From the NCBI GenBank assembly GCA_903927965.1, contig CAIYPA010000104.1, forward strand, positions 1 through 64,000: a DNA stretch of 64,000 bases, given 5' to 3'. The DNA is from an uncultured Bacteroidia bacterium. GTDB lineage: Bacteria; Bacteroidota; Bacteroidia; Bacteroidales; Prolixibacteraceae. Numbering within the stretch: the first letter of the stretch is position 1; the number at the start of each line of letters is the position of its first letter. Below, in pieces: positions 1-64,000 of the stretch. The notes under the pieces are model-generated. The model had not been told where the DNA came from. It saw only the letters and a list, made by a program, of their open reading frames with translations, and made no database searches. Made by a program: the position numbers and the translations under genes.

Positions 1-1
1 A

Positions 2-421
2 TCATGTGATTATGAGTATGTTGACTATTCAAAAATGAAAATTCGGAACGGTAAAGATGGTTACAATTTTTCTGTTGAGAATACCGACATAAAAGCAATT
101 TACCAATCAGTGGGTAACCTTAGGTTTGGTGGGGAATACAAGCCTACGGAAGCCGTTAGTCTTAGGGCAGGTTACGAGTTGTTTGGAAATCCTTATAAAT
201 CATATGCTTTCAACCAATCCCAAGCCAATAAGGATTATAGCTTCAAGACGATGAACCTCGGAGTCGGATACCGTATCGATAATGTTTATCTGGATGTGGC
301 CTTTTCACATGGAAGCCAGACAAATTTCAGTTATATCTACCAGGTTAGCAATGCAAATGATCCGGTCAAATACGAACTAAAAAGCAACTCCCTGATATTT
401 ACATTGGGAATTAAGCTTTGA
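2..421 (+). CDS. Outer membrane protein, FadL/OmpP1-like, C-terminal part (partial)
   Basis: The reading frame is open from the window edge to a TGA at 419-421, so only the last ~139 residues are seen. The fragment alternates short beta strands with polar turns (for example LRFGGEYKP, VSLRAGYELF, MNLGVGYRIDNVYLDVAF) and ends in LIFTLGIKL, the pattern of the last strands of an outer membrane beta barrel. The combination of GGEYKP, LRAGYE and GVGYR strands resembles the end of Bacteroidota OmpP1/FadL/TodX transport proteins, which admit hydrophobic compounds. An ATG at 35 lies inside the frame and is not taken as the start because coding sequence continues upstream. A strong terminator follows directly. 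The family call is moderate; the barrel call is firmer. Confidence 0.7.
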   Translation, partial: SCDYEYVDYSKMKIRNGKDGYNFSVENTDIKAIYQSVGNLRFGGEYKPTEAVSLRAGYELFGNPYKSYAFNQSQANKDYSFKTMNLGVGYRIDNVYLDVAFSHGSQTNFSYIYQVSNANDPVKYELKSNSLIFTLGIKL

Positions 422-434
422 GAAATAGACTTAT

Positions 435-472
435 AAAAAAAGGAGGAACTTGGAAAGAGTTCCTCCTTTTTT
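435..472 (+). terminator. Rho-independent terminator after the FadL-like gene
   Basis: AGGAGGAACT (441-450) pairs perfectly with AGTTCCTCCT (458-467) around a 7-base loop. Flanking A and T runs extend the stem to about 15 bp and supply a T tract on the plus strand. An A run on the left also gives a T tract on the minus strand, so it may act on both strands. Confidence 0.88.
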
Positions 473-542
473 GTTGTATGCGTTCAGAAGGTATAATCTG
501 ATTTAGTAAAAGACATACCGATTCAGAAAATGGGAATGGGTC

Positions 543-588
543 AAGTGATTTTCAATCGCTTCTTTTTCTGCGCGATTGGAAATCGCGC
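543..588. terminator. Pair of small hairpins between convergent genes
   Basis: AAGTGATT (543-550) and AATCGCTT (554-561) form an 8-bp stem containing one G-T pair, followed by CTTTTT, terminator-like for the plus strand. Next to it GCGCGATT (570-577) and AATCGCGC (581-588) form a perfect 8-bp stem with a 3-base loop. They lie between the FadL-like gene and the end of cysN. The first could be a backup terminator; the second has no T tract. Confidence 0.45.
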
Positions 589-617
589 GACCCGAAGGTT
601 CAAAAACATTTAAATCC

Positions 618-1889
618 CTACAAGATCATCCCTGCTCCCACCACATTATTTGTTCCCTCATCGATCAGGATAAGGCTTCCTGTGTCACGGTTTTTCTTGT
701 ACGGATCGAAAAACAAAGGTTTCGTGGTTTTGATCATGATCCTTGCAATTTCATTTAATCCAACATGCGGATCATTGTGGATCTCTTCTATTGTATTGAT
801 ATTCACTTTGTACTTCACTTCCGTGACGATACAACGCAATTCGTTCGAGTTGTGTTTGATCTGGTATTTTCCCCGCACGACCAAAGGTTTATCGCTCAAC
901 CAACACACCATTAAATCGATCTCCTGAGATTGCTGAGGTTGATTGATTGCATCAACGATCATGGATCCCCTGCTAACATCGATTTCATCTGTAAGTCTGA
1001 TCGTTACAGATTGGGGCGGGAAAGCACAATCCAAACTTACGCCTGCAAAATCAATCGCTTCGATCCTCGTTTTCAAACCACCAGGAAGTGCCACGACCTC
1101 TTGTCCTACCCTGAAAACACCACTTGCCACACGTCCTGCATATCCACGATAATCGTGGTATTCGTCTGATATAGGTCGTATTACATATTGAACCGGGAAA
1201 CGAGGGTCATTTAAGTTCCAATCCTGGCCAACCGGCAAGGCTTCGAGCAATCCAAGAAAAGTGGATCCAGTGTACCACGGCATGTTGGTGGAGGGATCTA
1301 CCACGTTGTCGCCCAATTTAGCACTGATCGGCAAAAAATGGATATCCTGGTTTCCAAGCCGACCGGCAACCTGAATAAAATCGGCTTTGATCGCTTCAAA
1401 GACTTCCTGACTATAATCGACAAGGTCCATCTTGTTTACACAAACCAGGACATGCGGGATGTTCAACAAAGCAGCAATATAAGCGTGGCGGCGGGTCTGT
1501 TCGATCACACCGTTGCGTGCATCAACAAGAATGACGGCGGCATTGGCTGTGGAGGCCCCTGTCACCATATTGCGGGTATATTGGATATGCCCGGGAGTAT
1601 CTGCAATAATAAATTTCCGCTTTGGTGTAGCAAAATATCTGTAAGCCACATCAATGGTGATCCCTTGCTCACGTTCGGCACGAAGTCCGTCAGTCAATAA
1701 AGCCAGATTGACCTCTTCACCCCCACGATTGATGCTCGCCTGTTCGAGCGCTTCCATCTGATCCTCAAAGATTGCTTTGCTATCGTATAAAAGCCTTCCA
1801 ATCAAAGTGCTCTTTCCATCATCCACACTTCCTGCGGTTGTAAACCGCAACAATTCCATATCGAGATATCCGTGTTCTTTTCCAGACAT
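618..1889 (-). CDS. cysN: Sulfate adenylyltransferase subunit 1 (GTPase subunit)
   Basis: CysN is the GTP-hydrolysing subunit of ATP sulfurylase. With CysD it makes adenosine 5'-phosphosulfate from ATP and sulfate, the first step of assimilatory sulfate activation in the cytoplasm. The 423-residue product shows the EF-Tu-like G motifs: P-loop GSVDDGKSTLIGRLLYD near residue 20, DTPGHIQYTRNM near residue 97 and NKMDLVDY near residue 152, followed by beta-barrel domains. It is shorter than enterobacterial CysN (~475) and has no fused APS kinase (CysC) domain. The ATG at 1887-1889 gives a short N-terminal extension before the G domain. It lies 27 nt downstream of cysD in the same direction, so the two are an operon. 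No cysC, cysH or transporter gene is adjacent. Confidence 0.96.
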   Translation of the reverse strand: MSGKEHGYLDMELLRFTTAGSVDDGKSTLIGRLLYDSKAIFEDQMEALEQASINRGGEEVNLALLTDGLRAEREQGITIDVAYRYFATPKRKFIIADTPGHIQYTRNMVTGASTANAAVILVDARNGVIEQTRRHAYIAALLNIPHVLVCVNKMDLVDYSQEVFEAIKADFIQVAGRLGNQDIHFLPISAKLGDNVVDPSTNMPWYTGSTFLGLLEALPVGQDWNLNDPRFPVQYVIRPISDEYHDYRGYAGRVASGVFRVGQEVVALPGGLKTRIEAIDFAGVSLDCAFPPQSVTIRLTDEIDVSRGSMIVDAINQPQQSQEIDLMVCWLSDKPLVVRGKYQIKHNSNELRCIVTEVKYKVNINTIEEIHNDPHVGLNEIARIMIKTTKPLFFDPYKKNRDTGSLILIDEGTNNVVGAGMIL

Positions 1890-1916
1890 AATATTTCAAG
1901 ACTAAATTTTAATAAA

Positions 1917-2819
1917 TCAGAAGTATCCTTCACGTTTGCGGTCTTCCATTGCAGCTTCCGAACGTTTATCATCAGCCCTGCTGCCACGTTCAGTAACACG
2001 GCTTGCAGCCACTTCCTGAATAATATCCTCAAGTGTATTGGCTTCCGAAAGGGTCACACCTGTACAGGTAATGTCTCCAATTGTCCGGCACCGAACATCC
2101 AGGATCTCCGATTTTTCATTGGGTTTCAGCTGCATAAACGGGGCACATGCCAACCAGGCACCATCGCGGCAAAACACTTCACGTTTGTGGGTAAAATATA
2201 AACTTGGCATCTCAATATTTTCCATCAGGATATACTGCCAAACATCCATTTCGGTCCAGTTGCTGATTGGGAAAACACGGAAATGTTCACCCATGTGTTT
2301 GGCTCCGCAAAAAAGATTCCAAAGTTCAGGCCTTTGATTCTTAGGGTCCCATTGCCCGAATTCATCCCGATGGGAGAAAAAACGTTCTTTTGCCCGGGCT
2401 TTTTCCTCGTCGCGCCTTCCACCACCCATGGCGCAATCAAATTTCATCTCTTCAATGGCATCGAGCAGGGTAACCGTCTGGAGAACATTCCGGCTTGCGT
2501 TGACACCTTTCTCCTCAACTGCACGACCCAGATTTATAGAGTCTTGTACATACTTAACAATCAGCCTTGTACCTGTACTTTCAGCCAGGTCGTCACGGTA
2601 TTTGAGGGTTTCCTCAAAATTATGCCCTGTATCGATGTGCATTAAGGGAAATGGGACCTTTAACGGATGAAAGGCTTTCCGGGCAAGGTGAAACATCACA
2701 ATCGAGTCTTTACCACCTGAAAACAACATAACCGGCCTTTCAAACTGGGCAACAACTTCGCGGATCACAAATATTGATTCAGCTTCCAGTTCCCTTAAAT
2801 GGTTTATTCTATGCTCCAT
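1917..2819 (-). CDS. cysD: Sulfate adenylyltransferase subunit 2
   Basis: CysD is the catalytic adenylyltransferase subunit of ATP sulfurylase and forms APS together with CysN. It belongs to the PAPS-reductase/PP-loop family: FSGGKDSIVMFHL around residues 34-46 is the PP-loop, followed by the HIDTGHNFEET segment and the CysD-specific MGGGRRDEEKARAKERFFS stretch. At 300 residues the length is normal. The C-terminus carries the usual RGSRADDKRSEAAMEDRKREGYF-type tail, consistent with an intact gene. It is first in the cysD-cysN pair. Upstream lie about 150 bp of non-coding DNA and then a decayed ATPase gene, so no other sulfur gene precedes it. Confidence 0.97.
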   Translation of the reverse strand: MEHRINHLRELEAESIFVIREVVAQFERPVMLFSGGKDSIVMFHLARKAFHPLKVPFPLMHIDTGHNFEETLKYRDDLAESTGTRLIVKYVQDSINLGRAVEEKGVNASRNVLQTVTLLDAIEEMKFDCAMGGGRRDEEKARAKERFFSHRDEFGQWDPKNQRPELWNLFCGAKHMGEHFRVFPISNWTEMDVWQYILMENIEMPSLYFTHKREVFCRDGAWLACAPFMQLKPNEKSEILDVRCRTIGDITCTGVTLSEANTLEDIIQEVAASRVTERGSRADDKRSEAAMEDRKREGYF

Positions 2820-2893
2820 AAAAATAGAATTCTCAAAAATTAATCATGCCTTCGCCCAAGAGCCACTTTCATTGACACTGGAAAGACAGGCGA

Positions 2894-2901
2894 CAAAAAT
2901 A
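2894..2901 (-). promoter_or_regulatory. Candidate -7 element for cysDN
   Basis: On the minus strand this octamer reads TATTTTTG, matching the Bacteroidota -7 consensus TAnnTTTG, 75 nt upstream of the cysD ATG. No clear TTTG (-33) partner sits at the usual 19-21 bp distance, so support is partial. Confidence 0.35.
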
Positions 2902-2971
2902 GTCAATCTCACCAAATTATCAGTCATTCAATTGCAAACAATAAAGGTGGTATTAGTGCGTATTTCTATGA

Positions 2972-3295
2972 TTTTTATCGTTAGGTGAATCGCGTTTTCT
3001 TGAATACGCTGCTTTTTCGAACGGGGAGATCGTCAATTTCACCAATATTTCCTCCGAATGTGGCGTAAGTTCCCCCATTATTAAAGAGTATTTTAATTAT
3101 CAGGAAATTTACGCACATTGCAATTATTCGAACCTTCATTATCCCATCAGTTATTGGCGAACAACGTCACAAATTGAAATTGATTTTGGAAAGTATTTCT
3201 TGATCAAGGATGGTCAGGGGAAATTATTTCATAAGCCATATCAAAATAGATGGTTAGAACGATTAACCACGATTCAGCTTAATAATAAAAATTAG
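2972..3295 (+). pseudogene. Remnant of an AAA+ ATPase with DUF4143 C-terminal domain
   Basis: A frame open from 2972 to the TAG at 3293-3295 has no ATG at its beginning and a TGA just upstream. Its translation contains SRFLEYAAFSNGEIVNFTNI and CGVSSPIIKEYF, the winged-helix-like segment of ATPases with a DUF4143 domain. It then jumps to YWRTTSQIEIDF, which is normally far downstream (YWRTxxGxEVDF in the family). The Walker-containing N-terminus and roughly a hundred internal residues are therefore missing, which marks a decayed gene with an internal deletion. These ATPases are often mobile or poorly conserved between strains. The family match is from memory of its motifs; a profile search would settle it. 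Confidence 0.6.
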
Positions 3296-3315
3296 CGGTA
3301 CGGTTTTATTGATGC

Positions 3316-3546
3316 TTAAAACCACATTTCATGCTTGTTTCTCTCTTTCGAACAAGGATCAAATCTTTGTTTTGCAGTTTCCTCAAAATTTTGAATAACA
3401 CAGAGGGAATCGTCAATTGAGAATGTATCCCACCAAATCTCTTGGTCAGAAGCCTTGAGGTAATTAAAACCATCCAGAATAAAACGTTCCCGATGATCAT
3501 CCAACCCGTTGACCGATTTATTAATCACTAATTTATTATCTGTCAT
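3316..3546 (-). CDS. Small hypothetical protein, 76 aa
   Basis: An ATG-started frame of 76 codons, rich in charged and aromatic residues (FILDGFNYLKASDQEIWWD), with no signal peptide, membrane segment or motif that I recognise. It stands alone between a pseudogene and the RND operon. An overlapping minus-strand frame (3306-3500) could equally be noise. No convincing promoter or ribosome binding site was seen, so it may be a spurious frame or a fragment of a lost gene. Confidence 0.25.
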   Translation of the reverse strand: MTDNKLVINKSVNGLDDHRERFILDGFNYLKASDQEIWWDTFSIDDSLCVIQNFEETAKQRFDPCSKERNKHEMWF

Positions 3547-3658
3547 TTTAATAGCTGTATTAATAAGTGACTAAGATAATCTCAAAAATGAGTGAAAACA
3601 AGAGGTAAATGGCTAACCAATGTTAAAAATGCAAAATATATTAAGTTTTTTTTCTGTG

Positions 3659-4954
3659 TTAATTTCCCAGCTGGTACATCAGCCTTTTCAACTCAATTTC
3701 AGCAATTTTTGCTGCATATTCGAGGTTTACCAACTGATATCCTGAATTTTCAAAGCTGGCTTGTGCAGCTTTCACATCAAGAATTGTCGCCTGGTTTACC
3801 TGAAACCGTAAAAGGACAACATTGATCAGCTTTTTAGCCATAATAATCGTATTGTCTTGCGAATCAATCTGTTGCAAAGTATTACTATAAGAATGGTATG
3901 TTTTTACAGCATCTGCTGTCAAAACATTGAGGAGGCTTTGCTGTTGCAATTTTGCATTGTCAACATTTGAAAGGGCGGTCTCCTTCTGTATTTTATAAGC
4001 ATTGCCATTGTAGATGGGTATTGCCATTGTTATGCCAGCAAAGGGACCGTAATTTTGGTTTAACAGAGTAAGGCCGGCGTCACTTTGGGTCCGGTTCAAA
4101 TTATATCCTGTGTTAAGGCGCAAAGATGGGTAACGCAAAGAGGAAACCTCTTTTACAATTTGCTCATTAATTTTAACCTGCTGTCCGGCCGAAAGATATT
4201 GTGGGTTCTGTGATAAATAGTCTGTAATTGTCTTTAACTGGATCGATCTGTCAACCAGGATTGTATCATTAACAGAATAATCGTAAAAATTATTCCGGCT
4301 CATCAACTGCAGTAAATCTGTTTTTGCTTGATCGACAATCAATTGCTGGGACTTTAACAGTTGGGTTGCCGTATTTACGTCAATCTGTGCCTGGAGAAAA
4401 TCAGCATCGTTGGCCAAACCAACATTTCGCCTGTCGGTGACAATATCGAGTTTTTTCTGGGAAACGTCCAAGGATACCATAATAATTTTGAGGTACTCCT
4501 GCTGACGGATGATGTCGTAGTATTTTGCCATCACCGCTGCAATGCTATTTTGAATCAGGAGGTTTAACTGCAATTCCGACATTTTTTGCAAGTGTCCCAA
4601 GCGACCTTTTGTAGCCATTATTTTGAAACCGTTGAAAAGGGGTATCCCTACAGCAATGCTCGAAGTCATTGTATTGCCACTTGCACTACTTTTTTGAATA
4701 TTAACGCCACTGTTCAACTTCTGGTTCACATTTGTGGAAGATTGGTTGTCGGTTAAATTGATATTGACCGAAGGCAATCCGCCAGCAACCCCATAGGTAT
4801 TGTTCATCTTGTTGATTCCGATATTGTTTGTCGCTATCTTAACTTCAAAACTATTGTTCAGCATTGTGTCGATGGCACTCTTCAGCGAAATCGTTGTTTG
4901 GCCATTTGCAAAAAACGGAAGCAACAATACAACAGATAAAAAAATCTTATTCAT
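3659..4954 (-). CDS. TolC-family outer membrane efflux channel of the RND pump
   Basis: The 431-residue product is the outer membrane channel of a tripartite efflux system. It begins with a signal peptide (MNKIFLSVVLLLPFFANGQ) and then shows two OEP repeats of long amphipathic helices and short barrel strands; LKSAIDTMLNNSFEV and the YNLNRTQSDAG/GITMAIPIYNG segments are typical. A longer in-frame version reaching 5071 would overlap the pump gene, whereas the ATG at 4952-4954 gives an exact signal peptide and sits 7 nt after the pump stop, so it is chosen. Fourth gene of the marR-adaptor-pump-channel operon. Substrate is unknown. The C-terminus ends AEIELKRLMYQLGN, as is usual for the family. 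Confidence 0.93.
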   Translation of the reverse strand: MNKIFLSVVLLLPFFANGQTTISLKSAIDTMLNNSFEVKIATNNIGINKMNNTYGVAGGLPSVNINLTDNQSSTNVNQKLNSGVNIQKSSASGNTMTSSIAVGIPLFNGFKIMATKGRLGHLQKMSELQLNLLIQNSIAAVMAKYYDIIRQQEYLKIIMVSLDVSQKKLDIVTDRRNVGLANDADFLQAQIDVNTATQLLKSQQLIVDQAKTDLLQLMSRNNFYDYSVNDTILVDRSIQLKTITDYLSQNPQYLSAGQQVKINEQIVKEVSSLRYPSLRLNTGYNLNRTQSDAGLTLLNQNYGPFAGITMAIPIYNGNAYKIQKETALSNVDNAKLQQQSLLNVLTADAVKTYHSYSNTLQQIDSQDNTIIMAKKLINVVLLRFQVNQATILDVKAAQASFENSGYQLVNLEYAAKIAEIELKRLMYQLGN

Positions 4955-4961
4955 TAATTGG

Positions 4962-7900
4962 TCATTTAAACTGATTATCAATATCCTCCTGTGTTTTATG
5001 AACTCCCGAAACAAATGTATAAACTGCTGGGATGACAAATAATGTGAGGACCAATGAAAATATGATACCACCTACAATAACAATTCCGAGAGGAACACGG
5101 CTTGAAGCCGCTTCACCAAGGCTTAACGCAATCGGCAAAGCACCCAGGGAGGTTGCAAGGCTGGTCATTAAAATTGGACGTAACCGTTGTGTGGCAGCCT
5201 CAATAACCGCATCAAATTTATTGATGCCGAGTTGCCGCTTTTTATTTGCGAACTCGACAATTAGAATCCCGTTTTTGGTTACCAACCCAACAAGAGTGAT
5301 CATCCCGATTTCGGAGAAAATATTCAAGGTCTGATTGAAGATCCACAAACTAAGTACAGCCCCTGCTATAGCCAATGGCACCGTGATCATAATGATAAAA
5401 GGGTCCTTGAAGCTCTCGAACTGAGCTGCGAGGACTAGATAAATCAATAAGAGTGCCAGGATAAATGCAAATGATGTATTTGAAGAACTTTCGGCAAAGT
5501 CACGCGATGGACCGCTAAGAGATGTCTGAAAACTTTCATCAAGCAATTTATCTCCAATGGTTTTCATTGCCTTAACCCCATCCCCAATTGTTTTTCCCTC
5601 GGCTAACGAAGCCGAAATTGTTGCTGATTTATACCTGTTAAAGTGGTAAAGCGTTGGTGGATTTGCACTTGTCGAAATATCTAAAACTTCAGATAAAGCG
5701 ATGTTGTTCCCGAGGTTGTTGCGGACGTAGAGTTTTGAAATATCGGTAGGTTGTTGGCGGTCTGCCAATCCTACCTGGCTGATTACCTGATATTGCCGGC
5801 CATTCATAATGAAATAAGCCAACCGCCTACCACTAAATGCGCTCTGCATCACACCGGCAATGTCGGTAACCGTAAGACCCATCTGCCTGGCTTTTAACCT
5901 GTTGATTACGATATCCACCTCCGGTTTGTTAAATTTGAGGTTTACGTCAACATTTTGGAAAGTCTTATCGCTTCGGGCAGCATCCAGAAATTTAGGAACG
6001 GCTTCCTTTAATTTCTCAAAATCGAGGTTTTGTACAACAAATTGAACCGGAAGTGCCCCACGAGATCCCAAACCGACAGAAATTGTTTGTTCCTCGACCG
6101 GAAAAATCCGAAGGTTGTTAAACCGTAATACCTTCTTGGACAAATCTTTTACAATTTCGCTTTGCGTACGTTTTCTTTCTGACCCGGGAACCAAGCCAAC
6201 CCTTCCACTTCCCGCATTAACACCAGTTCCGCCAAACCCAGGCAATGCAAGGAAAGAAAACGCCCCTTCCGGAATAGAATCGATCAAAAAATTGTTGAAA
6301 TCGGCACCCGACTTCGTCATATACCCATAACTTGCACCTTCAGGTCCTGTGATCTGAAAACGGATGCTTCCTTTATCTTCAATGGGAGCCAACTCGCTTT
6401 GTAAATTTTTTCCAATAAAATAGATCAGAAATAGACAAACCAACACGATTCCCCATGCCATCTTACGAATACCTATAAATTTCGTGAGAACCGTTTTGTA
6501 CCCACTTTCCATACCACTGAAAAATGGTTCGGTAGCGGTATAAAACTTTCCGTGCTGGGCATTTTTAATATTTAGAACCACGTTCAACACCGGTGTTATG
6601 GTCAAAGAGACAAAAGCCGAAATCAATACGGCACTGGCAACCACAACAGCAAATTCGCGGAAAAGGCTACCAACAAATCCCTGAAGGAACAAAACGGGAA
6701 GGAAAACAATTGCAAGGGTAATGGATGTGGATATGACCGCAAAAAAGATCTCTTTTGACCCTTCGAGTGCAGCCTTTCGAATATGAACCCCGCTCTCAAA
6801 TTTTCGAAAAATATTCTCCGTGACCACGATACCGTCATCGACCACCAAGCCTGTGGCAAGGATAATCCCAAGCAATGAAAGGATATTGATCGAGAACCCT
6901 GCCAGGTACATCACAAAAAACGTTGCGATCAGCGAAATTGGGATATCGATCAATGGCCTCACTGCGATTAGCCAATTCCGGAAGAAGACAAAGATGACCA
7001 TAATCACAAGGATCAAAGAAATCAGCAATGTCTCTTTCACTTCGTTAAGCGACCTTCGGATGTTCTTTGTGTTGTCAATCAGGGTGGTAAACTGAATATC
7101 GTTTTTCTGGGAACTTTTAATTTCGTCGAGTCTCTTATTGAACTCGTCGGAAATATTGATATAATTCGCCCCCGGCTGCGGACTGATTGCTAAACCAATA
7201 CCGCTCACGCCATTTAACTTCCAACTGGCTTCATATTGTTCGGGACCAAGTTCGACCTTTGCTAGATCGCTTAAACGGACAATCCCGTTAACATCCTCAC
7301 GTACAATCAGGTCCCTGAAATCCTTTTCGGTCGTCAACCTGCCAAGTGCCCTGATCGTGAGCTCAGTTTTATTGCCATAGATTTTCCCTGAAGGGACTTC
7401 GACATTTTCCTTGCTCAATACAGAAGTTATGTCGTTGAAAGTGATGTTATAGGCATTCAATTTATCGGGATCGATCCACAAACGCATTGCAGGTCGTTTT
7501 TGACCAATAATATTGACTGAGCTCACTTCAGGAATGGTCTGGAACTTATTCTGCAACACATTTTCTGCATAATCGCTCAATTCCAATAAGCCCTTACTCG
7601 GACTTTGAACGGCCATCAAAATAATAAAATCGCTATTTGCATCGGCCTTTGTCACAACAGGAGGCGCATCGACGTCCTGAGGCAAATTCCGCACAGCCTG
7701 GCTGACCTTATCGCGGACATCGTTGGCGGCAGCTTCAAGGTTGGTGGTCAGGTTAAATTCGACGGAGATCATGCTACTTCCCACCGAACTGGAGGACGTG
7801 ATTGTCCGGATACCGGGAATCCCATTGATTGATTTCTCAAGTGGTTCGGTGATCTGGCTTTCAATAATATCTGCATTTGCCCCTGCATATGAAGTCATTA

Positions 7901-8039
7901 CTGTAACCAAGGGCGGATCGATGGCTGGATACTCGCGAATACCCAAAAAATTAAACCCGATCACCCCGAAAAGGATAAGGGTCAAACTCATTACTGTTGC
8001 AAGTACTGGCCTTTTAAGCGAAAGTTCTGATATATTCAC
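4962..8039 (-). CDS. RND efflux pump permease, AcrB/MexB-like
   Basis: A 1025-residue inner membrane proton-driven pump of the hydrophobe/amphiphile efflux type. It opens with MNISELSLKRPVLATVMSL and TM1. The TM4 motif GLVVDDGIVVTENIFR supplies the paired aspartates of the proton relay, and a second membrane block near residues 870-1010 contains VGLVTKNGILIVEFANK. Length and duplicated architecture are normal. The start is a GTG (complement of 8037-8039): a stop lies four codons upstream and no ATG is available, so GTG is the real start. The adaptor gene ends 31 nt upstream and the channel gene follows 7 nt downstream. It exports substrates from periplasm or inner leaflet through the channel; specificity cannot be read from sequence. 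Confidence 0.96.
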   Translation of the reverse strand: MNISELSLKRPVLATVMSLTLILFGVIGFNFLGIREYPAIDPPLVTVMTSYAGANADIIESQITEPLEKSINGIPGIRTITSSSSVGSSMISVEFNLTTNLEAAANDVRDKVSQAVRNLPQDVDAPPVVTKADANSDFIILMAVQSPSKGLLELSDYAENVLQNKFQTIPEVSSVNIIGQKRPAMRLWIDPDKLNAYNITFNDITSVLSKENVEVPSGKIYGNKTELTIRALGRLTTEKDFRDLIVREDVNGIVRLSDLAKVELGPEQYEASWKLNGVSGIGLAISPQPGANYINISDEFNKRLDEIKSSQKNDIQFTTLIDNTKNIRRSLNEVKETLLISLILVIMVIFVFFRNWLIAVRPLIDIPISLIATFFVMYLAGFSINILSLLGIILATGLVVDDGIVVTENIFRKFESGVHIRKAALEGSKEIFFAVISTSITLAIVFLPVLFLQGFVGSLFREFAVVVASAVLISAFVSLTITPVLNVVLNIKNAQHGKFYTATEPFFSGMESGYKTVLTKFIGIRKMAWGIVLVCLFLIYFIGKNLQSELAPIEDKGSIRFQITGPEGASYGYMTKSGADFNNFLIDSIPEGAFSFLALPGFGGTGVNAGSGRVGLVPGSERKRTQSEIVKDLSKKVLRFNNLRIFPVEEQTISVGLGSRGALPVQFVVQNLDFEKLKEAVPKFLDAARSDKTFQNVDVNLKFNKPEVDIVINRLKARQMGLTVTDIAGVMQSAFSGRRLAYFIMNGRQYQVISQVGLADRQQPTDISKLYVRNNLGNNIALSEVLDISTSANPPTLYHFNRYKSATISASLAEGKTIGDGVKAMKTIGDKLLDESFQTSLSGPSRDFAESSSNTSFAFILALLLIYLVLAAQFESFKDPFIIMITVPLAIAGAVLSLWIFNQTLNIFSEIGMITLVGLVTKNGILIVEFANKKRQLGINKFDAVIEAATQRLRPILMTSLATSLGALPIALSLGEAASSRVPLGIVIVGGIIFSLVLTLFVIPAVYTFVSGVHKTQEDIDNQFK

Positions 8040-8070
8040 GTTAATGGATCATTGAATTTGTTGATTTGAT

Positions 8071-9108
8071 TTAAATTTCCTTTAATTTCCTTACCTTTTT
8101 GACCTTGGTAAGTGCATTTGGCCGGACAAACAACATCCCACTAATGATGATACTGTCGCCTGGACTTACCCCACTGGTCAGTTCAACCATGTTGGCATTT
8201 CTGATGCCCGTTTCAACATTCACAAAAACGGCCCTTTGCTTTTTAACCACAACAACCTGATTGGAAAGCGCATCGGGAATAATTGCATTTGAGGGGACTA
8301 CAATTCCTTTCCGGTTTTGATCCAGAAGGACTTTGACAAAGGACCCAGGATGGATAATACCACTTGTCAGTAACGCCCTCACCTTGACATTTCGGGTAAC
8401 TGCATTGATCTGAGGCTCAATCGCAGTTATAATAGCATCCATAAATTCAGAAGTGAGGTTGGTTTGTATCCTTACTTTATTTCCCTTCTGAATATCAGAA
8501 GCATACGTTTCTGGAACAGTAAAATCTATTTTGACTTTATCGGTTTGCTGTAAAGTGCCTAGAATGGTTTGGGGTGTAACATAGGCTCCAGGGCTCACGA
8601 CACGCAACCCAAGTTCTCCAGCAAAAGGTGCCCTGATCACTGTTTTATCGAGTTGTGCATTTAAAACTTTAATGTTGGCCTGAAATGTATTCACCTGACT
8701 TAAGGCAGCATCATAATCGGCTTGATTTACACCATTTACTTTTAATAGGTTACTAAGCCGTTTTTCGGTTTTGACAGCCAATTCAAGTTGGATTTTCTGC
8801 TGTTCCATTTGTGCCTGTAAATCAGCATCATTGATTTTGGCAAGAACAGTCCCTTCTTTTACAAACCCACCATCGGGCATATTGAGGTAGGTGAGCCTCC
8901 CACTGATTTCAGGATGAAACTCAACCATTTCATTCGATAGGACCGTACCATTAACCTCGAGGCTGCTCGAAACATCTTCTGAACCGGCAACAATCACATC
9001 GACCATAACGGCAGGCTTTTCTGCATTTGCCTGTCCGCTTTTTTTTGTTTCACACGAAGTGAATAAAGACAATACCAATAACGTTCCAATTAATCTTGTA
9101 CTCTTCAT
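8071..9108 (-). CDS. RND periplasmic adaptor (membrane fusion protein), lipoprotein
   Basis: A 345-residue adaptor joining the pump to the TolC-like channel. The N-terminus MKSTRLIGTLLVLSLFTSCE has a lipobox (LFTSC), so it is probably anchored to the periplasmic face of a membrane. A barrel-sandwich/lipoyl half (GRLTYLNMPDGGFVKEGTVL), a short helical hairpin near residues 100-150 and the second lipoyl half (VIRAPFAGELGLRVVSPG) are followed by beta-barrel and membrane-proximal domains. Its ATG overlaps the marR stop by 4 nt (ATGA), so translation is probably coupled and the gene sits in the MarR-controlled operon. Confidence 0.94.
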   Translation of the reverse strand: MKSTRLIGTLLVLSLFTSCETKKSGQANAEKPAVMVDVIVAGSEDVSSSLEVNGTVLSNEMVEFHPEISGRLTYLNMPDGGFVKEGTVLAKINDADLQAQMEQQKIQLELAVKTEKRLSNLLKVNGVNQADYDAALSQVNTFQANIKVLNAQLDKTVIRAPFAGELGLRVVSPGAYVTPQTILGTLQQTDKVKIDFTVPETYASDIQKGNKVRIQTNLTSEFMDAIITAIEPQINAVTRNVKVRALLTSGIIHPGSFVKVLLDQNRKGIVVPSNAIIPDALSNQVVVVKKQRAVFVNVETGIRNANMVELTSGVSPGDSIIISGMLFVRPNALTKVKKVRKLKEI

Positions 9109-9563
9109 AAGCCGCTGTTATTTGCTTTACTTAAATTATTTTTTACAATGTCAAGAAGGGAAATAAACGCTGTTTTTTGCATTTCAGTTAGCCCTTCGTA
9201 AGCAATAATTGTTACTTCCTCCATTACTGCTTTAATTTCAGGTAGTTTTTCCTGAGCTTTATCAGTTAAGGTGAGACTATATTTTCTCCGATCAATGGAA
9301 TTTATGACCCGTTTTACATAACCTTTCCCTGTAAGGTAGTCAACAATCCGAACCACGCTCACCTTATCAATTTCCAGATAATCGGCCAACTCCTTTTGAG
9401 TTAGAAGCCCTCGGCCGCTATCAATCAATATCAGGGCATAGTAAGACCTTTCAATATCAAGGTTACCAAGCTTTTCATGAATCAGCTTTAAAAACAATTT
9501 TGCTGTCCTCGAAAATATCCTGCCCAAGGGTTGCGATAGTGAACCATGTGTAACGTCTTCCAT
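9105..9563 (-). CDS. MarR-family transcriptional regulator
   Basis: A 152-residue winged-helix regulator. The DNA-binding core LTQKELADYLEIDKVSVVRI and the wing KRVINSIDRRKYSLTLTDKA are the classic MarR pattern (helix-turn-helix plus the D-R wing). It is the first gene of the RND efflux operon and overlaps the adaptor gene by 4 nt. A 15-bp near-perfect palindrome lies just upstream, beside a -7-like element, which fits autorepression relieved by a small molecule. The ligand is unknown. Confidence 0.94.
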   Translation of the reverse strand: MEDVTHGSLSQPLGRIFSRTAKLFLKLIHEKLGNLDIERSYYALILIDSGRGLLTQKELADYLEIDKVSVVRIVDYLTGKGYVKRVINSIDRRKYSLTLTDKAQEKLPEIKAVMEEVTIIAYEGLTEMQKTAFISLLDIVKNNLSKANNSGL

Positions 9564-9571
9564 ATAGATTG

Positions 9572-9579
9572 CAAAGATA
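9572..9579 (-). promoter_or_regulatory. -7 promoter element of the marR-RND operon
   Basis: The minus strand reads TATCTTTG, a match to TAnnTTTG, 9 nt upstream of the marR ATG at 9561-9563. That spacing implies a very short leader. The palindrome at 9596-9610 covers the -33 position. Confidence 0.5.
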
Positions 9580-9595
9580 CAAGAAATATGAAATG

Positions 9596-9610
9596 GTTTA
9601 CATTGTCAAC
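9596..9610. promoter_or_regulatory. Candidate MarR operator
   Basis: GTTTACATTGTCAAC is a palindrome of the form GTTnACA-n-TGTnAAC with both arms perfect apart from the n positions. It sits 33-47 nt upstream of the marR start and overlaps the place where the -33 element should be, as expected for a repressor site. Confidence 0.55.
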
Positions 9611-9626
9611 TAATTTTCCTTACATA

Positions 9627-11720
9627 TCAATATGATTTGTGGGGAATTATAAAATAAAAACTGCTCCCTTTTCCCTTTTCACTTTCCACTCCAATTTCAC
9701 CACCGTGTAAATCGATAAACTCTTTACACAGCAATAACCCTAAGCCTGTACCCATCTCTTGCTGGGTCCCAGTTGTTGTATGGCTTTTGTCGATCCGGAA
9801 CAGTTTTTCCTGATCCTTTTTATCAATCCCAACGCCATTATCTGATACAGATACCGTGAAACCTTTTTGCGAATGATCCAATTTAATAGAGATCTGCCCC
9901 CCATAGTTTGTGAATTTGATAGAATTGGAGAGGAGGTTCCGCAATATGGTACCAATCATTGCTTTATCAGCAGTAACAAGCGCATGATGCGGTAGCTCCC
10001 TTGTTACTGTGATTGATTTTTGCCTGGCGGAATCGTCCGAAAAAAGGGTGATTTCGTTTATCAATGAAACAAGATCAAACTGTAAAGGATCAAAATTCAA
10101 TCTTCCGGTTTGGGCCCTTGACCATTCCAATAAATTGGATAATAACGACATCGCCCTTTGAGATGAGCTTTGAATTATTTCTGCATATTCTTCGACGCCT
10201 TCATAATCTTTTTCTCTGACCTGATCGGCCAGAATATCACTAAAGCCGATTATCGCATTGAAGGGGTTTTTTAGATCATGGGCAATAATGGAGAAAAATT
10301 TATCTTTTGTGGCATTCAATTCACGCAAACGGATTTCATTTGATTTTAACAATTCCTCGTTACCCTTTTGGATGGTAATGTCTTTTGATACTCCAAAAGT
10401 TCCTGTTATCTGACCTTTGTAATCAAAAAGTGGCATTTTTGAAGTTGAGAGCCAGATTAATGTACCATCTAGCCTGATGGCCTTTTCCTGACGGTCTTTG
10501 ATAGACAAGCCTGTTTGCATGATCTCACGTTCGTCCTGTAACGCTTTAAGTGCATGGTCCTCAGTAAAAAAATCCCTATCGCTCTTCCCTATCGCCTCAA
10601 TTGGATCATTAAGTCCAAAAGATCCTGCATGTGATTTGTTGATCCTGATAAACCTGCTTTCTTTATCTTTAAAATAGATATGATCGGGAATACGATCCAT
10701 TAAAAGGTTAAAAAGGTGATATTCATAGTTTAACCTCTCCTTTGCATCGGAACTTATCTGAATTTCCTTTTCCAGCTCGTTTTTTTGAAGGTTGAATTTC
10801 TTAATCAGATTCGCAATTTCACCAAACTCGTTTTTTAATCCTATCAAATGACCGATTGCTTCAGGTTTATTCTCTTTTAAGCTTACCGTTATCTCATTTA
10901 ATGGATTTGTGAGCCATCGGTTAATAATGATTAAAATAAAGAATATCAAAACTATTAGGGTAATGAATGCTGCAATTGCGGTATATTTTAACTTTTGTAA
11001 TTCCAAAAACAGTTGATACTTTTTATAGAATTTGAATACAGCAATTTCATTACCGGAATTGTCCTTAATAGGGTGCAAAATTGTTTCTGATTGAATCTCT
11101 CCTGATGTTCCGGTATTGCTGTTAGGTGGCATTATGATGAGATTAAAACCCGTAGCATCCTCGATTTCAGCAATGTATTCTTTATCCCAATGTTTGGCAG
11201 TAATTAAATAACCTCTTTCCTTAACATCTTTATCAATTGTATTGGAAGGAACGATTACCGATCCGAAGATTTCGAAAAGTTGCCCGTTCGAATATTGGAA
11301 AGTATGCAGGCTTCTTTGGTCTGAAAGGAAATCCTTTGTTGTTCCCATTTCCAAATTAAGTTGGGGTGATCCGGCTTGGGTTGACGAAAAAACCAACAAC
11401 CCGTTTTGATCGTATATATACAAACATGTAAAACCAAAGGTCAGGTTTGTAAGGCCAAGATTTTTGTTTACCCAAACCGAATCTTTTGTGACCATGTACT
11501 CGACCAACTCGTCCCAAACGGCATTATCAACGGTAGGCTGCAAGAAACTTTCATTCTTGAATTCGAGGACTTTATCAATGATCTGTTGGTCGCTAGCCAA
11601 TTTCGATTGAAAATAGAGGTTGTACTCCTGCTGTTTGATGTATTGGTATGAGGCAATAAAAATCGTCAATACCGTAAAAATCGATATCATCAGGACGGAT
11701 ACTTTTGTGCTTATCTTCAT
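9627..11720 (-). CDS. Membrane sensor histidine kinase, CHASE4-HAMP-PAS-HisKA-HATPase
   Basis: A 697-residue sensor kinase. Predicted order: membrane helix near residues 8-28 (VLMISIFTVLTIFIASYQYI), periplasmic CHASE4-type domain to about 235 (VDNAVWDELVEYMVTKD is typical), second helix near 265-290 (FITLIVLIFFILIIINRW), a HAMP-like linker, one PAS domain (~345-455), HisKA with [19 protein letters not shown] carrying the phospho-accepting His, then HATPase with NLLSNSIKFTN and [12 protein letters not shown]. The ATG at 11718-11720 is chosen because it lies 1 nt from the stop of the upstream kinase gene and begins directly with the membrane helix; a longer frame to 11924 would run deep into that gene. 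No response regulator gene is adjacent, so the partner is unknown. Confidence 0.93.
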   Translation of the reverse strand: MKISTKVSVLMISIFTVLTIFIASYQYIKQQEYNLYFQSKLASDQQIIDKVLEFKNESFLQPTVDNAVWDELVEYMVTKDSVWVNKNLGLTNLTFGFTCLYIYDQNGLLVFSSTQAGSPQLNLEMGTTKDFLSDQRSLHTFQYSNGQLFEIFGSVIVPSNTIDKDVKERGYLITAKHWDKEYIAEIEDATGFNLIIMPPNSNTGTSGEIQSETILHPIKDNSGNEIAVFKFYKKYQLFLELQKLKYTAIAAFITLIVLIFFILIIINRWLTNPLNEITVSLKENKPEAIGHLIGLKNEFGEIANLIKKFNLQKNELEKEIQISSDAKERLNYEYHLFNLLMDRIPDHIYFKDKESRFIRINKSHAGSFGLNDPIEAIGKSDRDFFTEDHALKALQDEREIMQTGLSIKDRQEKAIRLDGTLIWLSTSKMPLFDYKGQITGTFGVSKDITIQKGNEELLKSNEIRLRELNATKDKFFSIIAHDLKNPFNAIIGFSDILADQVREKDYEGVEEYAEIIQSSSQRAMSLLSNLLEWSRAQTGRLNFDPLQFDLVSLINEITLFSDDSARQKSITVTRELPHHALVTADKAMIGTILRNLLSNSIKFTNYGGQISIKLDHSQKGFTVSVSDNGVGIDKKDQEKLFRIDKSHTTTGTQQEMGTGLGLLLCKEFIDLHGGEIGVESEKGKGSSFYFIIPHKSY

Positions 11721-11721
11721 T

Positions 11722-14700
11722 TTATTTGGGGATAGTGAAAATAAATGAGCTCCCTTTTCCCAGTTGGCTTTCAACCCATATTTTACCATCATGTTTTTCG
11801 ACAAATTCTTTACAGAGCAATAGCCCCAAGCCCGTTCCTTTTTCCTTGCTTGTACCCATTGTCGAGTAACTTTCGTCGATGCGCCATAATTTGGGGATCG
11901 CTTCGGGACGGATACCGACACCATGATCGGTAATGATCAATTTAATTTCTTCCTTTGAATTTTCTGCCGATATTTCAATTTGCCCTCCTGGGTAGGAAAA
12001 TTTTATCGCATTGGAAATCAGATTTCGTAATATAGTGCTAATCATGTCTTTATCGGCATAAGCTATAAGACTGTTTGGCAAATTCCTCATAATAGTAACC
12101 GGTTTTTGCAAGGCCGAATCGTTTGCCATTTCCAATACTTCATTGACAACAGCTATCATTTCGAGGTAATCAGGATTAAACCCAATCCTGCCGGTTTGCG
12201 ACCTGGACCATTCCAATAAATTGACCAATAATGACATAGCCCGCTGTGATGAATTCTGGATTATACCGGTAAATTCTTCAACCGATTCATAGTTTTTCTT
12301 GAGGATCTGGGCGGCCATAAGGTTGCAGAAACCAATGATCGCATTGAATGGGTTTTTCAGGTCATGGGCTATTATAGAGAAAAATTTATCTTTTGCTGCA
12401 TTCGTTTCATTGAGTTGATGGTTTAGCATTACCATTTTTTCTTCTGCTAGTTTCCGCTCGGTAATATCACTATGCGTTCCTGCCATCCAAAGAGGCTCAC
12501 CATTCTTGGTCCAGTGGATCACCTTGCCGCGGTCCTGCACCCAAACCCATTCATTGTTATGGTGCTTCATCCGACATTCTATATCGTAGTTCGGCAATTG
12601 TTTTGAGAAAACGAGTTTCAAGCATTCGTCTGATTTTTTAAGATCTTCGGGATGGACCAACCCAATCCAGGTATTGATGCTGATTGGCTCAAGTTCCGCA
12701 AGGGCATAACCAACAATTTCTGCCCATCGTTCATTAAAAATGGTTTCGCCTGTTTGCACATTCCATTCCCACGTCCCTACATTCGTTCCTTCAATCACAT
12801 TACTCAGGCGTGCTTCACTTTCCCGAAGGGCATCCTCCGCCTTTTTACGCTCTGTAATGTCCCGGACATTGAGGACCACGGATTTCAGGTATGGATTGTT
12901 CAATTGATTCGAACCAATTGATTCAAGATAGACCCAACCCCCGTTTTTATGTCTATGCCTATATTGTGAGCCGCCAAATCCCCTTAACAATCCATTCTGA
13001 TAGGCTTCTATTACCCTTTGTTGATCTCCCGGATGAACCATCAATTGTATAGAATTTATATTCATCAATTCTTCAGAACGATAACCGAGAATTCTTTCGC
13101 AAGAGTCACTCACAAAACGGGTAATCCCATCAGCATCCATTAAAACAATCATATCAAATGAATTCTCAATCAAATGCCTATATTTTTCTTCACTTGCCTT
13201 GAGCAATTCTTCGGCAGCCTTTTCGCGGGTAATGTCACGCGCTGCACCGATAATCTGTTTAGCCTTGCCCTTATCGTCCCTTAAAAAGATTTTGTCCCTG
13301 CTGTGAAAAATAACCCATGAACCATTGGCGTGCTTCATACGGTAAACAGCCTCAAATATTTCGTCATCGGAAGCCAAACTAAGTCGGTTGTGATGCCCAA
13401 TCACAAGGTTGACATCATCAGGATGCAACAGATTATTAAAAAACTCGTTGCGCTGGTTGAATATATATTCTGGGGTATAACCCAAAATCTGGTTCATGAC
13501 AGAGTTGCAATAGACATTGCGTTTCTCCGAAATATCATAAATGTAGATCAGGTTAGGCGTAGTATCCAAGATATTTTGAGTCAAATTCTGACTTTGGCGT
13601 AAAGCCTCTTCGGCCCTTTTCCTGTCTGTGATGTCAGTTACCTGAGAAAGGATACATTTCTGCCCTTCCATTTCGATTATTTCTGCTGATAAAAGAACAT
13701 CTCGGATATCGCCATATTTAGACTTCACTTTCGATTCATAATTCTGTACCTGACCTTCATTAACGATAATTGCCAGCATTTCATCCCGGGAGGAGGGATA
13801 AACAAAAATGTTAAGGTCATTGGGTGTATGGCCTACAGCTTCATCCCGTTCCCAACCCAATACTTCGGTAAATTTACTATTGACATCAATGTATATTCCT
13901 CCAGAATAGGTTGATATCCCGACAATGCCAGGATGAGATTTAAATGCCTTCCTGAACTTTTCTTCCGAAAGGCTTAAAACTTCTTCTGCATGTTTGTGTT
14001 GGGTAATATCTTTTGAAATACAGATGACCGATATTACTTTATTAGACTCATTGAATATGGGTTTGACAGTCGTGAGGTAGTAATGATCTCCCTTGGGAAG
14101 TGGGACACGAACCTGAATTTCTTTGGTCAGTCCATTTTCAAATACCCACTTAACTGCGGCAAAACGTTTCTCTGCTTCTTCGTGTGGAAACACATCCCAT
14201 ATCCTTCTACCGATAATATCTTCCTGATTTTTCCCAACCCCATTTGCAAAAGCCTTATTTACATAAATGTACTGGCCATCGGGGTAAAAAGTAAAGATCG
14301 GATCACTGGACTCATCCAAAAGTATTCGGTACTTTTCCTCAGTGATCCGCAATGCCACCTCAGCCTTTCTTCTTTCAGTTATATCAATAGCAGTTAACAA
14401 ACATTTGGACGGATCGTCAGAAATGACACCTTCAAGGTGAATAAATGAATGGTCATTCCTCGGAACAACCATTTCGACTTCACAAACCTGTTTCACTTTT
14501 GTTTCAAAAGTCTTAATTATGAAATCATTGAAAACTGATTGTGATTCAGATTCAAGAAAATAGTTAAAATTCCGTTTAAACAATAAAAACCGCTCCTGAC
14601 CCAGCAATTTGGCACCACTTAGGTTAAGTTCAGATATGATCCCAAATGAATCGATCGTAAAATAACCGGAAGGGGCAAAATCATAAAGATTGATAAATTT

Positions 14701-14874
14701 CTCATTGGCGGATTCGACTTTCTCCCTTGCATACCGCAACTCCCTGTTCTGTAATTCCAGCTCAATCTGGTGGTTTTCCAGATCTTTAATAAGTTTTATA
14801 GTATCTTCATTACTCAACAGATGATTATTCTGATCTTTTACAGGCTGCATAAATTTGGAAGTTTGCTTGTCCAT
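11722..14874 (-). CDS. Cytoplasmic multi-PAS sensor histidine kinase (six PAS domains)
   Basis: A 1050-residue soluble kinase. After a coiled-coil start (HQIELELQNRELRYAREK) come six PAS/PAC units of about 125 residues, each closing with a D-I-T-x-R/K-K-x-A-E-E type linker (DITERRKAE, DITQHKHAEE, DITDRKRAEEAL, DITREKAAEELL, DITERKKAEDAL, DITERKLAEEKM). HisKA ([19 protein letters not shown]) and HATPase ([26 protein letters not shown]) follow. No membrane segment is visible. The ATG at 14872-14874 (MDKQTSK) with GGAAA just upstream is preferred over a TTG at 14901. It is followed 1 nt later by a membrane kinase whose HisKA is nearly the same, suggesting duplication of the kinase core. No receiver protein is nearby. 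Confidence 0.93.
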   Translation of the reverse strand: MDKQTSKFMQPVKDQNNHLLSNEDTIKLIKDLENHQIELELQNRELRYAREKVESANEKFINLYDFAPSGYFTIDSFGIISELNLSGAKLLGQERFLLFKRNFNYFLESESQSVFNDFIIKTFETKVKQVCEVEMVVPRNDHSFIHLEGVISDDPSKCLLTAIDITERRKAEVALRITEEKYRILLDESSDPIFTFYPDGQYIYVNKAFANGVGKNQEDIIGRRIWDVFPHEEAEKRFAAVKWVFENGLTKEIQVRVPLPKGDHYYLTTVKPIFNESNKVISVICISKDITQHKHAEEVLSLSEEKFRKAFKSHPGIVGISTYSGGIYIDVNSKFTEVLGWERDEAVGHTPNDLNIFVYPSSRDEMLAIIVNEGQVQNYESKVKSKYGDIRDVLLSAEIIEMEGQKCILSQVTDITDRKRAEEALRQSQNLTQNILDTTPNLIYIYDISEKRNVYCNSVMNQILGYTPEYIFNQRNEFFNNLLHPDDVNLVIGHHNRLSLASDDEIFEAVYRMKHANGSWVIFHSRDKIFLRDDKGKAKQIIGAARDITREKAAEELLKASEEKYRHLIENSFDMIVLMDADGITRFVSDSCERILGYRSEELMNINSIQLMVHPGDQQRVIEAYQNGLLRGFGGSQYRHRHKNGGWVYLESIGSNQLNNPYLKSVVLNVRDITERKKAEDALRESEARLSNVIEGTNVGTWEWNVQTGETIFNERWAEIVGYALAELEPISINTWIGLVHPEDLKKSDECLKLVFSKQLPNYDIECRMKHHNNEWVWVQDRGKVIHWTKNGEPLWMAGTHSDITERKLAEEKMVMLNHQLNETNAAKDKFFSIIAHDLKNPFNAIIGFCNLMAAQILKKNYESVEEFTGIIQNSSQRAMSLLVNLLEWSRSQTGRIGFNPDYLEMIAVVNEVLEMANDSALQKPVTIMRNLPNSLIAYADKDMISTILRNLISNAIKFSYPGGQIEISAENSKEEIKLIITDHGVGIRPEAIPKLWRIDESYSTMGTSKEKGTGLGLLLCKEFVEKHDGKIWVESQLGKGSSFIFTIPK

Positions 14875-15003
14875 TTTCCGACTTATTCTTAAAACACACA
14901 ATTCCTAAAACAGGTTCAACTGAATCAGGGAAATCATAAACAAATTATGGGTCATATTTCAGTTACTGACCAGGATGGCCAAAATTTGGCATCTATATCA
15001 TTT

Positions 15004-17310
15004 CTAATGATCTACGCCCCAATCAACATTTGGTTTGCTGCCCATTTCCAATTCAAGGGAACCCCCACGGGAAATTTGCTGATGGGTAAGCCAGCAATTT
15101 TTCCAGGGTTTCCCATTCAACCTCGCCGATTGGATGTAACAATTTAGCTGTGAATTGTTTTTGGCAATAATCGCAAATGTTTTTCCTTTAGAATAGTTGG
15201 GATCAAGATTAAATTCAATCTTGTCGAAGACAGGACTGGTTATTTCGTAACGGGTATCGCCCGGACAAACCGGATGGATGCCACTCGCTGCCAAAACGTA
15301 CCATGCCGACATCTGCCCTACATCTTCATTTCCAACCAGGCCTTCCACCTTGTTGTGATATGCCCTGCGGCAGATTTCCCTTGTCCAGTATTGGGTCCGC
15401 CATGGAGCCCCCAAACGATTAAACAGGAATGGGACATGATGCACAGGTTCATTGGCATGATTGTAATAATCGTTCCAGAACATATCTTCAGGCATCAGTG
15501 TAAAAAATAGCTCCAAATCTGCAAGTGTTTTCTTCCTGCCTCCAAGTAATTCTGTCAATCCCGGAACATCATGTGGGACAAACCACCCTTGTTGATAAGG
15601 GTTGCTTTCCACACAACCGTAATTCTGGGTAAGGCGGCCATCCTTTGGCCAATCCATCCATGTTCCATTCTTCTTGCGTGGTCGGAACCATTGAACTGAA
15701 GGGTCGAAGACATTCTTGTAACTCTTTGAACGATTGAGGTATCTGGCAGCATCCTCCTTTTTTCCCAAACTATCTGCAAAAATCGAAAGGCACCATTCAA
15801 AGTAAGCATGTTCCAAAGTTGACGAAATGGAATAGGAATGTCCCAGGTCGCCATTTCCAAACCTTTCACAACTATTTTTCGCCAATTGGTACCCTTTCAC
15901 AACATCAAAGTTTCGGATCCCCTTGTTGTAGGCATCCACCATTACCGAGACAGCAGGATTGCCTATCATGCATCCGCTATAGGAATTCAGGAATTCCCAT
16001 CGTTCCAGATAATCGTTGCCGGTTTCACCAGCCAAAGTAATCAGTGAGTTGACCATATCATTCACCACGGCGGGGTTGATAATCGTCTGCAACGGGAATT
16101 GGCTCCTGAAAACGTCCCATCCACTAAAAATAGTCCGTTTAACAAACTTGCTGGATTGGTGTATTTTACCATCGCCACCGAGGTAATTTCCATCGATGTC
16201 TGAAAAGCACCGTGGATCGATCATCGTATGGTACAAAGCGGTATAAAAAATTGTTTTCTCCTCCTCGCTCCCACCTTGAACCGTTATTTTCCTTAAGGCT
16301 TCCTCCCAAAGTTTAAAAGCGTTTGCTTTAACACGGTTAAAGTCAAAGTCACTGATTTCTGAAAACAGGTTGATTTTGGCACCTTCGATGCTTACAAAGG
16401 AGATCCCACTCTTCAGCATGACTTTTTCGTCACTTTCGGTTTTGAATTCGGTAAAAAAGCCAAGGTGTTTGCCTTGTTTCTCGCGGCACGACCTTTCAAT
16501 CAGCGACTTTGAAATGAATTGCTGGTATTTTTCGCTCGCCACATCATTGTTTTTACGCGACCATTCTGATGGAATTTCTGCACTCCAGACACCGAAATTT
16601 TCGATTGGTTTGCTGAACTGGGCATAAAAATAAACCGTATAGTTGGGTTTTCCTCCGCCATCGCCCCAACCCCCACCTGCGGCAGTACATTTCATCCAGC
16701 CTTGAATCGTATGATTGTCAATAACTTTGATGTACTGCTCTACGGATGTTCCCCCTACCCTTCTGGCCAGGTCGATCTGTATCCGTGATTTATCATTTTT
16801 GGGAAATGTAAAAGCCAAAATTCCGCTGTGCGGGGCGGCTGTTGCCTCAGCCCTGATCTGGTAATCGGTCAGAGTAGCTGCATAATAACCTGCGGATGCA
16901 ATTTCATCTTCTTTGGAATATCGGGAGCGATATCCTTCCCCAGGATGGTCACTTCGTCCGGCAAAGGTCTTTAATTCGCCCGTGGTTGGCATAACCAGAA
17001 AATTCCCAAGGTCGCCGTACCAGCCAATTCCGCTCATTTGAGTAAAAGCAAAACCCTCGATAGAAGTGTGTTCATAGCTGTAACCGGGACCATTGTCACC
17101 ACCGGTTATCGTATTTGGGCTTACCTGCACCAAACCAAACGGCGTGGCAGCCCCTGGAAATGTCTTTCCCAAACCATGTGTCGCACCAGCCTTTTCAACA
17201 TTTGTGCTTGCCCCGATAAACGGGTTTACATATTGAGCCGGCGATTTCTGTGCAAAAACATACCCATTAAAAACTAGAGTAAAGAATACCAACAGACATT
17301 TTAACTTCAT
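15004..17310 (-). CDS. Glycoside hydrolase family 92 alpha-mannosidase, exported
   Basis: A 768-residue exported enzyme of family GH92, calcium-dependent exo-alpha-mannosidases that trim mannose from N-glycans or yeast mannan. Signal peptide MKLKCLLVFFTLVFNGYVFAQ is followed directly by the family opening QYVNPFIGAS. Other hallmarks are GNEDVGQMSAWYVLAASGI, which carries the conserved catalytic-region acidic residues, and FSGWDVFRSQFPL in the (alpha/alpha)6 barrel. The length is typical. The ATG at 17308-17310 lies 7 nt after the stop of the upstream gene in the same direction, so the two form an operon. No SusC/SusD pair is seen, so the linkage position is not predictable from context. Confidence 0.95.
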   Translation of the reverse strand: MKLKCLLVFFTLVFNGYVFAQKSPAQYVNPFIGASTNVEKAGATHGLGKTFPGAATPFGLVQVSPNTITGGDNGPGYSYEHTSIEGFAFTQMSGIGWYGDLGNFLVMPTTGELKTFAGRSDHPGEGYRSRYSKEDEIASAGYYAATLTDYQIRAEATAAPHSGILAFTFPKNDKSRIQIDLARRVGGTSVEQYIKVIDNHTIQGWMKCTAAGGGWGDGGGKPNYTVYFYAQFSKPIENFGVWSAEIPSEWSRKNNDVASEKYQQFISKSLIERSCREKQGKHLGFFTEFKTESDEKVMLKSGISFVSIEGAKINLFSEISDFDFNRVKANAFKLWEEALRKITVQGGSEEEKTIFYTALYHTMIDPRCFSDIDGNYLGGDGKIHQSSKFVKRTIFSGWDVFRSQFPLQTIINPAVVNDMVNSLITLAGETGNDYLERWEFLNSYSGCMIGNPAVSVMVDAYNKGIRNFDVVKGYQLAKNSCERFGNGDLGHSYSISSTLEHAYFEWCLSIFADSLGKKEDAARYLNRSKSYKNVFDPSVQWFRPRKKNGTWMDWPKDGRLTQNYGCVESNPYQQGWFVPHDVPGLTELLGGRKKTLADLELFFTLMPEDMFWNDYYNHANEPVHHVPFLFNRLGAPWRTQYWTREICRRAYHNKVEGLVGNEDVGQMSAWYVLAASGIHPVCPGDTRYEITSPVFDKIEFNLDPNYSKGKTFAIIAKNNSQLNCYIQSARLNGKPWKNCWLTHQQISRGGSLELEMGSKPNVDWGVDH

Positions 17311-17317
17311 ATTTCAA

Positions 17318-19858
17318 CTATTTGGCTAATTGTCTATTTTTCAGCATTTTGATGAAATATCCACCAACTACCGAGCGTGCCTGGAATCCTACCATTTTTG
17401 CATTGGTCGTTTCGTACCAATCGCTGTTTGGCACACGGCTAGGCGTCTCGATCACATATTTGTGGACCGGATCAATCAATTTCTGGAAAGATAGGGAGTC
17501 TTCAGCCAAGGTAGCAGTCCAAACGATCCAATCAGATTTGGTGTATGTTTTACGGTTATCCAAAGGCAGACCATATGGATTTTGTTTTGACAGGTAATAG
17601 GCTATCTCCTTCTGTGCAACCTCTTTTGGGAAGATTTCCAACTTTAACAAATTGTCCCACACAAGGTTATATTTCTGGCTCCAGGTACCTGCCTGATCGA
17701 AAGTCAATTTGTAGTGGTCGCCATCAATTGCCATCTCCATCCATTTCTGGCTCATCTGTTTGGCACTTTCAGTATATTTTTGGGCGATATCCTTTTTGCC
17801 CAACATTTCAGCCATTCGGCCATAACCTGCAATACCCATGATCGCTTTAATCGAAAGGTTGGCATTGTGTGCAAAATGACCAGCAAAATCATCGGTACAA
17901 AGTTGGTTTTCAGGATCAAGGCCACTTTCAAGCAAATAATTGGCCCATGTGGTCAAAACGTCCCAATGTTGTTCGGCATATTTAGCATTCCCCTCAATTT
18001 GCGAAATAGCAGTCGCCAGGATCAGCATATTACCGCTCTCTTCAACAGGCATGTTGCCACCATAGGTTTGGCCATTGGCAAGCGGATAAGTCCCAACATC
18101 ATGCGCTGCAAATGGTTTTGTCCATTTCCCACTTTCCGAAAAATGGAATATCGGGTTCATCATCCCTTTCAGCAATTCGGGATTATAATAGAGAAACAAA
18201 GGGGCCGATGGGTAAGTTACGTCAACTGTCCCGATGGAACCATTGCTGAAATTTTCTTTGGAAAGGAATACGATATTGCCCAATGTGTCTTTTGCCAATT
18301 TATGGGCAGAGATCGACTGCCTGAAAGCCAGGATACACAGGTCAGCATAATTCTTTCCACCTGCATTGATGGCGTCCTTCCACAACTCATAGTCTAGAGC
18401 TGCACATTTTTTCATTATCACATCATGTTCGTTGCTGGCACTTTGCAGAGCCATATCCATCGACACCTTCCCATTTTGGGTCCACCAAGCCTTCAGGTTC
18501 GTCCCAAAATATTGCAACGAATAGATATCATCGTAACCAACCATGATAAATCCGGTAGCTGGTTTGGAAGAAACTTTGCCGATTCCGTCAACAACTGCAA
18601 GGACTGATAGTTTCCCGCCCATAGTTGTCGTAACCGGGTCATTGGAAGATGAAACTTTTCCTGCTGAAATGAACTCTTTCTTTTTACCGAAATAATCACC
18701 AATGGCATAGCTCATTTGAGGGATTTCCTTTCCGCTCAGGTAGAAATAACCCCAGTCGATACGGAGGTCATCTCCTTTTTTTGCAAGGATCGGTTGTTCT
18801 GTTGTACCGGTGGTGAGATAGGTCAATCCGGTTGTATGCCCTTCTTGCAAGACCACTTCCTGACTGGTTTGATTGACAGCCCATTCCGGGGTTGCCTCAA
18901 AGTAGATTTGTACTTCATGAGCCTTCCCATCTGTTGAGGCCACTTCATAATTGACATAATTGATGGGGCGCGACAGGATATCCAGTTCCTTGGGTAAAAG
19001 TGGTGCGACAAACTTTAATTTCAGGTCAATTGGTCCGCAGGAAAATTCGTAATGTGTTTGTGTGGCCGAAAGGGAGACCGATTTTTGAATAGCAGTCTGC
19101 GCAAAAACTTCCTTATCGTCACTTTTTTGGAACAAGCCAAAATCGACATATGCGCCGCCAACACGGTTCTGGCCATGAGCTGCAAGTACGTTTTTCCCGT
19201 TTGGCAACAGCAAACTTTTGTCGATGGGAAGGACGACATTGTTCTTCCACGTGTAGCCGGTTTCGACCAGTTTTTTTCCGTTCAGCCAGAGTTCAAAATC
19301 GTCATCATGTGAGTAAATCAGGAATAAATCACCGTTGCCCATGTTTTCAGGAAAATTGAATTCGCGGCGTACCCAGATATCTTTTGTTTCCCATAATGTT
19401 GACAATGAAGGCATGCCTGAAGTTCCAAATGCGGCTTTGCCGGTTTTCCATTCATCGTCTTTAAAACCAGTGGACTCCCATCCCTTCGCAGGTTGGGTCA
19501 ACACATACTTTCCTTCCCAACCTTTGCCGACAGCCATCGGGATAAGGGCTTTCCATGGAATGGTTTCTTTCCCCAGGAAACGGTAAACTGTGCCATCCAC
19601 ACGAAGTGCGCCAATCAGGGAACGGGTTTTTCCGGTCCAATGTTTCACCGCTTCATCGAACAACTGGTCCGATTCCGACCAGCCGCTCATATACGGATCG
19701 ACAGTGATTAAAGGATAAGCCGGGGCGCGGAAGGTTGTAGTAATACTTGAAACATCCTTAGATGTTGGATTACAAGAGATTAAAAATGCAATGGCCAATA
19801 GCGCAAAGGCAGCAGCTAATTTCAAGCTTCTGAATGAACTAAAATAAACTGAAGTCAT
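17318..19858 (-). CDS. GtaA-like lipoprotein with DUF4964/DUF5127/DUF4965/DUF1793 architecture
   Basis: An 846-residue surface or periplasmic lipoprotein: the N-terminus has a hydrophobic run AAAFALLAIAFLISC with a lipobox Cys. The order of segments (AYPLITVDPYMSGWSESDQL near the start, a jelly-roll-like insert WVRREFNFPENMGNGDLFL, and the C-terminal (alpha/alpha)6-like region with MPVEESGNMLILATAIS and HNANLSIKAIMGIAGYGRMA) is that of proteins annotated as glutaminase A/GtaA or DUF4965 family. Bacteroidota homologues usually sit with glycan-degradation genes and true activity is uncertain, so glutaminase activity should not be assumed. The adjacent GH92 gene suggests glycan or glycoprotein breakdown. 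The upstream intergenic region holds degenerate toxin DNA and no clear promoter. Confidence 0.85.
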   Translation of the reverse strand: MTSVYFSSFRSLKLAAAFALLAIAFLISCNPTSKDVSSITTTFRAPAYPLITVDPYMSGWSESDQLFDEAVKHWTGKTRSLIGALRVDGTVYRFLGKETIPWKALIPMAVGKGWEGKYVLTQPAKGWESTGFKDDEWKTGKAAFGTSGMPSLSTLWETKDIWVRREFNFPENMGNGDLFLIYSHDDDFELWLNGKKLVETGYTWKNNVVLPIDKSLLLPNGKNVLAAHGQNRVGGAYVDFGLFQKSDDKEVFAQTAIQKSVSLSATQTHYEFSCGPIDLKLKFVAPLLPKELDILSRPINYVNYEVASTDGKAHEVQIYFEATPEWAVNQTSQEVVLQEGHTTGLTYLTTGTTEQPILAKKGDDLRIDWGYFYLSGKEIPQMSYAIGDYFGKKKEFISAGKVSSSNDPVTTTMGGKLSVLAVVDGIGKVSSKPATGFIMVGYDDIYSLQYFGTNLKAWWTQNGKVSMDMALQSASNEHDVIMKKCAALDYELWKDAINAGGKNYADLCILAFRQSISAHKLAKDTLGNIVFLSKENFSNGSIGTVDVTYPSAPLFLYYNPELLKGMMNPIFHFSESGKWTKPFAAHDVGTYPLANGQTYGGNMPVEESGNMLILATAISQIEGNAKYAEQHWDVLTTWANYLLESGLDPENQLCTDDFAGHFAHNANLSIKAIMGIAGYGRMAEMLGKKDIAQKYTESAKQMSQKWMEMAIDGDHYKLTFDQAGTWSQKYNLVWDNLLKLEIFPKEVAQKEIAYYLSKQNPYGLPLDNRKTYTKSDWIVWTATLAEDSLSFQKLIDPVHKYVIETPSRVPNSDWYETTNAKMVGFQARSVVGGYFIKMLKNRQLAK

Positions 19859-19981
19859 CTCGGTTGATTGTAAGTGTTTTTATAAGTAATTATTAGTCAG
19901 AATATTGTATTCCTATAGTTTGAAGGGTAAATTAAAACAAAATTTTCCGAATGACCGCGATTTGAGGAAAAACAAAAACGA

Positions 19982-20119
19982 AAAATATTGATGGAAAAGA
20001 ATTAAAAGCCAGGGCATGGAACAGGGTAAAATAGTTCTATGCGATACAGATGTGATGTTAAATTTTAAACACTAAATAAAAAGGACTTTCGTTTTATTGA
20101 AGGATTAAAGTTATATCTT
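19982..20119 (+). pseudogene. Degenerate VapC-like (PIN) toxin stub, copy 1
   Basis: An ATG at 20016 starts MEQGKIVLCDTDVMLNF and stops after 19 codons (TAA 20073-20075). The ILCDTDVM-type opening is that of PIN-domain VapC toxins, whose first catalytic Asp lies in this strand. The DNA from 19982 to 20119 is a close copy of 21114-21250; homology begins inside the last codons of the partner antitoxin frame (AATATTGATGG-AAAAGAATTA). Everything after the first PIN strand is missing. The 360-bp gap between the GtaA-like gene and the RelE-type module is otherwise without genes. Confidence 0.6.
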
Positions 20120-20151
20120 GAACAAGTAGTTTTGTAAAGTCCCGTTTGGAT

Positions 20152-20182
20152 TTTGTTGTAACCTCTAAGTTTTGTAATTTTG
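20152..20182 (+). promoter_or_regulatory. Bacteroidota-type promoter of the RelE toxin-antitoxin module
   Basis: TTTG (20152-20155) and TAATTTTG (20175-20182) are separated by 19 bp, a full match to the TTTG-N19-21-TAnnTTTG consensus. The antitoxin ATG lies 37 nt after the -7 element. Confidence 0.65.
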
Positions 20183-20218
20183 ACCTATTGTTATAAAAAA
20201 ACAAATACGCATTGACTT

Positions 20219-20425
20219 ATGAAATTATTGGTTGACGTCAAGGACAACAAAGTGGATTTTATACTGGAACTGCTGAACAATTTTTCGTTTGCAAAAGCGA
20301 AACCGATTTCCCCTGCCAAAGCCAAGTTGCTGGAAGAAATCAAAGAAGCGGTTGAAAACCTGAACCTTGTCAAACAGGGAAAACTAAAAGCCCGTCCTGC
20401 TAAAGACTTGCTCAATGAGCTATAA
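20219..20425 (+). CDS. Antitoxin of a RelE-type toxin-antitoxin module
   Basis: A 68-residue basic and acidic helical protein (MKLLVDVKDNKVDFILELL at the N-terminus, then a helical K/E-rich region ending RPAKDLLNEL). This matches short Bacteroidota antitoxins that precede RelE/ParE-fold toxins; its C-terminus would wrap the toxin. The gene overlaps the toxin gene by 11 nt, the usual translationally coupled arrangement with antitoxin first. A well-formed promoter lies 37 nt upstream. No DNA-binding fold is obvious from the sequence. Confidence 0.75.
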   Translation: MKLLVDVKDNKVDFILELLNNFSFAKAKPISPAKAKLLEEIKEAVENLNLVKQGKLKARPAKDLLNEL

Positions 20426-20741
20426 TGTTCTTACTATCCCCCCTTTCGACAGGCAGCTTAAACGGCTAGTCAAAAAATTCCCTTCCCTAAAAATGGAATA
20501 TGCACAATTGGTCGAAAGTCTGGAAACTGAACCTATTCAGGGTGCAGCACTCGCCAATAACTGTTTCAAAATCCGCTTGGCCATAAAATCCAAGAGCAAA
20601 GGTAAATCAGGTGGGACAAGGGTCATTGCCCACGTTCAGGTTACTGGAAAAAATGTCTTTTTACTTACCATCTACGACAAATCCGAACAGGAGGACATCA
20701 CAGACAAGGAGATCAAATATTTGCTCTCATTTATTGATTGA
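20415..20741 (+). CDS. RelE/ParE-superfamily toxin (mRNA interferase-like)
   Basis: A 108-residue toxin of the RelE/YafQ type. It shows the expected order: basic N-terminal helix region (PPFDRQLKRLVKKFPSLKME), a central strand pair with NNCFKIRLAIKSKSKGKSGG-type basic residues, TRVIAHVQVTGKNVFLLTIYDKSEQEDI, and a C-terminal helix. RelE toxins cleave mRNA on the ribosome. It overlaps its antitoxin gene by 11 nt. Its last codons lie at the beginning of a 119-bp stretch that matches hicB on the other strand, so the 3' end was shaped by insertion next to hicB-derived DNA. Confidence 0.8.
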   Translation: MSYNVLTIPPFDRQLKRLVKKFPSLKMEYAQLVESLETEPIQGAALANNCFKIRLAIKSKSKGKSGGTRVIAHVQVTGKNVFLLTIYDKSEQEDITDKEIKYLLSFID

Positions 20742-20848
20742 AATTCCGGGTATCTCAGTAATATGGACAATACACCTATGAAGTTCAGAAGTAGGCCATA
20801 AATAAATACTGTTGAAATACCACTTTCACTATCCGATATTTTCAGCAC
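20730..20848 (-). pseudogene. Dead fragment of a hicB antitoxin gene
   Basis: These 119 bp align without gaps to 21321-21439 inside the intact hicB gene (for example TTTATTGAT, GTATCT, AGTTCAG, GATATTTTCAGC are shared in register). Read in the hicB frame on the minus strand it gives AENIG, two stops, then PTSELHRCIVHITEIPGISIN, against AENIEPE...TPELHKRVAHSAKIRGISIN in hicB. It is therefore an old broken duplicate of the hicB C-terminal region. Confidence 0.7.
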
Positions 20849-20953
20849 TAGGCGGTTGCCTTGGAAAAATATTTGGAAAATGCAATAATTTTTAATGTAT
20901 TTTTGCAATAAAGGTTATCAAAGAGGGAAATCTGCAATTAGTAATATAACAGT

Positions 20954-21139
20954 ATGGAAACTATTGTTTTGAATATCAAAGACCATGAAAAGTACGTTTC
21001 TTTTCTACAATTTATAGAGCAACTTGATTTTATCGAAATTGAAAAATCGGCAAAAGTAAAAGACGGAAATGAAAAACATGATTTCTTCGCTTCTGCCGGA
21101 ATGTGGAAAGATAAAAATATTGACGCAAAAGAATTATGA
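20954..21139 (+). CDS. Antitoxin-like protein upstream of a truncated PIN toxin
   Basis: A 61-residue protein, METIVLNIKDHEKYVSFLQF at the start and GMWKDKNIDAKEL at the end. The tail resembles short Bacteroidota antitoxins whose C-termini read GxWKDxNIDxxxL and are followed by a VapC toxin. Its TGA overlaps the ATG of the next frame (ATGA), and that frame is a truncated PIN toxin, so this is probably an orphaned VapB-type antitoxin. A TATTTTTG at 20898-20905 could be its -7 element, with TTTG at 20872-20875 (22-bp spacing). Confidence 0.6.
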   Translation: METIVLNIKDHEKYVSFLQFIEQLDFIEIEKSAKVKDGNEKHDFFASAGMWKDKNIDAKEL

Positions 21140-21250
21140 GCCAAGGCATGGAACAGGGTAAAATAATTTTATGCGATACGGATGTGATGTTGAACTTTAC
21201 ACGCTTAATAAAAAGGACTTTCGTTTTATTGAAGGAATAAAGTTATACCT
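21114..21250 (+). pseudogene. Truncated VapC-like (PIN) toxin, copy 2
   Basis: The ATG at 21136 opens MSQGMEQGKIILCDTDVMLNF and the frame stops at 21238-21240 after 34 codons, whereas VapC toxins have ~130 residues. Only the first strand with the first acidic active-site residue remains. It overlaps the antitoxin stop by 4 nt, exactly as in an intact module. The same DNA occurs at 19982-20119. Confidence 0.65.
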
Positions 21251-21281
21251 GTGAATTGATAAAATTGCAACACAATATTGA

Positions 21282-21617
21282 TTAGCGAGATAAGTTCTCA
21301 TTCAATACTTCAAAAACATATTTATTGATGGAAATACCGCGTATCTTCGCTGAGTGGGCAACACGCTTATGCAGTTCAGGTGTAAGCCTTACATTAAAAC
21401 TCCCTTTGTAGCTCTTTTCGGGTTCGATATTTTCAGCTTCACAATCTTTTATATGTTCATCAACCATATAATGAAAAGCTTCGGTAAGCTCGCTAACCGA
21501 TTCGCCTTCAAATGTGATCAAGTCTTTTATACCTTCAATCTTACCATAAAACACACTGTCATCAGCTGCAAAATGAACTGATCCATTGAATCCTTTATAA
21601 TTTAATACATCTTTCAT
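21282..21617 (-). CDS. hicB: HicB-family antitoxin
   Basis: A 111-residue antitoxin: an N-terminal HicB fold (GFNGSVHFAADDSVFYGKIE, then FEGESVSELTEAFHYMVDEH) and a C-terminal ribbon-helix-helix DNA-binding part (GSFNVRLTPELHKRVAHSA). It neutralises HicA and probably represses the operon. It follows hicA by 12 nt. A consensus-like Shine-Dalgarno AAGGAG lies about 8 nt before its ATG, unusual for this phylum and likely to favour antitoxin synthesis over the toxin. A dead copy of its C-terminal region lies at 20730-20848. Confidence 0.88.
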   Translation of the reverse strand: MKDVLNYKGFNGSVHFAADDSVFYGKIEGIKDLITFEGESVSELTEAFHYMVDEHIKDCEAENIEPEKSYKGSFNVRLTPELHKRVAHSAKIRGISINKYVFEVLNENLSR

Positions 21618-21629
21618 TTTAATTCTCCT

Positions 21630-21872
21630 TTATATTAAGCCTTCTTTTTTAAGTTCGTCAATAATTAAACCAATTTGATACAACTTTAACAGATTACCAG
21701 GATGTGGTTTATGAAGTTTTATCTTATGTGATTTACTCCTAAAGCAAACCCGTGAACCAGAACCCTGTATTTCCTCATATCCCCAAAAAGCAAGAATTGT
21801 CTTTAACTCTAAATAGGTAAAATCTTTTGGTTTTGACTGCAACCGTAAAATCAATTTTTCAGTTTTGGACAT
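21630..21872 (-). CDS. hicA: HicA-family mRNA interferase toxin
   Basis: An 80-residue toxin with the dsRBD-like HicA fold. FTYLELKTILAFWGYEEIQ is followed by GSGSRVCFRSKSHKIKLHKPH, in which the HKPHP histidine is the catalytic residue of the family. HicA cleaves mRNA and tmRNA independently of translation when not bound by HicB. Toxin precedes antitoxin, the standard hicAB order. The ATG is at 21870-21872. This appears to be an intact module in an island of broken ones. Confidence 0.87.
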   Translation of the reverse strand: MSKTEKLILRLQSKPKDFTYLELKTILAFWGYEEIQGSGSRVCFRSKSHKIKLHKPHPGNLLKLYQIGLIIDELKKEGLI

Positions 21873-21959
21873 GGTTCGAATTTTTACAAAGTTACAAAAT
21901 TTTACGATTGCAACTACTATTTAGTTACAAAAAATCTTACTTAATACACAAAAATAAAT

Positions 21960-22035
21960 TTAACTATCCGGTTAAATTATTTGGTTAATCCAAAATAAAA
22001 GTTTTTCTTTGTTGAATTATTAACTGATTGGTTAA
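21960..22035 (+). promoter_or_regulatory. Promoter and paired TetR operators of the export operon
   Basis: Two copies of TTAAC-N6-GTTAA lie at 21960-21975 and 22020-22035, exactly 60 bp apart (about six helical turns), with another GGTTAA half-site between them. Between the operators are TTTG (21980-21983) and, 20 bp later, TTTCTTTG (22004-22011), a near match to the -7 consensus. The second operator ends 5 nt before the tetR ATG at 22041. This fits autoregulation by the TetR protein encoded next. Confidence 0.6.
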
Positions 22036-22040
22036 ACTGT

Positions 22041-22652
22041 ATGGATAAAACATTGAACAGTTCCACAGAAGAGAAAATTTACGAAGCTGCAAGGAGGGTC
22101 TTTGTTTCAAAAGGGATGGAAGGTGCCAGGATGCAGGAGATTGCCGATGAGGCGGGTATGAACAAGGCTTTGCTTCACTACTATTACAGGAGCAAAGAAA
22201 ACCTGTTCAAAGCGGTTTTCAAAGACATTTTTACGAAATTTTTCAGGAAGATAGGTACTGCACTGCTTTCGGAAGCAACTGTAAAAGAAAAACTGATGCT
22301 CTTTATTGACGAGTATGTCGATTTGATCCAGTCTAATCCGTATGTGCCGCAATTTATCATCAACGAGATTAACCGTGATCCCTTGATGTTAAAATCACTG
22401 ATGTTTGAATCGGGAATCGAACCCCAAAAGATCCTATTTATGTTTGACAAACAGGCAAATGGCGAAACCCTTAAAAAAATTGATCCACGCCACTTGGTCG
22501 TAAGCATTATCGGTATGCTGGTATTCCCGATTGTGGCCAGGCCAATACTGCAAATGATCTATTTCAATGATGATCAGGACGTTTATAATCAGTTCCTTAC
22601 CGAACGGAAAGAAATTGTTAAGAATATGGTTTTAAAAATTATAGAAGCATGA
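22041..22652 (+). CDS. TetR-family transcriptional regulator
   Basis: A 203-residue regulator. The N-terminal TetR domain contains KIYEAARRVFVSKGMEGARM and the helix-turn-helix MQEIADEAGMNKALLHYYYR, followed by SKENLF, the standard signature. The larger C-terminal ligand domain is not assignable to a ligand. It heads an operon of export genes, and its stop overlaps the next start by 4 nt. Two palindromes directly upstream are the probable operator sites. Confidence 0.94.
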   Translation: MDKTLNSSTEEKIYEAARRVFVSKGMEGARMQEIADEAGMNKALLHYYYRSKENLFKAVFKDIFTKFFRKIGTALLSEATVKEKLMLFIDEYVDLIQSNPYVPQFIINEINRDPLMLKSLMFESGIEPQKILFMFDKQANGETLKKIDPRHLVVSIIGMLVFPIVARPILQMIYFNDDQDVYNQFLTERKEIVKNMVLKIIEA

Positions 22653-23914
22653 GAAAGTTAGTTTTGTTTTTGTTTTTCACCCTGGCCCTTTCGTGGGCCA
22701 ACGCGCAACAACTCAACCTTGACAGTTGTCAATCGATGGCGCGAAAGAACCATCCGTTGTTAAGGCAGGCAGGGATCATTGATGAGATTTCGGCACTCCG
22801 GCAACAAAATATCGAGGTTTCCAACCTGCCACAGTTCGACCTCACGGCAAGGGCTTCGTGGCAATCGGACGTGACAAAAATGGTCCTGAATATTCCCGGG
22901 GTTTCGGGTCCCAAACCGCTTTCAAAAGACCAGTACAAAGCTTATGTCGATATCCGCCAGAAACTTTATGACGGGGGTGTGGCAAAAAAACGGGAAGAAC
23001 TTGAAGAAGCCGACAGGCTCGTTTCGAGGCAACAAAATGAAACGGAGCTATACAAAATCCGAGAAACCGTTAATTCATTATATTTCAATATCTTGATTAT
23101 TCAGGAGAATTTATTGATTGTCGATCTTAAAAAAGGAACCCTGGATGAAAGAATTAAAATTGTAAGCTCGGCGGTGAATAACGGCGTAACCCTTCCCAAC
23201 GATCTTAACCAGCTCAAGGCCGAAAAGATAATGACCCAGCAACAGGAGACAGAATTCAATTCGACGAGGAAGGTCTCCTTGTCTTTGCTTGAAATAATTA
23301 CAGGTAGATCTATTTCGGAGCAAACTGTATTTGTAAAACCCCAGATTTCTACAATTTCAGAACAGAGTGAGCTGAAAAGACCTGAACTGGAGCTCTTCAC
23401 ATTGCAAAAAGCAAAATTGGAGAAGAGTTCCGAACTGCTCTCAACCTCCAGAAAACCATTTGTTTATGCTTTCGGTCAGGCCGGATATGGCCGTCCGGGA
23501 TTCAATATGCTCGACAACAGCTTTGCCGACTATTATATGTTGGGTGCCGGAATGACCTGGAATCTTTGGGACTGGCACAAAACCCGCCGTGATAAAGCTT
23601 CGATCAAACTTCAGCAAAATCTGATCGACACCAACCTCGACCAGTTCAACCGCGCCATCAAACTGTCGTTGAGTCAGGAAGAAAACAATTTTCAAAAGAT
23701 AAAGGACCTAATCTCAACGGATGAACAATTGGTTACGGTCAAAGACCAGATCAGCAAACGCTCGGCTGTTGCGCTTGAAAACGGGACCATCACCTCCGCC
23801 GATTACATCCGCGACCTTAACGGACTGCTTCAGGCAAAAGCCAACCTGGAAACAAGGAAAGTAATGTTGATACAGGCGACAGTAAATTATCAGAATATTA
23901 AGGGAAATAAATAG
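22649..23914 (+). CDS. TolC-family outer membrane channel of an ABC export system
   Basis: A 421-residue outer membrane factor with a signal peptide (MRKLVLFLFFTLALSWANAQ) and the opening LNLDSCQSMARKNHPLL. Long helices (VDIRQKLYDGGVAKKREEL) and a barrel segment with YMLGAGMTWNLWDWHK are typical of the OEP fold. It is coupled to tetR by a 4-nt overlap. A 10-bp tandem repeat begins in its stop codon region and separates it from the adaptor gene. It probably forms the exit duct for the ABC exporter encoded downstream. Confidence 0.92.
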   Translation: MRKLVLFLFFTLALSWANAQQLNLDSCQSMARKNHPLLRQAGIIDEISALRQQNIEVSNLPQFDLTARASWQSDVTKMVLNIPGVSGPKPLSKDQYKAYVDIRQKLYDGGVAKKREELEEADRLVSRQQNETELYKIRETVNSLYFNILIIQENLLIVDLKKGTLDERIKIVSSAVNNGVTLPNDLNQLKAEKIMTQQQETEFNSTRKVSLSLLEIITGRSISEQTVFVKPQISTISEQSELKRPELELFTLQKAKLEKSSELLSTSRKPFVYAFGQAGYGRPGFNMLDNSFADYYMLGAGMTWNLWDWHKTRRDKASIKLQQNLIDTNLDQFNRAIKLSLSQEENNFQKIKDLISTDEQLVTVKDQISKRSAVALENGTITSADYIRDLNGLLQAKANLETRKVMLIQATVNYQNIKGNK

Positions 23915-23999
23915 AAATAGGTGGAAATAAGTTGAAATAAGTTGAAATAGGTGGAAGTGAATAGAAATAAGTTGAAATAGATTGAAATAATTGAAATAA
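23904..23999. repeat. Tandem 10-bp repeat between tolC and hlyD-like genes
   Basis: GAAATAA or a close variant recurs at 23904, 23914, 23924, 23934, 23944, 23954, 23964, 23974, 23984 and 23993. Nine steps are in register at 10 bp and the last at 9 bp. The unit is about GAAATAAGTT, one helical turn, on a purine-rich strand. It starts at the tolC stop codon and ends about 20 nt before the next ATG. Confidence 0.85.
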
Positions 24000-24019
24000 A
24001 AAAATATAATATTTTAAAT

Positions 24020-24895
24020 ATGAGAACATTAATAATTGTATCGCTGATCATCATCATCGGGGCTTGTACGAATGGGAAAACCAAACCCGATGCTTATGGG
24101 AATTTTGAAACTGACGAGGTAACAGTATCTGCCGAAAATAGCGGCAAAATTTTGTTTACTGGCTTTAACGAAGGGGAAAAAGTCACCCAGGGTGCTGTCT
24201 TGGTGAAAACAGACACGGCAAACCTTGTCCTTCAACGGAGCCAGTTGGACGCACAAAAAGAATCAATCCTGGCCCAAAAGGCGAGCCTTTATGCCCAAAT
24301 AGCCGTGTCGGACCAGCAAATCACAAATGTCCAGAAAGATCAGGTCAGGATAAAGAAGATGTTGGCAGATGGTGCCGCGACAGCCAAGCAAATGGATGAT
24401 ATCGATGGTCAGATTGCCTTGGTTGACAAGCAGAAAAAGGCCTATACTGCACAGATATCTGCCATCGAAAAAAATGCCCAGGCAGTTGAAGCACAGATTA
24501 CTGTATTGAACGACAGGATAGGAACTTCAGTTGTTAAAGCCCCTATTTCAGGAGTTATCCTTGAAAAGTACGTAGAAACCGGTGAACTGGCAGTACCTGG
24601 AAAACCGTTGTACAAAATGGCAAACCTCGATAAATTGATCCTCAGGGTTTACATCAGCGGCACTCAACTCACCCAGATCAAAATAGGAACTCCTGTAAAA
24701 GTCATGATCGATGGAAACGATGGGATAAAAGAGATGGCAGGTACAGTTGAATGGGTTTCGCAGGAGGCCGAATTTACCCCCAAGATCATCCAGACTCGCG
24801 AAGAACGGGTAAAATTGGTCTATGCCGTGAAGGTCAGCGTCCAGAACGACGGTACGCTCAAATTGGGTATGCCGGGAGAAATCAAATTTCAATAA
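24020..24895 (+). CDS. HlyD/YbhG-like periplasmic adaptor
   Basis: A 291-residue membrane fusion protein for an ABC exporter. The N-terminus MRTLIIVSLIIIIGACTNG has a lipobox (IIGAC), so it is probably a lipoprotein. ENSGKILFTGFNEGEKVTQG begins the lipoyl half, a long coiled-coil hairpin spans about residues 70-165, and the second lipoyl half reads VVKAPISGVILEKYVETGEL. It matches YbhG-type adaptors in domain order and length. It lies 18 nt before the first ATPase gene. Confidence 0.92.
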   Translation: MRTLIIVSLIIIIGACTNGKTKPDAYGNFETDEVTVSAENSGKILFTGFNEGEKVTQGAVLVKTDTANLVLQRSQLDAQKESILAQKASLYAQIAVSDQQITNVQKDQVRIKKMLADGAATAKQMDDIDGQIALVDKQKKAYTAQISAIEKNAQAVEAQITVLNDRIGTSVVKAPISGVILEKYVETGELAVPGKPLYKMANLDKLILRVYISGTQLTQIKIGTPVKVMIDGNDGIKEMAGTVEWVSQEAEFTPKIIQTREERVKLVYAVKVSVQNDGTLKLGMPGEIKFQ

Positions 24896-24912
24896 GACAA
24901 TATACAAACAAC

Positions 24913-25830
24913 ATGATTGTTGTCAATGAATTACACAAGACTTACGGGGAAACGGTAGCACTTGGGAAGGTCTCCCTTACTGTTAAAGAAGGTGAACTTT
25001 TCGGGTTGATTGGTCCCGACGGGGCTGGAAAGACATCGCTGATGCGGATTCTGATGTCGCTTTTGCTGCCAGATGGGGGAACTGCCACAATGAACGGCCT
25101 TGATATTGTGCGCGATTACAAGAAAGTGAGGCTGATTACCGGCTATATGCCTGGTAAGTTTTCGCTTTATCCTGACTTAACCGTAGAAGAAAACCTTCAG
25201 TTCTTCGCGACTGTTTTCGGTACGACCATTCAAGAGAACTACCACCTGATCAAAGAAATCTACCAGCAGATCGAGCCTTATAAAACCCGGAGGGCAGGTA
25301 AACTGTCAGGTGGTATGAAGCAAAAGTTGGCGCTATCGTGTGCGCTGATCCACAAACCCGAAATCCTGATCTTGGACGAACCAACCACTGGTGTGGATGC
25401 AGTTTCACGTAAGGAATTCTGGGAAATGCTTAAACGATTGAAAGCGATGGGGATAACCATTTTGGTTTCGACACCTTACATGGATGAGGCTACGATTTGC
25501 GACAGGATCGCGTTGATCCAGGACGGACATCTGATGTCGGTCGAGACTCCATTGGCAATGATGCAGGCTTTTGCAGAAGATTTATGGGCAGTCCGCTCAA
25601 AGAAAATCTACCACACTTCAAAACTGCTTGGGCAACTCCCTTCGATGATTTCGGTCAACAGCTTTGGACAGGTCCTGCACCTCGTTACTCCCAAAGGGAA
25701 GCATACACCACAATCAATCAAGGAGTTCCTTTCACTTCACGATGAAAGTGAGTTGACTGTTGAACCTGCTTTGGCAACAATCGAAGATGTTTTTATCCTT
25801 TTAATGAATAACCGAAAAGCAAAATCATGA
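24913..25830 (+). CDS. ABC exporter ATP-binding protein (YbhF-like, first half)
   Basis: A 305-residue nucleotide-binding subunit. Walker A is GPDGAGKTSL (around residue 34), the signature is LSGGMKQKLALSCAL, Walker B is ILILDEPTTGVD, and a D-loop and switch region follow. The ATG at 24913 starts MIVVNELHKTYGETVAL, just after the adaptor stop; a longer in-frame version from 24751 would overlap the adaptor and is rejected. Together with the next gene it corresponds to the two fused halves of YbhF. It overlaps the next gene by 4 nt. Confidence 0.93.
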   Translation: MIVVNELHKTYGETVALGKVSLTVKEGELFGLIGPDGAGKTSLMRILMSLLLPDGGTATMNGLDIVRDYKKVRLITGYMPGKFSLYPDLTVEENLQFFATVFGTTIQENYHLIKEIYQQIEPYKTRRAGKLSGGMKQKLALSCALIHKPEILILDEPTTGVDAVSRKEFWEMLKRLKAMGITILVSTPYMDEATICDRIALIQDGHLMSVETPLAMMQAFAEDLWAVRSKKIYHTSKLLGQLPSMISVNSFGQVLHLVTPKGKHTPQSIKEFLSLHDESELTVEPALATIEDVFILLMNNRKAKS

Positions 25831-26555
25831 TCACAAAAGAACCGGTTATTACCGTCAAAAATATGGTGAAGAAGTTTGGACATTTCGTCGCCAACGACAA
25901 CCTCAATTTTGAGGTTTACAAAGGGGAAATTTTTGGTTTTTTGGGTGCCAATGGAGCCGGAAAAACGACGGCGATCCGAATTTTATGTGGCCTTTCAACC
26001 CCTACTTCAGGTGAAATGAAAGTTGCTGGATTTGATGTCTTCAGGCAAACGGAAAAGATCAAACAGAACATTGGGTACATGAGCCAGAAATTCTCGCTGT
26101 ATGAGGATCTTACGATTTATCAGAACATCCGGTTTTATGGCGGTGTTTATGGGATGAAAGTCGCCGAACGAAAAGCCAGGACTACTGAAATGCTTGATAG
26201 ATTGGGGCTTACTGATTATGAAAACCGGAAAATCGGTGACCTGCCATTGGGATGGAAACAAAAGTTGGCATTTTCGATTGCTATCCTTCACCAGCCAAAA
26301 ATTGTTTTTCTCGATGAACCCACAGGTGGTGTTGACCCTATAACACGGCGCCAATTCTGGAATCTGATCTATGAGGCGGTCGAAAAGGGGATTACGGTAT
26401 TTGTGACGACCCATTATATGGACGAAGCGGAATATTGCGACAGGGTTTCAATCATGGCTGATGGCAGGATCGTTGCCCTCGATACACCCGAAAAGCTGAA
26501 AGAACAATACAATGCGTCCAATATGGACGAAGTATTTTTAAAAATTGCACGATGA
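25827..26555 (+). CDS. ABC exporter ATP-binding protein (YbhF-like, second half)
   Basis: A 242-residue ATPase. Walker A GANGAGKTTAI and Walker B IVFLDEPTGGVDP are normal, but the signature motif reads LPLGWKQKLAFS in place of LSGGxxQR. I recall the second half of YbhF-type proteins having a similar change, so this may be a family trait and the two ATPases may be functionally unequal. It overlaps the gene before and the permease after by 4 nt each, so all are co-translated. Confidence 0.92.
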   Translation: MITKEPVITVKNMVKKFGHFVANDNLNFEVYKGEIFGFLGANGAGKTTAIRILCGLSTPTSGEMKVAGFDVFRQTEKIKQNIGYMSQKFSLYEDLTIYQNIRFYGGVYGMKVAERKARTTEMLDRLGLTDYENRKIGDLPLGWKQKLAFSIAILHQPKIVFLDEPTGGVDPITRRQFWNLIYEAVEKGITVFVTTHYMDEAEYCDRVSIMADGRIVALDTPEKLKEQYNASNMDEVFLKIAR

Positions 26556-27658
26556 AAAGATTCTTAGCATTCCTCCGAAAGGAGTTTTTCCATATTTTCC
26601 GCGATCCACGTACCCTGATTATTTTATTCGGGATACCAATTGCTCAGTTGATGCTTTTTGGTTATGTGATGACCAACGAAGTCCGCAACGTAAAAATCGC
26701 AATTGTGGACCACTCACAGGATGATTTTAGCAAGCGATTGACAAACAGGTTATTGTCATCCGGATTTTTTCAATTGTCAGCAATCCCAACAGCAGAAGCT
26801 GATTACGAAAACCTGTTCCGCAGCGGAACGATCAAGGAGTTGGTGATCTTTGGACCAGATTTTGGGCGGCACCTGATCAACGAGGGTCGTGCCGATATTC
26901 AGGTAATTGCCGATGCTTCGGAACCCAATGCAGCGCAACTAATTGTAAATTACACAACTGCAATCACCAATAGTTTTGTCAAAAACGAGTTGATGAAAGA
27001 CCAGGTGCTTCCTGGGATCAACATAAAGGTCAGGATGCTTTTCAATGAAAATATGCGCGACGCCTATAATTTCATCCCAGGACTGATTGCCGTCATATTG
27101 ATGCTTATTTCTGCGATGATGACAGCCATCACGATAGCCCGCGAAAAAGAGAGTGGTACCATGGAGATCTTGCTTGCCTCTCCACTTCGACCGATACAGA
27201 TTATCCTTGGAAAGGTTGTGCCATATATGTTGCTTTCCATTGTCAGTGCGCTGGTTGTGTTGGCGTTAGGTATGATTGTCTTCAAAGTTCCCGTGATCGG
27301 AAGTTTTGCCCTGCTTCTGGCTGAAATATTGCTTTACATTTTCCTGGCCCTTAGCTTGGGAATCCTCATCTCTACGTTTGTTGACAGTCAGCTAACTGCC
27401 ATGGCAATATCCGGTTTTGTGCTGATGCTACCGAGTATTTTGCTTTCCGGTTTTATCTTTCCCATCAAGAACATGCCCATTCCCCTTCAGGTAATTGCCA
27501 ATCTGATGCCACCGCGGTGGTTTATCGAGATCAACCGGTCTGTTATGCTCAAAGGCGGGGGATTGGCGGAAATATGGCCGAATACCTTGATCTTGTTGGG
27601 ATTGTCAATCCTTTTTATCTTTATCAGCGTCAAAAAATTCAAAATACGTCTTCAATAG
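26552..27658 (+). CDS. ABC-2 type permease (YbhS-like)
   Basis: A 368-residue permease of the ABC-2 type. RKEFFHIFRDPRTLIILFGI at the N-terminus is the family's amphipathic opening before TM1. A large periplasmic loop runs to about residue 170, then five membrane helices follow, including the conserved REKESGTMEILLASPLRP loop. It pairs with the next gene to form a heterodimeric channel energised by the two ATPases. Substrate is unknown; relatives are assigned to drug or ion export. Confidence 0.92.
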   Translation: MKRFLAFLRKEFFHIFRDPRTLIILFGIPIAQLMLFGYVMTNEVRNVKIAIVDHSQDDFSKRLTNRLLSSGFFQLSAIPTAEADYENLFRSGTIKELVIFGPDFGRHLINEGRADIQVIADASEPNAAQLIVNYTTAITNSFVKNELMKDQVLPGINIKVRMLFNENMRDAYNFIPGLIAVILMLISAMMTAITIAREKESGTMEILLASPLRPIQIILGKVVPYMLLSIVSALVVLALGMIVFKVPVIGSFALLLAEILLYIFLALSLGILISTFVDSQLTAMAISGFVLMLPSILLSGFIFPIKNMPIPLQVIANLMPPRWFIEINRSVMLKGGGLAEIWPNTLILLGLSILFIFISVKKFKIRLQ

Positions 27659-27664
27659 AAAACT

Positions 27665-28780
27665 ATGCGAACACTCTATTACATCCTGCAAAAGGAATTT
27701 ACCCAGATTTTTCGGAACAAATCGATGCTGCCCGTCATCTTTGTGATGCCGTTGATCCAAATGTTGGTCCTTGTTTTTGCAGCTACCAACGAACTGCGCC
27801 AGGTCGATGTGGCCATTGTCGATTTCGACAATTCCACCTCTTCACGAAAACTGACTTCCGAAATTGCCGGTATCCCTTTCTTTAAAGTAAAGCAGAACCT
27901 TGTCAACACGCAGGAAGCGGAAGATCTTTTGATGCGCAATAAAGTCGATCTTGCGCTGATCATTCCCCAAAGTTTTGACAAGGATCTGACTTTAAACAAA
28001 AGCTCTGAAGTACAGATACTTGTGGATGCCATTAATGGAAGTGCTGCCCAGCTTTCTTTGGGTTACCTTTCAAGTGTGATCGCAGGCTACAGCCAGAAAA
28101 TCCTTTTGAAAACAGCAGTGCCTGGATCGGTGATGATGAAAAATATTGTGGTCAAGCCAACTTATTGGTTCAACCCTCAACTCAACTTTAAGTATTATAT
28201 GGCTCCCGGAATCCTGGTGGTTTTGATTACGGTGATTGGGATGCTGTTGGGTGGGATGAACCTTGTCAGGGAAAAGGAGATTGGGACAATCGAACAGATC
28301 AATGTGACCCCGATCAAAAAATGGCAGTTCATTGCCGGCAAGCTCCTCCCCTTCCTTGCCATTGGTTTGTTTGACCTTGCATTTGGTTTGCTGGTAGCCC
28401 GTTTGGCTTTCAATATCCCGATCAGGGGAAGTTTTCTGCTGCTTTTCGGGATGGCCTCTATTTACCTTGTTCTGGTCCTTTCCCTTGGATTGTTTATCTC
28501 GACCATATCGGACACACAACAACAGGCGACTTTTGTTACCTTCTTTATGCTGATTGTGTTTATCCTGATGAGCGGGCTGTTTACCCCTGTTGAAAGTATG
28601 CCAGATTGGGCGCAAAAGCTCGATTACGCGAATCCGCTTTATTACTTTGTGAAGATCATGAGGAGCGTTATCCTGAAAGGGTCCAATTTCCCGGATATCA
28701 TCAACGAAGCTGCAACCCTATCTGTATTTGCCGCTTCGATTTTTGGTTTGGCGATTTTCAGGTACAGGAAAACCTCTTGA
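27665..28780 (+). CDS. ABC-2 type permease (YbhR-like)
   Basis: A 371-residue permease paralogous to the gene before it: KEFTQIFRNKSMLPVIFVMP opens TM1, a periplasmic loop follows, and REKEIGTIEQINVTPIKKW is the conserved cytoplasmic loop. It starts 6 nt after the first permease gene and is the last gene of the tetR-tolC-hlyD-ABC operon. No T-tract terminator follows; a perfect GC-rich hairpin lies at 28851-28871. Confidence 0.92.
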   Translation: MRTLYYILQKEFTQIFRNKSMLPVIFVMPLIQMLVLVFAATNELRQVDVAIVDFDNSTSSRKLTSEIAGIPFFKVKQNLVNTQEAEDLLMRNKVDLALIIPQSFDKDLTLNKSSEVQILVDAINGSAAQLSLGYLSSVIAGYSQKILLKTAVPGSVMMKNIVVKPTYWFNPQLNFKYYMAPGILVVLITVIGMLLGGMNLVREKEIGTIEQINVTPIKKWQFIAGKLLPFLAIGLFDLAFGLLVARLAFNIPIRGSFLLLFGMASIYLVLVLSLGLFISTISDTQQQATFVTFFMLIVFILMSGLFTPVESMPDWAQKLDYANPLYYFVKIMRSVILKGSNFPDIINEAATLSVFAASIFGLAIFRYRKTS

Positions 28781-28850
28781 TAATGAGAAGTTTCAAAAAA
28801 AAAGCCTTAGTAGATTGATGTTGGACAGACAAATTTTAGGAAGTAGCATC

Positions 28851-28930
28851 CCCCTCGTTTGTAACGAGGGGTTAATGGTTTGTCGTTTGTAACGAGGGGT
28901 TGAGGGTTTGAGGGTTTGTCATTTGTAACG
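28851..28930. repeat. GC-rich hairpin and imperfect tandem repeats
   Basis: CCCCTCGTT (28851-28859) and AACGAGGGG (28863-28871) form a perfect 9-bp stem. The right half with its flank, TCGTTTGTAACGAGGGGTT, recurs at about 28883 and, degenerate, at about 28919. It is the first element of a 1.4-kb gene-free region (28781-30188). It could end transcription of the export operon although no T tract follows. Confidence 0.6.
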
Positions 28931-28943
28931 ATTTTCCGCCTTT

Positions 28944-29114
28944 CCCCGTCCGAAAGGTCGCTCGCTCTTTCCCGAAGTTTGATCGCGGACAGTCTTTGGA
29001 GTCGTTATTATTCCCTAGGTTGTACAGTTCGATTGTGTTTTGAGCAATAAAATGGCTTTTGTTCGGGACCGTTTACCCACGAAGAAAACCGCTTTCCAGT
29101 CACCCGGATACTAA
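28944..29114 (+). repeat. Composite palindromic repeat, shortened copy C
   Basis: Shares CCCCGTCCGA, GATCGCGGAC, CGATTGTGTTTTGAGCAAT, CGGGACCGTTTACCCA and CCGCTTTCCAGTCACCCGG with the copy at 34312-34653, in the same order and orientation. The middle segment present in the full copies is deleted between TTTACCCA and CGAAGAA. Confidence 0.75.
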
Positions 29115-29152
29115 GCCGATGGCAACGCCTTGGGAAAATAAGCAAAACGTGT

Positions 29153-29500
29153 ATTGCGCCACATCCTTTTATGAGAGTTGTCATCCCCGTCCGAAGGTGC
29201 ATTGCCTCTTTTATTGACCTTCGATCGCGGACGGTTAGATGGGGTGCGCTCTGACCCTGGGTGGCGCGGTCCCAGATAGTTTTGTTCATTGACAAGGATT
29301 TGCCTCGGGACCGCTTACCCAGGGCTATTTACGTTTAACCCATTTAGGGTTATAACATAACATGTTGTGTATTAGTAAATTCATTCTTAATTGATTGGCA
29401 TCGGTAACGAAAAACAAACTCCAGGATGTAGTGTCCCGGTGACTTGATGCAAATGCCCATGCGAAGCAAAAGAGTTTTCCAGTCACCCGGACACTACATC
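29153..29500 (+). repeat. Composite palindromic repeat, full copy A
   Basis: From ATTGCGCCAC to GGACACTACATC this matches 34312-34653 throughout. It is built of consecutive palindromes: CCGTCCGAAGGT with a bulged ACCTTCG...GGACGG; CCCTGGGT...GCGGTCCC (29255 onward) with GGGACCGC..ACCCAGGG; TAACCC...GGGTTA; and GATGTAGTGTCC with GGACACTACATC (20-bp arms with one mismatch, ending at 29500). No credible protein is encoded. Confidence 0.8.
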
Positions 29501-29507
29501 AAAATTA

Positions 29508-29620
29508 TCACAACCCCGAAGCGGGTTGAATTTGAATAACCCCCGGTGAGCCTGCGAAACCGGGGGTAAATGAACAAGATCCAACTGCAACCCCGAAGTG
29601 GTTTGAACATTGTACATAAT
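29508..29620. repeat. REP-like hairpins with CCCCGAAG and CCCCCGGT stems
   Basis: AACCCCGAAGCGGGTT forms a short hairpin, ACCCCCGGT (29539-29547) pairs perfectly with ACCGGGGGT (29559-29567), and CAACCCCGAAGTGGTT follows as a diverged second unit. This is the look of REP-type intergenic repeats. It is present at this end of the accessory segment and absent from the corresponding place at 34.6 kb. Confidence 0.6.
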
Positions 29621-29670
29621 ATTGATTGTTTAAATCAAAACAAATCAAAACAAATACATTTAAATAACTG

Positions 29671-29896
29671 AAAATAAGGTAAATAAGGTTAGGGTGTACG
29701 TTGACCCGTTGCTATGAAGGTTGGAAAAACAAAAATAAGGTTTAAAAACCTTAAATCATATTTTCATATAGTCTTAACATTCAAAGTTTTAAAGAACAAA
29801 AACCATGTTTTTAAACCGGAACAAACCTTATTTTTCCATTTTTTCAACCTTAATAGCTCCGGTCATCGTTGAAATCAACCTTATTTACCTTATTTT
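29671..29896. repeat. 226-bp nested palindrome with perfect 20-bp ends
   Basis: The first 20 bases (29671-29690, two AATAAGGT units) are the exact reverse complement of the last 20 (29877-29896). Inside, GCTATGAAGGTTG (29711-29723) pairs with CAACCTTAATAGC (29845-29857) with one mismatch, and AAAATAAGGTTT (29732-29743) pairs with AAACCTTATTTT (29823-29834). The element has no coding content and resembles a MITE or a very stable cruciform. A related element lies at 34701-34908. From 29897 to 30188 I see no gene that I can support. Confidence 0.8.
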
Positions 29897-30188
29897 TTCA
29901 TCGACGGAATCGGCCGCATAGATAAAGGCCTATCGATATTCGTCATCGAGGATTGCGCCACAAAGTTTTAAAAGTTGGGGAAGGTTCGCCAAAAAATCAG
30001 AAATGCAGTCCCACAAAATTTTTCGACCGGCAAGCCGGTGTTTAGATCTTGCGCCGTTGCCCTGTGCAGTACGCTGCTGCTCCATTGCATTGCGCTTGCT
30101 GCGCACAGCACCGGCCAACTTCGAGTACAATTTCCTTATTTCTTTATCTCTTTTTTTTTCAGGGAAGCCTCCTGATTTGGTTTTTGAA

Positions 30189-32825
30189 CTAGGGGACAAG
30201 AGCTAACCGAAACCCCAAATCGTCGTAACGGTCGTCGGGGGTGTAGCTGCTGAAGCGATAGGACGAACGGCAGTTCCGCGCGTTGCGGTCCCAGCTACCA
30301 CCCCGAAACACACGGTCAGAGCCGGTAGAAGGCCCCTTAGGATTATTCTGTGGCGAATTAGCATAATATTTTCCATCGTACCAATCACTGCACCACTCCC
30401 ACACGTTGCCATGCATATCGTACAAACCCAAGGTATTAGGTGCAAAACTTCCAACTGGCATCGTTTTTTCCCTGTAAATACCCTTTGGATTGCTGTTGTA
30501 GGGGTAATTGCCGTTATAATTGGCTTGCGAAGTTGTAAGGTTGTTGCCCGTATTGAAAGGTGTTGTCGTGCCTGCCCTACAGGCAAATTCCCATTCCGCC
30601 TCTGTGGGCAACCGGTAGGTTTTGCCTGGTTTCTGGTTCAGTTTTTTGATAAAGTCCTGTACATCGTTCCAACTCACCTGCTCCACTGGACAATTGTCGC
30701 AACCCTTAAAATTCGAAGGGTTAGTTCCCATAATATCGGTCCATTGCTTTTGGGTCACTTCATATTTGCCGATGTAAAAATCGGAAACAATAACTTTGTG
30801 GGCAGGTTTTTCATCTTTTTCGGTACTATTGTCATCACCCATCATAAATTCACCACCTTTTACAAGAACCATTGGCGGAGAGAGGCTATTAATTTCTACA
30901 ACATTATTTTCAGGTTGTTTAATTTCAGTTTTTTTTATGGGTTCAGGGGGCTTGGTGGAAAAGTAAACAATCGAAACCACCAAGGCGATTAGTACCAAAG
31001 GTGCAAGAAGGTAGATCAACTTTTTGCGGTTTGGGTTTATCGTTTCAGACGCCGCAGGGTCTTGCAGACTCCTGTGGGTCTCTGCGGACATTGGTTGCTG
31101 CTTTAAAACCGGGATAGATTCTTCTTCTTCGTCTTTTTGGGCTGCCAACCTTTGTTGTTTAGCCTGTTCTTCCTGCAATTTTTGCTGTTCAAGTCGGTCT
31201 TGTTCCTGTTTCTCTTTTAATAGTTTTTTAGCCAAGAATTTTGCTTGCTTTTCGTTTTCAATACGCTCTTCTTCGGCTTTATGTGCTGCCAACCTTTGCT
31301 GTTCGGCTATTTCTTCCTCTAATTTTTGTTGTTCAATACGGACTAGTTCCTCTTTCTGCTGTTTCTCTTTTAACTTCTGTTCAGCCAAGAGTTTAGCTAG
31401 CTTTTCGTTATCGATCCGTTCTTCTTCAGCTTTCTGGGCTGCTAACCTTTCTTGTTCAGCTTTTTCTTCCTGCAATTTCTGCTGTTTCAGTCGGTCTTCT
31501 TCAGCTTTCTGGGCTGCCAACCTTTGTTGCTCGGCCAGGTCTTCCTGCAGTTTATGTTGCTCCAATCGGTCTTGCTCTGCTTTCTGCTGTTTCTCTTTTA
31601 ACTGTTGATCCGTTATAAGTTTTGCTTTCCTTTCGTTTTCAATGCGTTCCTCTTCAGCTTTTTGGGCTTCCAACCTTTTTTGCTCTGCGCTTTCCTCCGC
31701 CAATTTCTGCTTTTCCAGTCGGTCTTGTTCTGCTTTTTGCTGTTTCTCTATTAACTGTAGTTCGGCTAAGAATTTGGCTTGCTTTACAGTTTCGATGCGT
31801 TCTTCTTCAGCTTTCTTCTCTACCAACCTATATTGTTCGGCTTGCTCCTCCAACAATTTTTGTTGTTCTAATCGGTCTTGTTCCGCTATTTGAGTCTCTA
31901 GTAGCCATTGTTCAAGCAATAATTTGTCATGTTTTTCATTTCCAAGGCGTTCTTCTTCAGCTTCCTCTGCCGCTTCCTGAATTTTCCTTTCTTTTATTCT
32001 TAATTCTTCATTTTTAATTTTTAATTTTTCCTGTGCCCTGGATTCGGAAACCAACGTATTGACAATCTGCTCGGCATTGTCGGCAATTTGCATGTTCCTC
32101 AGAAACAACGGTACAAATTTCAAGTCGAAACCGATCCCTCGCAAAACAAATATATGTCTATTGATTTGGTCATGAACGTGGAACTGGTCGAAAAAGGTTT
32201 TGTACTCATATTTTACCCAACCGGATTTTGCCGAATTTGGGGAACTGACCAAAACAAAGTGCTGACTATATTCAAGCGAATGCTCGATGGTGTCGGAAAA
32301 AGATATACCTGCATAGTCTTTTAAATTTTGGTCGGAAATAAAAACACTCAACCCATAGCCACGCAATTTCTCGACCACGGGTTGCAAAACTTCGCGGTCG
32401 AGGGAAGAAAAGCTCACAAAAAGGTCATATTCAAACTCACTAGGTTGGACTTGCTTTAAACTTTCAACAGCTTCGAGCAATTCGGTCTGCTCATTTCCAC
32501 TATTTTGCTTGGTGGTTTGGCGTTCTCGCGGAACATTCCAGAACTCATCGGGCAGTTCGTCAATTACATACAAAATAGCTTGTTGGACCTGGGCTTCCGT
32601 AATCAGCTCATTTTGGCGATCAAGTATCCCTAGCATTTTATCGTGTTGTAAGCCATGGAGTTTGCCAGAATTTATAATCAGGATGTCGCTTAACTTTCCA
32701 ATCGGTTTATCGGAATTTGAGACCACGGAATGAGCCTTGATCTGCTCCAATAACCGATCAACAGCCTCGTTTAAACGTGCCTGTGCGATTAGTTGTTTCA
32801 GATCGTCTTTTCCCATTTGTTGCAT
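30189..32825 (-). CDS. EAD-TIR-coiled coil-TM-FGE domain protein, putative conflict/immune sensor
   Basis: An 878-residue multidomain protein if the ATG at 32823-32825 is used; a second ATG lies three codons later, and a TTG at 32906 would add 27 residues with no domain. Order: helical effector-associated domain (~1-100; IAQARLNEAVDRLLEQIKAH, then LGILDRQNELITEAQ, EAD11-like); TIR domain (~130-260; EYDLFVSFSSLDREV, and SGWVKYEYKTFF carrying the conserved Glu expected of NADase TIRs); about 290 residues of K/E/Q-rich coiled coil in ~50-residue repeats; one membrane helix (LIYLLAPLVLIALVVSIVYF, ~602-621); and a C-terminal FGE-sulfatase/C-type-lectin fold (VKGGEFMMGDD, YRLPTEAEWEFACRAG, GNVWEWCSDWY, RVFRGGSWD, LGFRLALVP). 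TIR would be cytoplasmic and the FGE domain periplasmic. An immune or abortive-infection sensor role is inference. Repeats of unusual structure flank the locus. Confidence 0.85.
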   Translation of the reverse strand: MQQMGKDDLKQLIAQARLNEAVDRLLEQIKAHSVVSNSDKPIGKLSDILIINSGKLHGLQHDKMLGILDRQNELITEAQVQQAILYVIDELPDEFWNVPRERQTTKQNSGNEQTELLEAVESLKQVQPSEFEYDLFVSFSSLDREVLQPVVEKLRGYGLSVFISDQNLKDYAGISFSDTIEHSLEYSQHFVLVSSPNSAKSGWVKYEYKTFFDQFHVHDQINRHIFVLRGIGFDLKFVPLFLRNMQIADNAEQIVNTLVSESRAQEKLKIKNEELRIKERKIQEAAEEAEEERLGNEKHDKLLLEQWLLETQIAEQDRLEQQKLLEEQAEQYRLVEKKAEEERIETVKQAKFLAELQLIEKQQKAEQDRLEKQKLAEESAEQKRLEAQKAEEERIENERKAKLITDQQLKEKQQKAEQDRLEQHKLQEDLAEQQRLAAQKAEEDRLKQQKLQEEKAEQERLAAQKAEEERIDNEKLAKLLAEQKLKEKQQKEELVRIEQQKLEEEIAEQQRLAAHKAEEERIENEKQAKFLAKKLLKEKQEQDRLEQQKLQEEQAKQQRLAAQKDEEEESIPVLKQQPMSAETHRSLQDPAASETINPNRKKLIYLLAPLVLIALVVSIVYFSTKPPEPIKKTEIKQPENNVVEINSLSPPMVLVKGGEFMMGDDNSTEKDEKPAHKVIVSDFYIGKYEVTQKQWTDIMGTNPSNFKGCDNCPVEQVSWNDVQDFIKKLNQKPGKTYRLPTEAEWEFACRAGTTTPFNTGNNLTTSQANYNGNYPYNSNPKGIYREKTMPVGSFAPNTLGLYDMHGNVWEWCSDWYDGKYYANSPQNNPKGPSTGSDRVFRGGSWDRNARNCRSSYRFSSYTPDDRYDDLGFRLALVP
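31130..31990 (-). repeat. In-gene tandem repeats encoding a KEQ-rich coiled coil
   Basis: About five full units of ~50 residues and one half unit, each built like KAEEERIENEK-AKLLAEQ-LKEKQQKAEQDRLEQQKL-EE-AEQQRLAAQ. Units are similar at DNA level too (GTTCTTCTTCAGCTTT and TTTCTGCTGTTTCTC recur), so unit number may vary between strains. Confidence 0.85.
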
Positions 32826-32983
32826 TTGGACTATCAGATTTGGAAATTGCGGTAAACTTAAAGATAAACTTTTAGTTATGAAATAGTTTCCTGAACTCTT
32901 TGACAACTTTTCTCTTTCATTTTATTAAAAATATCACAGCGTAAATTTATTTCAATATCTTTATCCTGTTCAATTCAAATGTT

Positions 32984-34234
32984 ATGAAGAAATCGATGTT
33001 GTTTTTTTGTCTGTTGGCGGTTGTATTGTCTGCAAGGTCTGCCGATTACGTCATTACAAATTATGGCGTACTGGCAGACAGTACGACCATTAATACGTTA
33101 AAAATTCAGTCGATTATCGATCTGGCTTCAAATCAGGGTGGTGGAACTGTCGTGGTGCCCAAGGGTGTTTTCCTATCTGGGGCCCTGTTTTTTAAGCCAA
33201 ATACAAAATTGCGTTTGGAGGAAGGTGGTGTGCTCAAAGGTTCGGATAATATAACCGATTACCCGCTGATTCCATCCCGCATGGAAGGGAAGAGCATTTA
33301 TTATTATGCAGCCCTTGTAAATGCTTATCACGTCAATAATTTTGGGATTTCCGGTCCCGGGACAATCAATGGCAATGGGCTGAAATACTGGAAATATTTC
33401 TGGTCCTACAGGGATTCGATGAGAAGGATCAATAAGGAGGCAACCAACCTGGAGGTCCATCGTCCCAGACTGCTTTTTATCTGGGGATGCAACAATGTGA
33501 AAATTTTGGATGTAAAACTTTGTAATTCAGGGTTCTGGACAACCCATTTGTACCAATGCAACGATGTGCTGATCGAGAATTGCGACATCCGTTCCCCATT
33601 TAAACCAGTCAAAGCACCGAGTACCGATGGTGTCGATATTGATGTTTGCAAGCGGGTAACCATCCGGAACTGTTACATTTCGGTGAACGATGATGCGGTC
33701 TGCATAAAAGGCGGGAAAGGTCCTGATGCACACCAACTTGCCGAAAATGGAGTTGTGGAGGATATCCTGGTTGAAGATTGTACGTTTGGCGATTCCCATG
33801 GCATCCTGACCCTTGGAAGCGAATGTATCCATGCCAAAAATATCACGTTGCGCAACTGTAAATCAGATAGCAATTGTCCGATTTTGCGAATGAAGATGAG
33901 GCCGGATACGTATCAGGTCTATGAAAACATCACTATCGAAAATGTGACCGGAAAATGTGGGACAATTATCGAAATGAGACCCTGGACCCAGTTCTTTACG
34001 ATGGAAGGCAGCACTGAAAAACCTTATGGCATAGTTCGGAATATATCCATCTCCAATATAAAGGTGCAATGCAATGTGTTTGGCGAAATGCTGGGAAACC
34101 CAATGGATCAGGTTTTAAATATCAGTTTTGAAAATATTGAGGCTACCGCGCAGAAGCCTGAATTATTGACGAAATATAAGGATTTTAAAATCAATAAGGT
34201 AAGTGTGAATGGCAAACCTTTGGTTCTGAAATAA
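32984..34234 (+). CDS. Glycoside hydrolase family 28 (polygalacturonase-like), exported
   Basis: A 416-residue exported right-handed beta-helix enzyme. Signal peptide MKKSMLFFCLLAVVLSARS is followed by DYVITNYGVLADSTTINTLKI, the usual opening. The GH28 active-site region is present: STDGVDIDVCK (commonly NTDG), VNDDAVCIKGGK with the paired aspartates, GDSHGILTLGSE (G-H-G motif) and LRMKMRPD (R-x-K motif). It would cleave galacturonan- or rhamnogalacturonan-type polymers. It is divergent from the TIR gene and lies between two copies of the composite repeat. The Asn-to-Ser change in NTDG is tolerated in some relatives. Confidence 0.9.
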   Translation: MKKSMLFFCLLAVVLSARSADYVITNYGVLADSTTINTLKIQSIIDLASNQGGGTVVVPKGVFLSGALFFKPNTKLRLEEGGVLKGSDNITDYPLIPSRMEGKSIYYYAALVNAYHVNNFGISGPGTINGNGLKYWKYFWSYRDSMRRINKEATNLEVHRPRLLFIWGCNNVKILDVKLCNSGFWTTHLYQCNDVLIENCDIRSPFKPVKAPSTDGVDIDVCKRVTIRNCYISVNDDAVCIKGGKGPDAHQLAENGVVEDILVEDCTFGDSHGILTLGSECIHAKNITLRNCKSDSNCPILRMKMRPDTYQVYENITIENVTGKCGTIIEMRPWTQFFTMEGSTEKPYGIVRNISISNIKVQCNVFGEMLGNPMDQVLNISFENIEATAQKPELLTKYKDFKINKVSVNGKPLVLK

Positions 34235-34311
34235 TAGGGATTCGAACTTCAAAAAGCTCAAATGATCGATGCCCCGCAGAGGCAAAGACATAACAATGAT
34301 TGAAATTGTAA

Positions 34312-34653
34312 ATTGCGCCACCGACTTTTAAGAGGTTTGTTATCCCCGTCCGAAATCAAAGTTGCTATTTCCCGGAGTTTTGATCGCGGACGGTTTCTGG
34401 GGTGGTCATTTTTCCCTGGGTTGCACGGTCCGATTGTGTTTTGAGCAATGACATAGCATTTATTCGGGACCGTTTACCCAGGGCTATTCACGTTTAACCC
34501 ATTAAGGGTTATAACATATTGTGTATTATTAAATTCATTTTTAATTGATTGATATAGGAAACGAAAAACAAACTCCAGGATGCAGTGTCCCGGTGACTTG
34601 GAGCAAATGCCCGCACGAAGAATAACCGCTTTCCAGTCACCCGGACACTAAAA
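34312..34653 (+). repeat. Composite palindromic repeat, full copy B
   Basis: Matches copy A (29153-29500) from ATTGCGCCAC to CCCGGACACTA in the same orientation, with point differences. Its palindromes are CCCTGGGT...ACGGTCC with GGGACCGT..ACCCAGGG, TAACCC...GGGTTA, and AGTGTCCCGGTGACT with AGTCACCCGGACACT. It occupies most of the gene-free stretch 34235-34951. Confidence 0.8.
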
Positions 34654-34700
34654 CAAGATCGGAGATTTTGTATGTAAACGGAATTAAGATTTAACATCTG

Positions 34701-34908
34701 AAAATAAGGTAATAAGGTTTTGCTTGTGGGGACAATATAAACTAGTTACTAAGGTTAAAATGTTGAAATAAGGTTTGTCAGCAGAAAAAACCTTATTTTC
34801 CTTTTTCCCAAACCTTAGTAACTCACGACTATCGCACCGACAAAGCGGCGCAATCAGTAAGGCTATTGGGAGATCGGATGAACCCTGCGCCGCAATGTAA
34901 AACCTTAT
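34701..34908. repeat. Nested palindrome related to 29671-29896
   Basis: AGTTACTAAGGTT (34744-34756) is the exact reverse complement of AACCTTAGTAACT (34811-34823), and GAAATAAGGTT (34765-34775) pairs with AACCTTATTTTC (34789-34800). Outer arms ATAAGGTTTT (34712-34721) and AAAACCTTAT (34899-34908) also match. The layout repeats the element at 29.7 kb, again directly after a composite repeat copy. Confidence 0.75.
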
Positions 34909-34951
34909 AAAAGCGGGTTTACATATTGAATCCTGGCCAAGATTGTTGGTT

Positions 34952-36388
34952 TCATTTTTCCGATTTTTTGATTGTGAGAATATACCCTTTACCTACGCCA
35001 TGGTTATTGATTAGCTTAACACGATGATCAATTAATTCAATATCCTCTTTCCCATTTGATGTTTCGACAAACAGGCTGTCGGTTCGGAAGACTGAAACTA
35101 ATATTGCTTTCTTCGGCAAATCGATTTTACCTTCCGGCGAAAGCCAGACTGCAAATATTTTCCCGCTATCGGGATGGGACGAGTATATTACAGTAGAATC
35201 TATGCGGCTTAAAGGGCTCTGATAAACAGAACCATCCCATGAACGTGATGTCAATGGAACATTGTTTAGATTGTCCCAATTCCCAACCCTTCTGACCAAT
35301 TGAAGCCTGGCCGGCACTTCATAAACATTCTTGTACCCTGGCATATCACCGGTTCCACCAAACCTTCCAAACCAATTGAACCAGGCTCTATTCATGGCAG
35401 CGGCTGCGGCCATTACCCGGTTCTGCTTCTCTCCTACCCGATTGGGAGTTGTACATCCAACAAATTCTTTCGAGATTATATCGGTTTTAAAGATCCGCTC
35501 ATCATCGACAAATTCAGTCCCATCCTTCTCCTGCAATACAAGATCAGGCGTTATTTCCCAGGCATCCGGACGGTCTTTAATCTGGGCAAACCATGAATCC
35601 CATACGATCCAGGGTTCAATCATAAATTTCGATCCTGGAAATGCTTCACGGCCTTTTTTATAGAGTTCTTTGTAGAAGGCAGCATGTCCATCGCTATAGG
35701 TCGGATAATTGAACTTCACACCATCAGGTTGATAACCAGTGTCCTTACCATTCCAAAAAGATAATGTGATCTGACGGCCTCCTCCGCCTTGACCTCCTTT
35801 TCGTTGAGGCGCATCCCAGAAATCGCCAGGAAGTTGGGGTACATCCCAGGCAAACCCACCACAAAAAAAGTTATTTTCCTTTCTCTCCAAAGATTTGGCA
35901 TACCTGATTATTCTGTTGACCATCGAGTCGATGACCTCCTGCTGTTGAAAATCGGGTTCCACACTAAACGAATTAGGACCTGTAAACCATCCTGTGGCCA
36001 TATTTTTTGGAAATGACTGGTTGTTCATCTTTGCAAAATACTTTTCGTAAAGACTCTTTTCTTTATCGGTAAATGGTTTGGAAGCATCCAAAATCCTGGG
36101 GACAGGATACACCGAATATTGAGGCGATTCGATATAAAACTTCAGGCCTTTTGCCAGCGGATCGTTTTCCATCCCCTTCTGATAGAAAACATAATCGTAG
36201 CCCATCTGTTTGGCAAATACAAGGTTATCATGAGCTTTGCCATTCCAGCAAATGCCATAAAAATTGCGGAAATCGGGAACCCGTTTTGCCTTACTCCTGG
36301 TAGCACCATTGCAGAGATACCCAAGAAAACAAAGCAAAACAATGAAAAATAAGGTGTTGAGTCTTAATGTTGATTTAATGATTTGCAT
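34952..36388 (-). CDS. Exported protein of unknown function, possible glycosidase-like fold
   Basis: I do not recognise this 478-residue protein. It has an N-terminal hydrophobic stretch (TLFFIVLLCFLGYLCNGAT) that could be a signal peptide. Aromatic-rich stretches such as YGICWNGKAHDNLVFAKQMG, FFCGGFAWDVPQLPGDFWD and FMIEPWIVWDSWFAQI are distributed in a way that suggests a TIM-barrel carbohydrate-active enzyme, with a C-terminal beta-rich tail (~390-478). This is only a guess from texture. A GH28 gene lies nearby but separated by repeats and on the other strand. The ATG at 36386-36388 is the only plausible start. Confidence 0.75.
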   Translation of the reverse strand: MQIIKSTLRLNTLFFIVLLCFLGYLCNGATRSKAKRVPDFRNFYGICWNGKAHDNLVFAKQMGYDYVFYQKGMENDPLAKGLKFYIESPQYSVYPVPRILDASKPFTDKEKSLYEKYFAKMNNQSFPKNMATGWFTGPNSFSVEPDFQQQEVIDSMVNRIIRYAKSLERKENNFFCGGFAWDVPQLPGDFWDAPQRKGGQGGGGRQITLSFWNGKDTGYQPDGVKFNYPTYSDGHAAFYKELYKKGREAFPGSKFMIEPWIVWDSWFAQIKDRPDAWEITPDLVLQEKDGTEFVDDERIFKTDIISKEFVGCTTPNRVGEKQNRVMAAAAAMNRAWFNWFGRFGGTGDMPGYKNVYEVPARLQLVRRVGNWDNLNNVPLTSRSWDGSVYQSPLSRIDSTVIYSSHPDSGKIFAVWLSPEGKIDLPKKAILVSVFRTDSLFVETSNGKEDIELIDHRVKLINNHGVGKGYILTIKKSEK

Positions 36389-36440
36389 AGGGCTATCTTA
36401 TTTGATGTAAGTTGACGTTTTGCCAAAATACCGGGGTAAT

Positions 36441-37022
36441 TTATGTTGTTAAAAATACGGTTAAACTTTTGGGACCGTGCGCTCCTATGACGAGGCTTTG
36501 CTCAATATCGGCTGTTTTGGATGGCCCCGAAATAAAAACCCCAAATCCATTGTAATTCTCCTGCTTGATTCTTTGATAAGCTTCATGCATGTTCCAAACC
36601 ATCCCATTTTTGGGAATAATCAAAACACAGTGTTGCGTGATAAAAGGCAAAGCCCTATGGCTCAGATCGGAATCTGTCAACCAAACCGCACCATTCTCGG
36701 CGACACCAAACCTGCACCTCAAAACCGCCAGGTCTATGTCCCGAAGTTCCCTGGGATCATCAATTGAGCAAGTATCTATATTAGAGAAATTTAATGTTCC
36801 ATCATTACAAGCGGTCAATTTCAAATACCCAAACATCTTTTTGATGTGCAGTTCAATATCCCCTTCACTAATTTCGATTGCCTGGCCACCTACCAGAAGC
36901 AACGTTTTTTTGAACTGTTCGGTAAGATCGCCTTCAACAATATGACATTCAGGTAGGATAGGCAGACCCACCAACTCAGGTTTGCTTTTTCGTATCTGTG
37001 CTAAAATAGATTCTCTGCTCAT
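36441..37022 (-). CDS. lutC: LutC-like LUD-domain lactate utilization protein
   Basis: A 193-residue LUD-domain protein, third gene of the lactate oxidation operon. LutABC (YkgEFG) oxidise L-lactate to pyruvate in the cytoplasm with electrons passing through Fe-S centres. The sequence shows the LUD fold pattern with SFMH-like helix region LVWNMHEAYQRI, GFGVFISGPSKTADIEQSLV and the C-terminal GAHGPKSLTVFL, which is the LutC signature. It overlaps lutB by 4 nt (ATGA). Confidence 0.9.
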   Translation of the reverse strand: MSRESILAQIRKSKPELVGLPILPECHIVEGDLTEQFKKTLLLVGGQAIEISEGDIELHIKKMFGYLKLTACNDGTLNFSNIDTCSIDDPRELRDIDLAVLRCRFGVAENGAVWLTDSDLSHRALPFITQHCVLIIPKNGMVWNMHEAYQRIKQENYNGFGVFISGPSKTADIEQSLVIGAHGPKSLTVFLTT

Positions 37023-38389
37023 AAATTTGCCCTCCTGTTTTTAGAATACCAATCCCTGAAACTTTCGGTGGGAACAGAGGGCAATTCACGTTGCTTGCCC
37101 CAAAGGTTCAACTTGTTATAGATCAAAAACCGTGGCGAAAAACCCAGGAACCATCTTGCTGTTATACCTGAAAACCGGTATAGTTTCGGATAAGCCAATA
37201 CAATTCCCATCATCTTCATGATCAATCGTTTCGAAGAACTTGTCTTTTTGTCTTCCGTTAAATCCTGTCTCCAACTGTACAACTGCTGATGGATATCAAT
37301 TTTAACAGGACAAACATCGGTACATGACCCACATAAAGTAGAAGCAAATGGCATTGACGAATGTTCCTTTGGATTTGCACCAGGAGCCAAAATTGAGCCA
37401 ATCGGTCCGGGAATGCCATAGCTATAGCTGTAACCACCACTCCGGCGATAGACGGGACAGGTATTCATACAAGCCCCACAGCGGATACAGAACAATGATT
37501 TCACATAATCGGCACGCCCCAACTGCTTGCTCCGCCCATTATCAACGATGATCAAATGGATAACCTGCCCAGACTGAGCTGTCAAATAATGGGACGTATA
37601 GGTCGTAACTGGTTGTCCTGTAGCACTTCTGGCCAATAATCGTGTGAAAACGCCAAGGTCTTCCTGGCGCGGGATGATCTTTTCGATTCCCATGCTTGCG
37701 ATATGAACCTGTGAAAGGTGGACACCCATATCGGTATTGCCCTCATTGGTACATACCACAAATCCGCCCGTATCTGCAATCCCAAAATTCACGCCTGTCA
37801 TGGCAGCATCCGCACTTAAAAACTTTTCCCGCAGGTGGGCACGTGCTATATCTGTTAAAATTTTTGGATCAGAAATTCCTTTTTCAATTCCAAGATGGGT
37901 ATGAAAAGTTTCCCCAACCTCTTCCTTTGTCAAATGGATAGCTGGCAGCACAATATGGCTCGGTGGTTCATTGCGAAATTGGATGATACGTTCTCCCAGA
38001 TCGGTGTCGATCACTTCGATCCCGTTTTTTTCGAGAAAGGGGTTTAAATGGCACTCCTCGGTCAACATCGACTTGCTTTTAACCAGACTTTTGACCCTAT
38101 GTTCCTTTAAAATATTGAGGACATGATTGTTATGTTCTTCAGCATCTTTTGCCCAATGGACATGGATACCGTTTTTGATTGCATTGGCTTCGAACTGTTC
38201 CAATAAAACATCGAGATTGGACATCACATGCGCTTTGATCTGAGATGCCAAAGCCCGAAGTTCCTCCCATTCAGCGACTTGCTTTATCGCAATATCCCTT
38301 TTGGCCCGAACAAACCACAAAGCTTTATCGTGCCAATTGGTCCGTTCGTTGTCTGAAATAAATTTTTCAGCAGCTTCAGAATGTTTCAT
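37019..38389 (-). CDS. lutB: LutB-like iron-sulfur lactate utilization protein
   Basis: A 456-residue protein: an N-terminal LUD domain followed by two 4Fe-4S motifs, CIRCGACMNTCPVYR (near residue 310) and CGSCTDVCPVKID (near 360). It is the electron-transfer core of the LutABC lactate oxidase complex. Length and order are normal for the family. It overlaps lutA upstream and lutC downstream by 4 nt each, so the three genes are co-translated. Confidence 0.93.
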   Translation of the reverse strand: MKHSEAAEKFISDNERTNWHDKALWFVRAKRDIAIKQVAEWEELRALASQIKAHVMSNLDVLLEQFEANAIKNGIHVHWAKDAEEHNNHVLNILKEHRVKSLVKSKSMLTEECHLNPFLEKNGIEVIDTDLGERIIQFRNEPPSHIVLPAIHLTKEEVGETFHTHLGIEKGISDPKILTDIARAHLREKFLSADAAMTGVNFGIADTGGFVVCTNEGNTDMGVHLSQVHIASMGIEKIIPRQEDLGVFTRLLARSATGQPVTTYTSHYLTAQSGQVIHLIIVDNGRSKQLGRADYVKSLFCIRCGACMNTCPVYRRSGGYSYSYGIPGPIGSILAPGANPKEHSSMPFASTLCGSCTDVCPVKIDIHQQLYSWRQDLTEDKKTSSSKRLIMKMMGIVLAYPKLYRFSGITARWFLGFSPRFLIYNKLNLWGKQRELPSVPTESFRDWYSKNRRANL

Positions 38390-39129
38390 CTTTCGATCGT
38401 ATTGTTAAGTATTTCAGCTATATGCAATACTTTTACGGGATATTTTTGCCTTTTGATGATCCCATCAAGGTGCATCAGACAGGACACATCGCCTGAAGTG
38501 ATCACTTCAGCACCATTTCGCACGAAATCTGCCACTTTATCTTTTCCCATTTTAACTGAGACTGCTTCCTCCGTCACACAGAAAGTACCGCCAAAACCGC
38601 AACATTCGTCACGCCGGTCAATTTCAACGATTTCAATTCCTTTAACCATTGACAATAGCTGTTTCTGCTTTGAAAAAAACGGTAAATTCAGTTCGCTCGA
38701 CTGAGCAAGACGCAATCCTCTCTGTCCATGGCAACTGGAATGAAACCCAACTTTGTACGGAAATGTGGCATCAATCTGGTCAACTTTTAAAATATCTGTG
38801 ATGAATTCTGCAAGTTCATAGATATTTTCACGGACGTATTTTGTAGCATCGGTCTGCTTTAAGATATCATAATGCTCCTTCACATAACAAGCACAGCTTC
38901 CTGTGGGGGCAACGATACAATCATAGGTTTGAAAATTCTTCACGAACAATTCAGCAGTTTTTACTGCCTCCTTTTCGGAACCGCTGTTGCCCATTGGTTG
39001 CCCGCAACAGGTCTGGTCCATCGGATACCCCACGTTGCAACCCAACTTTTCGAGCAGTTCAAGGGTCGCGATGCCAACCTTGGGATAAAACTGGTCGATG
39101 TAACAGGGGATAAACAATCCAATTTTCAT
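38386..39129 (-). CDS. lutA: LutA-like Fe-S oxidoreductase (CCG-domain) protein
   Basis: A 247-residue protein with two cysteine-rich CCG domains as in LutA, GlcF and HdrB: CCGQPMGNSG near residue 40 and ECCGFGGTFCV near 184, with SSCHGQRGL between. It opens with MKIGLFIPCYIDQFYPKVG, typical of the family. First gene of lutABC, probably starting transcription from the region that holds a nested palindrome at 39159-39199. Confidence 0.93.
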   Translation of the reverse strand: MKIGLFIPCYIDQFYPKVGIATLELLEKLGCNVGYPMDQTCCGQPMGNSGSEKEAVKTAELFVKNFQTYDCIVAPTGSCACYVKEHYDILKQTDATKYVRENIYELAEFITDILKVDQIDATFPYKVGFHSSCHGQRGLRLAQSSELNLPFFSKQKQLLSMVKGIEIVEIDRRDECCGFGGTFCVTEEAVSVKMGKDKVADFVRNGAEVITSGDVSCLMHLDGIIKRQKYPVKVLHIAEILNNTIER

Positions 39130-39158
39130 ATGGATTTCTTTGATTTATGATCATAAAA

Positions 39159-39199
39159 ATCCACCAAAGTACCAATGTGTGACATTGATTTTGGTGGAT
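39159..39199. promoter_or_regulatory. 41-bp nested palindrome upstream of lutA
   Basis: Outer arms ATCCACCAAA (39159-39168) and TTTGGTGGAT (39190-39199) are perfect reverse complements, and an inner pair CAATGT (39173-39178) and ACATTG (39182-39187) shares nearly the same centre. It lies 30-70 nt upstream of the lutA ATG and 90 nt past the Dabb gene stop, so it may be the operator of a lactate regulator or a leader hairpin. Confidence 0.55.
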
Positions 39200-39291
39200 A
39201 TTTATATTTTTTTCATTTAAGCCAACGATAATTAAAAATACAAAAATAAATTGTAATAACCTATAATTCAAAAGAATGAATTTCGAATATT

Positions 39292-39675
39292 CTATTTCAC
39301 CCAAAAATCGACAACTGTTACCTTATCCAGAAAAGGCCCCAGTATTTTCCCAAATTCCTTGTGCGCCGGATGGACAAGGTAATCATTGCGGTCTTTGTCG
39401 GATGTAAAAGCCAGGATAAAACAATGGGTCAATCCCTGGTTCAATCCTTCAGGACTTGAATTGATGCCCCATTCGTAGCTTTTAATTGTGGTGATTTTCT
39501 TTGGCAATTGTGCGAAAGCATCCTCAACAGTCTTGATATTTGCAGGTGTGGCGGTATCTTTAAATTTGAACATCACAACATGGCGCAAGACTTTACCGGT
39601 TTGGGCCTGTAGCTGGGATACAGATAGAAATAAGGAAATAAATAGAAATGATACCAATAACGATTTAGTTTTCAT
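39292..39675 (-). CDS. Exported Dabb-domain (stress-responsive A/B barrel) protein
   Basis: A 127-residue protein with a signal peptide (MKTKSLLVSFLFISLFLSVS then QLQAQ) and a dimeric alpha-beta barrel (Dabb) domain: LRHVVMFKFKDTATPANIKT opens the domain and HPAHKEFGKILGPFLDKVTV is its conserved end. The family is small and mostly of unknown function. It precedes lutABC in the same direction with 162 bp between and is probably separately transcribed. Confidence 0.88.
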   Translation of the reverse strand: MKTKSLLVSFLFISLFLSVSQLQAQTGKVLRHVVMFKFKDTATPANIKTVEDAFAQLPKKITTIKSYEWGINSSPEGLNQGLTHCFILAFTSDKDRNDYLVHPAHKEFGKILGPFLDKVTVVDFWVK

Positions 39676-39870
39676 GATTTTAATGATTTAGTTATTAAAC
39701 AATGATGACAAAAATTTCTTTTTTCAGACTCGGCTAATTCGTATACTAAAAATAAATCCCGATAGGAAGAAAAATCCCCATTGATCCCCATTTTCCTACT
39801 TCGGCTACGCTCAGTTTAAAAAAGGGGGAAATCTAAAAATGTGATTTTCAATCAGTTATAAAAAATAGGA

Positions 39871-42420
39871 TCAATCCTCTGTTTGTTCGCTGATCAGATA
39901 ATCTTCCCAGAAATTAAGGATTGCAGGACCTGTAAACAGGTCATCATTCCCCAGAAGTTTTGCTGCCGACTGATTGCCTTGCTTTGCCGACATTTCAAGA
40001 TAATTCCTTGCAATGGTTTGATCTTTAATATCACAAACACCCGAAAGAATCAGCAGAGCCAAAAGATATGCGGCAACCGCATCTTTATCTTCAGACACAA
40101 GCGAATCCAAAATAATGTAAGCTTGCTGATAATCGGTAACTCCATTTTCTCCACGTTTCAGATAAGTCGCCTGATTGAGCTTTGCCTCCCTCGATCCTTC
40201 ATTGCCCGCCTTAACGAGCCATTCCCAGGCAACTACTGGATTCCGGTCAGCCACCTTTTTCGATAACAACATAACAGCCAATGGATTATAAGCAAGGACA
40301 AAACCATTTTCGGCAGCCGCATTCAAATTGCTCAGAGCCTTTGTAAAATCCTGAAATCCAATAGTTGTGAAAAGCAACCTCCCAAGTTCAGTCCGTGCTT
40401 CGTTGTCGCCCTTTTCAGCGGCCTTCTCATAGCTCAGGATCGCCTTTTCTATATTCTTTTTTACACCTTCACCATTGTAATACATCTCGCCCAGATTTTT
40501 CCAGGCATCGCTGTAACCGCTTTCAGCAGCTTTTGAATAGTTTTTGAATGCCTCCTCCAAATCCTTGGTTGTTCCCTCACCAAAGTAGTACATACCCGCA
40601 AGGTTATATTGCGCCTGGGCATAACCAGATTCAGCGGCACGTTTAAAACAATCAAATGCCTTTTCAAGATTTTTCTCCCCGATATCGCCAAAATAGTACA
40701 TTACCCCAAGGTTATAGGTGCCGAGATAAAAACCAGCTTTGTCTGCTTTTGCATACCATTTTACCGCTTCTATTGGGTTTGCTTCGATCCCTTTGCCCTG
40801 ATGGTAAGCATTCCCGAGGTTGTTCATCGCCTCCGCAACACCCAATTCAGCTGCCTTTTCATATTGTATAACAGCACTTTGCATATTCTGAACCACACCC
40901 TTGCCAGATTCGTACATCACCCCGAGGTTGAATACAGCCTTTGGATAATCGGCATCAGCCGCCCTTTGATACCATTTGAATGCCTCGTCGCTATTCTGAG
41001 TCCTGGAAATCCCATTTTCAAAATAGACACCCACGCGGAACATCGCCCCCGGAACACCCATTTCAGCCGCTTTCAAAAACCACTCAAAAGCCTTTTCCTT
41101 TTCGGACCAGTAACTGAGGCTTTTTTCATGGACAATACCAATCATATAGGCAGCCCTCGAGTGGCCTGCTTCGGCAGCACGGTTAAAATAATCGGCAGCC
41201 GACTGATTATCCTTGACAGTCATCACACCTGCCAGAAGGATACTGGCATATTTGAATTGCGCTTCTATAATCCCCTTTTCAGCAGCCCTCCGGTAATAAT
41301 CGACAGAAGTTTTGTGGTTCGACTCCACCTCATCGCCAACTTCATATTTCTGTGCCAGACGGAACATTGCTTCGGGATTTCCATTGGCAGCGGCTTTCTT
41401 GAGCCAGTCGACCCCTTCTTCATCCGATTTCCTGAGATACAAACCTGCTATGGCGTTTTGGGCATCTGCACTTCCTTTATCCGCTGCCCTGTGGTACCAG
41501 TCGTAAGCCGTTTCATCACCACTTTCATCCAGAAGCTTACCCATCAGATAGATCGCATCAACCAAATCATTGTGGGAAGCCTGCTCAAGGTATTCCTTCG
41601 CTTTTAAAAGGTCTTTTGGAGTCCCAAGCCCTTCGAGATAGATCCTTCCAAGCATCAAAGCAATGTCAGCCGAAACATTACCATCTATTTTGGAAAACCA
41701 TTCAAATGCTTCATCGGCTTTCTTTTCGGTGCCCCTTCCTTCATATAAAAATACGCCGGCCTTTTCATAAGCAGGTACATAACCGGCTTTTGCTGCCTTC
41801 AAATACCAGTCGAAGGCTTTGTTCAATTTTACCGGTACGGTTAGTCCCTCTTCAAATATCTGGCCAACCTGATACATTGCAGGTGGATATCCGCCTTTTG
41901 CCGATTCATACCAGTTGTCAACAGCATCGTTCAGATCTTTATATCCGCCATCCCCTGTGCGCAATAAACGTCCATAATTATATTTTGCAACAATATCGCC
42001 TCGTTCTGCACCACGTTCATACCATTCAAAGGACTTTTTCATTTCAAGTGGAAGTCCATTCCCGTTTTCGCGCATCTGGCCGATATAATTACATGCCGCT
42101 ACCCCACCTTCGCGTGCAGATTCCAGGAACCATTTTACCGAAGCTTCGCGTGAAAACAACCGGTCATTCCCTTCATAATACATTTTACCTATCGCTAAAA
42201 GTGCTTCGGACAGACTTTTGCCCATTAAAAGTTCAAACGATGCAATTGCCTCATTTACATTACTTTCATGAGTTATTATGTCAAGAAACACCATTGCAGG
42301 TTTAAAACCTGCCATTAATGAAGATTCAATTTTTTTAGTCCCTCTGGCAACTTTTCCCTTTTTAAGGCACTCTATCCCATTCCTAAAAGGTCTTGGGGCA
42401 TTCTCAATTATCTGACTCAT
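39871..42420 (-). CDS. Sel1-repeat (TPR-like) protein, about 20 repeats
   Basis: An 849-residue solenoid of 36-residue Sel1-like repeats of the form A-x-x-x-L-G-x-x-Y-x-x-G-x-G-x-x-x-x-x-x-A-x-x-W-Y-x-K-A-A-E-x-G (for example AMNNLGNAYHQGKGIEANP and EAVKWYAKADKAG). Sel1 proteins act as scaffolds for protein-protein interactions. There is no signal peptide, so it is probably cytoplasmic. It stands alone, divergent from the HD-domain gene. The 195-bp gap on its 3' side and the 182-bp gap on its 5' side hold nothing I can support. Confidence 0.93.
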   Translation of the reverse strand: MSQIIENAPRPFRNGIECLKKGKVARGTKKIESSLMAGFKPAMVFLDIITHESNVNEAIASFELLMGKSLSEALLAIGKMYYEGNDRLFSREASVKWFLESAREGGVAACNYIGQMRENGNGLPLEMKKSFEWYERGAERGDIVAKYNYGRLLRTGDGGYKDLNDAVDNWYESAKGGYPPAMYQVGQIFEEGLTVPVKLNKAFDWYLKAAKAGYVPAYEKAGVFLYEGRGTEKKADEAFEWFSKIDGNVSADIALMLGRIYLEGLGTPKDLLKAKEYLEQASHNDLVDAIYLMGKLLDESGDETAYDWYHRAADKGSADAQNAIAGLYLRKSDEEGVDWLKKAAANGNPEAMFRLAQKYEVGDEVESNHKTSVDYYRRAAEKGIIEAQFKYASILLAGVMTVKDNQSAADYFNRAAEAGHSRAAYMIGIVHEKSLSYWSEKEKAFEWFLKAAEMGVPGAMFRVGVYFENGISRTQNSDEAFKWYQRAADADYPKAVFNLGVMYESGKGVVQNMQSAVIQYEKAAELGVAEAMNNLGNAYHQGKGIEANPIEAVKWYAKADKAGFYLGTYNLGVMYYFGDIGEKNLEKAFDCFKRAAESGYAQAQYNLAGMYYFGEGTTKDLEEAFKNYSKAAESGYSDAWKNLGEMYYNGEGVKKNIEKAILSYEKAAEKGDNEARTELGRLLFTTIGFQDFTKALSNLNAAAENGFVLAYNPLAVMLLSKKVADRNPVVAWEWLVKAGNEGSREAKLNQATYLKRGENGVTDYQQAYIILDSLVSEDKDAVAAYLLALLILSGVCDIKDQTIARNYLEMSAKQGNQSAAKLLGNDDLFTGPAILNFWEDYLISEQTED

Positions 42421-42602
42421 CCTAACTCTTTCAAATTTGGGCTTAAAATTAGTTTTAATGAACCATTTGTCGATATGTGAATGATAAAATTATCAAAAAT
42501 CGTTGTTTTTTTGGTTCAATTCCTTTTACAGTAATGATTTAATCTTTTAATAAACTATTTTTACTAAAAATTGTCGATTTTTGGAAAGTAAATTATTTAC
42601 TC

Positions 42603-43142
42603 ATGGAGCCACTTGATATTATTGCAAAATACTATAAACCAAGGTCTAAGGCATATAAAATATTGGTATGCCATAGTAGTTTGGTCGCTGAAAAAGCTTT
42701 GAAAATTGCACAAAACCATAAAGAGTTCCTTCCCGATCTGGTATTCATGGAGGAAGCAGCAATGTTGCACGACATCGGAATTTTCAGGACAAATGCCCCT
42801 GACCTTTTGTGCTTTGGCGAATATCCCTATTTATGCCATGGTTACCTTGGCTGCGAACTTCTTGTAGAAGAGGGATATCCAGATCATGGTCTGGTCTGCG
42901 AGCGGCATACAGGCGTCGGAATTACAGTCGAAGAGATCATTGCCAACAAACTTCCACTTCCTCTCCGCGATTATTTACCAGTTTCGGTCGAAGAGCAGAT
43001 CATCTGTTTTGCGGACAAGTTTTTTTCAAAAAGCGGTGACATCAATCATGAAAAATCGGTCAGCGAAATCAGGAAATCGATGGAAAAATATGGGAAAAGC
43101 AGCGTGACCAGGTTTGACGAATGGTGTGACATATTTTTATAA
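42603..43142 (+). CDS. HD-domain phosphohydrolase
   Basis: A 179-residue HD-superfamily protein. The metal-binding motif is AAMLHDIGIFRT near residue 57 (His-Asp pair), with CHGYLGCELLVEEGYPDHG supplying a further His and CERHTG another, as in the small HDIG-type phosphohydrolases. It may act on nucleotides or phosphorylated metabolites; the substrate is unknown. It lies 24 nt before the potA gene, so it may be co-transcribed with the polyamine transport genes. Confidence 0.88.
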   Translation: MEPLDIIAKYYKPRSKAYKILVCHSSLVAEKALKIAQNHKEFLPDLVFMEEAAMLHDIGIFRTNAPDLLCFGEYPYLCHGYLGCELLVEEGYPDHGLVCERHTGVGITVEEIIANKLPLPLRDYLPVSVEEQIICFADKFFSKSGDINHEKSVSEIRKSMEKYGKSSVTRFDEWCDIFL

Positions 43143-43166
43143 CATACATTTAATTGAAATACTTCC

Positions 43167-44555
43167 ATGCAAAATTCTGAAAGCATAATTGATATCGGGC
43201 ACGTGTCGAAATATTTTGGTGAAAAGGCTGCCCTCGATGATGTAAGTTTTACGGTCCGAAAAGGGGAATTTGTGACCATCCTTGGACCTTCCGGTTGTGG
43301 AAAGACAACACTTCTTCGGTTGATAGCCGGATTTTTAACAGTTACCGAAGGATCGATTTCGATTGCAGGAACCGATGTAACGACAATACCGCCCTATCTA
43401 CGTCCCGTGAACACCGTATTTCAGAAATATGCACTTTTCCCCCATCTCAATGTGTTCAACAACATCGCTTTTGGTCTTAACCTGAAAAAACGGCCTTCTG
43501 ATGAGATAAAAAAGAGGGTGAACAAAGTTTTAAAAATGGTGGGCATGACCGATTATGAAGAGCGCGATGTTGACTCCCTTTCCGGAGGACAGCAACAACG
43601 TGTCGCCATTGCACGCGCAATTGTCAATGAACCAGAGGTACTGCTGCTTGATGAACCTTTGGCTGCCCTCGATCTGAAAATGAGGAAAGATATGCAAATG
43701 GAAATCAAGGCAATGCACAAAAAATTGGGCATTTCGTTTGTTTATGTCACCCACGACCAGGAGGAAGCCTTGACATTAAGTGATACAATTGTTGTGATGA
43801 GCGAAGGGAAAATTCAGCAAATGGGTACCCCAAAGGCCATTTATGACGAACCCGCCAATGCTTTTGTTGCTGACTTCATAGGAGAGAGCAATATTTTAAA
43901 TGGCATAATGATCGAAGACAACCTTGTATCCTTTGCAGGGCATCAATTCGAGTGTGTTGACAAAGGTTTTGAAAGCCAGGAGCCCGTAGATGTTGTTTTA
44001 AGGCCTGAGGATCTCTATATTTTCGATCCCTCGGAAGCAGCAATGTTGACCGGAAAGGTCACCTCTTCGATCTTTAAGGGTGTACACTACGAGATGGTTG
44101 TCCTGACAACAGAGGGTTATGAATTTATCATACAGGATTATCACTGTTTCGATGCGGGGAAAGATGTGGGGCTTCGGGTGAAACCTTCCGACATCCATGT
44201 GATGAAAAAAGAACGTTTGTTCAATACTTTTTCAGGAACAGTGGTTGATAAGGCACATGTAAGATTTCTGAACCAGGTTTTTGAATGTGCCGAAGCATCA
44301 TCATTTACTCTCGGCAGCACTGTATCAGTATATATTGATTTTAAGGATGTTGTTCTTTTCGATTACGAGGAAGATGGATTGTTTGGCGGCGATGTAAAAT
44401 TTATCCTTTACAAAGGGAACCATTATCACCTTACTGTTTCGACACATGGGAACGAAAATATCTATATTGACACCAACGATGTTTGGGATACCAGCGACCG
44501 TGTTGGGATAACCTTCGCTCCGGGATCCATCCACATAACCAATATCAATTCATAA
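43167..44555 (+). CDS. potA: Spermidine/putrescine ABC transporter ATPase with duplicated C-terminal domain
   Basis: PotA energises uptake of polyamines. Walker A is [11 protein letters not shown] (near 39), the signature [14 protein letters not shown] and Walker [13 protein letters not shown]. At 462 residues it is about 90 longer than E. coli PotA (378). The extra length is a second copy of the C-terminal regulatory (TOBE-type) domain: [20 protein letters not shown]...KPSDIHVM is echoed by [20 protein letters not shown]...APGSIHIT. Downstream potB, potC and potD follow without gaps. Confidence 0.94.
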
Positions 44556-44557
44556 CC

Positions 44558-45358
44558 ATGGCACAACCCAAATTTCTGACATTGTTGAGCTTACGAAGGA
44601 ATTGGGCAATTCCTTACCTACTTTATCTCTTCGTTTTCGTGCTGATCCCATTGTTCCTGATCGTCATGTATGCCTTTATGGACACGGAAGGTACGGCAAC
44701 ATTGGCCAACTTCCGTAAGTTCTGGATGCAACCTGAAGCGCTAAACACATTCATCTATTCGGTTGGCATTGCATTGATTACTACATTTTTATGCCTGATA
44801 TTGGGTTTTCCTGCTGCTTATATACTAAGTAAAACAAACACCAGGGGCGCCCGGATCCTTATTCTGTTGTTTATACTTCCGATGTGGATCAACTTTCTGA
44901 TCCGTACCCTTGCCACAGTTGCACTTTTCGACTTCCTGAACCTTCCTCTTGGTCAGGGGGCATTGCTTTTCGGGATGGTTTACAATTTCCTTCCATTTAT
45001 GATCTATCCGATTTACAATGTATTGCAAAAGACCGATCAAAATTTGATCGAAGCAGCTCAGGACCTGGGCGCAAATCCACGACAGGTTTTTTTAAAAACA
45101 ATCGTTCCTTTGTCTGTTCCCGGGATCACGAGTGGTATCATGATGGTATTTATGCCTGTTATATCCACCTTTGCAATTGCAGAATTGCTTACGATCAACA
45201 ATATCAAGCTGTTTGGATCAACTCTACAGGAAAACATCTACAATGGTATGTGGAATTATGGCGCAGCGCTCTCATTGGTGATGTTGTTATTGATTGGTGT
45301 TACATCGCTTCTCGGAAGTGAAGGTGGTGCCAAATCAGAGGAAGGAGGACTGTTATGA
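44558..45358 (+). CDS. potB: Spermidine/putrescine ABC transporter permease
   Basis: A 266-residue inner membrane permease of the MetI/BinPdT type. It has about six membrane helices and the EAA loop EAAQDLGANPRQVFLKTIVP that contacts the ATPase. The ATG at 44558 (MAQPKFLTLLSLRR) is 2 nt past the potA stop; a longer in-frame version starting at 44483 would lie inside potA and is rejected. It overlaps potC by 4 nt. Confidence 0.93.
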   Translation: MAQPKFLTLLSLRRNWAIPYLLYLFVFVLIPLFLIVMYAFMDTEGTATLANFRKFWMQPEALNTFIYSVGIALITTFLCLILGFPAAYILSKTNTRGARILILLFILPMWINFLIRTLATVALFDFLNLPLGQGALLFGMVYNFLPFMIYPIYNVLQKTDQNLIEAAQDLGANPRQVFLKTIVPLSVPGITSGIMMVFMPVISTFAIAELLTINNIKLFGSTLQENIYNGMWNYGAALSLVMLLLIGVTSLLGSEGGAKSEEGGLL

Positions 45359-46143
45359 TGAAGCGAATATTTGCAGGCAGTTATCTTGGATTGTTGCTGG
45401 TTATGCTTTATGCTCCCATCCTGATCATTATCATCTTCTCGTTTACTGAAGCAAAAGTATTGGGCAACTGGACTGGTTTTTCCTTAAAACTCTACCGATC
45501 ATTACTTGTAACCGGAGTACACCATTCTTTGGCAAGCGCTTTATGGAACACATTGATAATAGGACTGATAGCTGCCTTTGTTTCGATGCTTTTGGGCACA
45601 ATGGCTGCCATTGGAATTTTTAACCTGCGCCCCAGGGCGCGAAAGGCTGTTCACCTCGTCAACAGTATTCCCGTTTTAAACCCCGATATTATAACCGCCA
45701 TATCACTTTTTCTTCTTTTCGTCAGTCTGGGAATATCGCAGGGAATGACGACAGTAATATTGGCACATATCTCATTTTGTACACCTTACGTGGTTTTAAG
45801 TGTGCTCCCAAGGTTAATCCGGATGAATGAAAACCTTTATGAGGCAGCCCTGGATCTTGGTGCAACCCCATTTCAGGCATTAAGGAAAATCATGTTGCCC
45901 GAACTAAAACCAGGGATGATCAGTGGCTTTATCCTGGCCTTCACCCTCTCGATCGATGATTTTGTTGTCACTTTGTTTACAATTGGAAATCAAGGGCTTG
46001 AAACATTATCAACTTATATTTATGCCGATGCGCGAAAGGGAGGGTTAACTCCTGAACTACGGCCCCTGTCAGCCATTATATTCATTTCCGTTTTACTGAT
46101 GTTGCTTGTGATCAACCGACGTGCAGCCAAAAATAAAAGCTAA
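45355..46143 (+). CDS. potC: Spermidine/putrescine ABC transporter permease
   Basis: A 262-residue permease paralogous to PotB, with six helices and an EAA loop (EAALDLGATPFQALRKIMLP). It opens MMKRIFAGSYLGLLLVMLYA; two adjacent ATG codons at 45355 and 45358 are possible starts. The SIDDFVVTLFT segment in the penultimate membrane region is typical of PotC. It ends 1 nt before the potD ATG region. Confidence 0.93.
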   Translation: MMKRIFAGSYLGLLLVMLYAPILIIIIFSFTEAKVLGNWTGFSLKLYRSLLVTGVHHSLASALWNTLIIGLIAAFVSMLLGTMAAIGIFNLRPRARKAVHLVNSIPVLNPDIITAISLFLLFVSLGISQGMTTVILAHISFCTPYVVLSVLPRLIRMNENLYEAALDLGATPFQALRKIMLPELKPGMISGFILAFTLSIDDFVVTLFTIGNQGLETLSTYIYADARKGGLTPELRPLSAIIFISVLLMLLVINRRAAKNKS

Positions 46144-46144
46144 A

Positions 46145-47512
46145 ATGACAAAGTTCAATCCATCCCTCCAAATAAAGCGCATCATCGTTTTTTTTGCCAT
46201 GTTGCCCATAATCTTGTTCATATTTGGTTGCAAACCATCGGATGAATCACGTGCCAAAGTACTTAAAATCTATAACTGGGCCGACTATATGAACGATACT
46301 GTACTCACCAATTTCCCAAAATGGTACAAAGAACAAACCGGTGAGGAGGTCCGAATTGTATATCAGGTTTTTGATATGAACGAGGTGATGTACACCAAAA
46401 TCGTACTCGGAAAAGAAGATTTTGACCTTGTTTGCCCTACACAAGCGGTCATCGAACGGATGATCAATAAAAAATTGATGCTCCCCATCAACAAGGACTT
46501 TGGCAAAACTAAAAATTATCTCTCCAATATTTCCCCCTTTATTCAAAAGCAGGTCAACACATTCAGTACCTCCGAAATCAATGCATCCGATTATGTGGTA
46601 TCCTATATGTGGGGAATTTCAGGTATCCTCTACAACAAAAGCCTCGTCAATAAAGAAGAGGTTAAATCGTGGAATTGCCTTTGGGACCCAAAAAATCAGG
46701 GTAAGGTGTTGATGAAAGACAGTTATTGGGATGCCTACAACATTTCCATCATCAGGGCAAGGAGCAATGAAATTGCGCAGGGCAGGACATCACTTTATTC
46801 GGCTGCAAATAACCACACCCAGGAAGATATCGCATTGGTCGAACAGCAGTTGAAAATGTTAAAACCTAACATTGCGGGTTGGGAGGCTGACTTTGGAAAG
46901 GAGATGATGACGAAAGGGAAGATCTGGATGAGTTATGCCTGGAGTGGCGATGCGGTCTGGGCAATCGAAGAAGCAGCATCGGTAAAAGTGGACCTGGGAT
47001 TTGAAGTACCCTACGAAGGGAGCAACGTCTGGTTCGATGGTTGGGTGATTCCTAAATATGCCAAGAACACCAAAGCCGCAAGTTATTTTCTCGACTACCT
47101 TTGCAGTCCTGAGGTTGCTCTCCTCAATATGGGAACAACCGGCTACACAAGTGTTATTGCCACTCCTGAGATCCTGGAAGCCCAGACTGACACCTCATTG
47201 ACAAAACCTGTAAATGTCAGTTATTTTTTTGGTACGGGTGCTCGCAGTGTCATGATCAACCCTATTCAATATCCTGATAGTATTGTTATTAACAGATGTG
47301 CGATTATTCATGATTTTCTTGATAAAAACGAAATCGTGTTGGAGATGTGGAGCCGGGCAAAGGGTGATAACTTGAATCGGACTGCTGCAATCCTTATTTT
47401 TACATTTTTTCTTGCCCTCACAATATGGATCACCTATCGTAGATTCTCCCGTTATGTCATAAAACGACATCACAGGCAATGGGCAAACCGGAAGAGTAAA
47501 ACAATTATTTGA
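46145..47512 (+). CDS. potD: Spermidine/putrescine-binding protein with C-terminal membrane helix
   Basis: A 455-residue substrate-binding protein. The N-terminus ends a hydrophobic stretch with IFGCKPSD, a lipobox-like Cys, and is followed by LKIYNWADYMNDTVL, the PotD/PotF opening (YNWxDY). Ligand-pocket segments such as SYMWGISGILYNKSLV and WMSYAWSGDAVWAIEEA are conserved. The extra tail LIFTFFLALTIWITYRRFSR (~415-435) is a membrane helix that normal PotD lacks, so the protein may be held to the inner membrane at both ends. The ATG at 46145 is chosen over a GTG at 46121 inside potC. Confidence 0.92.
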   Translation: MTKFNPSLQIKRIIVFFAMLPIILFIFGCKPSDESRAKVLKIYNWADYMNDTVLTNFPKWYKEQTGEEVRIVYQVFDMNEVMYTKIVLGKEDFDLVCPTQAVIERMINKKLMLPINKDFGKTKNYLSNISPFIQKQVNTFSTSEINASDYVVSYMWGISGILYNKSLVNKEEVKSWNCLWDPKNQGKVLMKDSYWDAYNISIIRARSNEIAQGRTSLYSAANNHTQEDIALVEQQLKMLKPNIAGWEADFGKEMMTKGKIWMSYAWSGDAVWAIEEAASVKVDLGFEVPYEGSNVWFDGWVIPKYAKNTKAASYFLDYLCSPEVALLNMGTTGYTSVIATPEILEAQTDTSLTKPVNVSYFFGTGARSVMINPIQYPDSIVINRCAIIHDFLDKNEIVLEMWSRAKGDNLNRTAAILIFTFFLALTIWITYRRFSRYVIKRHHRQWANRKSKTII

Positions 47513-47564
47513 TGGTTTTTCAGATGGATGTCGATTAATTTTGAATGAACATAAAGTGAACGAA

Positions 47565-48563
47565 ATGAAAAGGATTAAAATGCTTGTTCTTTTGGCCCTG
47601 ATTATTTCAGGTTGCAGCGAAGGAAAAAAATTCGATCTAGTAAAAGAACAGAAAGCCCTTCAAGGTAAAGCCAATAGTATAAACACGGATTTCATGCGGA
47701 TCAGGATGGAAGTCGATTCACTGGCTAAAGAAATTGTTAAACTCTATGAAGAACAGGATAAGGTCCTTCCTGGAATTGATACTCGAAAATATCAACTTGC
47801 CAGTAACGGGGTTTTCACTAAACCTGTGGATGATGGTGGTTCTGCGATTTTTGTATCGGGATATTACCCGATTAACGAAACGATTAAAAAGGCTGTCTAT
47901 TTCACAGAGCCTATCGACACTGCTTTTAAAGCCCTTGTAAAGAAATACCCTGAAATAGTACAAGTTTATTATAACGATGCAAATTCAATGAACAGGATAT
48001 TTCCTTTTTTTGATGTATTGGCCCAATATGAGGCAAAAATGGATATCCCAAGTTTCAATTTCTACTATATGGCCGATGAAAAACACAATCCGGCACGAAA
48101 GGCATTGTGGCTTGGGGAACCTTATGTCGATCCTGCAGGTCGTGGCTGGATGGTATCGGCAATTGCTCCGGTTTACTTTAAGGGCAAGCTTGCAGGTGTG
48201 CCCGGTATTGATGTGACAATAAACAGGATAACTAAAAGATACATACTTGACAATCAGGAAAATATGACCATGATAATAGACAACAGCGGCAATATTGTCA
48301 CTGCCCAGGAAATGGCCATCAACATTTTGTCGTTCCCGCCATTATTTGAGCACAAATACATTGAGACCATCAAGCAGGATACCTATCAAAAGGAGACCTT
48401 TAACCTGGCATTAAGCAAGAATATTCAAGTCAGGAACATTGCCGATCAAATACTGACAAAACAAAAAGAATTGATCGAAGTTGAAATTAACAATGAAAAA
48501 ATCACCATTATTGCATCGTTTATTCCTGAGTTGAATTGGCACCTTTTGGAAATTCTAAAATGA
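47565..48563 (+). CDS. Lipoprotein with a Cache-like sensor domain
   Basis: A 332-residue lipoprotein ([20 protein letters not shown], lipobox ISGC). After a helical stretch comes a region resembling the extracytoplasmic double-Cache domain of chemoreceptors and kinases: [39 protein letters not shown] and [13 protein letters not shown] are characteristic. It has no output domain, so it should relay binding to another protein, plausibly the kinase that overlaps its stop codon. An upstream TTG would add 8 residues; the ATG at 47565 gives a normal lipoprotein signal. Confidence 0.8.
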
Positions 48564-51514
48564 AAAAAAGATCCTATTTCCTGATTTTTTTGATGTCCGT
48601 TTTCATTGGCCTAGCGATAAGGCAATATATCATCCATAATCGCCAGCAACAAAGGGAAACAGCCGAATTCATTTACAAACAGATTATTTTATGTGGAAAA
48701 AATATAGAGGATGCCTGTTATGATTTTGAGGAATCGGTGAAATTTGAATTTTCCAACCGTGAATTGCAATATTTTTTCAATTCCGGACCAAATCCCAACA
48801 ACTATCAAACTCACAGCCAATATGTTGATAGTGAAATTAAAAGAATCAGGCGTTTCTATTCCCACCATCAGGAGTTAATTTCAAAAATTACAGTGTATAA
48901 CACTACCCATTTTAGCAGTTTCGAACGCAACGAGGAAAATTATTTCAAAGTTTTGCCCCCACAGCCATTTGCTCAGGAGGTCAAATTATCCAACCAGACT
49001 CTGGTCAAAGAGATAAACGGGCAACTTACATTCATACAACCCATCAAAAATAACGAGGGTATCCTGGTGGCCAACATTAAACTTGAACTTAAAATTTCTG
49101 ATTTCTTATCTTTTCATTTTGATAAATTTTACATCGGTAAGAACTCCTGGTATTGGGCCATAGATACTACCGGAACTATACTGATCCATAAATATAGTGA
49201 GCAGGTAGCACCAGGCAATTTTATTCTTGATCAGGATGGTACATTCAGCCAGAATTTAAAAGAGAACCTTTTAACCTCCATACAGCATACCATCCACACT
49301 TCGAAAGACATCAATGCCTATACAGTTTTTTATCCTGTCAATATTCTTGGAAAACACATTGGCATTGGTTTTTCTATCGATACCGATTCACTTTGGAAGA
49401 TCCAACATGAATCAAACTTTGCAATTTTTGTTTACTTTTTGGTAATCATTGTTTGTATCATTGCCTTGTTTTCCATCATAATCAGACAAATGGTGGCTGC
49501 AAGAAAACACCTCGAATCGACTGATAAACTGCTGCGTACTGCAAATCAGGCCTCGGAAGTATTGTTGACCGACCCCGATTTCAGCAGTTCAATACACAAT
49601 TTTCTAAAAATGACAGCCAATGCATTGGGATACCACAGGGCATATATTGTCGAATTCGATCAAACGATTAATACAGAAACATTTACATTAAAACATGAAT
49701 GGTATGACAATCAGCTTTTACAACCCATTGCGGGATTAATCCCAGAAGCGATGAATGGTGTTGAAACCAATATCTTCCATGATCTTATAAACGATATCAG
49801 CCAGGGAAAACACGTAAGGATTAATATTGCTGATTGTACCAATCAAATCAAACCATTCATGCTTCAGTTAGGTTGCAAGGCGAGTATTAACCTTTCGACC
49901 TATTACGAAGACAACACCCATACGATTATTGGGTTTGCCGATTGCGTTCAAAACAGAAAATGGGAAACCTACGAAGATGCATTGTTTGAGAATTTTGCAA
50001 ACGCCATTGGTGGGGCATTATCAATTCAAAAGAAAAAAGACGAGTTGATCAGGGCAAAGGACCTGGCTGAAACTGCAAATAAAACCAAATCGGAATTCAT
50101 TGCAAATATGAGCCACGAAATAAGGACACCGATGAATTCGATCCTAGGTTTCAGTGAAGTGATGCTCAATACCACGCATGACGAAAAACAAAAAAATTAC
50201 CTAAAAACAATCCTTGAAAGTGGCAGGACACTGCTTTCACTGATCAACGATATCCTTGATTTGTCAAAAATAGAAGCCGGTAAAATGGAAATTTCACCCG
50301 AACCTACCGACCTCAGGTTGATAACCAACGAAATAGCATTATTATTTAAACATAAAATGAGGGAAAAAAATCTCGAATTATTAATTGAGATCGATAAGGA
50401 CTTCCCTCGGGCTGTAATGATCGATGAGATGCGTTTAAGACAAATATTGCTCAACCTGATGGGAAATGCAGTGAAATTCACCCATTTTGGCTATGTAAAA
50501 TTAAAGGTCGAAACACTAAGGAATGAAAATGGAATTTTAGATTTTGAATTGTCAGTAATTGATACAGGTATTGGGATTCCGGAAAAGGATCACCAACGTA
50601 TTTTTGATTCATTTATACAGCAATCGGGACAAGACTCCAGAAAATATGGTGGCACGGGTCTCGGTTTGACCATATGCCTGCGGTTATGTGAATTGATGCA
50701 TGGCCAGATAAGGCTCGACAGCAAACCCGGTTTGGGGAGCAATTTTACCGTTACATTCAGAAATATAAAACAATCGGATATCCATTCCGAAAACGAAGGG
50801 GAATACTTTTGGAGAGGGGATAAATTCATTTTTAAAGGTTCAAAAATTCTGATAGTTGATGACGTGACACAAAACAGGAACCTCGTGCTTACTTTCCTCA
50901 GCAAATTTGAACTTGACCTATTTGAGGCTGAAAATGGGGAAATGGCAATCGAAATGGCAAAGGCTTGCTTACCTGACCTCATCCTGATGGACATCCGGAT
51001 GCCTGTACTAGATGGCTTTGAAGCCGCTAAAATTCTTAAAAACAATAAATTAACTGCAAATATTCCAATTATTGCCCTAACAGCATCCACCCTTCAAAGT
51101 GAGATGGACAGGATAAATTCATTATTTGATGGGTATTTAAGCAAACCTGTCCTTCAAAAAACTGTAATCAACGAATTGATCAAATATCTACCCTTTGAAA
51201 AAGCCAATGAATCAGGCGTATCCCACCAACTGGAAGATAATTCTTTCCTGGAAGAACCTTCGGTGCTAAGTGAAGAATTAATAGTTGAATTTAATGAACT
51301 GTTTTTTGATGAAATAAAAAGACAAACCGATTTTATTATCATTGATTCACTGAATGTTCTTGCAAACAAATTGAATTTTTTCGCAAATAAGCAATCAATC
51401 AATCAGTTAATTAAATTGAGCAACGAATTGAACAAAAATATCGAAGCTTTTGATTTTGACAACATTCAGTATAGCCTGACATCAATCATGAAAATGTTTA
51501 ACAAAAAAATATGA
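48560..51514 (+). CDS. Hybrid sensor histidine kinase (Cache-like, GAF, HisKA, HATPase, REC)
   Basis: A 984-residue hybrid kinase. TM1 is near residues 5-20, a periplasmic sensor follows ([19 protein letters not shown] is Cache-like), TM2 near 286-310 ([20 protein letters not shown]), a GAF-like domain about 350-500, HisKA with [19 protein letters not shown] (His near 519), HATPase with [11 protein letters not shown] and [13 protein letters not shown], and a receiver domain with [12 protein letters not shown] and the phospho-Asp in [13 protein letters not shown] (near 810). A helical tail of ~100 residues ends the protein. Start ATG at 48560 overlaps the lipoprotein stop. Confidence 0.93.
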
Positions 51515-52629
51515 TGACCGCAAGTTACAAAAAAAAGGATAATGGTAAGGATGTGATTCTTATTATTGACGACCAACCAATTAATTTAAAAGTTGCAGCA
51601 AGTGTACTTAGCGAGGAATATACCCTGAGCATTGCAAACAATGGTAAGAACGCATTGAAACTCCTTGAAATAGGGACTCCTGACCTTATTCTGCTTGATG
51701 TTATGATGCCTGAAATGGATGGTTTCGAAGTTTGCAAAATCATCAAGGAAAATGAAAAGATGAAAGATATTCCGATCATCTTTCTCACAGCCAAGACCGA
51801 TATCAAAGACATAATCAAAGGATTTGAATACGGGGCTGTCGATTACATTACCAAACCGTTCCATCCGACAGAAGTCAAGGTCAGGGTAAAAAATCACCTT
51901 AACCTGTATCACGCAAAAAACGAAATCAAAAAAATAAACAGTGAAAAAGATAAATTTTTCTCAATTATTGCCCATGATCTGAGAAGTCCGCTTGCCAGTA
52001 TCAGTGGTTTATGCGAACTGTTGATCATGATGGTTCAGTCCAATAATTCAGATGGGCTGATCGAATATGCGGAATTGATCCATCAGGCATCAAAGAAATC
52101 AATCGACCTGCTATCAAACCTGATGACCTGGGCACTTGCCCAAACCGGAACGATTGATTTTAAACCGGAACCTGTCCGGATTGCTGAACTTTTAAATGAA
52201 AACCAGTTGCTTTATTTTGAAGTGGCATCACAAAAGTCGATTGCATTAAATATTACAAAATCAATTGATACTGAATTATTTGTCGATAAAGCAATGATCA
52301 ATACTGTTTTAAGGAATCTGATCAACAATGCGATAAAGTTTACCTACCCAAATGGGAAAATTGAGCTGCGGCTGGAACTGAATGACCAGGTTGTAACGGT
52401 TACGGTTAGCGATAATGGGATTGGAATGAAACCTGAGTTGATTCAGGATCTGTTTAAACTTGATAAAAAAACAGGGAGGCCTGGCACCAACGGTGAAAGC
52501 AGTACAGGTCTGGGGTTATTGCTTTGCAAAGAATTTATCGAAATGCACGGTGGAGAAATATGGGTTGAAAGCGAATTTGGGAACGGTTGTAGTTTTCATT
52601 TTACTGTCCCAATGAAACTGAATTCCTGA
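51511..52629 (+). CDS. Receiver-histidine kinase protein (REC-HisKA-HATPase)
   Basis: A 372-residue protein with an N-terminal receiver ([18 protein letters not shown]; phospho-Asp in [13 protein letters not shown] near residue 63; [20 protein letters not shown]) followed by HisKA ([19 protein letters not shown], His near 155) and HATPase ([24 protein letters not shown]). It overlaps the hybrid kinase stop by 4 nt, so it probably receives phosphate from it. Its HisKA closely resembles those of the two kinases at 9.6-14.9 kb. No DNA-binding output domain is present. Confidence 0.93.
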
Positions 52630-52665
52630 ATCAGAAATTTGAATGGTTTGATTTAGAATTTATTA

Positions 52666-55338
52666 TCAATAAGATACATTATCATAGTAACTCTGTCGTT
52701 TGCTGAGCTTTAAGTCCTGAAGCAAGGTTGAAGTAGCCCTGATCGTAAAACTATAACTTTGCCTGTATCCAAAGGGGACCAGGTTTAACGACATTTGCAT
52801 ACAATGTAAGTCCCTGAAAATATTGAATTGGGTAAAAGTGACCTGAAGTTTCTGGACATCAAGTCCCGAGGAAAAACCAATTTTCCATTGTTTTGTCATA
52901 CTGATATTTCCATTGAAATCAACTGTTTGGGTAACAGTTGATGATTTTGTAGGGTCAGGCTTATTGTACCTGAAACTGTAATTAGCTGACAAATCCCATG
53001 GGACACTAAAATCGGCATATTCGGGGATATCACCTGATTTCTGCCTGATTTTAACCATATCTGCCTCATTTCGTTGTTCAGGTGTCAGTTTTTCCTGTTC
53101 TTTTTCCTTCTCTTTCCCCTCCTTCGATTTGAACGACAGTCCAAAAGACATATTTGCACTGGTTAGCCTAGCCAATTGGCCATTGCGCGAAAATTGAAAT
53201 TGATTAATCAAATGACCGTTTTGCATGGCATAAGGATCCAATATCGCACCAAAATTAAGGTCAATCCCGGCAACCTTGGTTCGGGCAGTAATATTGATGT
53301 TTGAGAGGTTCAACGAATCGGCCGCCAGGTTATAAGATCCATTTATCGATAACTGGTCCAAGAGTTTAACCTTGGTAAATGCCTCTTTTGAAACAGTATC
53401 TTTTGTATTTACCATTTTCATTTCCAGGGTATTGTTTATGCCGAATCCAATTGAACCAGCCCGCCCTGCACTGGCAGTTCCGTAAATAGAACCTTCATGT
53501 ATTGGATACCTATAACTTACCGGCAACCCTTTTTCATCAAAATATTCAATATTTTCATACATCCCATATCTGGGAAGGCCGAAATCGGGTTTAAGGCTGA
53601 AACTGATGTTTGGTGTCATAACATGCCTGATCCCCTTGATCCTTGATTTGGGGTTTAATGGCATGAAAGTGCCATAGATTTTTGTGGACGCCCCAACACT
53701 GAACGAATAATCGTAATTTCGGGTAAAGCCATAAATAGTGTCCGAAATCTCTATCTGTTTGGTCGTTGTATTGTACTTCTTCCTGATCTGCTGGGTATAC
53801 CAGCGCTCCCCATAATTGAACGAAGGGCTGATTGTGATGTATTTCAAGGCCTTAAACGAGGTACTGATCGGAATGGTATGTTTGATACCATTTTGCCAGT
53901 TCTTTATCAATGAAGAATTCATCAATTTATTCTCCTTGGTATTGATGGTGTTCTGCATATCCATGGAATAGCTTAAACCTATCTTCTCGTACCATTTCTC
54001 TTTCCCTGAGCGTGTCTTGGATTTAAAAGGGTAAATCCTCGACATATTAAAAGTCATTTGCGGTAGGGTAAGACTTATCGTCGTATCTCGGCTATTTTGG
54101 GAGTGGCGCATATTGGCAGACAATGTAAACGGTGAGTTTTCCCAACGCTTTGCATAGGAGATACTTGATTGCTTTGTATTGGTCAGATAGTTCTCCGTAG
54201 TGTAAGAGTTGTTCTGATCGAAAGAACTGGTTGAAAAATTGACGCTTGCGCTAAAAGTCTGACTTGGACTTGCCTTTGAATCCATTGAATGGCTCCAGGT
54301 AATGGCAAAATCGTTTTGTGTCTTATAATCGGGCAAACCTTTGTCCCCAAAAACATTTTTATAATATTTCAGGTCGAAAGATCCGTTAAATTTATATCGG
54401 AGCCTATAATTGGTATGCAGCTTAATTCCCCTGGAACCCTTGGAATAGAGGTCGCCCTTTACCGAAGCATCGAAGAAATCGTTTGCGGCAAAATAATAAC
54501 CAAAATCACGAAGGAAGAAACCACGGTTGATCTCATCACCGTAGGAAGGCATTAAAAAACCCGATGAATATTTGGGCGAATTTGGGAAAAACCCAAAAGG
54601 GATAAACACAAAATAAAGTGGCAAATCTTCGATCACAAGGTAAGCTGGTCCGGTAACGATCTTCTTGTTTGAAAGAACCTTCGCCTTCGTCATTTCAAGC
54701 CAGAAATGGGGATGTTCAGCATCACAGGTAGTATATTTCCCGTTACGAAGGCAATAGGTCGAATCATTGATCAGTTTAGTCCTGCCGCTATGTACAAACC
54801 CTCCCTCCTGTTCGGTGACAACGCCAGTTACAATCCCTTTTTTTGTTTTAAAATTATAATGGACTTCGTCAGCTTCAAACTCCTGGTCACCCTGTTTAAA
54901 GACAGGTTTACCGGAAATCTTCCCGGTCGAGTCTGGTTTTCCAACTGCGTAAACAAGGTTACTGTCGCGGTTCAGTTCGATATATGCCGCTTTTAGTTCG
55001 ATATCTTTGTACTTCACCTGGGCATTTTTGTACATAATGATCTTGTTGCCCTTGCTATTTTGGATCATCGTGATGTAACCATCGGCGACATATTCCACTT
55101 CAGCATCAAAACCAGCTGCCTCAACCGCGTTCAAACTGTCAGGAACGATAGAGTCCTTTTTCGAAATAAGAAGACTGTCCGGCCGTGCCAGGTTACGCAT
55201 ATTTTTGAGTCCCAGATTTGGAACTTTCTGTTTTTCAACGGAATTAGTCCTACTATTCTCAAGCTTTTGCCCAAAAATAATTCCATGTGCCAGGAAGAGG
55301 ATGACCCCAAGGGAAGATAAAAATCGCAACTTGCTCAA
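52666..55338 (-). CDS. lptD: LptD-like outer membrane LPS assembly protein
   Basis: An 890-residue outer membrane protein. After a signal peptide (LRFLSSLGVILFLAHGIIFG), an OstA-like beta-jellyroll (about 100-260; MYKNAQVKYKDIELKAAYIE, EADEVHYNFKTKKGIV) is followed by a large beta-barrel rich in alternating aromatic strands. This is the Bacteroidota form of LptD, which inserts lipopolysaccharide into the outer leaflet. The start is a TTG at 55336-55338: a stop lies five codons upstream and no ATG is available before residue 47. A TACTTTTG element on the minus strand at 55391-55398 is a plausible -7. Confidence 0.85.
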   Translation of the reverse strand: MSKLRFLSSLGVILFLAHGIIFGQKLENSRTNSVEKQKVPNLGLKNMRNLARPDSLLISKKDSIVPDSLNAVEAAGFDAEVEYVADGYITMIQNSKGNKIIMYKNAQVKYKDIELKAAYIELNRDSNLVYAVGKPDSTGKISGKPVFKQGDQEFEADEVHYNFKTKKGIVTGVVTEQEGGFVHSGRTKLINDSTYCLRNGKYTTCDAEHPHFWLEMTKAKVLSNKKIVTGPAYLVIEDLPLYFVFIPFGFFPNSPKYSSGFLMPSYGDEINRGFFLRDFGYYFAANDFFDASVKGDLYSKGSRGIKLHTNYRLRYKFNGSFDLKYYKNVFGDKGLPDYKTQNDFAITWSHSMDSKASPSQTFSASVNFSTSSFDQNNSYTTENYLTNTKQSSISYAKRWENSPFTLSANMRHSQNSRDTTISLTLPQMTFNMSRIYPFKSKTRSGKEKWYEKIGLSYSMDMQNTINTKENKLMNSSLIKNWQNGIKHTIPISTSFKALKYITISPSFNYGERWYTQQIRKKYNTTTKQIEISDTIYGFTRNYDYSFSVGASTKIYGTFMPLNPKSRIKGIRHVMTPNISFSLKPDFGLPRYGMYENIEYFDEKGLPVSYRYPIHEGSIYGTASAGRAGSIGFGINNTLEMKMVNTKDTVSKEAFTKVKLLDQLSINGSYNLAADSLNLSNINITARTKVAGIDLNFGAILDPYAMQNGHLINQFQFSRNGQLARLTSANMSFGLSFKSKEGKEKEKEQEKLTPEQRNEADMVKIRQKSGDIPEYADFSVPWDLSANYSFRYNKPDPTKSSTVTQTVDFNGNISMTKQWKIGFSSGLDVQKLQVTFTQFNIFRDLHCMQMSLNLVPFGYRQSYSFTIRATSTLLQDLKLSKRQSYYDNVSY

Positions 55339-55390
55339 AACGTTTCCAAATCAAGTTAAATCTGACATTAATGCAACGCATTGCATAGGG

Positions 55391-55455
55391 CAAAAGTAAA
55401 AAAACCATTTAGAGAAAGATACTACCTGAAAAAATAATTTAATCTTCTACTTTTG
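55391..55455. promoter_or_regulatory. Divergent -7 elements for lptD and the amidase gene
   Basis: The octamer TACTTTTG occurs on the minus strand at 55391-55398 (towards lptD, 53 nt from its start) and on the plus strand at 55448-55455 (towards the amidase, 37 nt from its ATG). Both match TAnnTTTG. Clear -33 partners are not seen. Confidence 0.5.
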
Positions 55456-55491
55456 TAGGGATTGATCATTTAGGATCAGTACACCTATACA

Positions 55492-56871
55492 ATGGACATT
55501 GCAATGATTAAAGAGAATTTTCAGGTTAAAGTCAGTGGCACATTAAGTACATCGATGTTGCTTATGGTAATTGTTGCAATTATGTTTTGCAACCCGGTTT
55601 TTTGCAAAAACCAACCCAGAAAAGGTCTCGAAACCATTGTAATCGATCCGGGGCATGGTGGGAAAGACCCCGGTGCCGTGGTGGGAAACGCCCGTGAAAA
55701 GGATATAGTGCTGTCTATTGCATTGAATTTAGGCAAATTAATTAAAGAGAGATTACCAAATGTAAAAATAGTCTATACCAGAAGTACGGATGTTTTTATT
55801 CCTTTGTTTGAAAGATCGGTCATTGCCAATAAAAATAATGCAGATCTTTTCATTTCTATCCATGCCAACTATTGCAATACCCCTTCGGTAAAAGGTACCG
55901 AGACCTATGTCTTAGGCCTTCACAGAACAGAAGACAATCTCAATGTGGCTAAAAAAGAGAACAGTGTCATCCTGCTCGAAAAAGATTACACAACCCGTTA
56001 CGAAGGATTTAATCCCAATCTGTCCGAATCTTACATTATTTTCGAATTGATTCAAAACACACACATCGATCAGAGCGTCTTGTTTGCTGGAATTTTGCAG
56101 GATTATTTTAAGGAACACGCCCAAAGGGCAAACCGAGATGTACGGCAAGCCGGTTTTCTGGTTTTGCGTGAAACGGCCATGCCGGGTGTTCTGATCGAAA
56201 CCGGCTATTTGAGCAACCTTTCGGAGGCAAATTACCTCATGACAAACTCAGGAAGGGAAACGCTCGCATTATCTATTTTTAACTCATTTCAATCGTACAA
56301 AGAAAAATATGACTCCCGGCTTAATTTGGCCTCAAACGACCAAAAAACAAATAAAAAGGAGGCCGATACTGCGATTACAGAACACCCACCTATAGAAATT
56401 GTAAAAGAAGTGGAACCTCAACATACAGTGTCGAAGGAAAGGAAAATTAAGGATTCAATTGATAAAAAAAATAAGCCAGATGTTAAAAAGGAGGTCGGAG
56501 CAGAAACAAAACTGATAGTCAAAGAAGAGGTTAAACCAGTCAAAAAAGAGACCAAACAAGAGGTTAAACCAATTGTAAAACAAGAGGTTCTAAAGATTCC
56601 CGTTCAATCTGTGGAGATTACCTTTGCGATCCAAATCGCTGCATCTCTCAAAAAGATTCCTTTGAACTCTCATACTTTTAAAGGGATAGAAAATATTGAG
56701 GAAATCAGCATCGGCGGATATTTCAAATATTATTGCTTCAAAACGGGCTCTTTTACAAAAACGAAACTAAATCTTCAATCAGTCCAATTGAAAGTTCCAG
56801 GTGCCTTCATCGTTGCTTTTAAAGACGATCAGATTGTTTCAATTAAAGAAGCTTTGGATCATAAGAAATAG
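55492..56871 (+). CDS. N-acetylmuramoyl-L-alanine amidase with SPOR-like C-terminal domain
   Basis: A 459-residue Amidase_3 (AmiA/B/C-type) cell wall hydrolase that cleaves the bond between N-acetylmuramic acid and the stem peptide. A hydrophobic N-terminus (MLLMVIVAIMFCNPVFC) is a likely export signal. The catalytic domain shows the zinc ligands in IDPGHGGKDPGAV (His), NAREKDIV (Glu) and FISIHANYC (His), and GVLIETGYLSN carries the catalytic Glu. After ~280 comes a K/E/V-rich linker, then an 80-residue SPOR-like domain (TFAIQIAASLKKIPLNSHTF to the end). A second ATG at 55504 is possible. Confidence 0.92.
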   Translation: MDIAMIKENFQVKVSGTLSTSMLLMVIVAIMFCNPVFCKNQPRKGLETIVIDPGHGGKDPGAVVGNAREKDIVLSIALNLGKLIKERLPNVKIVYTRSTDVFIPLFERSVIANKNNADLFISIHANYCNTPSVKGTETYVLGLHRTEDNLNVAKKENSVILLEKDYTTRYEGFNPNLSESYIIFELIQNTHIDQSVLFAGILQDYFKEHAQRANRDVRQAGFLVLRETAMPGVLIETGYLSNLSEANYLMTNSGRETLALSIFNSFQSYKEKYDSRLNLASNDQKTNKKEADTAITEHPPIEIVKEVEPQHTVSKERKIKDSIDKKNKPDVKKEVGAETKLIVKEEVKPVKKETKQEVKPIVKQEVLKIPVQSVEITFAIQIAASLKKIPLNSHTFKGIENIEEISIGGYFKYYCFKTGSFTKTKLNLQSVQLKVPGAFIVAFKDDQIVSIKEALDHKK

Positions 56872-56902
56872 AATTGTGTTTTTTTTAAACCTTAATCCTG
56901 TG

Positions 56903-56910
56903 TATTTTTG
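56903..56910 (+). promoter_or_regulatory. Candidate -7 element for the MCE gene
   Basis: TATTTTTG matches TAnnTTTG and lies 23 nt before the ATG at 56933. No TTTG partner is found at the expected spacing, so the gene may also be read through from the amidase gene 61 nt upstream. Confidence 0.4.
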
Positions 56911-56932
56911 CATTCAAATTATTAATTAAGAA

Positions 56933-58192
56933 ATGAAGCTCTCAAAAACCTCAAAAATCGGAATTCTGGCGGTCATTTGTCTTACGATCCTGATATGGGG
57001 AATTAATTTCCTCAAAGGAAGGGATTTATTCAGGACAGAAAAGACCTTTTTTGCCCGCTATAAAAATGTTGGCGGGCTCGAAGCAACTACCCTGGTTACA
57101 CTGAATGGATTAAAAATAGGATATGTTCGTGATATCTATTTCGCTGAAGACCTTTCAGGAGATTTAATCGTGAGGATTGCCATTCACAACAATTTTCCAT
57201 TGCCTGTTGGTACATCTGCAGAAATTGCAAGTAGTGACTTATTGGGATCGAAGGTAGTAAAAATAAACCTTGCCAAATCCGATAAACTTCTGCATGAAAA
57301 CGATACTTTGAAAACAAAGATGGCACCCGATATCATGCAGCAGGTCAATGAGCAAATTGCCCCTATAAAAGCAAAGGCCGAGCGGTTGATCGAGAACCTC
57401 GACTCGATCGTTTCAACAGCTTCAAAGATTTTCAACAACGAATCACAACGAAACATTGCTGAAAGTTTCAGGCAAATCAGTCTGACATTGATCAATCTTG
57501 AAAAAATATCAGGCGACCTGAATGAAGTAACTTCAAATCAAAAGAAAAACCTCTCTTCGACAATTACCAACATTAACGATGTTACTGCAAATTTGAAAGT
57601 CAATACCGTTAAACTTGGAAACATCATGGACAATTTCTCCAATTTCAGCGATTCACTTGTCAAACTTGAAGTAAACAAGACGGTTAACCACCTGAATACC
57701 TCTATAACAAATTTACAGTCCATATTAAGCAAAATTGATACTGCCAACGGCACCATCGGGAAACTCGTAAACGATCCATTGTTGTATCAGAACCTTACAA
57801 ATACAAGTGATAACCTCAACCGGTTGCTTGTCGATTTTCGCTTAAATCCGAAACGGTATGTCCATTTCTCAGCTATCGATTTGGGCCGTGAAGTAAACGT
57901 TTCAACCTCTGCAAGTCACCAAACATCTGAAAATCTGATATTTAGAATCCAACTACTCTCTTCACCCAGTCCAATTAACCTTCAATCTCCTCAATTTAAG
58001 GGAATTGACAATGTTTCGGAAGTTAAATTGGGTGACAAATATTATTACTTGACAGAACCAGAATCATCTTACGATAAAGTTAGATTCATTCTAAATAAGA
58101 TACAAAGTGCTTTTCCAGAGGCTATTTTAAAGCCTTACAAAAACGGAAAAGAGATATCTTTAAAAATTGCATTAAAAATGATGAAAAATTAG
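56933..58192 (+). CDS. MCE/MlaD-family protein with SPOR-like C-terminal domain
   Basis: A 419-residue membrane-anchored protein of the mammalian-cell-entry type. A single helix (IGILAVICLTILIWGINFL) at the start is followed by the MCE domain (GLEATTLVTLNGLKIGYVRD, VRIAIHNNFPLPVGTSAEI) and a long helical region (150-330). MlaD-type proteins carry phospholipids across the periplasm. Normal MlaD is shorter; the last ~80 residues (FRIQLLSSPSPINLQSPQFK to the end) resemble the SPOR-like domain of the adjacent amidase. No Mla permease or ATPase gene lies in the window. Confidence 0.88.
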   Translation: MKLSKTSKIGILAVICLTILIWGINFLKGRDLFRTEKTFFARYKNVGGLEATTLVTLNGLKIGYVRDIYFAEDLSGDLIVRIAIHNNFPLPVGTSAEIASSDLLGSKVVKINLAKSDKLLHENDTLKTKMAPDIMQQVNEQIAPIKAKAERLIENLDSIVSTASKIFNNESQRNIAESFRQISLTLINLEKISGDLNEVTSNQKKNLSSTITNINDVTANLKVNTVKLGNIMDNFSNFSDSLVKLEVNKTVNHLNTSITNLQSILSKIDTANGTIGKLVNDPLLYQNLTNTSDNLNRLLVDFRLNPKRYVHFSAIDLGREVNVSTSASHQTSENLIFRIQLLSSPSPINLQSPQFKGIDNVSEVKLGDKYYYLTEPESSYDKVRFILNKIQSAFPEAILKPYKNGKEISLKIALKMMKN

Positions 58193-58526
58193 TTTTTAAT
58201 GTACTTTTTTACTTTACTTTTAGACCAACAGAAAGAATGTATTTCGGAGTTTCTGATTCCAATAAAAAGTATTCATTTCATTATTAAATTTGTCAGGATT
58301 TACTCCTACAAAATACAATGAATCAAATGCTTGCAAAATATTAGAATTTAACTATTTGATTATGAGCACATTAATTTTTTAAGATTTTTTTTCACTGCAA
58401 TAGACTGAAATTTAAAACCATAGAATTATGCAACATTTTAAGCAGTTTTTTTCAAAATAAATTATTTCAACCTTTGCGTTGGAGAAAAATAATACAAGGT
58501 TTAATTTTATTTACCTAAGTCCTAAA
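58193..58526. other. Non-coding A+T-rich gap upstream of dnaA
   Basis: About 330 bp with no open frame that I can support. The strand is rich in A and T. I looked for the DnaA box consensus TTATCCACA on both strands and saw no good match, so there is no evidence for an origin here. AACCTTTG at 58469-58476 could be a weak -7 element for dnaA. Confidence 0.5.
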
Positions 58527-59954
58527 ATGAACAAGGATCATCATCATATCTGGGAAAATTGTCTGAGGATTATTAAAGATAACGTACCGTACATCAGTTA
58601 CAGGACGTGGTTCGAGCCTATCGTGCCAATCAGACTTGAAAAGGATATCCTGACAATTCAGGTGCCGAGCCCGTTTTTCTACGAATACCTCGAAGAACAG
58701 TTCATTGATATCCTAAGGAAAACCTTAAGGAAAGAACTGGGTGCAAGTGCCAAACTTGAGTATAGTGTGGTTGTTGACAATAATCTCAACGCCAATAATA
58801 AACCCTATACGGTCAAATTACCAACAAATCAGAATAACAATCTGAAAAACAGGCCTGTAACTGCTTCATTTCAGGACGAAAACACGATTAAAAACCCTTT
58901 TGTCATTCCCGGAATCCAAAAACTGAATATTGATCCGCAGCTTAAACAAGACAATACATTCGACAATTTTATCGAAGGCGAATGTAACAGGTTAGCAAGA
59001 AGTGCAAGCTATGCCGTGGCACAAAAACCGGGGGGGACTGCTTTTAACCCATTGATGCTTTATGGAAATTCCGGATTGGGTAAAACCCATCTTGCACAAG
59101 CTATAGGCATTGAAGTAAAGGAGCGTTTCGCTGATAAAATTGTCCTGTACGTGAATGCAAACAAATTCCAGACGCAATTCTCGGAGGCTACACGCAACAA
59201 CAACCGCAACGATTTTCTTCACTTTTATCAAATGATCGATGTCTTGATCATTGATGATGTACAGGAATTTGCCGGTAAGGAAAAAACCCAGGAAACATTT
59301 TTCCATATATTCAACCATTTGCATCAGACTGGCAAGCAGCTCATCCTTACTTCAGATAAACCGCCCATTGAATTGAAAGGCCTTGAGCAAAGGCTTTTGT
59401 CAAGGTTCAAATGGGGATTGACTGCAGATCTGCAGGTGCCTGATTTTGAGACACGGATTAACATCCTGCGCAAGAAGATCTATAAAGATGGCATAGAAAT
59501 ACCTGAAGAGGTTCTCGAATACATTGCATCTCATATCAACAGCAATGTTCGTGAGTTGGAAGGTGCTTTGATTTCGTTGCTGGCGCAATCGACACTCAAC
59601 AAAAAAGAAATAACGATCGATTTAGCGATAAAAATGATCAATAAGTTGGTTAAATGCTCCGTCCGTGAAATCACAATCGACTATATTACGAAAACTGTAT
59701 GTGATTATTTCAATCTATCCGTTGATTCACTGATTGTTAACACAAGGAAAAGGGAAACCGTCCAGGCAAGGCAAATAGCCATGTATTTTTCGAAGTCTTT
59801 GACAAAATCCTCCCTTGCATCGATCGGATCGCAAATCGGGGGTAAGGATCACGCCACGGTTCTTCATGCATGTAGGACTGTCGCCAATCTCAAAGATACC
59901 GATAAAAATTTCAAAGTTTATCTTGACGAAATAGAGATGAAATTAAAGTATTAA
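58527..59954 (+). CDS. dnaA: Chromosomal replication initiator DnaA
   Basis: A 475-residue replication initiator that binds and opens the origin. Domain I (MNKDHHHIWENCLRIIKDNV, then YISYRTWFEPIVP), a linker, the AAA+ domain with Walker A GNSGLGKTHL (near residue 190) and Walker B VLIIDDVQEF, and the C-terminal DnaA domain with the signature GGKDHATVLHACRTVANL are all present. The ATG at 58527 is preferred over a TTG at 58479 because it starts domain I directly. A good terminator follows 15 nt after the stop. Confidence 0.97.
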   Translation: MNKDHHHIWENCLRIIKDNVPYISYRTWFEPIVPIRLEKDILTIQVPSPFFYEYLEEQFIDILRKTLRKELGASAKLEYSVVVDNNLNANNKPYTVKLPTNQNNNLKNRPVTASFQDENTIKNPFVIPGIQKLNIDPQLKQDNTFDNFIEGECNRLARSASYAVAQKPGGTAFNPLMLYGNSGLGKTHLAQAIGIEVKERFADKIVLYVNANKFQTQFSEATRNNNRNDFLHFYQMIDVLIIDDVQEFAGKEKTQETFFHIFNHLHQTGKQLILTSDKPPIELKGLEQRLLSRFKWGLTADLQVPDFETRINILRKKIYKDGIEIPEEVLEYIASHINSNVRELEGALISLLAQSTLNKKEITIDLAIKMINKLVKCSVREITIDYITKTVCDYFNLSVDSLIVNTRKRETVQARQIAMYFSKSLTKSSLASIGSQIGGKDHATVLHACRTVANLKDTDKNFKVYLDEIEMKLKY

Positions 59955-59969
59955 TTATTGGATTATTGG

Positions 59970-59998
59970 AAGCAGACTTTGTAGTCTGCTTTCTTTTT
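59970..59998 (+). terminator. Rho-independent terminator after dnaA
   Basis: AAGCAGACT (59970-59978) and AGTCTGCTT (59983-59991) form a perfect 9-bp stem with a 4-base loop, followed by CTTTTT. It separates dnaA from the YigZ-family gene. Confidence 0.88.
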
Positions 59999-60052
59999 GG
60001 CGTCAGTTCAATAAATGTTGTTTCTAAATACGCGAAAACATTGTCCAGTTTT

Positions 60053-60670
60053 ATGGAATATACGGATACCTATAAAACAATCGGATTGCCAAATGAAGGC
60101 CTCTATAAAGAAAAAGGAAGCAGGTTTATTGCCTATGCTTTTCCTGTAACTGACGAACAACAGATAAAGGAGATCATCACAAACTTAAAAAAAGAACATC
60201 ATAGTGCAAGGCACCATTGTTTCGCATGGCGACTCGGCACAGATCAACAATCTTTTCGTGTCAATGACGATGGAGAACCGTCAGGAACGGCTGGTAGGCC
60301 GATATACAGCCAGATCCAGCAACATGAATTAACTGATATCCTTGTAGTTGTAGTAAGATACTTTGGAGGCATCCTATTGGGTACCAGTGGATTGATCAAT
60401 GCTTACAAACATGCTACTGCCGACGTTTTGAACAACGCCAGCATCATGGAGAAAGTAATTGAAATTAACGTTGAAGTCAATTTCGATTATCTGGCAATGA
60501 ACGATTTCATGAGGATAATTAAGGAATTTCAGGTGGGGATGAAAGAGAGTCATTTTGACACCACTTGCAAGGTAAATTTTTCTGTGAGAAAACAACTAAA
60601 GGATCAGATCATGGAAAAGCTTGGTAAAATAGACCATCTCAAAGCCCATTTAACTGCGGTTAACCCTTAA
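60053..60670 (+). CDS. YigZ/IMPACT-family protein
   Basis: A 205-residue protein of the YigZ (UPF0029/IMPACT) family, thought to act in translation or stress control. The N-terminal domain contains the family signature NDDGEPSGTAGRPI and a basic HHSARHHCFAWRLG segment, and VVVVRYFGGILLGTSGLI follows. The C-terminal domain is alpha-beta, ferredoxin-like. The ATG at 60053 (MEYTDTYKTIGLP) matches the family start; a longer frame from 59966 would run through the dnaA terminator and is rejected. Confidence 0.92.
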   Translation: MEYTDTYKTIGLPNEGLYKEKGSRFIAYAFPVTDEQQIKEIITNLKKEHHSARHHCFAWRLGTDQQSFRVNDDGEPSGTAGRPIYSQIQQHELTDILVVVVRYFGGILLGTSGLINAYKHATADVLNNASIMEKVIEINVEVNFDYLAMNDFMRIIKEFQVGMKESHFDTTCKVNFSVRKQLKDQIMEKLGKIDHLKAHLTAVNP

Positions 60671-60696
60671 AAGTTTTCTGAAAGGACATAAATTCA

Positions 60697-60704
60697 TATT
60701 TTTG
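60697..60704 (+). promoter_or_regulatory. Candidate -7 element for pyrBI
   Basis: TATTTTTG matches the TAnnTTTG consensus and lies 60 nt before the pyrB ATG at 60765. A -33 TTTG is not evident at the usual distance. Confidence 0.4.
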
Positions 60705-60764
60705 TACCGTTTTCTTATGACTATTCATACGATACCTTATTAACAACCTGTAAATTAATTATTT

Positions 60765-61676
60765 ATGCAAGCAAAGAGCCTGATTTCGATTACTGACTTC
60801 ACAAAAGGGGAGTACCTGAAAATTATGCACCTTGCCGAAGACTTCGAGGCCAACCCCAATCAGAAACTGCTTCAGGGAAAAGTAATTGCCACCTTATTTT
60901 TTGAACCATCGACCCGCACAAGATTAAGCTTTGAGACGGCCATAAACAGATTGGGCGGCAAAATAATCGGATTTTCAGATTCCTCGTCATCTAGTGTATC
61001 GAAAGGTGAAACACTGCACGATACCATCAGAATGGTCAGCAATTACGCCGATATGATCATTATGCGCCATCCATTGGAAGGTAGTGCCCGATATGCCGCT
61101 GAAATCTCGAACGTCCCGGTCATCAATGCAGGCGACGGTGCTAATCAGCATCCCTCCCAAACATTGCTCGATATGTATTCGATCCTAAAAACCCAGGGGC
61201 GCCTCGACAATATAAACTTATTTTTGGTAGGAGACCTGAAATATGGGCGAACAGTCCACAGCCTGATTATGGCCTTGCTCCAATTTGAAAATCCAATATT
61301 CAATTTTATTGCACCACCAGAACTTGCATTGCCCAATGAATACAAAATCCATCTTACCGAAAAAGGGATAAGGTATTTCGAACATGCCGAGTTTACCGAT
61401 ATCATCAACGCTGCAGACATCATCTACATGACCCGGGTTCAAAAAGAGAGGTTTATAGATCCTGTAGAATATGAAAAGGTTAAAAATATCTATATCCTCC
61501 GCAACGAAATGCTGAGGAATACCAAGAGTACCATGAAAATCCTCCATCCGCTTCCCCGGATCAATGAGATTCATACAGATGTTGACAGCAATCCAAAAGC
61601 GTACTATTTCACGCAAGCCAAAAATGGAGTTTTTACCCGGATGGCAATTATAGCCCATTTATTGAACCTTAAATAA
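60765..61676 (+). CDS. pyrB: Aspartate carbamoyltransferase, catalytic subunit
   Basis: A 303-residue enzyme that joins carbamoyl phosphate and aspartate in the second step of pyrimidine synthesis. The carbamoyl-phosphate site motif [15 protein letters not shown] lies near residue 47. [18 protein letters not shown] near 126 and [14 protein letters not shown] near 264 complete the active site. Length is normal for the class with a separate regulatory chain. pyrI begins 16 nt after the stop, so the two form an operon and a PyrB6-PyrI6 holoenzyme. Confidence 0.97.
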
Positions 61677-61692
61677 TTTTAATACTTAAGCA

Positions 61693-62145
61693 ATGCAAAA
61701 ACATCTCAAAGTCAGTGCGATCAAAGATGGAACGGTGATCGATCATATCCCGACAAAAGCACTTTTTAAGGTAATAAAAATCCTCAATCTCGAAAATTGC
61801 AGTCAAATGGTTACCTTTGGAAACAACCTTGACAGCAAGGCCATGGGCACAAAAGCAATTATCAAAATAGCCAATAGATATTTTGCTGACGAAGAATTAA
61901 ACAAAATTGCCCTTGTTGCCCCTCATGCTAAACTGAATATTATCCGCAATTACGAAGTGATTGAGAAAAAGGTTGTTGAAATACCCAAAGAGATCAAAGG
62001 CATTGTCCGTTGCTTCAATCCGAAATGCATTTCCAATGGTGAACAGGTCACAACGCGGTTTGAAATTTTATCAGTCAAACCGATAGCAATGAAATGTTAC
62101 TATTGCGAAAAAATAACCAATGAAAATGAGATGATGTTTTTCTGA
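61693..62145 (+). CDS. pyrI: Aspartate carbamoyltransferase, regulatory subunit
   Basis: A 150-residue allosteric subunit that binds nucleotides and links catalytic trimers. The N-terminal allosteric domain (LKVSAIKDGTVIDHIPTKAL) is followed by a C-terminal zinc domain whose four cysteines are seen as CFNPKC and CYYC about 22 residues apart. It follows pyrB by 16 nt. Co-occurrence with pyrB supports end-product control of pyrimidine synthesis. Confidence 0.96.
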   Translation: MQKHLKVSAIKDGTVIDHIPTKALFKVIKILNLENCSQMVTFGNNLDSKAMGTKAIIKIANRYFADEELNKIALVAPHAKLNIIRNYEVIEKKVVEIPKEIKGIVRCFNPKCISNGEQVTTRFEILSVKPIAMKCYYCEKITNENEMMFF

Positions 62146-62168
62146 ATATTGCTATTAATATATTGATA

Positions 62169-62636
62169 ATGAATAATATACATATAAATTACGATCAACT
62201 CCTTCAAGAAGTTGATTTATACATCAGTGCTTGTAAAACCATGGACGGAATCCTTTCAGATATAACTGGTTTATTGAAATCAAAAGTTTACCATTACGAT
62301 TGGGTTGGATTTTATTTGTTGGATAAGGATCAGTCGATACTAATTCTAGGACCTTTTTCCGGAAAACCGACAGAGCATACCCAGATCCAGGTTGGAAAGG
62401 GAGTTTGCGGTCAGGTTGCTGAAAATAACCAATTAAAAATTGTCCAGGATATCAGCCAGGAAGGCAATTACATCGCTTGCAGCATCGATGTTCAAAGCGA
62501 GATTGTCGTGCCGATCCTCAAAGATGGGCAGTTTGTTGCAGAAATTGACATTGATTCCCACTCCCCTGCCCCATTCACATTGGAAGATGAAATTTTCCTA
62601 ACTTCAATCTGTCAAAAACTTTCGGTGCTATTTTAG
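62169..62636 (+). CDS. GAF-domain protein, free methionine-(R)-sulfoxide reductase-like
   Basis: A 155-residue single GAF domain of the fRMsr (MsrC) type, which reduces free methionine-(R)-sulfoxide. YDWVGFYLLDKDQSILILGP, VGKGVCGQVAENN (Cys80) and GNYIACSIDVQSEIVVPI (Cys104) match. The two conserved cysteines that do the chemistry in E. coli (84 and 118) have counterparts, whereas the third (94) is absent. The ATG at 62169 is preferred over a TTG at 62163. It follows pyrI by 23 nt, probably as read-through. Confidence 0.88.
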   Translation: MNNIHINYDQLLQEVDLYISACKTMDGILSDITGLLKSKVYHYDWVGFYLLDKDQSILILGPFSGKPTEHTQIQVGKGVCGQVAENNQLKIVQDISQEGNYIACSIDVQSEIVVPILKDGQFVAEIDIDSHSPAPFTLEDEIFLTSICQKLSVLF

Positions 62637-62637
62637 G

Positions 62638-63102
62638 TTACCTGATCCGGTCTACCGATCTGACCAATATATCATCCTTTTTTATTTCCCTGATTGCCAT
62701 ATAGTTAAAAACAATAGCAATTAGCGGAAAGGTAAAATAAAAGCGAAAGGAATAGGTTCCAGAAACAGATTTGGCCCCAGACAGAACATCATAAAACATT
62801 AGGCCCCAAAGCACAAGCAAGAAAATGATATTCACAATGGTAATCCAGATTTGGGTTTTCCTATTTTTGAAACGAAAGATGGCACTAATTACAAATAAAA
62901 GAACAAGGGTACTTAAAAAAACCAAAGGTTGTCCACTAATGATAGATTCCGGTTTTGGCACGCCCATGAGATGAAGGCCATCCATATCGAACCGATAAAC
63001 TGCGCTACCTGTGCCGGCAATTTCGGCGAAAGGGACAAAAAAAAGAAGCCCGATAAGTATTTCGGATATTAAAAAATAGACTGTTTGAATTCTTTGTATC
63101 AT
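62638..63102 (-). CDS. DUF4293-family membrane protein
   Basis: A 154-residue protein with four predicted membrane helices: TVYFLISEILIGLLFFVPFA, LVFLSTLVLLFVISAIF, IWITIVNIIFLLVLWGLMFY and FYFTFPLIAIVFNYMAI. The opening MIQRIQTVYF and the short C-terminal basic tail are typical of the DUF4293 family of Bacteroidota, whose function is unknown. The ATG at 63100-63102 is preferred over a TTG 18 nt upstream. It is divergent from the nucleoside phosphorylase and convergent with the fRMsr-like gene. Confidence 0.85.
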   Translation of the reverse strand: MIQRIQTVYFLISEILIGLLFFVPFAEIAGTGSAVYRFDMDGLHLMGVPKPESIISGQPLVFLSTLVLLFVISAIFRFKNRKTQIWITIVNIIFLLVLWGLMFYDVLSGAKSVSGTYSFRFYFTFPLIAIVFNYMAIREIKKDDILVRSVDRIR

Positions 63103-63117
63103 TACCTGTTTTTTGTG

Positions 63118-63147
63118 CAAAAATATCCTGATTTTTCAATATTTTTG
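63118..63147. promoter_or_regulatory. Divergent -7 elements for DUF4293 and nucleoside phosphorylase genes
   Basis: TATTTTTG occurs on the minus strand at 63118-63125 and on the plus strand at 63140-63147. Both match TAnnTTTG and point to genes starting at 63102 (minus) and 63166 (plus). TTTG at 63112-63115 would be a -33 for the plus promoter at 24-bp spacing, longer than usual. Confidence 0.45.
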
Positions 63148-63165
63148 AATAACTTTTAAAATAAA

Positions 63166-64000
63166 ATGATGACAAACAAAATAGCACCTTCTGAATTGAT
63201 CCTTAACAATGATGGTTCAATTTTCCATTTGCATCTTAAGCCAGGTCAAGTGGCTGGGGATATTATTCTGGTGGGTGATCCTGATAGGGTAGATATGATA
63301 ACCGGTTTTTTTGATGAAATTGAATACAAGATCCAGAATAGGGAATTTGTCACTGCGACTGGTCGTTACAAAGGGAAAAGAATTACAGTCCTTTCAACAG
63401 GTATTGGAACCGATAACATTGATATTGTGGTCAATGAACTTGATGCATTGGTGAACATTGATCTGGCGACAAGGGAAATCAAAGCAGAAAAGACCAGTCT
63501 TAACCTGATACGGATCGGGACATCAGGTGGATTGCAAGGCGATATACCGGTCGATGCTTTTTTGATTTCGCGTAAAGCGATTGGATTTGATGGTTTGATG
63601 AATTTTTATGCCCGAAGGGAGGAATTTGCCGATGTGGAGTTTGAACAGGCTTTCAAGACCTATACATGCTGGAATCCATTGCTGGCCTCTCCTTATGTAG
63701 TTGATTGTGATGAAGACCTTTACAATAAGATTGCAGAAAACGGTTTTATTTCCGGGATTACAATATCAGCACCGGGTTTTTACGGTCCCCAGGGAAGGGA
63801 GCTGCGTTTAAATATCATTGATCGTCAGATTAACGATAAAATCGAATCGTTCCGGTTCAACGGATTGAAAATCACAAATTATGAAATGGAATGTTCTGCA
63901 ATTTATGGACTTGGCAGACTGCTTGGTCATAAAGCGCTTACAGTTTGTATAATCATTGCAAACCGGATTACCCGCAACGCCAGTTCAGATTATAAACCCT
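63166..64000 (+). CDS. Nucleoside phosphorylase-I family protein (partial)
   Basis: An ATG at 63166 (or 63169) begins a frame that stays open to the window end, giving about 278 residues without the C-terminus. GQVAGDIILVGDPDRVDMIT is the phosphate-binding opening of uridine/purine nucleoside phosphorylases, STGIGTDNIDIVVNELDAL and LIRIGTSGGLQGDI are the next family blocks, and NYEMECSAIYGLGRLLGHK is the nucleoside-binding E-M-E region. It salvages nucleosides by phosphorolysis; uridine versus purine preference cannot be decided. It starts 64 nt from the divergent DUF4293 gene. Confidence 0.9.
   Translation, partial: MMTNKIAPSELILNNDGSIFHLHLKPGQVAGDIILVGDPDRVDMITGFFDEIEYKIQNREFVTATGRYKGKRITVLSTGIGTDNIDIVVNELDALVNIDLATREIKAEKTSLNLIRIGTSGGLQGDIPVDAFLISRKAIGFDGLMNFYARREEFADVEFEQAFKTYTCWNPLLASPYVVDCDEDLYNKIAENGFISGITISAPGFYGPQGRELRLNIIDRQINDKIESFRFNGLKITNYEMECSAIYGLGRLLGHKALTVCIIIANRITRNASSDYKP

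Follow-up and report, generated by a model that had tools for sequence, protein, structure and literature searches.

Does a protein of lipid transport in the Prolixibacteraceae carry a domain that could take it to the places where the cell wall is cut? The question is raised by two neighbouring genes in a 64,000-nucleotide stretch of DNA from an uncultured member of that family (GenBank assembly GCA_903927965.1), referred to here as the window. The window lies on contig C104 of an assembly of 7.57 Mb in 584 contigs, estimated as 98% complete and 4.4% contaminated. From the sequence, the initial annotation claimed that an amidase and the MCE protein encoded behind it (Table 1) end in the same SPOR-like domain, and that this domain could bring the MCE protein to septal glycan. 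The amidase is composed of an N-terminal hydrophobic segment, a catalytic domain at residues 49-265 (Amidase_3, PF01520; E 1.4e-47, profile positions 1-171 of 174), a Lys/Glu-rich linker and the tail in question. The MCE protein begins with an N-terminal hydrophobic segment and an MCE domain at residues 37-112 (MlaD/MCE, PF02470; E 3.5e-12, 46.8 bits against a curated cut-off of 25.1), which are followed by a middle region, an NPKRYVHFSA motif and its own copy of the tail.

Table 1. Positions of the amidase-MCE locus and its divergent neighbour in the window
Feature	Position	Strand	Remarks
LptD protein	52669..55338	-	Divergent neighbour; Pfam LptD_2, E 1.3e-173
Amidase gene (Amidase_3)	55492-56871	+	459 aa; ORF list and profile match
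Amidase coding part without stop	55492..56868	+	N-acetylmuramoyl-L-alanine amidase
Amidase SPOR-like tail	56605..56868	+	Strand-1 Gln and strand-3 Lys at glycan-contact positions
Amidase-MCE gap	56872..56932	+	61 bp; GTANNTTNG-like element at 56902-56910
MCE gene (MlaD-like)	56933-58192	+	419 aa; coding part without stop 56933..58189
MCE SPOR-like tail	57926..58189	+	Gln retained in strand 1; Tyr in place of the strand-3 Lys/Arg; Lys in strand 4

Set beside known proteins, the window amidase is ordinary. As in Amidase_3 enzymes with a C-terminal SPOR domain (CwlC), a catalytic domain is followed by a linker and a SPOR-like tail, and the difference from CwlC-type amidases is that the tail belongs to a Bacteroidota SPOR sub-type which Pfam misses in 19 of 53 cases at E ≤ 1. 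The MCE protein resembles MlaD/MCE proteins of the single-MCE type in its N-terminal hydrophobic segment, MCE domain and long middle region, and the order amidase-MCE is that of Bacteroidota; unlike the usual protein, it continues for about 85-100 SPOR-like residues past the normal end.

The surroundings of the two genes were compared in relatives. Named relatives, among them Mariniphaga, Prolixibacter and Draconibacterium, place the window in the Prolixibacteraceae. Of the named loci that contain the amidase and MCE genes, 63 span 8 kb or more, and all 63 hold a homologue of the window LptD. Named loci were selected for their similarity to the MCE protein, and this and like counts therefore describe a non-random sample. 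Among 137 loci with both genes (some genomes being counted twice), 130 have the amidase and MCE genes on one strand and less than 700 bp apart. Across the window's genus the gap measures 57-68 bp and holds a conserved GTANNTTNG element, of which a reading of the listing gave a GTANNTTNG-like form in 17/17 loci and the exact TANNTTTG in 6/17. Judged by its letters, the element is promoter-like and possibly provides the MCE gene with a promoter of its own. Exact TANNTTTG sites are not enriched in the window (75, with 66 expected by chance).

The shared tail was confirmed by a gapless alignment, by shuffling and by a profile search of the genome. The pairwise alignment that the initial annotation had proposed pairs amidase residues 373-459 with MCE residues 332-418, and over these last 87 residues 28 are identical (32%) and 45 positive (E 2e-10). 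The last 85 residues scored 122; shuffles had a mean of 24.8 and a maximum of 48, and none of 5000 scored as high. Most of the motifs first listed as common to both tails were right. The 'Y-Y', however, comes down to a single invariant Tyr, the runs being offset (KYY versus YYY), and the final 'I-S' is found in the MCE protein but is V-S in the amidase. The similarity of the tails is repeated at the same locus in relatives, and MCE tails were matched to amidase tails by hhalign with 99.9% probability. When the whole assembly was searched with a profile of the two tails, both window tails and one weak match (E 0.09) were recovered; a profile of 53 amidase tails recovered both window tails and one TPR-like protein (E 2.4e-9). 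The tails of the two neighbouring proteins are homologous. The TPR-like match (C129:7746-8012, locus L180) is a third SPOR-like copy in the same genome, at the end of a TPR-looking protein of 442 aa.

The description of the tails as SPOR-like was borne out by their predicted fold together with Pfam matches of their orthologues. In the proposed search with the Pfam SPOR profile (PF05036) the window proteins themselves failed, neither being matched even at E ≤ 10, and orthologues succeeded in part: at E ≤ 1 the profile found 34/53 amidase tails (best 7.9e-8), missing the other 19, and 2/22 MCE tails (best 3.7e-6). A Pfam SPOR scan of the genome marked four other places and not the window tails. 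One of the four, at L001:703-1728, encodes a protein that ends in a SPOR domain and whose N-terminal part we take to resemble the HU-type domains of Bacteroidetes. Nine full-length MCE proteins, selected for tails with both of the contact residues treated below, were also tested. Two of them, close relatives from another family (loci L043 and L086), reached 23.8 and 23.5 bits against the SPOR cut-off of 21; of the other seven, one scored 18.3 bits and six were without SPOR at E ≤ 0.01. Among sequences of solved structures, the best match of the amidase-tail profile was the SPOR domain of CwlC, a Bacillus amidase (E 0.0023), and the 23 matches of the MCE-tail profile contained no SPOR.

Predicted structures of the two tails were compared and gave the same fold for both, so that the unrelated folds which the initial annotation had named as its refutation were not seen. 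Separate AlphaFold2 runs reached a pLDDT of 91.7 for the MCE tail (22 rows) and 91.8 for the amidase tail (53 rows), and both models consist of a strand, a short turn, two strands, a helix, a strand and a C-terminal helix. The four-stranded antiparallel sheet of SPOR domains with two helices on one side (b-a-b-b-a-b) is thus predicted for both tails, with SPOR helix 1 present in both models as a three-residue turn. VIA-align placed CwlC, two RlpA entries, DamX and DedD at ranks 1-5 for both models, with Z values of 6.9, 6.2, 6.0, 5.8 and 4.9 for the MCE tail (first unrelated chain 4.9, a tie with DedD) and 7.6, 6.3, 5.9, 5.8 and 5.7 for the amidase tail (first unrelated chain 4.5). The SPOR domain of FtsN came at rank 28 for the MCE model (Z 4.0). 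Foldseek returned no match at E ≤ 0.001, yet it gave CwlC a probability of 1.00 and a TM of 0.59-0.63; for the MCE tail the unrelated chain 2eky was top by E-value, with a TM of 0.28 against 0.63 for CwlC.

Taken alone, the VIA-align Z values are middling, and the case for SPOR rests on sequence and fold combined. Non-SPOR alpha-beta folds reach Z 4-5 for both models, and together with the tie of DedD this is what would be seen if the tails were unrelated ferredoxin-like domains that have converged. Against this stand the gapless pairwise E value, the 99.9% profile-profile match and the five SPOR chains that come first for both models; on these and the shuffles, chance or convergent similarity was rejected, and unrelated domains are left as a reading of very low probability. 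The MCE tail is described here as a domain predicted to have the SPOR fold. Like the SPOR domains of CwlC, RlpA, DamX and FtsN, both tails are small C-terminal domains with the order b1, b2-b3, helix, b4 in their models, a Gln in the first strand and orthologues of which some match the Pfam profile. They differ from these in the reduction of the first helix to a turn and in the extra C-terminal helix, and the MCE copies differ further in their fusion to an MCE protein and in the absence of the strand-3 basic residue from most of those examined. Because this residue is absent, though it is not universal in SPOR domains, the tail of the window MCE protein is named SPOR-like and not a proven SPOR domain.

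The expectation that such a tail binds septal glycan can be set against the residues which contact glycan in RlpA. In the structure of that protein the polar side-chain contacts are made by Q270, R302, R309 and R311, and, according to the same report, binding occurs mainly by main-chain contacts, the loss of one Arg is tolerated, and the basic patch of SPOR domains is built from different residues in different domains (PMC6895207). The positions of Q270 and R309 were mapped onto the tails by alignment alone. Contacts were counted in 164 tails, which remained of 180 when identical ones were dropped; tails cut by a contig end were excluded. The strand-1 Gln (RlpA Q270) is found in both window tails, in 103/106 amidase tails and in 23/58 MCE tails. 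A Lys or Arg in strand 3 (RlpA R309, FtsN R285) is likewise found in 103/106 amidase tails, but in 9/58 MCE tails, and at this position the window amidase has Lys where the window MCE protein has Tyr. The mean net charge is 5.1 for amidase tails and 2.0 for MCE tails. Judged by these residues, the tail of the amidase appears to be a functional reader of glycan. For the MCE protein the claim of septal-glycan binding survives in part: contacts are kept in some lineages, and binding is doubtful in many because both are kept together in just 9/58 MCE tails, compared with 102/106 amidase tails.

The MCE tails vary by lineage. In the window's genus (n=16), Gln is present in 12/16, Lys/Arg at the R309 position in 0/16 and a strand-4 Lys/Arg in 16/16; all 16 also have a Lys towards the end of strand 2, in alignment column 84, at about the place of R302. 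The strand-4 Lys was considered as a contact like K418 of DamX and set aside, the resemblance being one of motif and the DamX profile alignments being non-significant and ending before strand 4. Other MCE tails of the Prolixibacteraceae have neither Gln nor the strand-3 Lys/Arg (0/18 each); these 18 include loci L073, L075 and L080, which are recorded under other or broader names and are counted here because they fall within the clade of that family in the MCE-body tree. In the 24 tails of other families, Gln occurs in 11 and Lys/Arg in 9, so that nine have both, two Gln alone and 13 neither. Two MCE tails of family code f81, which were found last and stand outside the 58, have both contacts by eye. 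In loci L175, L176, L182 and L183 (f90, f81) a long linker of the MCE protein, rich in Lys and Glu, leads to a SPOR-like tail in which both contacts are present. By their residues, the MCE tails of some families appear to have an intact contact surface; that of the window's genus looks rearranged, and that of the other members of the window's family looks lost. The window tail is intermediate, with Gln kept, the strand-3 Lys/Arg lost and a strand-4 Lys present.

Losses of this kind may point to a different use of the domain. The SPOR fold may have been repurposed, so that the MCE tail would not read denuded glycan but would dock to proteins or cap the ring, with the amidase tail or a partner in the outer membrane as possible targets. 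Both contacts are gone from 18/18 other Prolixibacteraceae tails and from 13/24 tails of other families, and still the strand-3 Tyr (58/58), and the Pro (54/58) and Ala (48/58) that precede strand 4 are conserved in MCE tails and the tail is retained in at least 116 of the 122 matched genomes of the family. Nine of the 58 MCE tails nevertheless have both canonical contacts, the window's genus mostly keeps Gln and carries basic residues elsewhere in the sheet, on strands other than strand 3, and a domain that binds like RlpA, mainly by its main chain, could tolerate the loss of one Arg (PMC6895207). We regard repurposing as the main alternative and a real possibility, at somewhat less than even odds.

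The distribution of the tail was examined in the family, the order and the phylum. In the Prolixibacteraceae, which NCBI places in the Marinilabiliales, an MCE match was found in 122 of 140 genomes, and by reading of the rows the tail is present in at least 116 of the matches listed (in 109 full-length matches, in three proteins of slightly lesser length and in four cases from fragments). Two of the remaining six are complete proteins without a tail (G346, G347), two stop early (G343, G344) and two are ambiguous (G020, G319). The complete tail-less MCE proteins of two genera of the family (loci L173 and L174) are probably losses; the amidase of L173 still has its tail, and no amidase was found in the short stretch of L174. 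In the sample of the order, which we take to be GTDB's wider Bacteroidales, 223 of 247 genomes have an MCE match and the tail occurs in at least 27 genomes and at least 15 family codes (f1, f16, f19, f23, f30, f54, f64, f70, f81, f85, f89, f90, f96, f106 and f115), a lower bound that covers the matches listed and some of the long frames. In the phylum sample (MCE match in 241/345 genomes), the end of the tail was reached, among the matches listed, only by the window's own protein; three matches (G463, G501, G712) get as far as positions 343-364, but only if stop codons are read through, and seven long frames from outside the order (G503, G391, G386, G433, G498, G440, G712) have no C-terminal MCE tail. 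Among the matches listed and frames fetched, the MCE tail was thus seen only within the window's order, and most matched MCE proteins listed from the order and phylum samples are without it.

The amidase tail is widespread in the order, occurs also in loci labelled as Flavobacteriales or as families of that order (L106, L133, L143) and is present where the MCE protein ends near residue 315. As it is wider in distribution than the MCE tail, the tail most likely went from the amidase to the MCE gene, and we infer that it was copied early in part of the window's order. In Sphingobacteriaceae-type loci (L114, L117, L126, L130, L132, L134, L142, L144) the amidase encoded beside the MCE protein stops right after its catalytic domain and has no SPOR-like tail. 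A tree of 143 of the 164 tails, thinned in the window's genus and at three near-duplicate loci, has 7 changes and is compatible with a single origin. A tree of 115 MCE bodies, from which near-duplicates and part of the window's genus were thinned and 19 named loci, mostly of Pedobacter and relatives, were excluded, has at least 11 changes of presence and absence, of which 3 are forced by well supported branches. The MCE tail may have arisen once or several times. Concerted evolution or gene conversion of the tail pairs was rejected as a general explanation: among the 106 amidase tails, the same-locus partner has a median rank of 0.39 (54 pairs). The partner tail ranks first in loci L039 and L040 and near first in a few other pairs, and local conversion or a later copy may have occurred in family code f89.

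Such patchiness on the MCE-body tree, and the complete tail-less proteins of two genera of the family, would also be produced by a passenger, that is, a tail fused by local duplication and drifting without function. A drifting tail would hardly have remained in frame and intact in almost every matched genome of the family, among the matches listed, or have kept its conserved core residues and a confidently predicted fold, and this explanation is judged very improbable.

Lipid transport by an MCE protein also raises the matter of its partners. No MlaE match was found on the window's contig, and the genome has three MlaE: those on C88 and C407 are beside MlaD genes, and that on C287, a contig with no MlaD gene, is accompanied by an ABC ATPase (genes for the MlaE-like permease and the ATPase at L167:2425-3938). 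Since the other two MlaE have an MlaD nearby, the C287 pair is, by elimination, the likely candidate partner of the window MCE protein.

The place of the tail in the protein suggests where it acts. Tail-less MCE proteins of Bacteroidota end at the NPKRYVHFS motif, and the tail is joined directly behind it; it lies behind the usual C-terminal end and would therefore be placed away from the N-terminal membrane segment. The MlaD ring is a hexamer, and in MlaD-type rings several copies stand together. The reading we prefer, with a probability of about 0.5, is that the tail is a SPOR-derived wall tether at the distal end of the MCE conduit, with glycan binding that has been altered and sometimes lost. 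The tail would be positioned at the periplasmic far end of the MCE ring or needle, in six copies if the ring is hexameric, and would tether the lipid conduit to peptidoglycan, preferably where the amidase has stripped peptides from the glycan strands. Contact may still be made by the canonical residues where these appear to remain, in some families; in the window's genus it would go through the kept Gln and basic residues elsewhere on the sheet, and the remaining members of the family probably bind weakly or have replaced this binding. A bolder version for part of the window's order, in which several SPOR-fold tails pin the conduit to glycan newly stripped by the neighbouring amidase and lipid traffic between the membranes is aimed at the sites of daughter-cell separation, is tentative and on the whole unlikely.

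In the literature searched, which was mostly without subscription papers, we found no account of a SPOR-like tail on an MCE protein, including in passages of PMC3355149. The main text of a survey of MCE proteins does not contain the word 'peptidoglycan' (PMC5561183), and MlaD and SPOR proteins are separate entries in a proteomic table (PMC6851124). How envelope lipid transporters are coordinated with remodelling of the wall is an open question. The tail could link the movement of lipids to sites of wall cutting, but the copies of many relatives seem to have lost their wall-gripping residues. A wall-sensing fold in an MCE protein, encoded beside amidase and LptD genes, would constitute a genetically separable module, with the tail on one side and the transporter on the other. 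Moreover, SPOR-like domains with intact, rearranged and lost contacts form a natural series, which may be used to probe what the recognition of denuded glycan requires.
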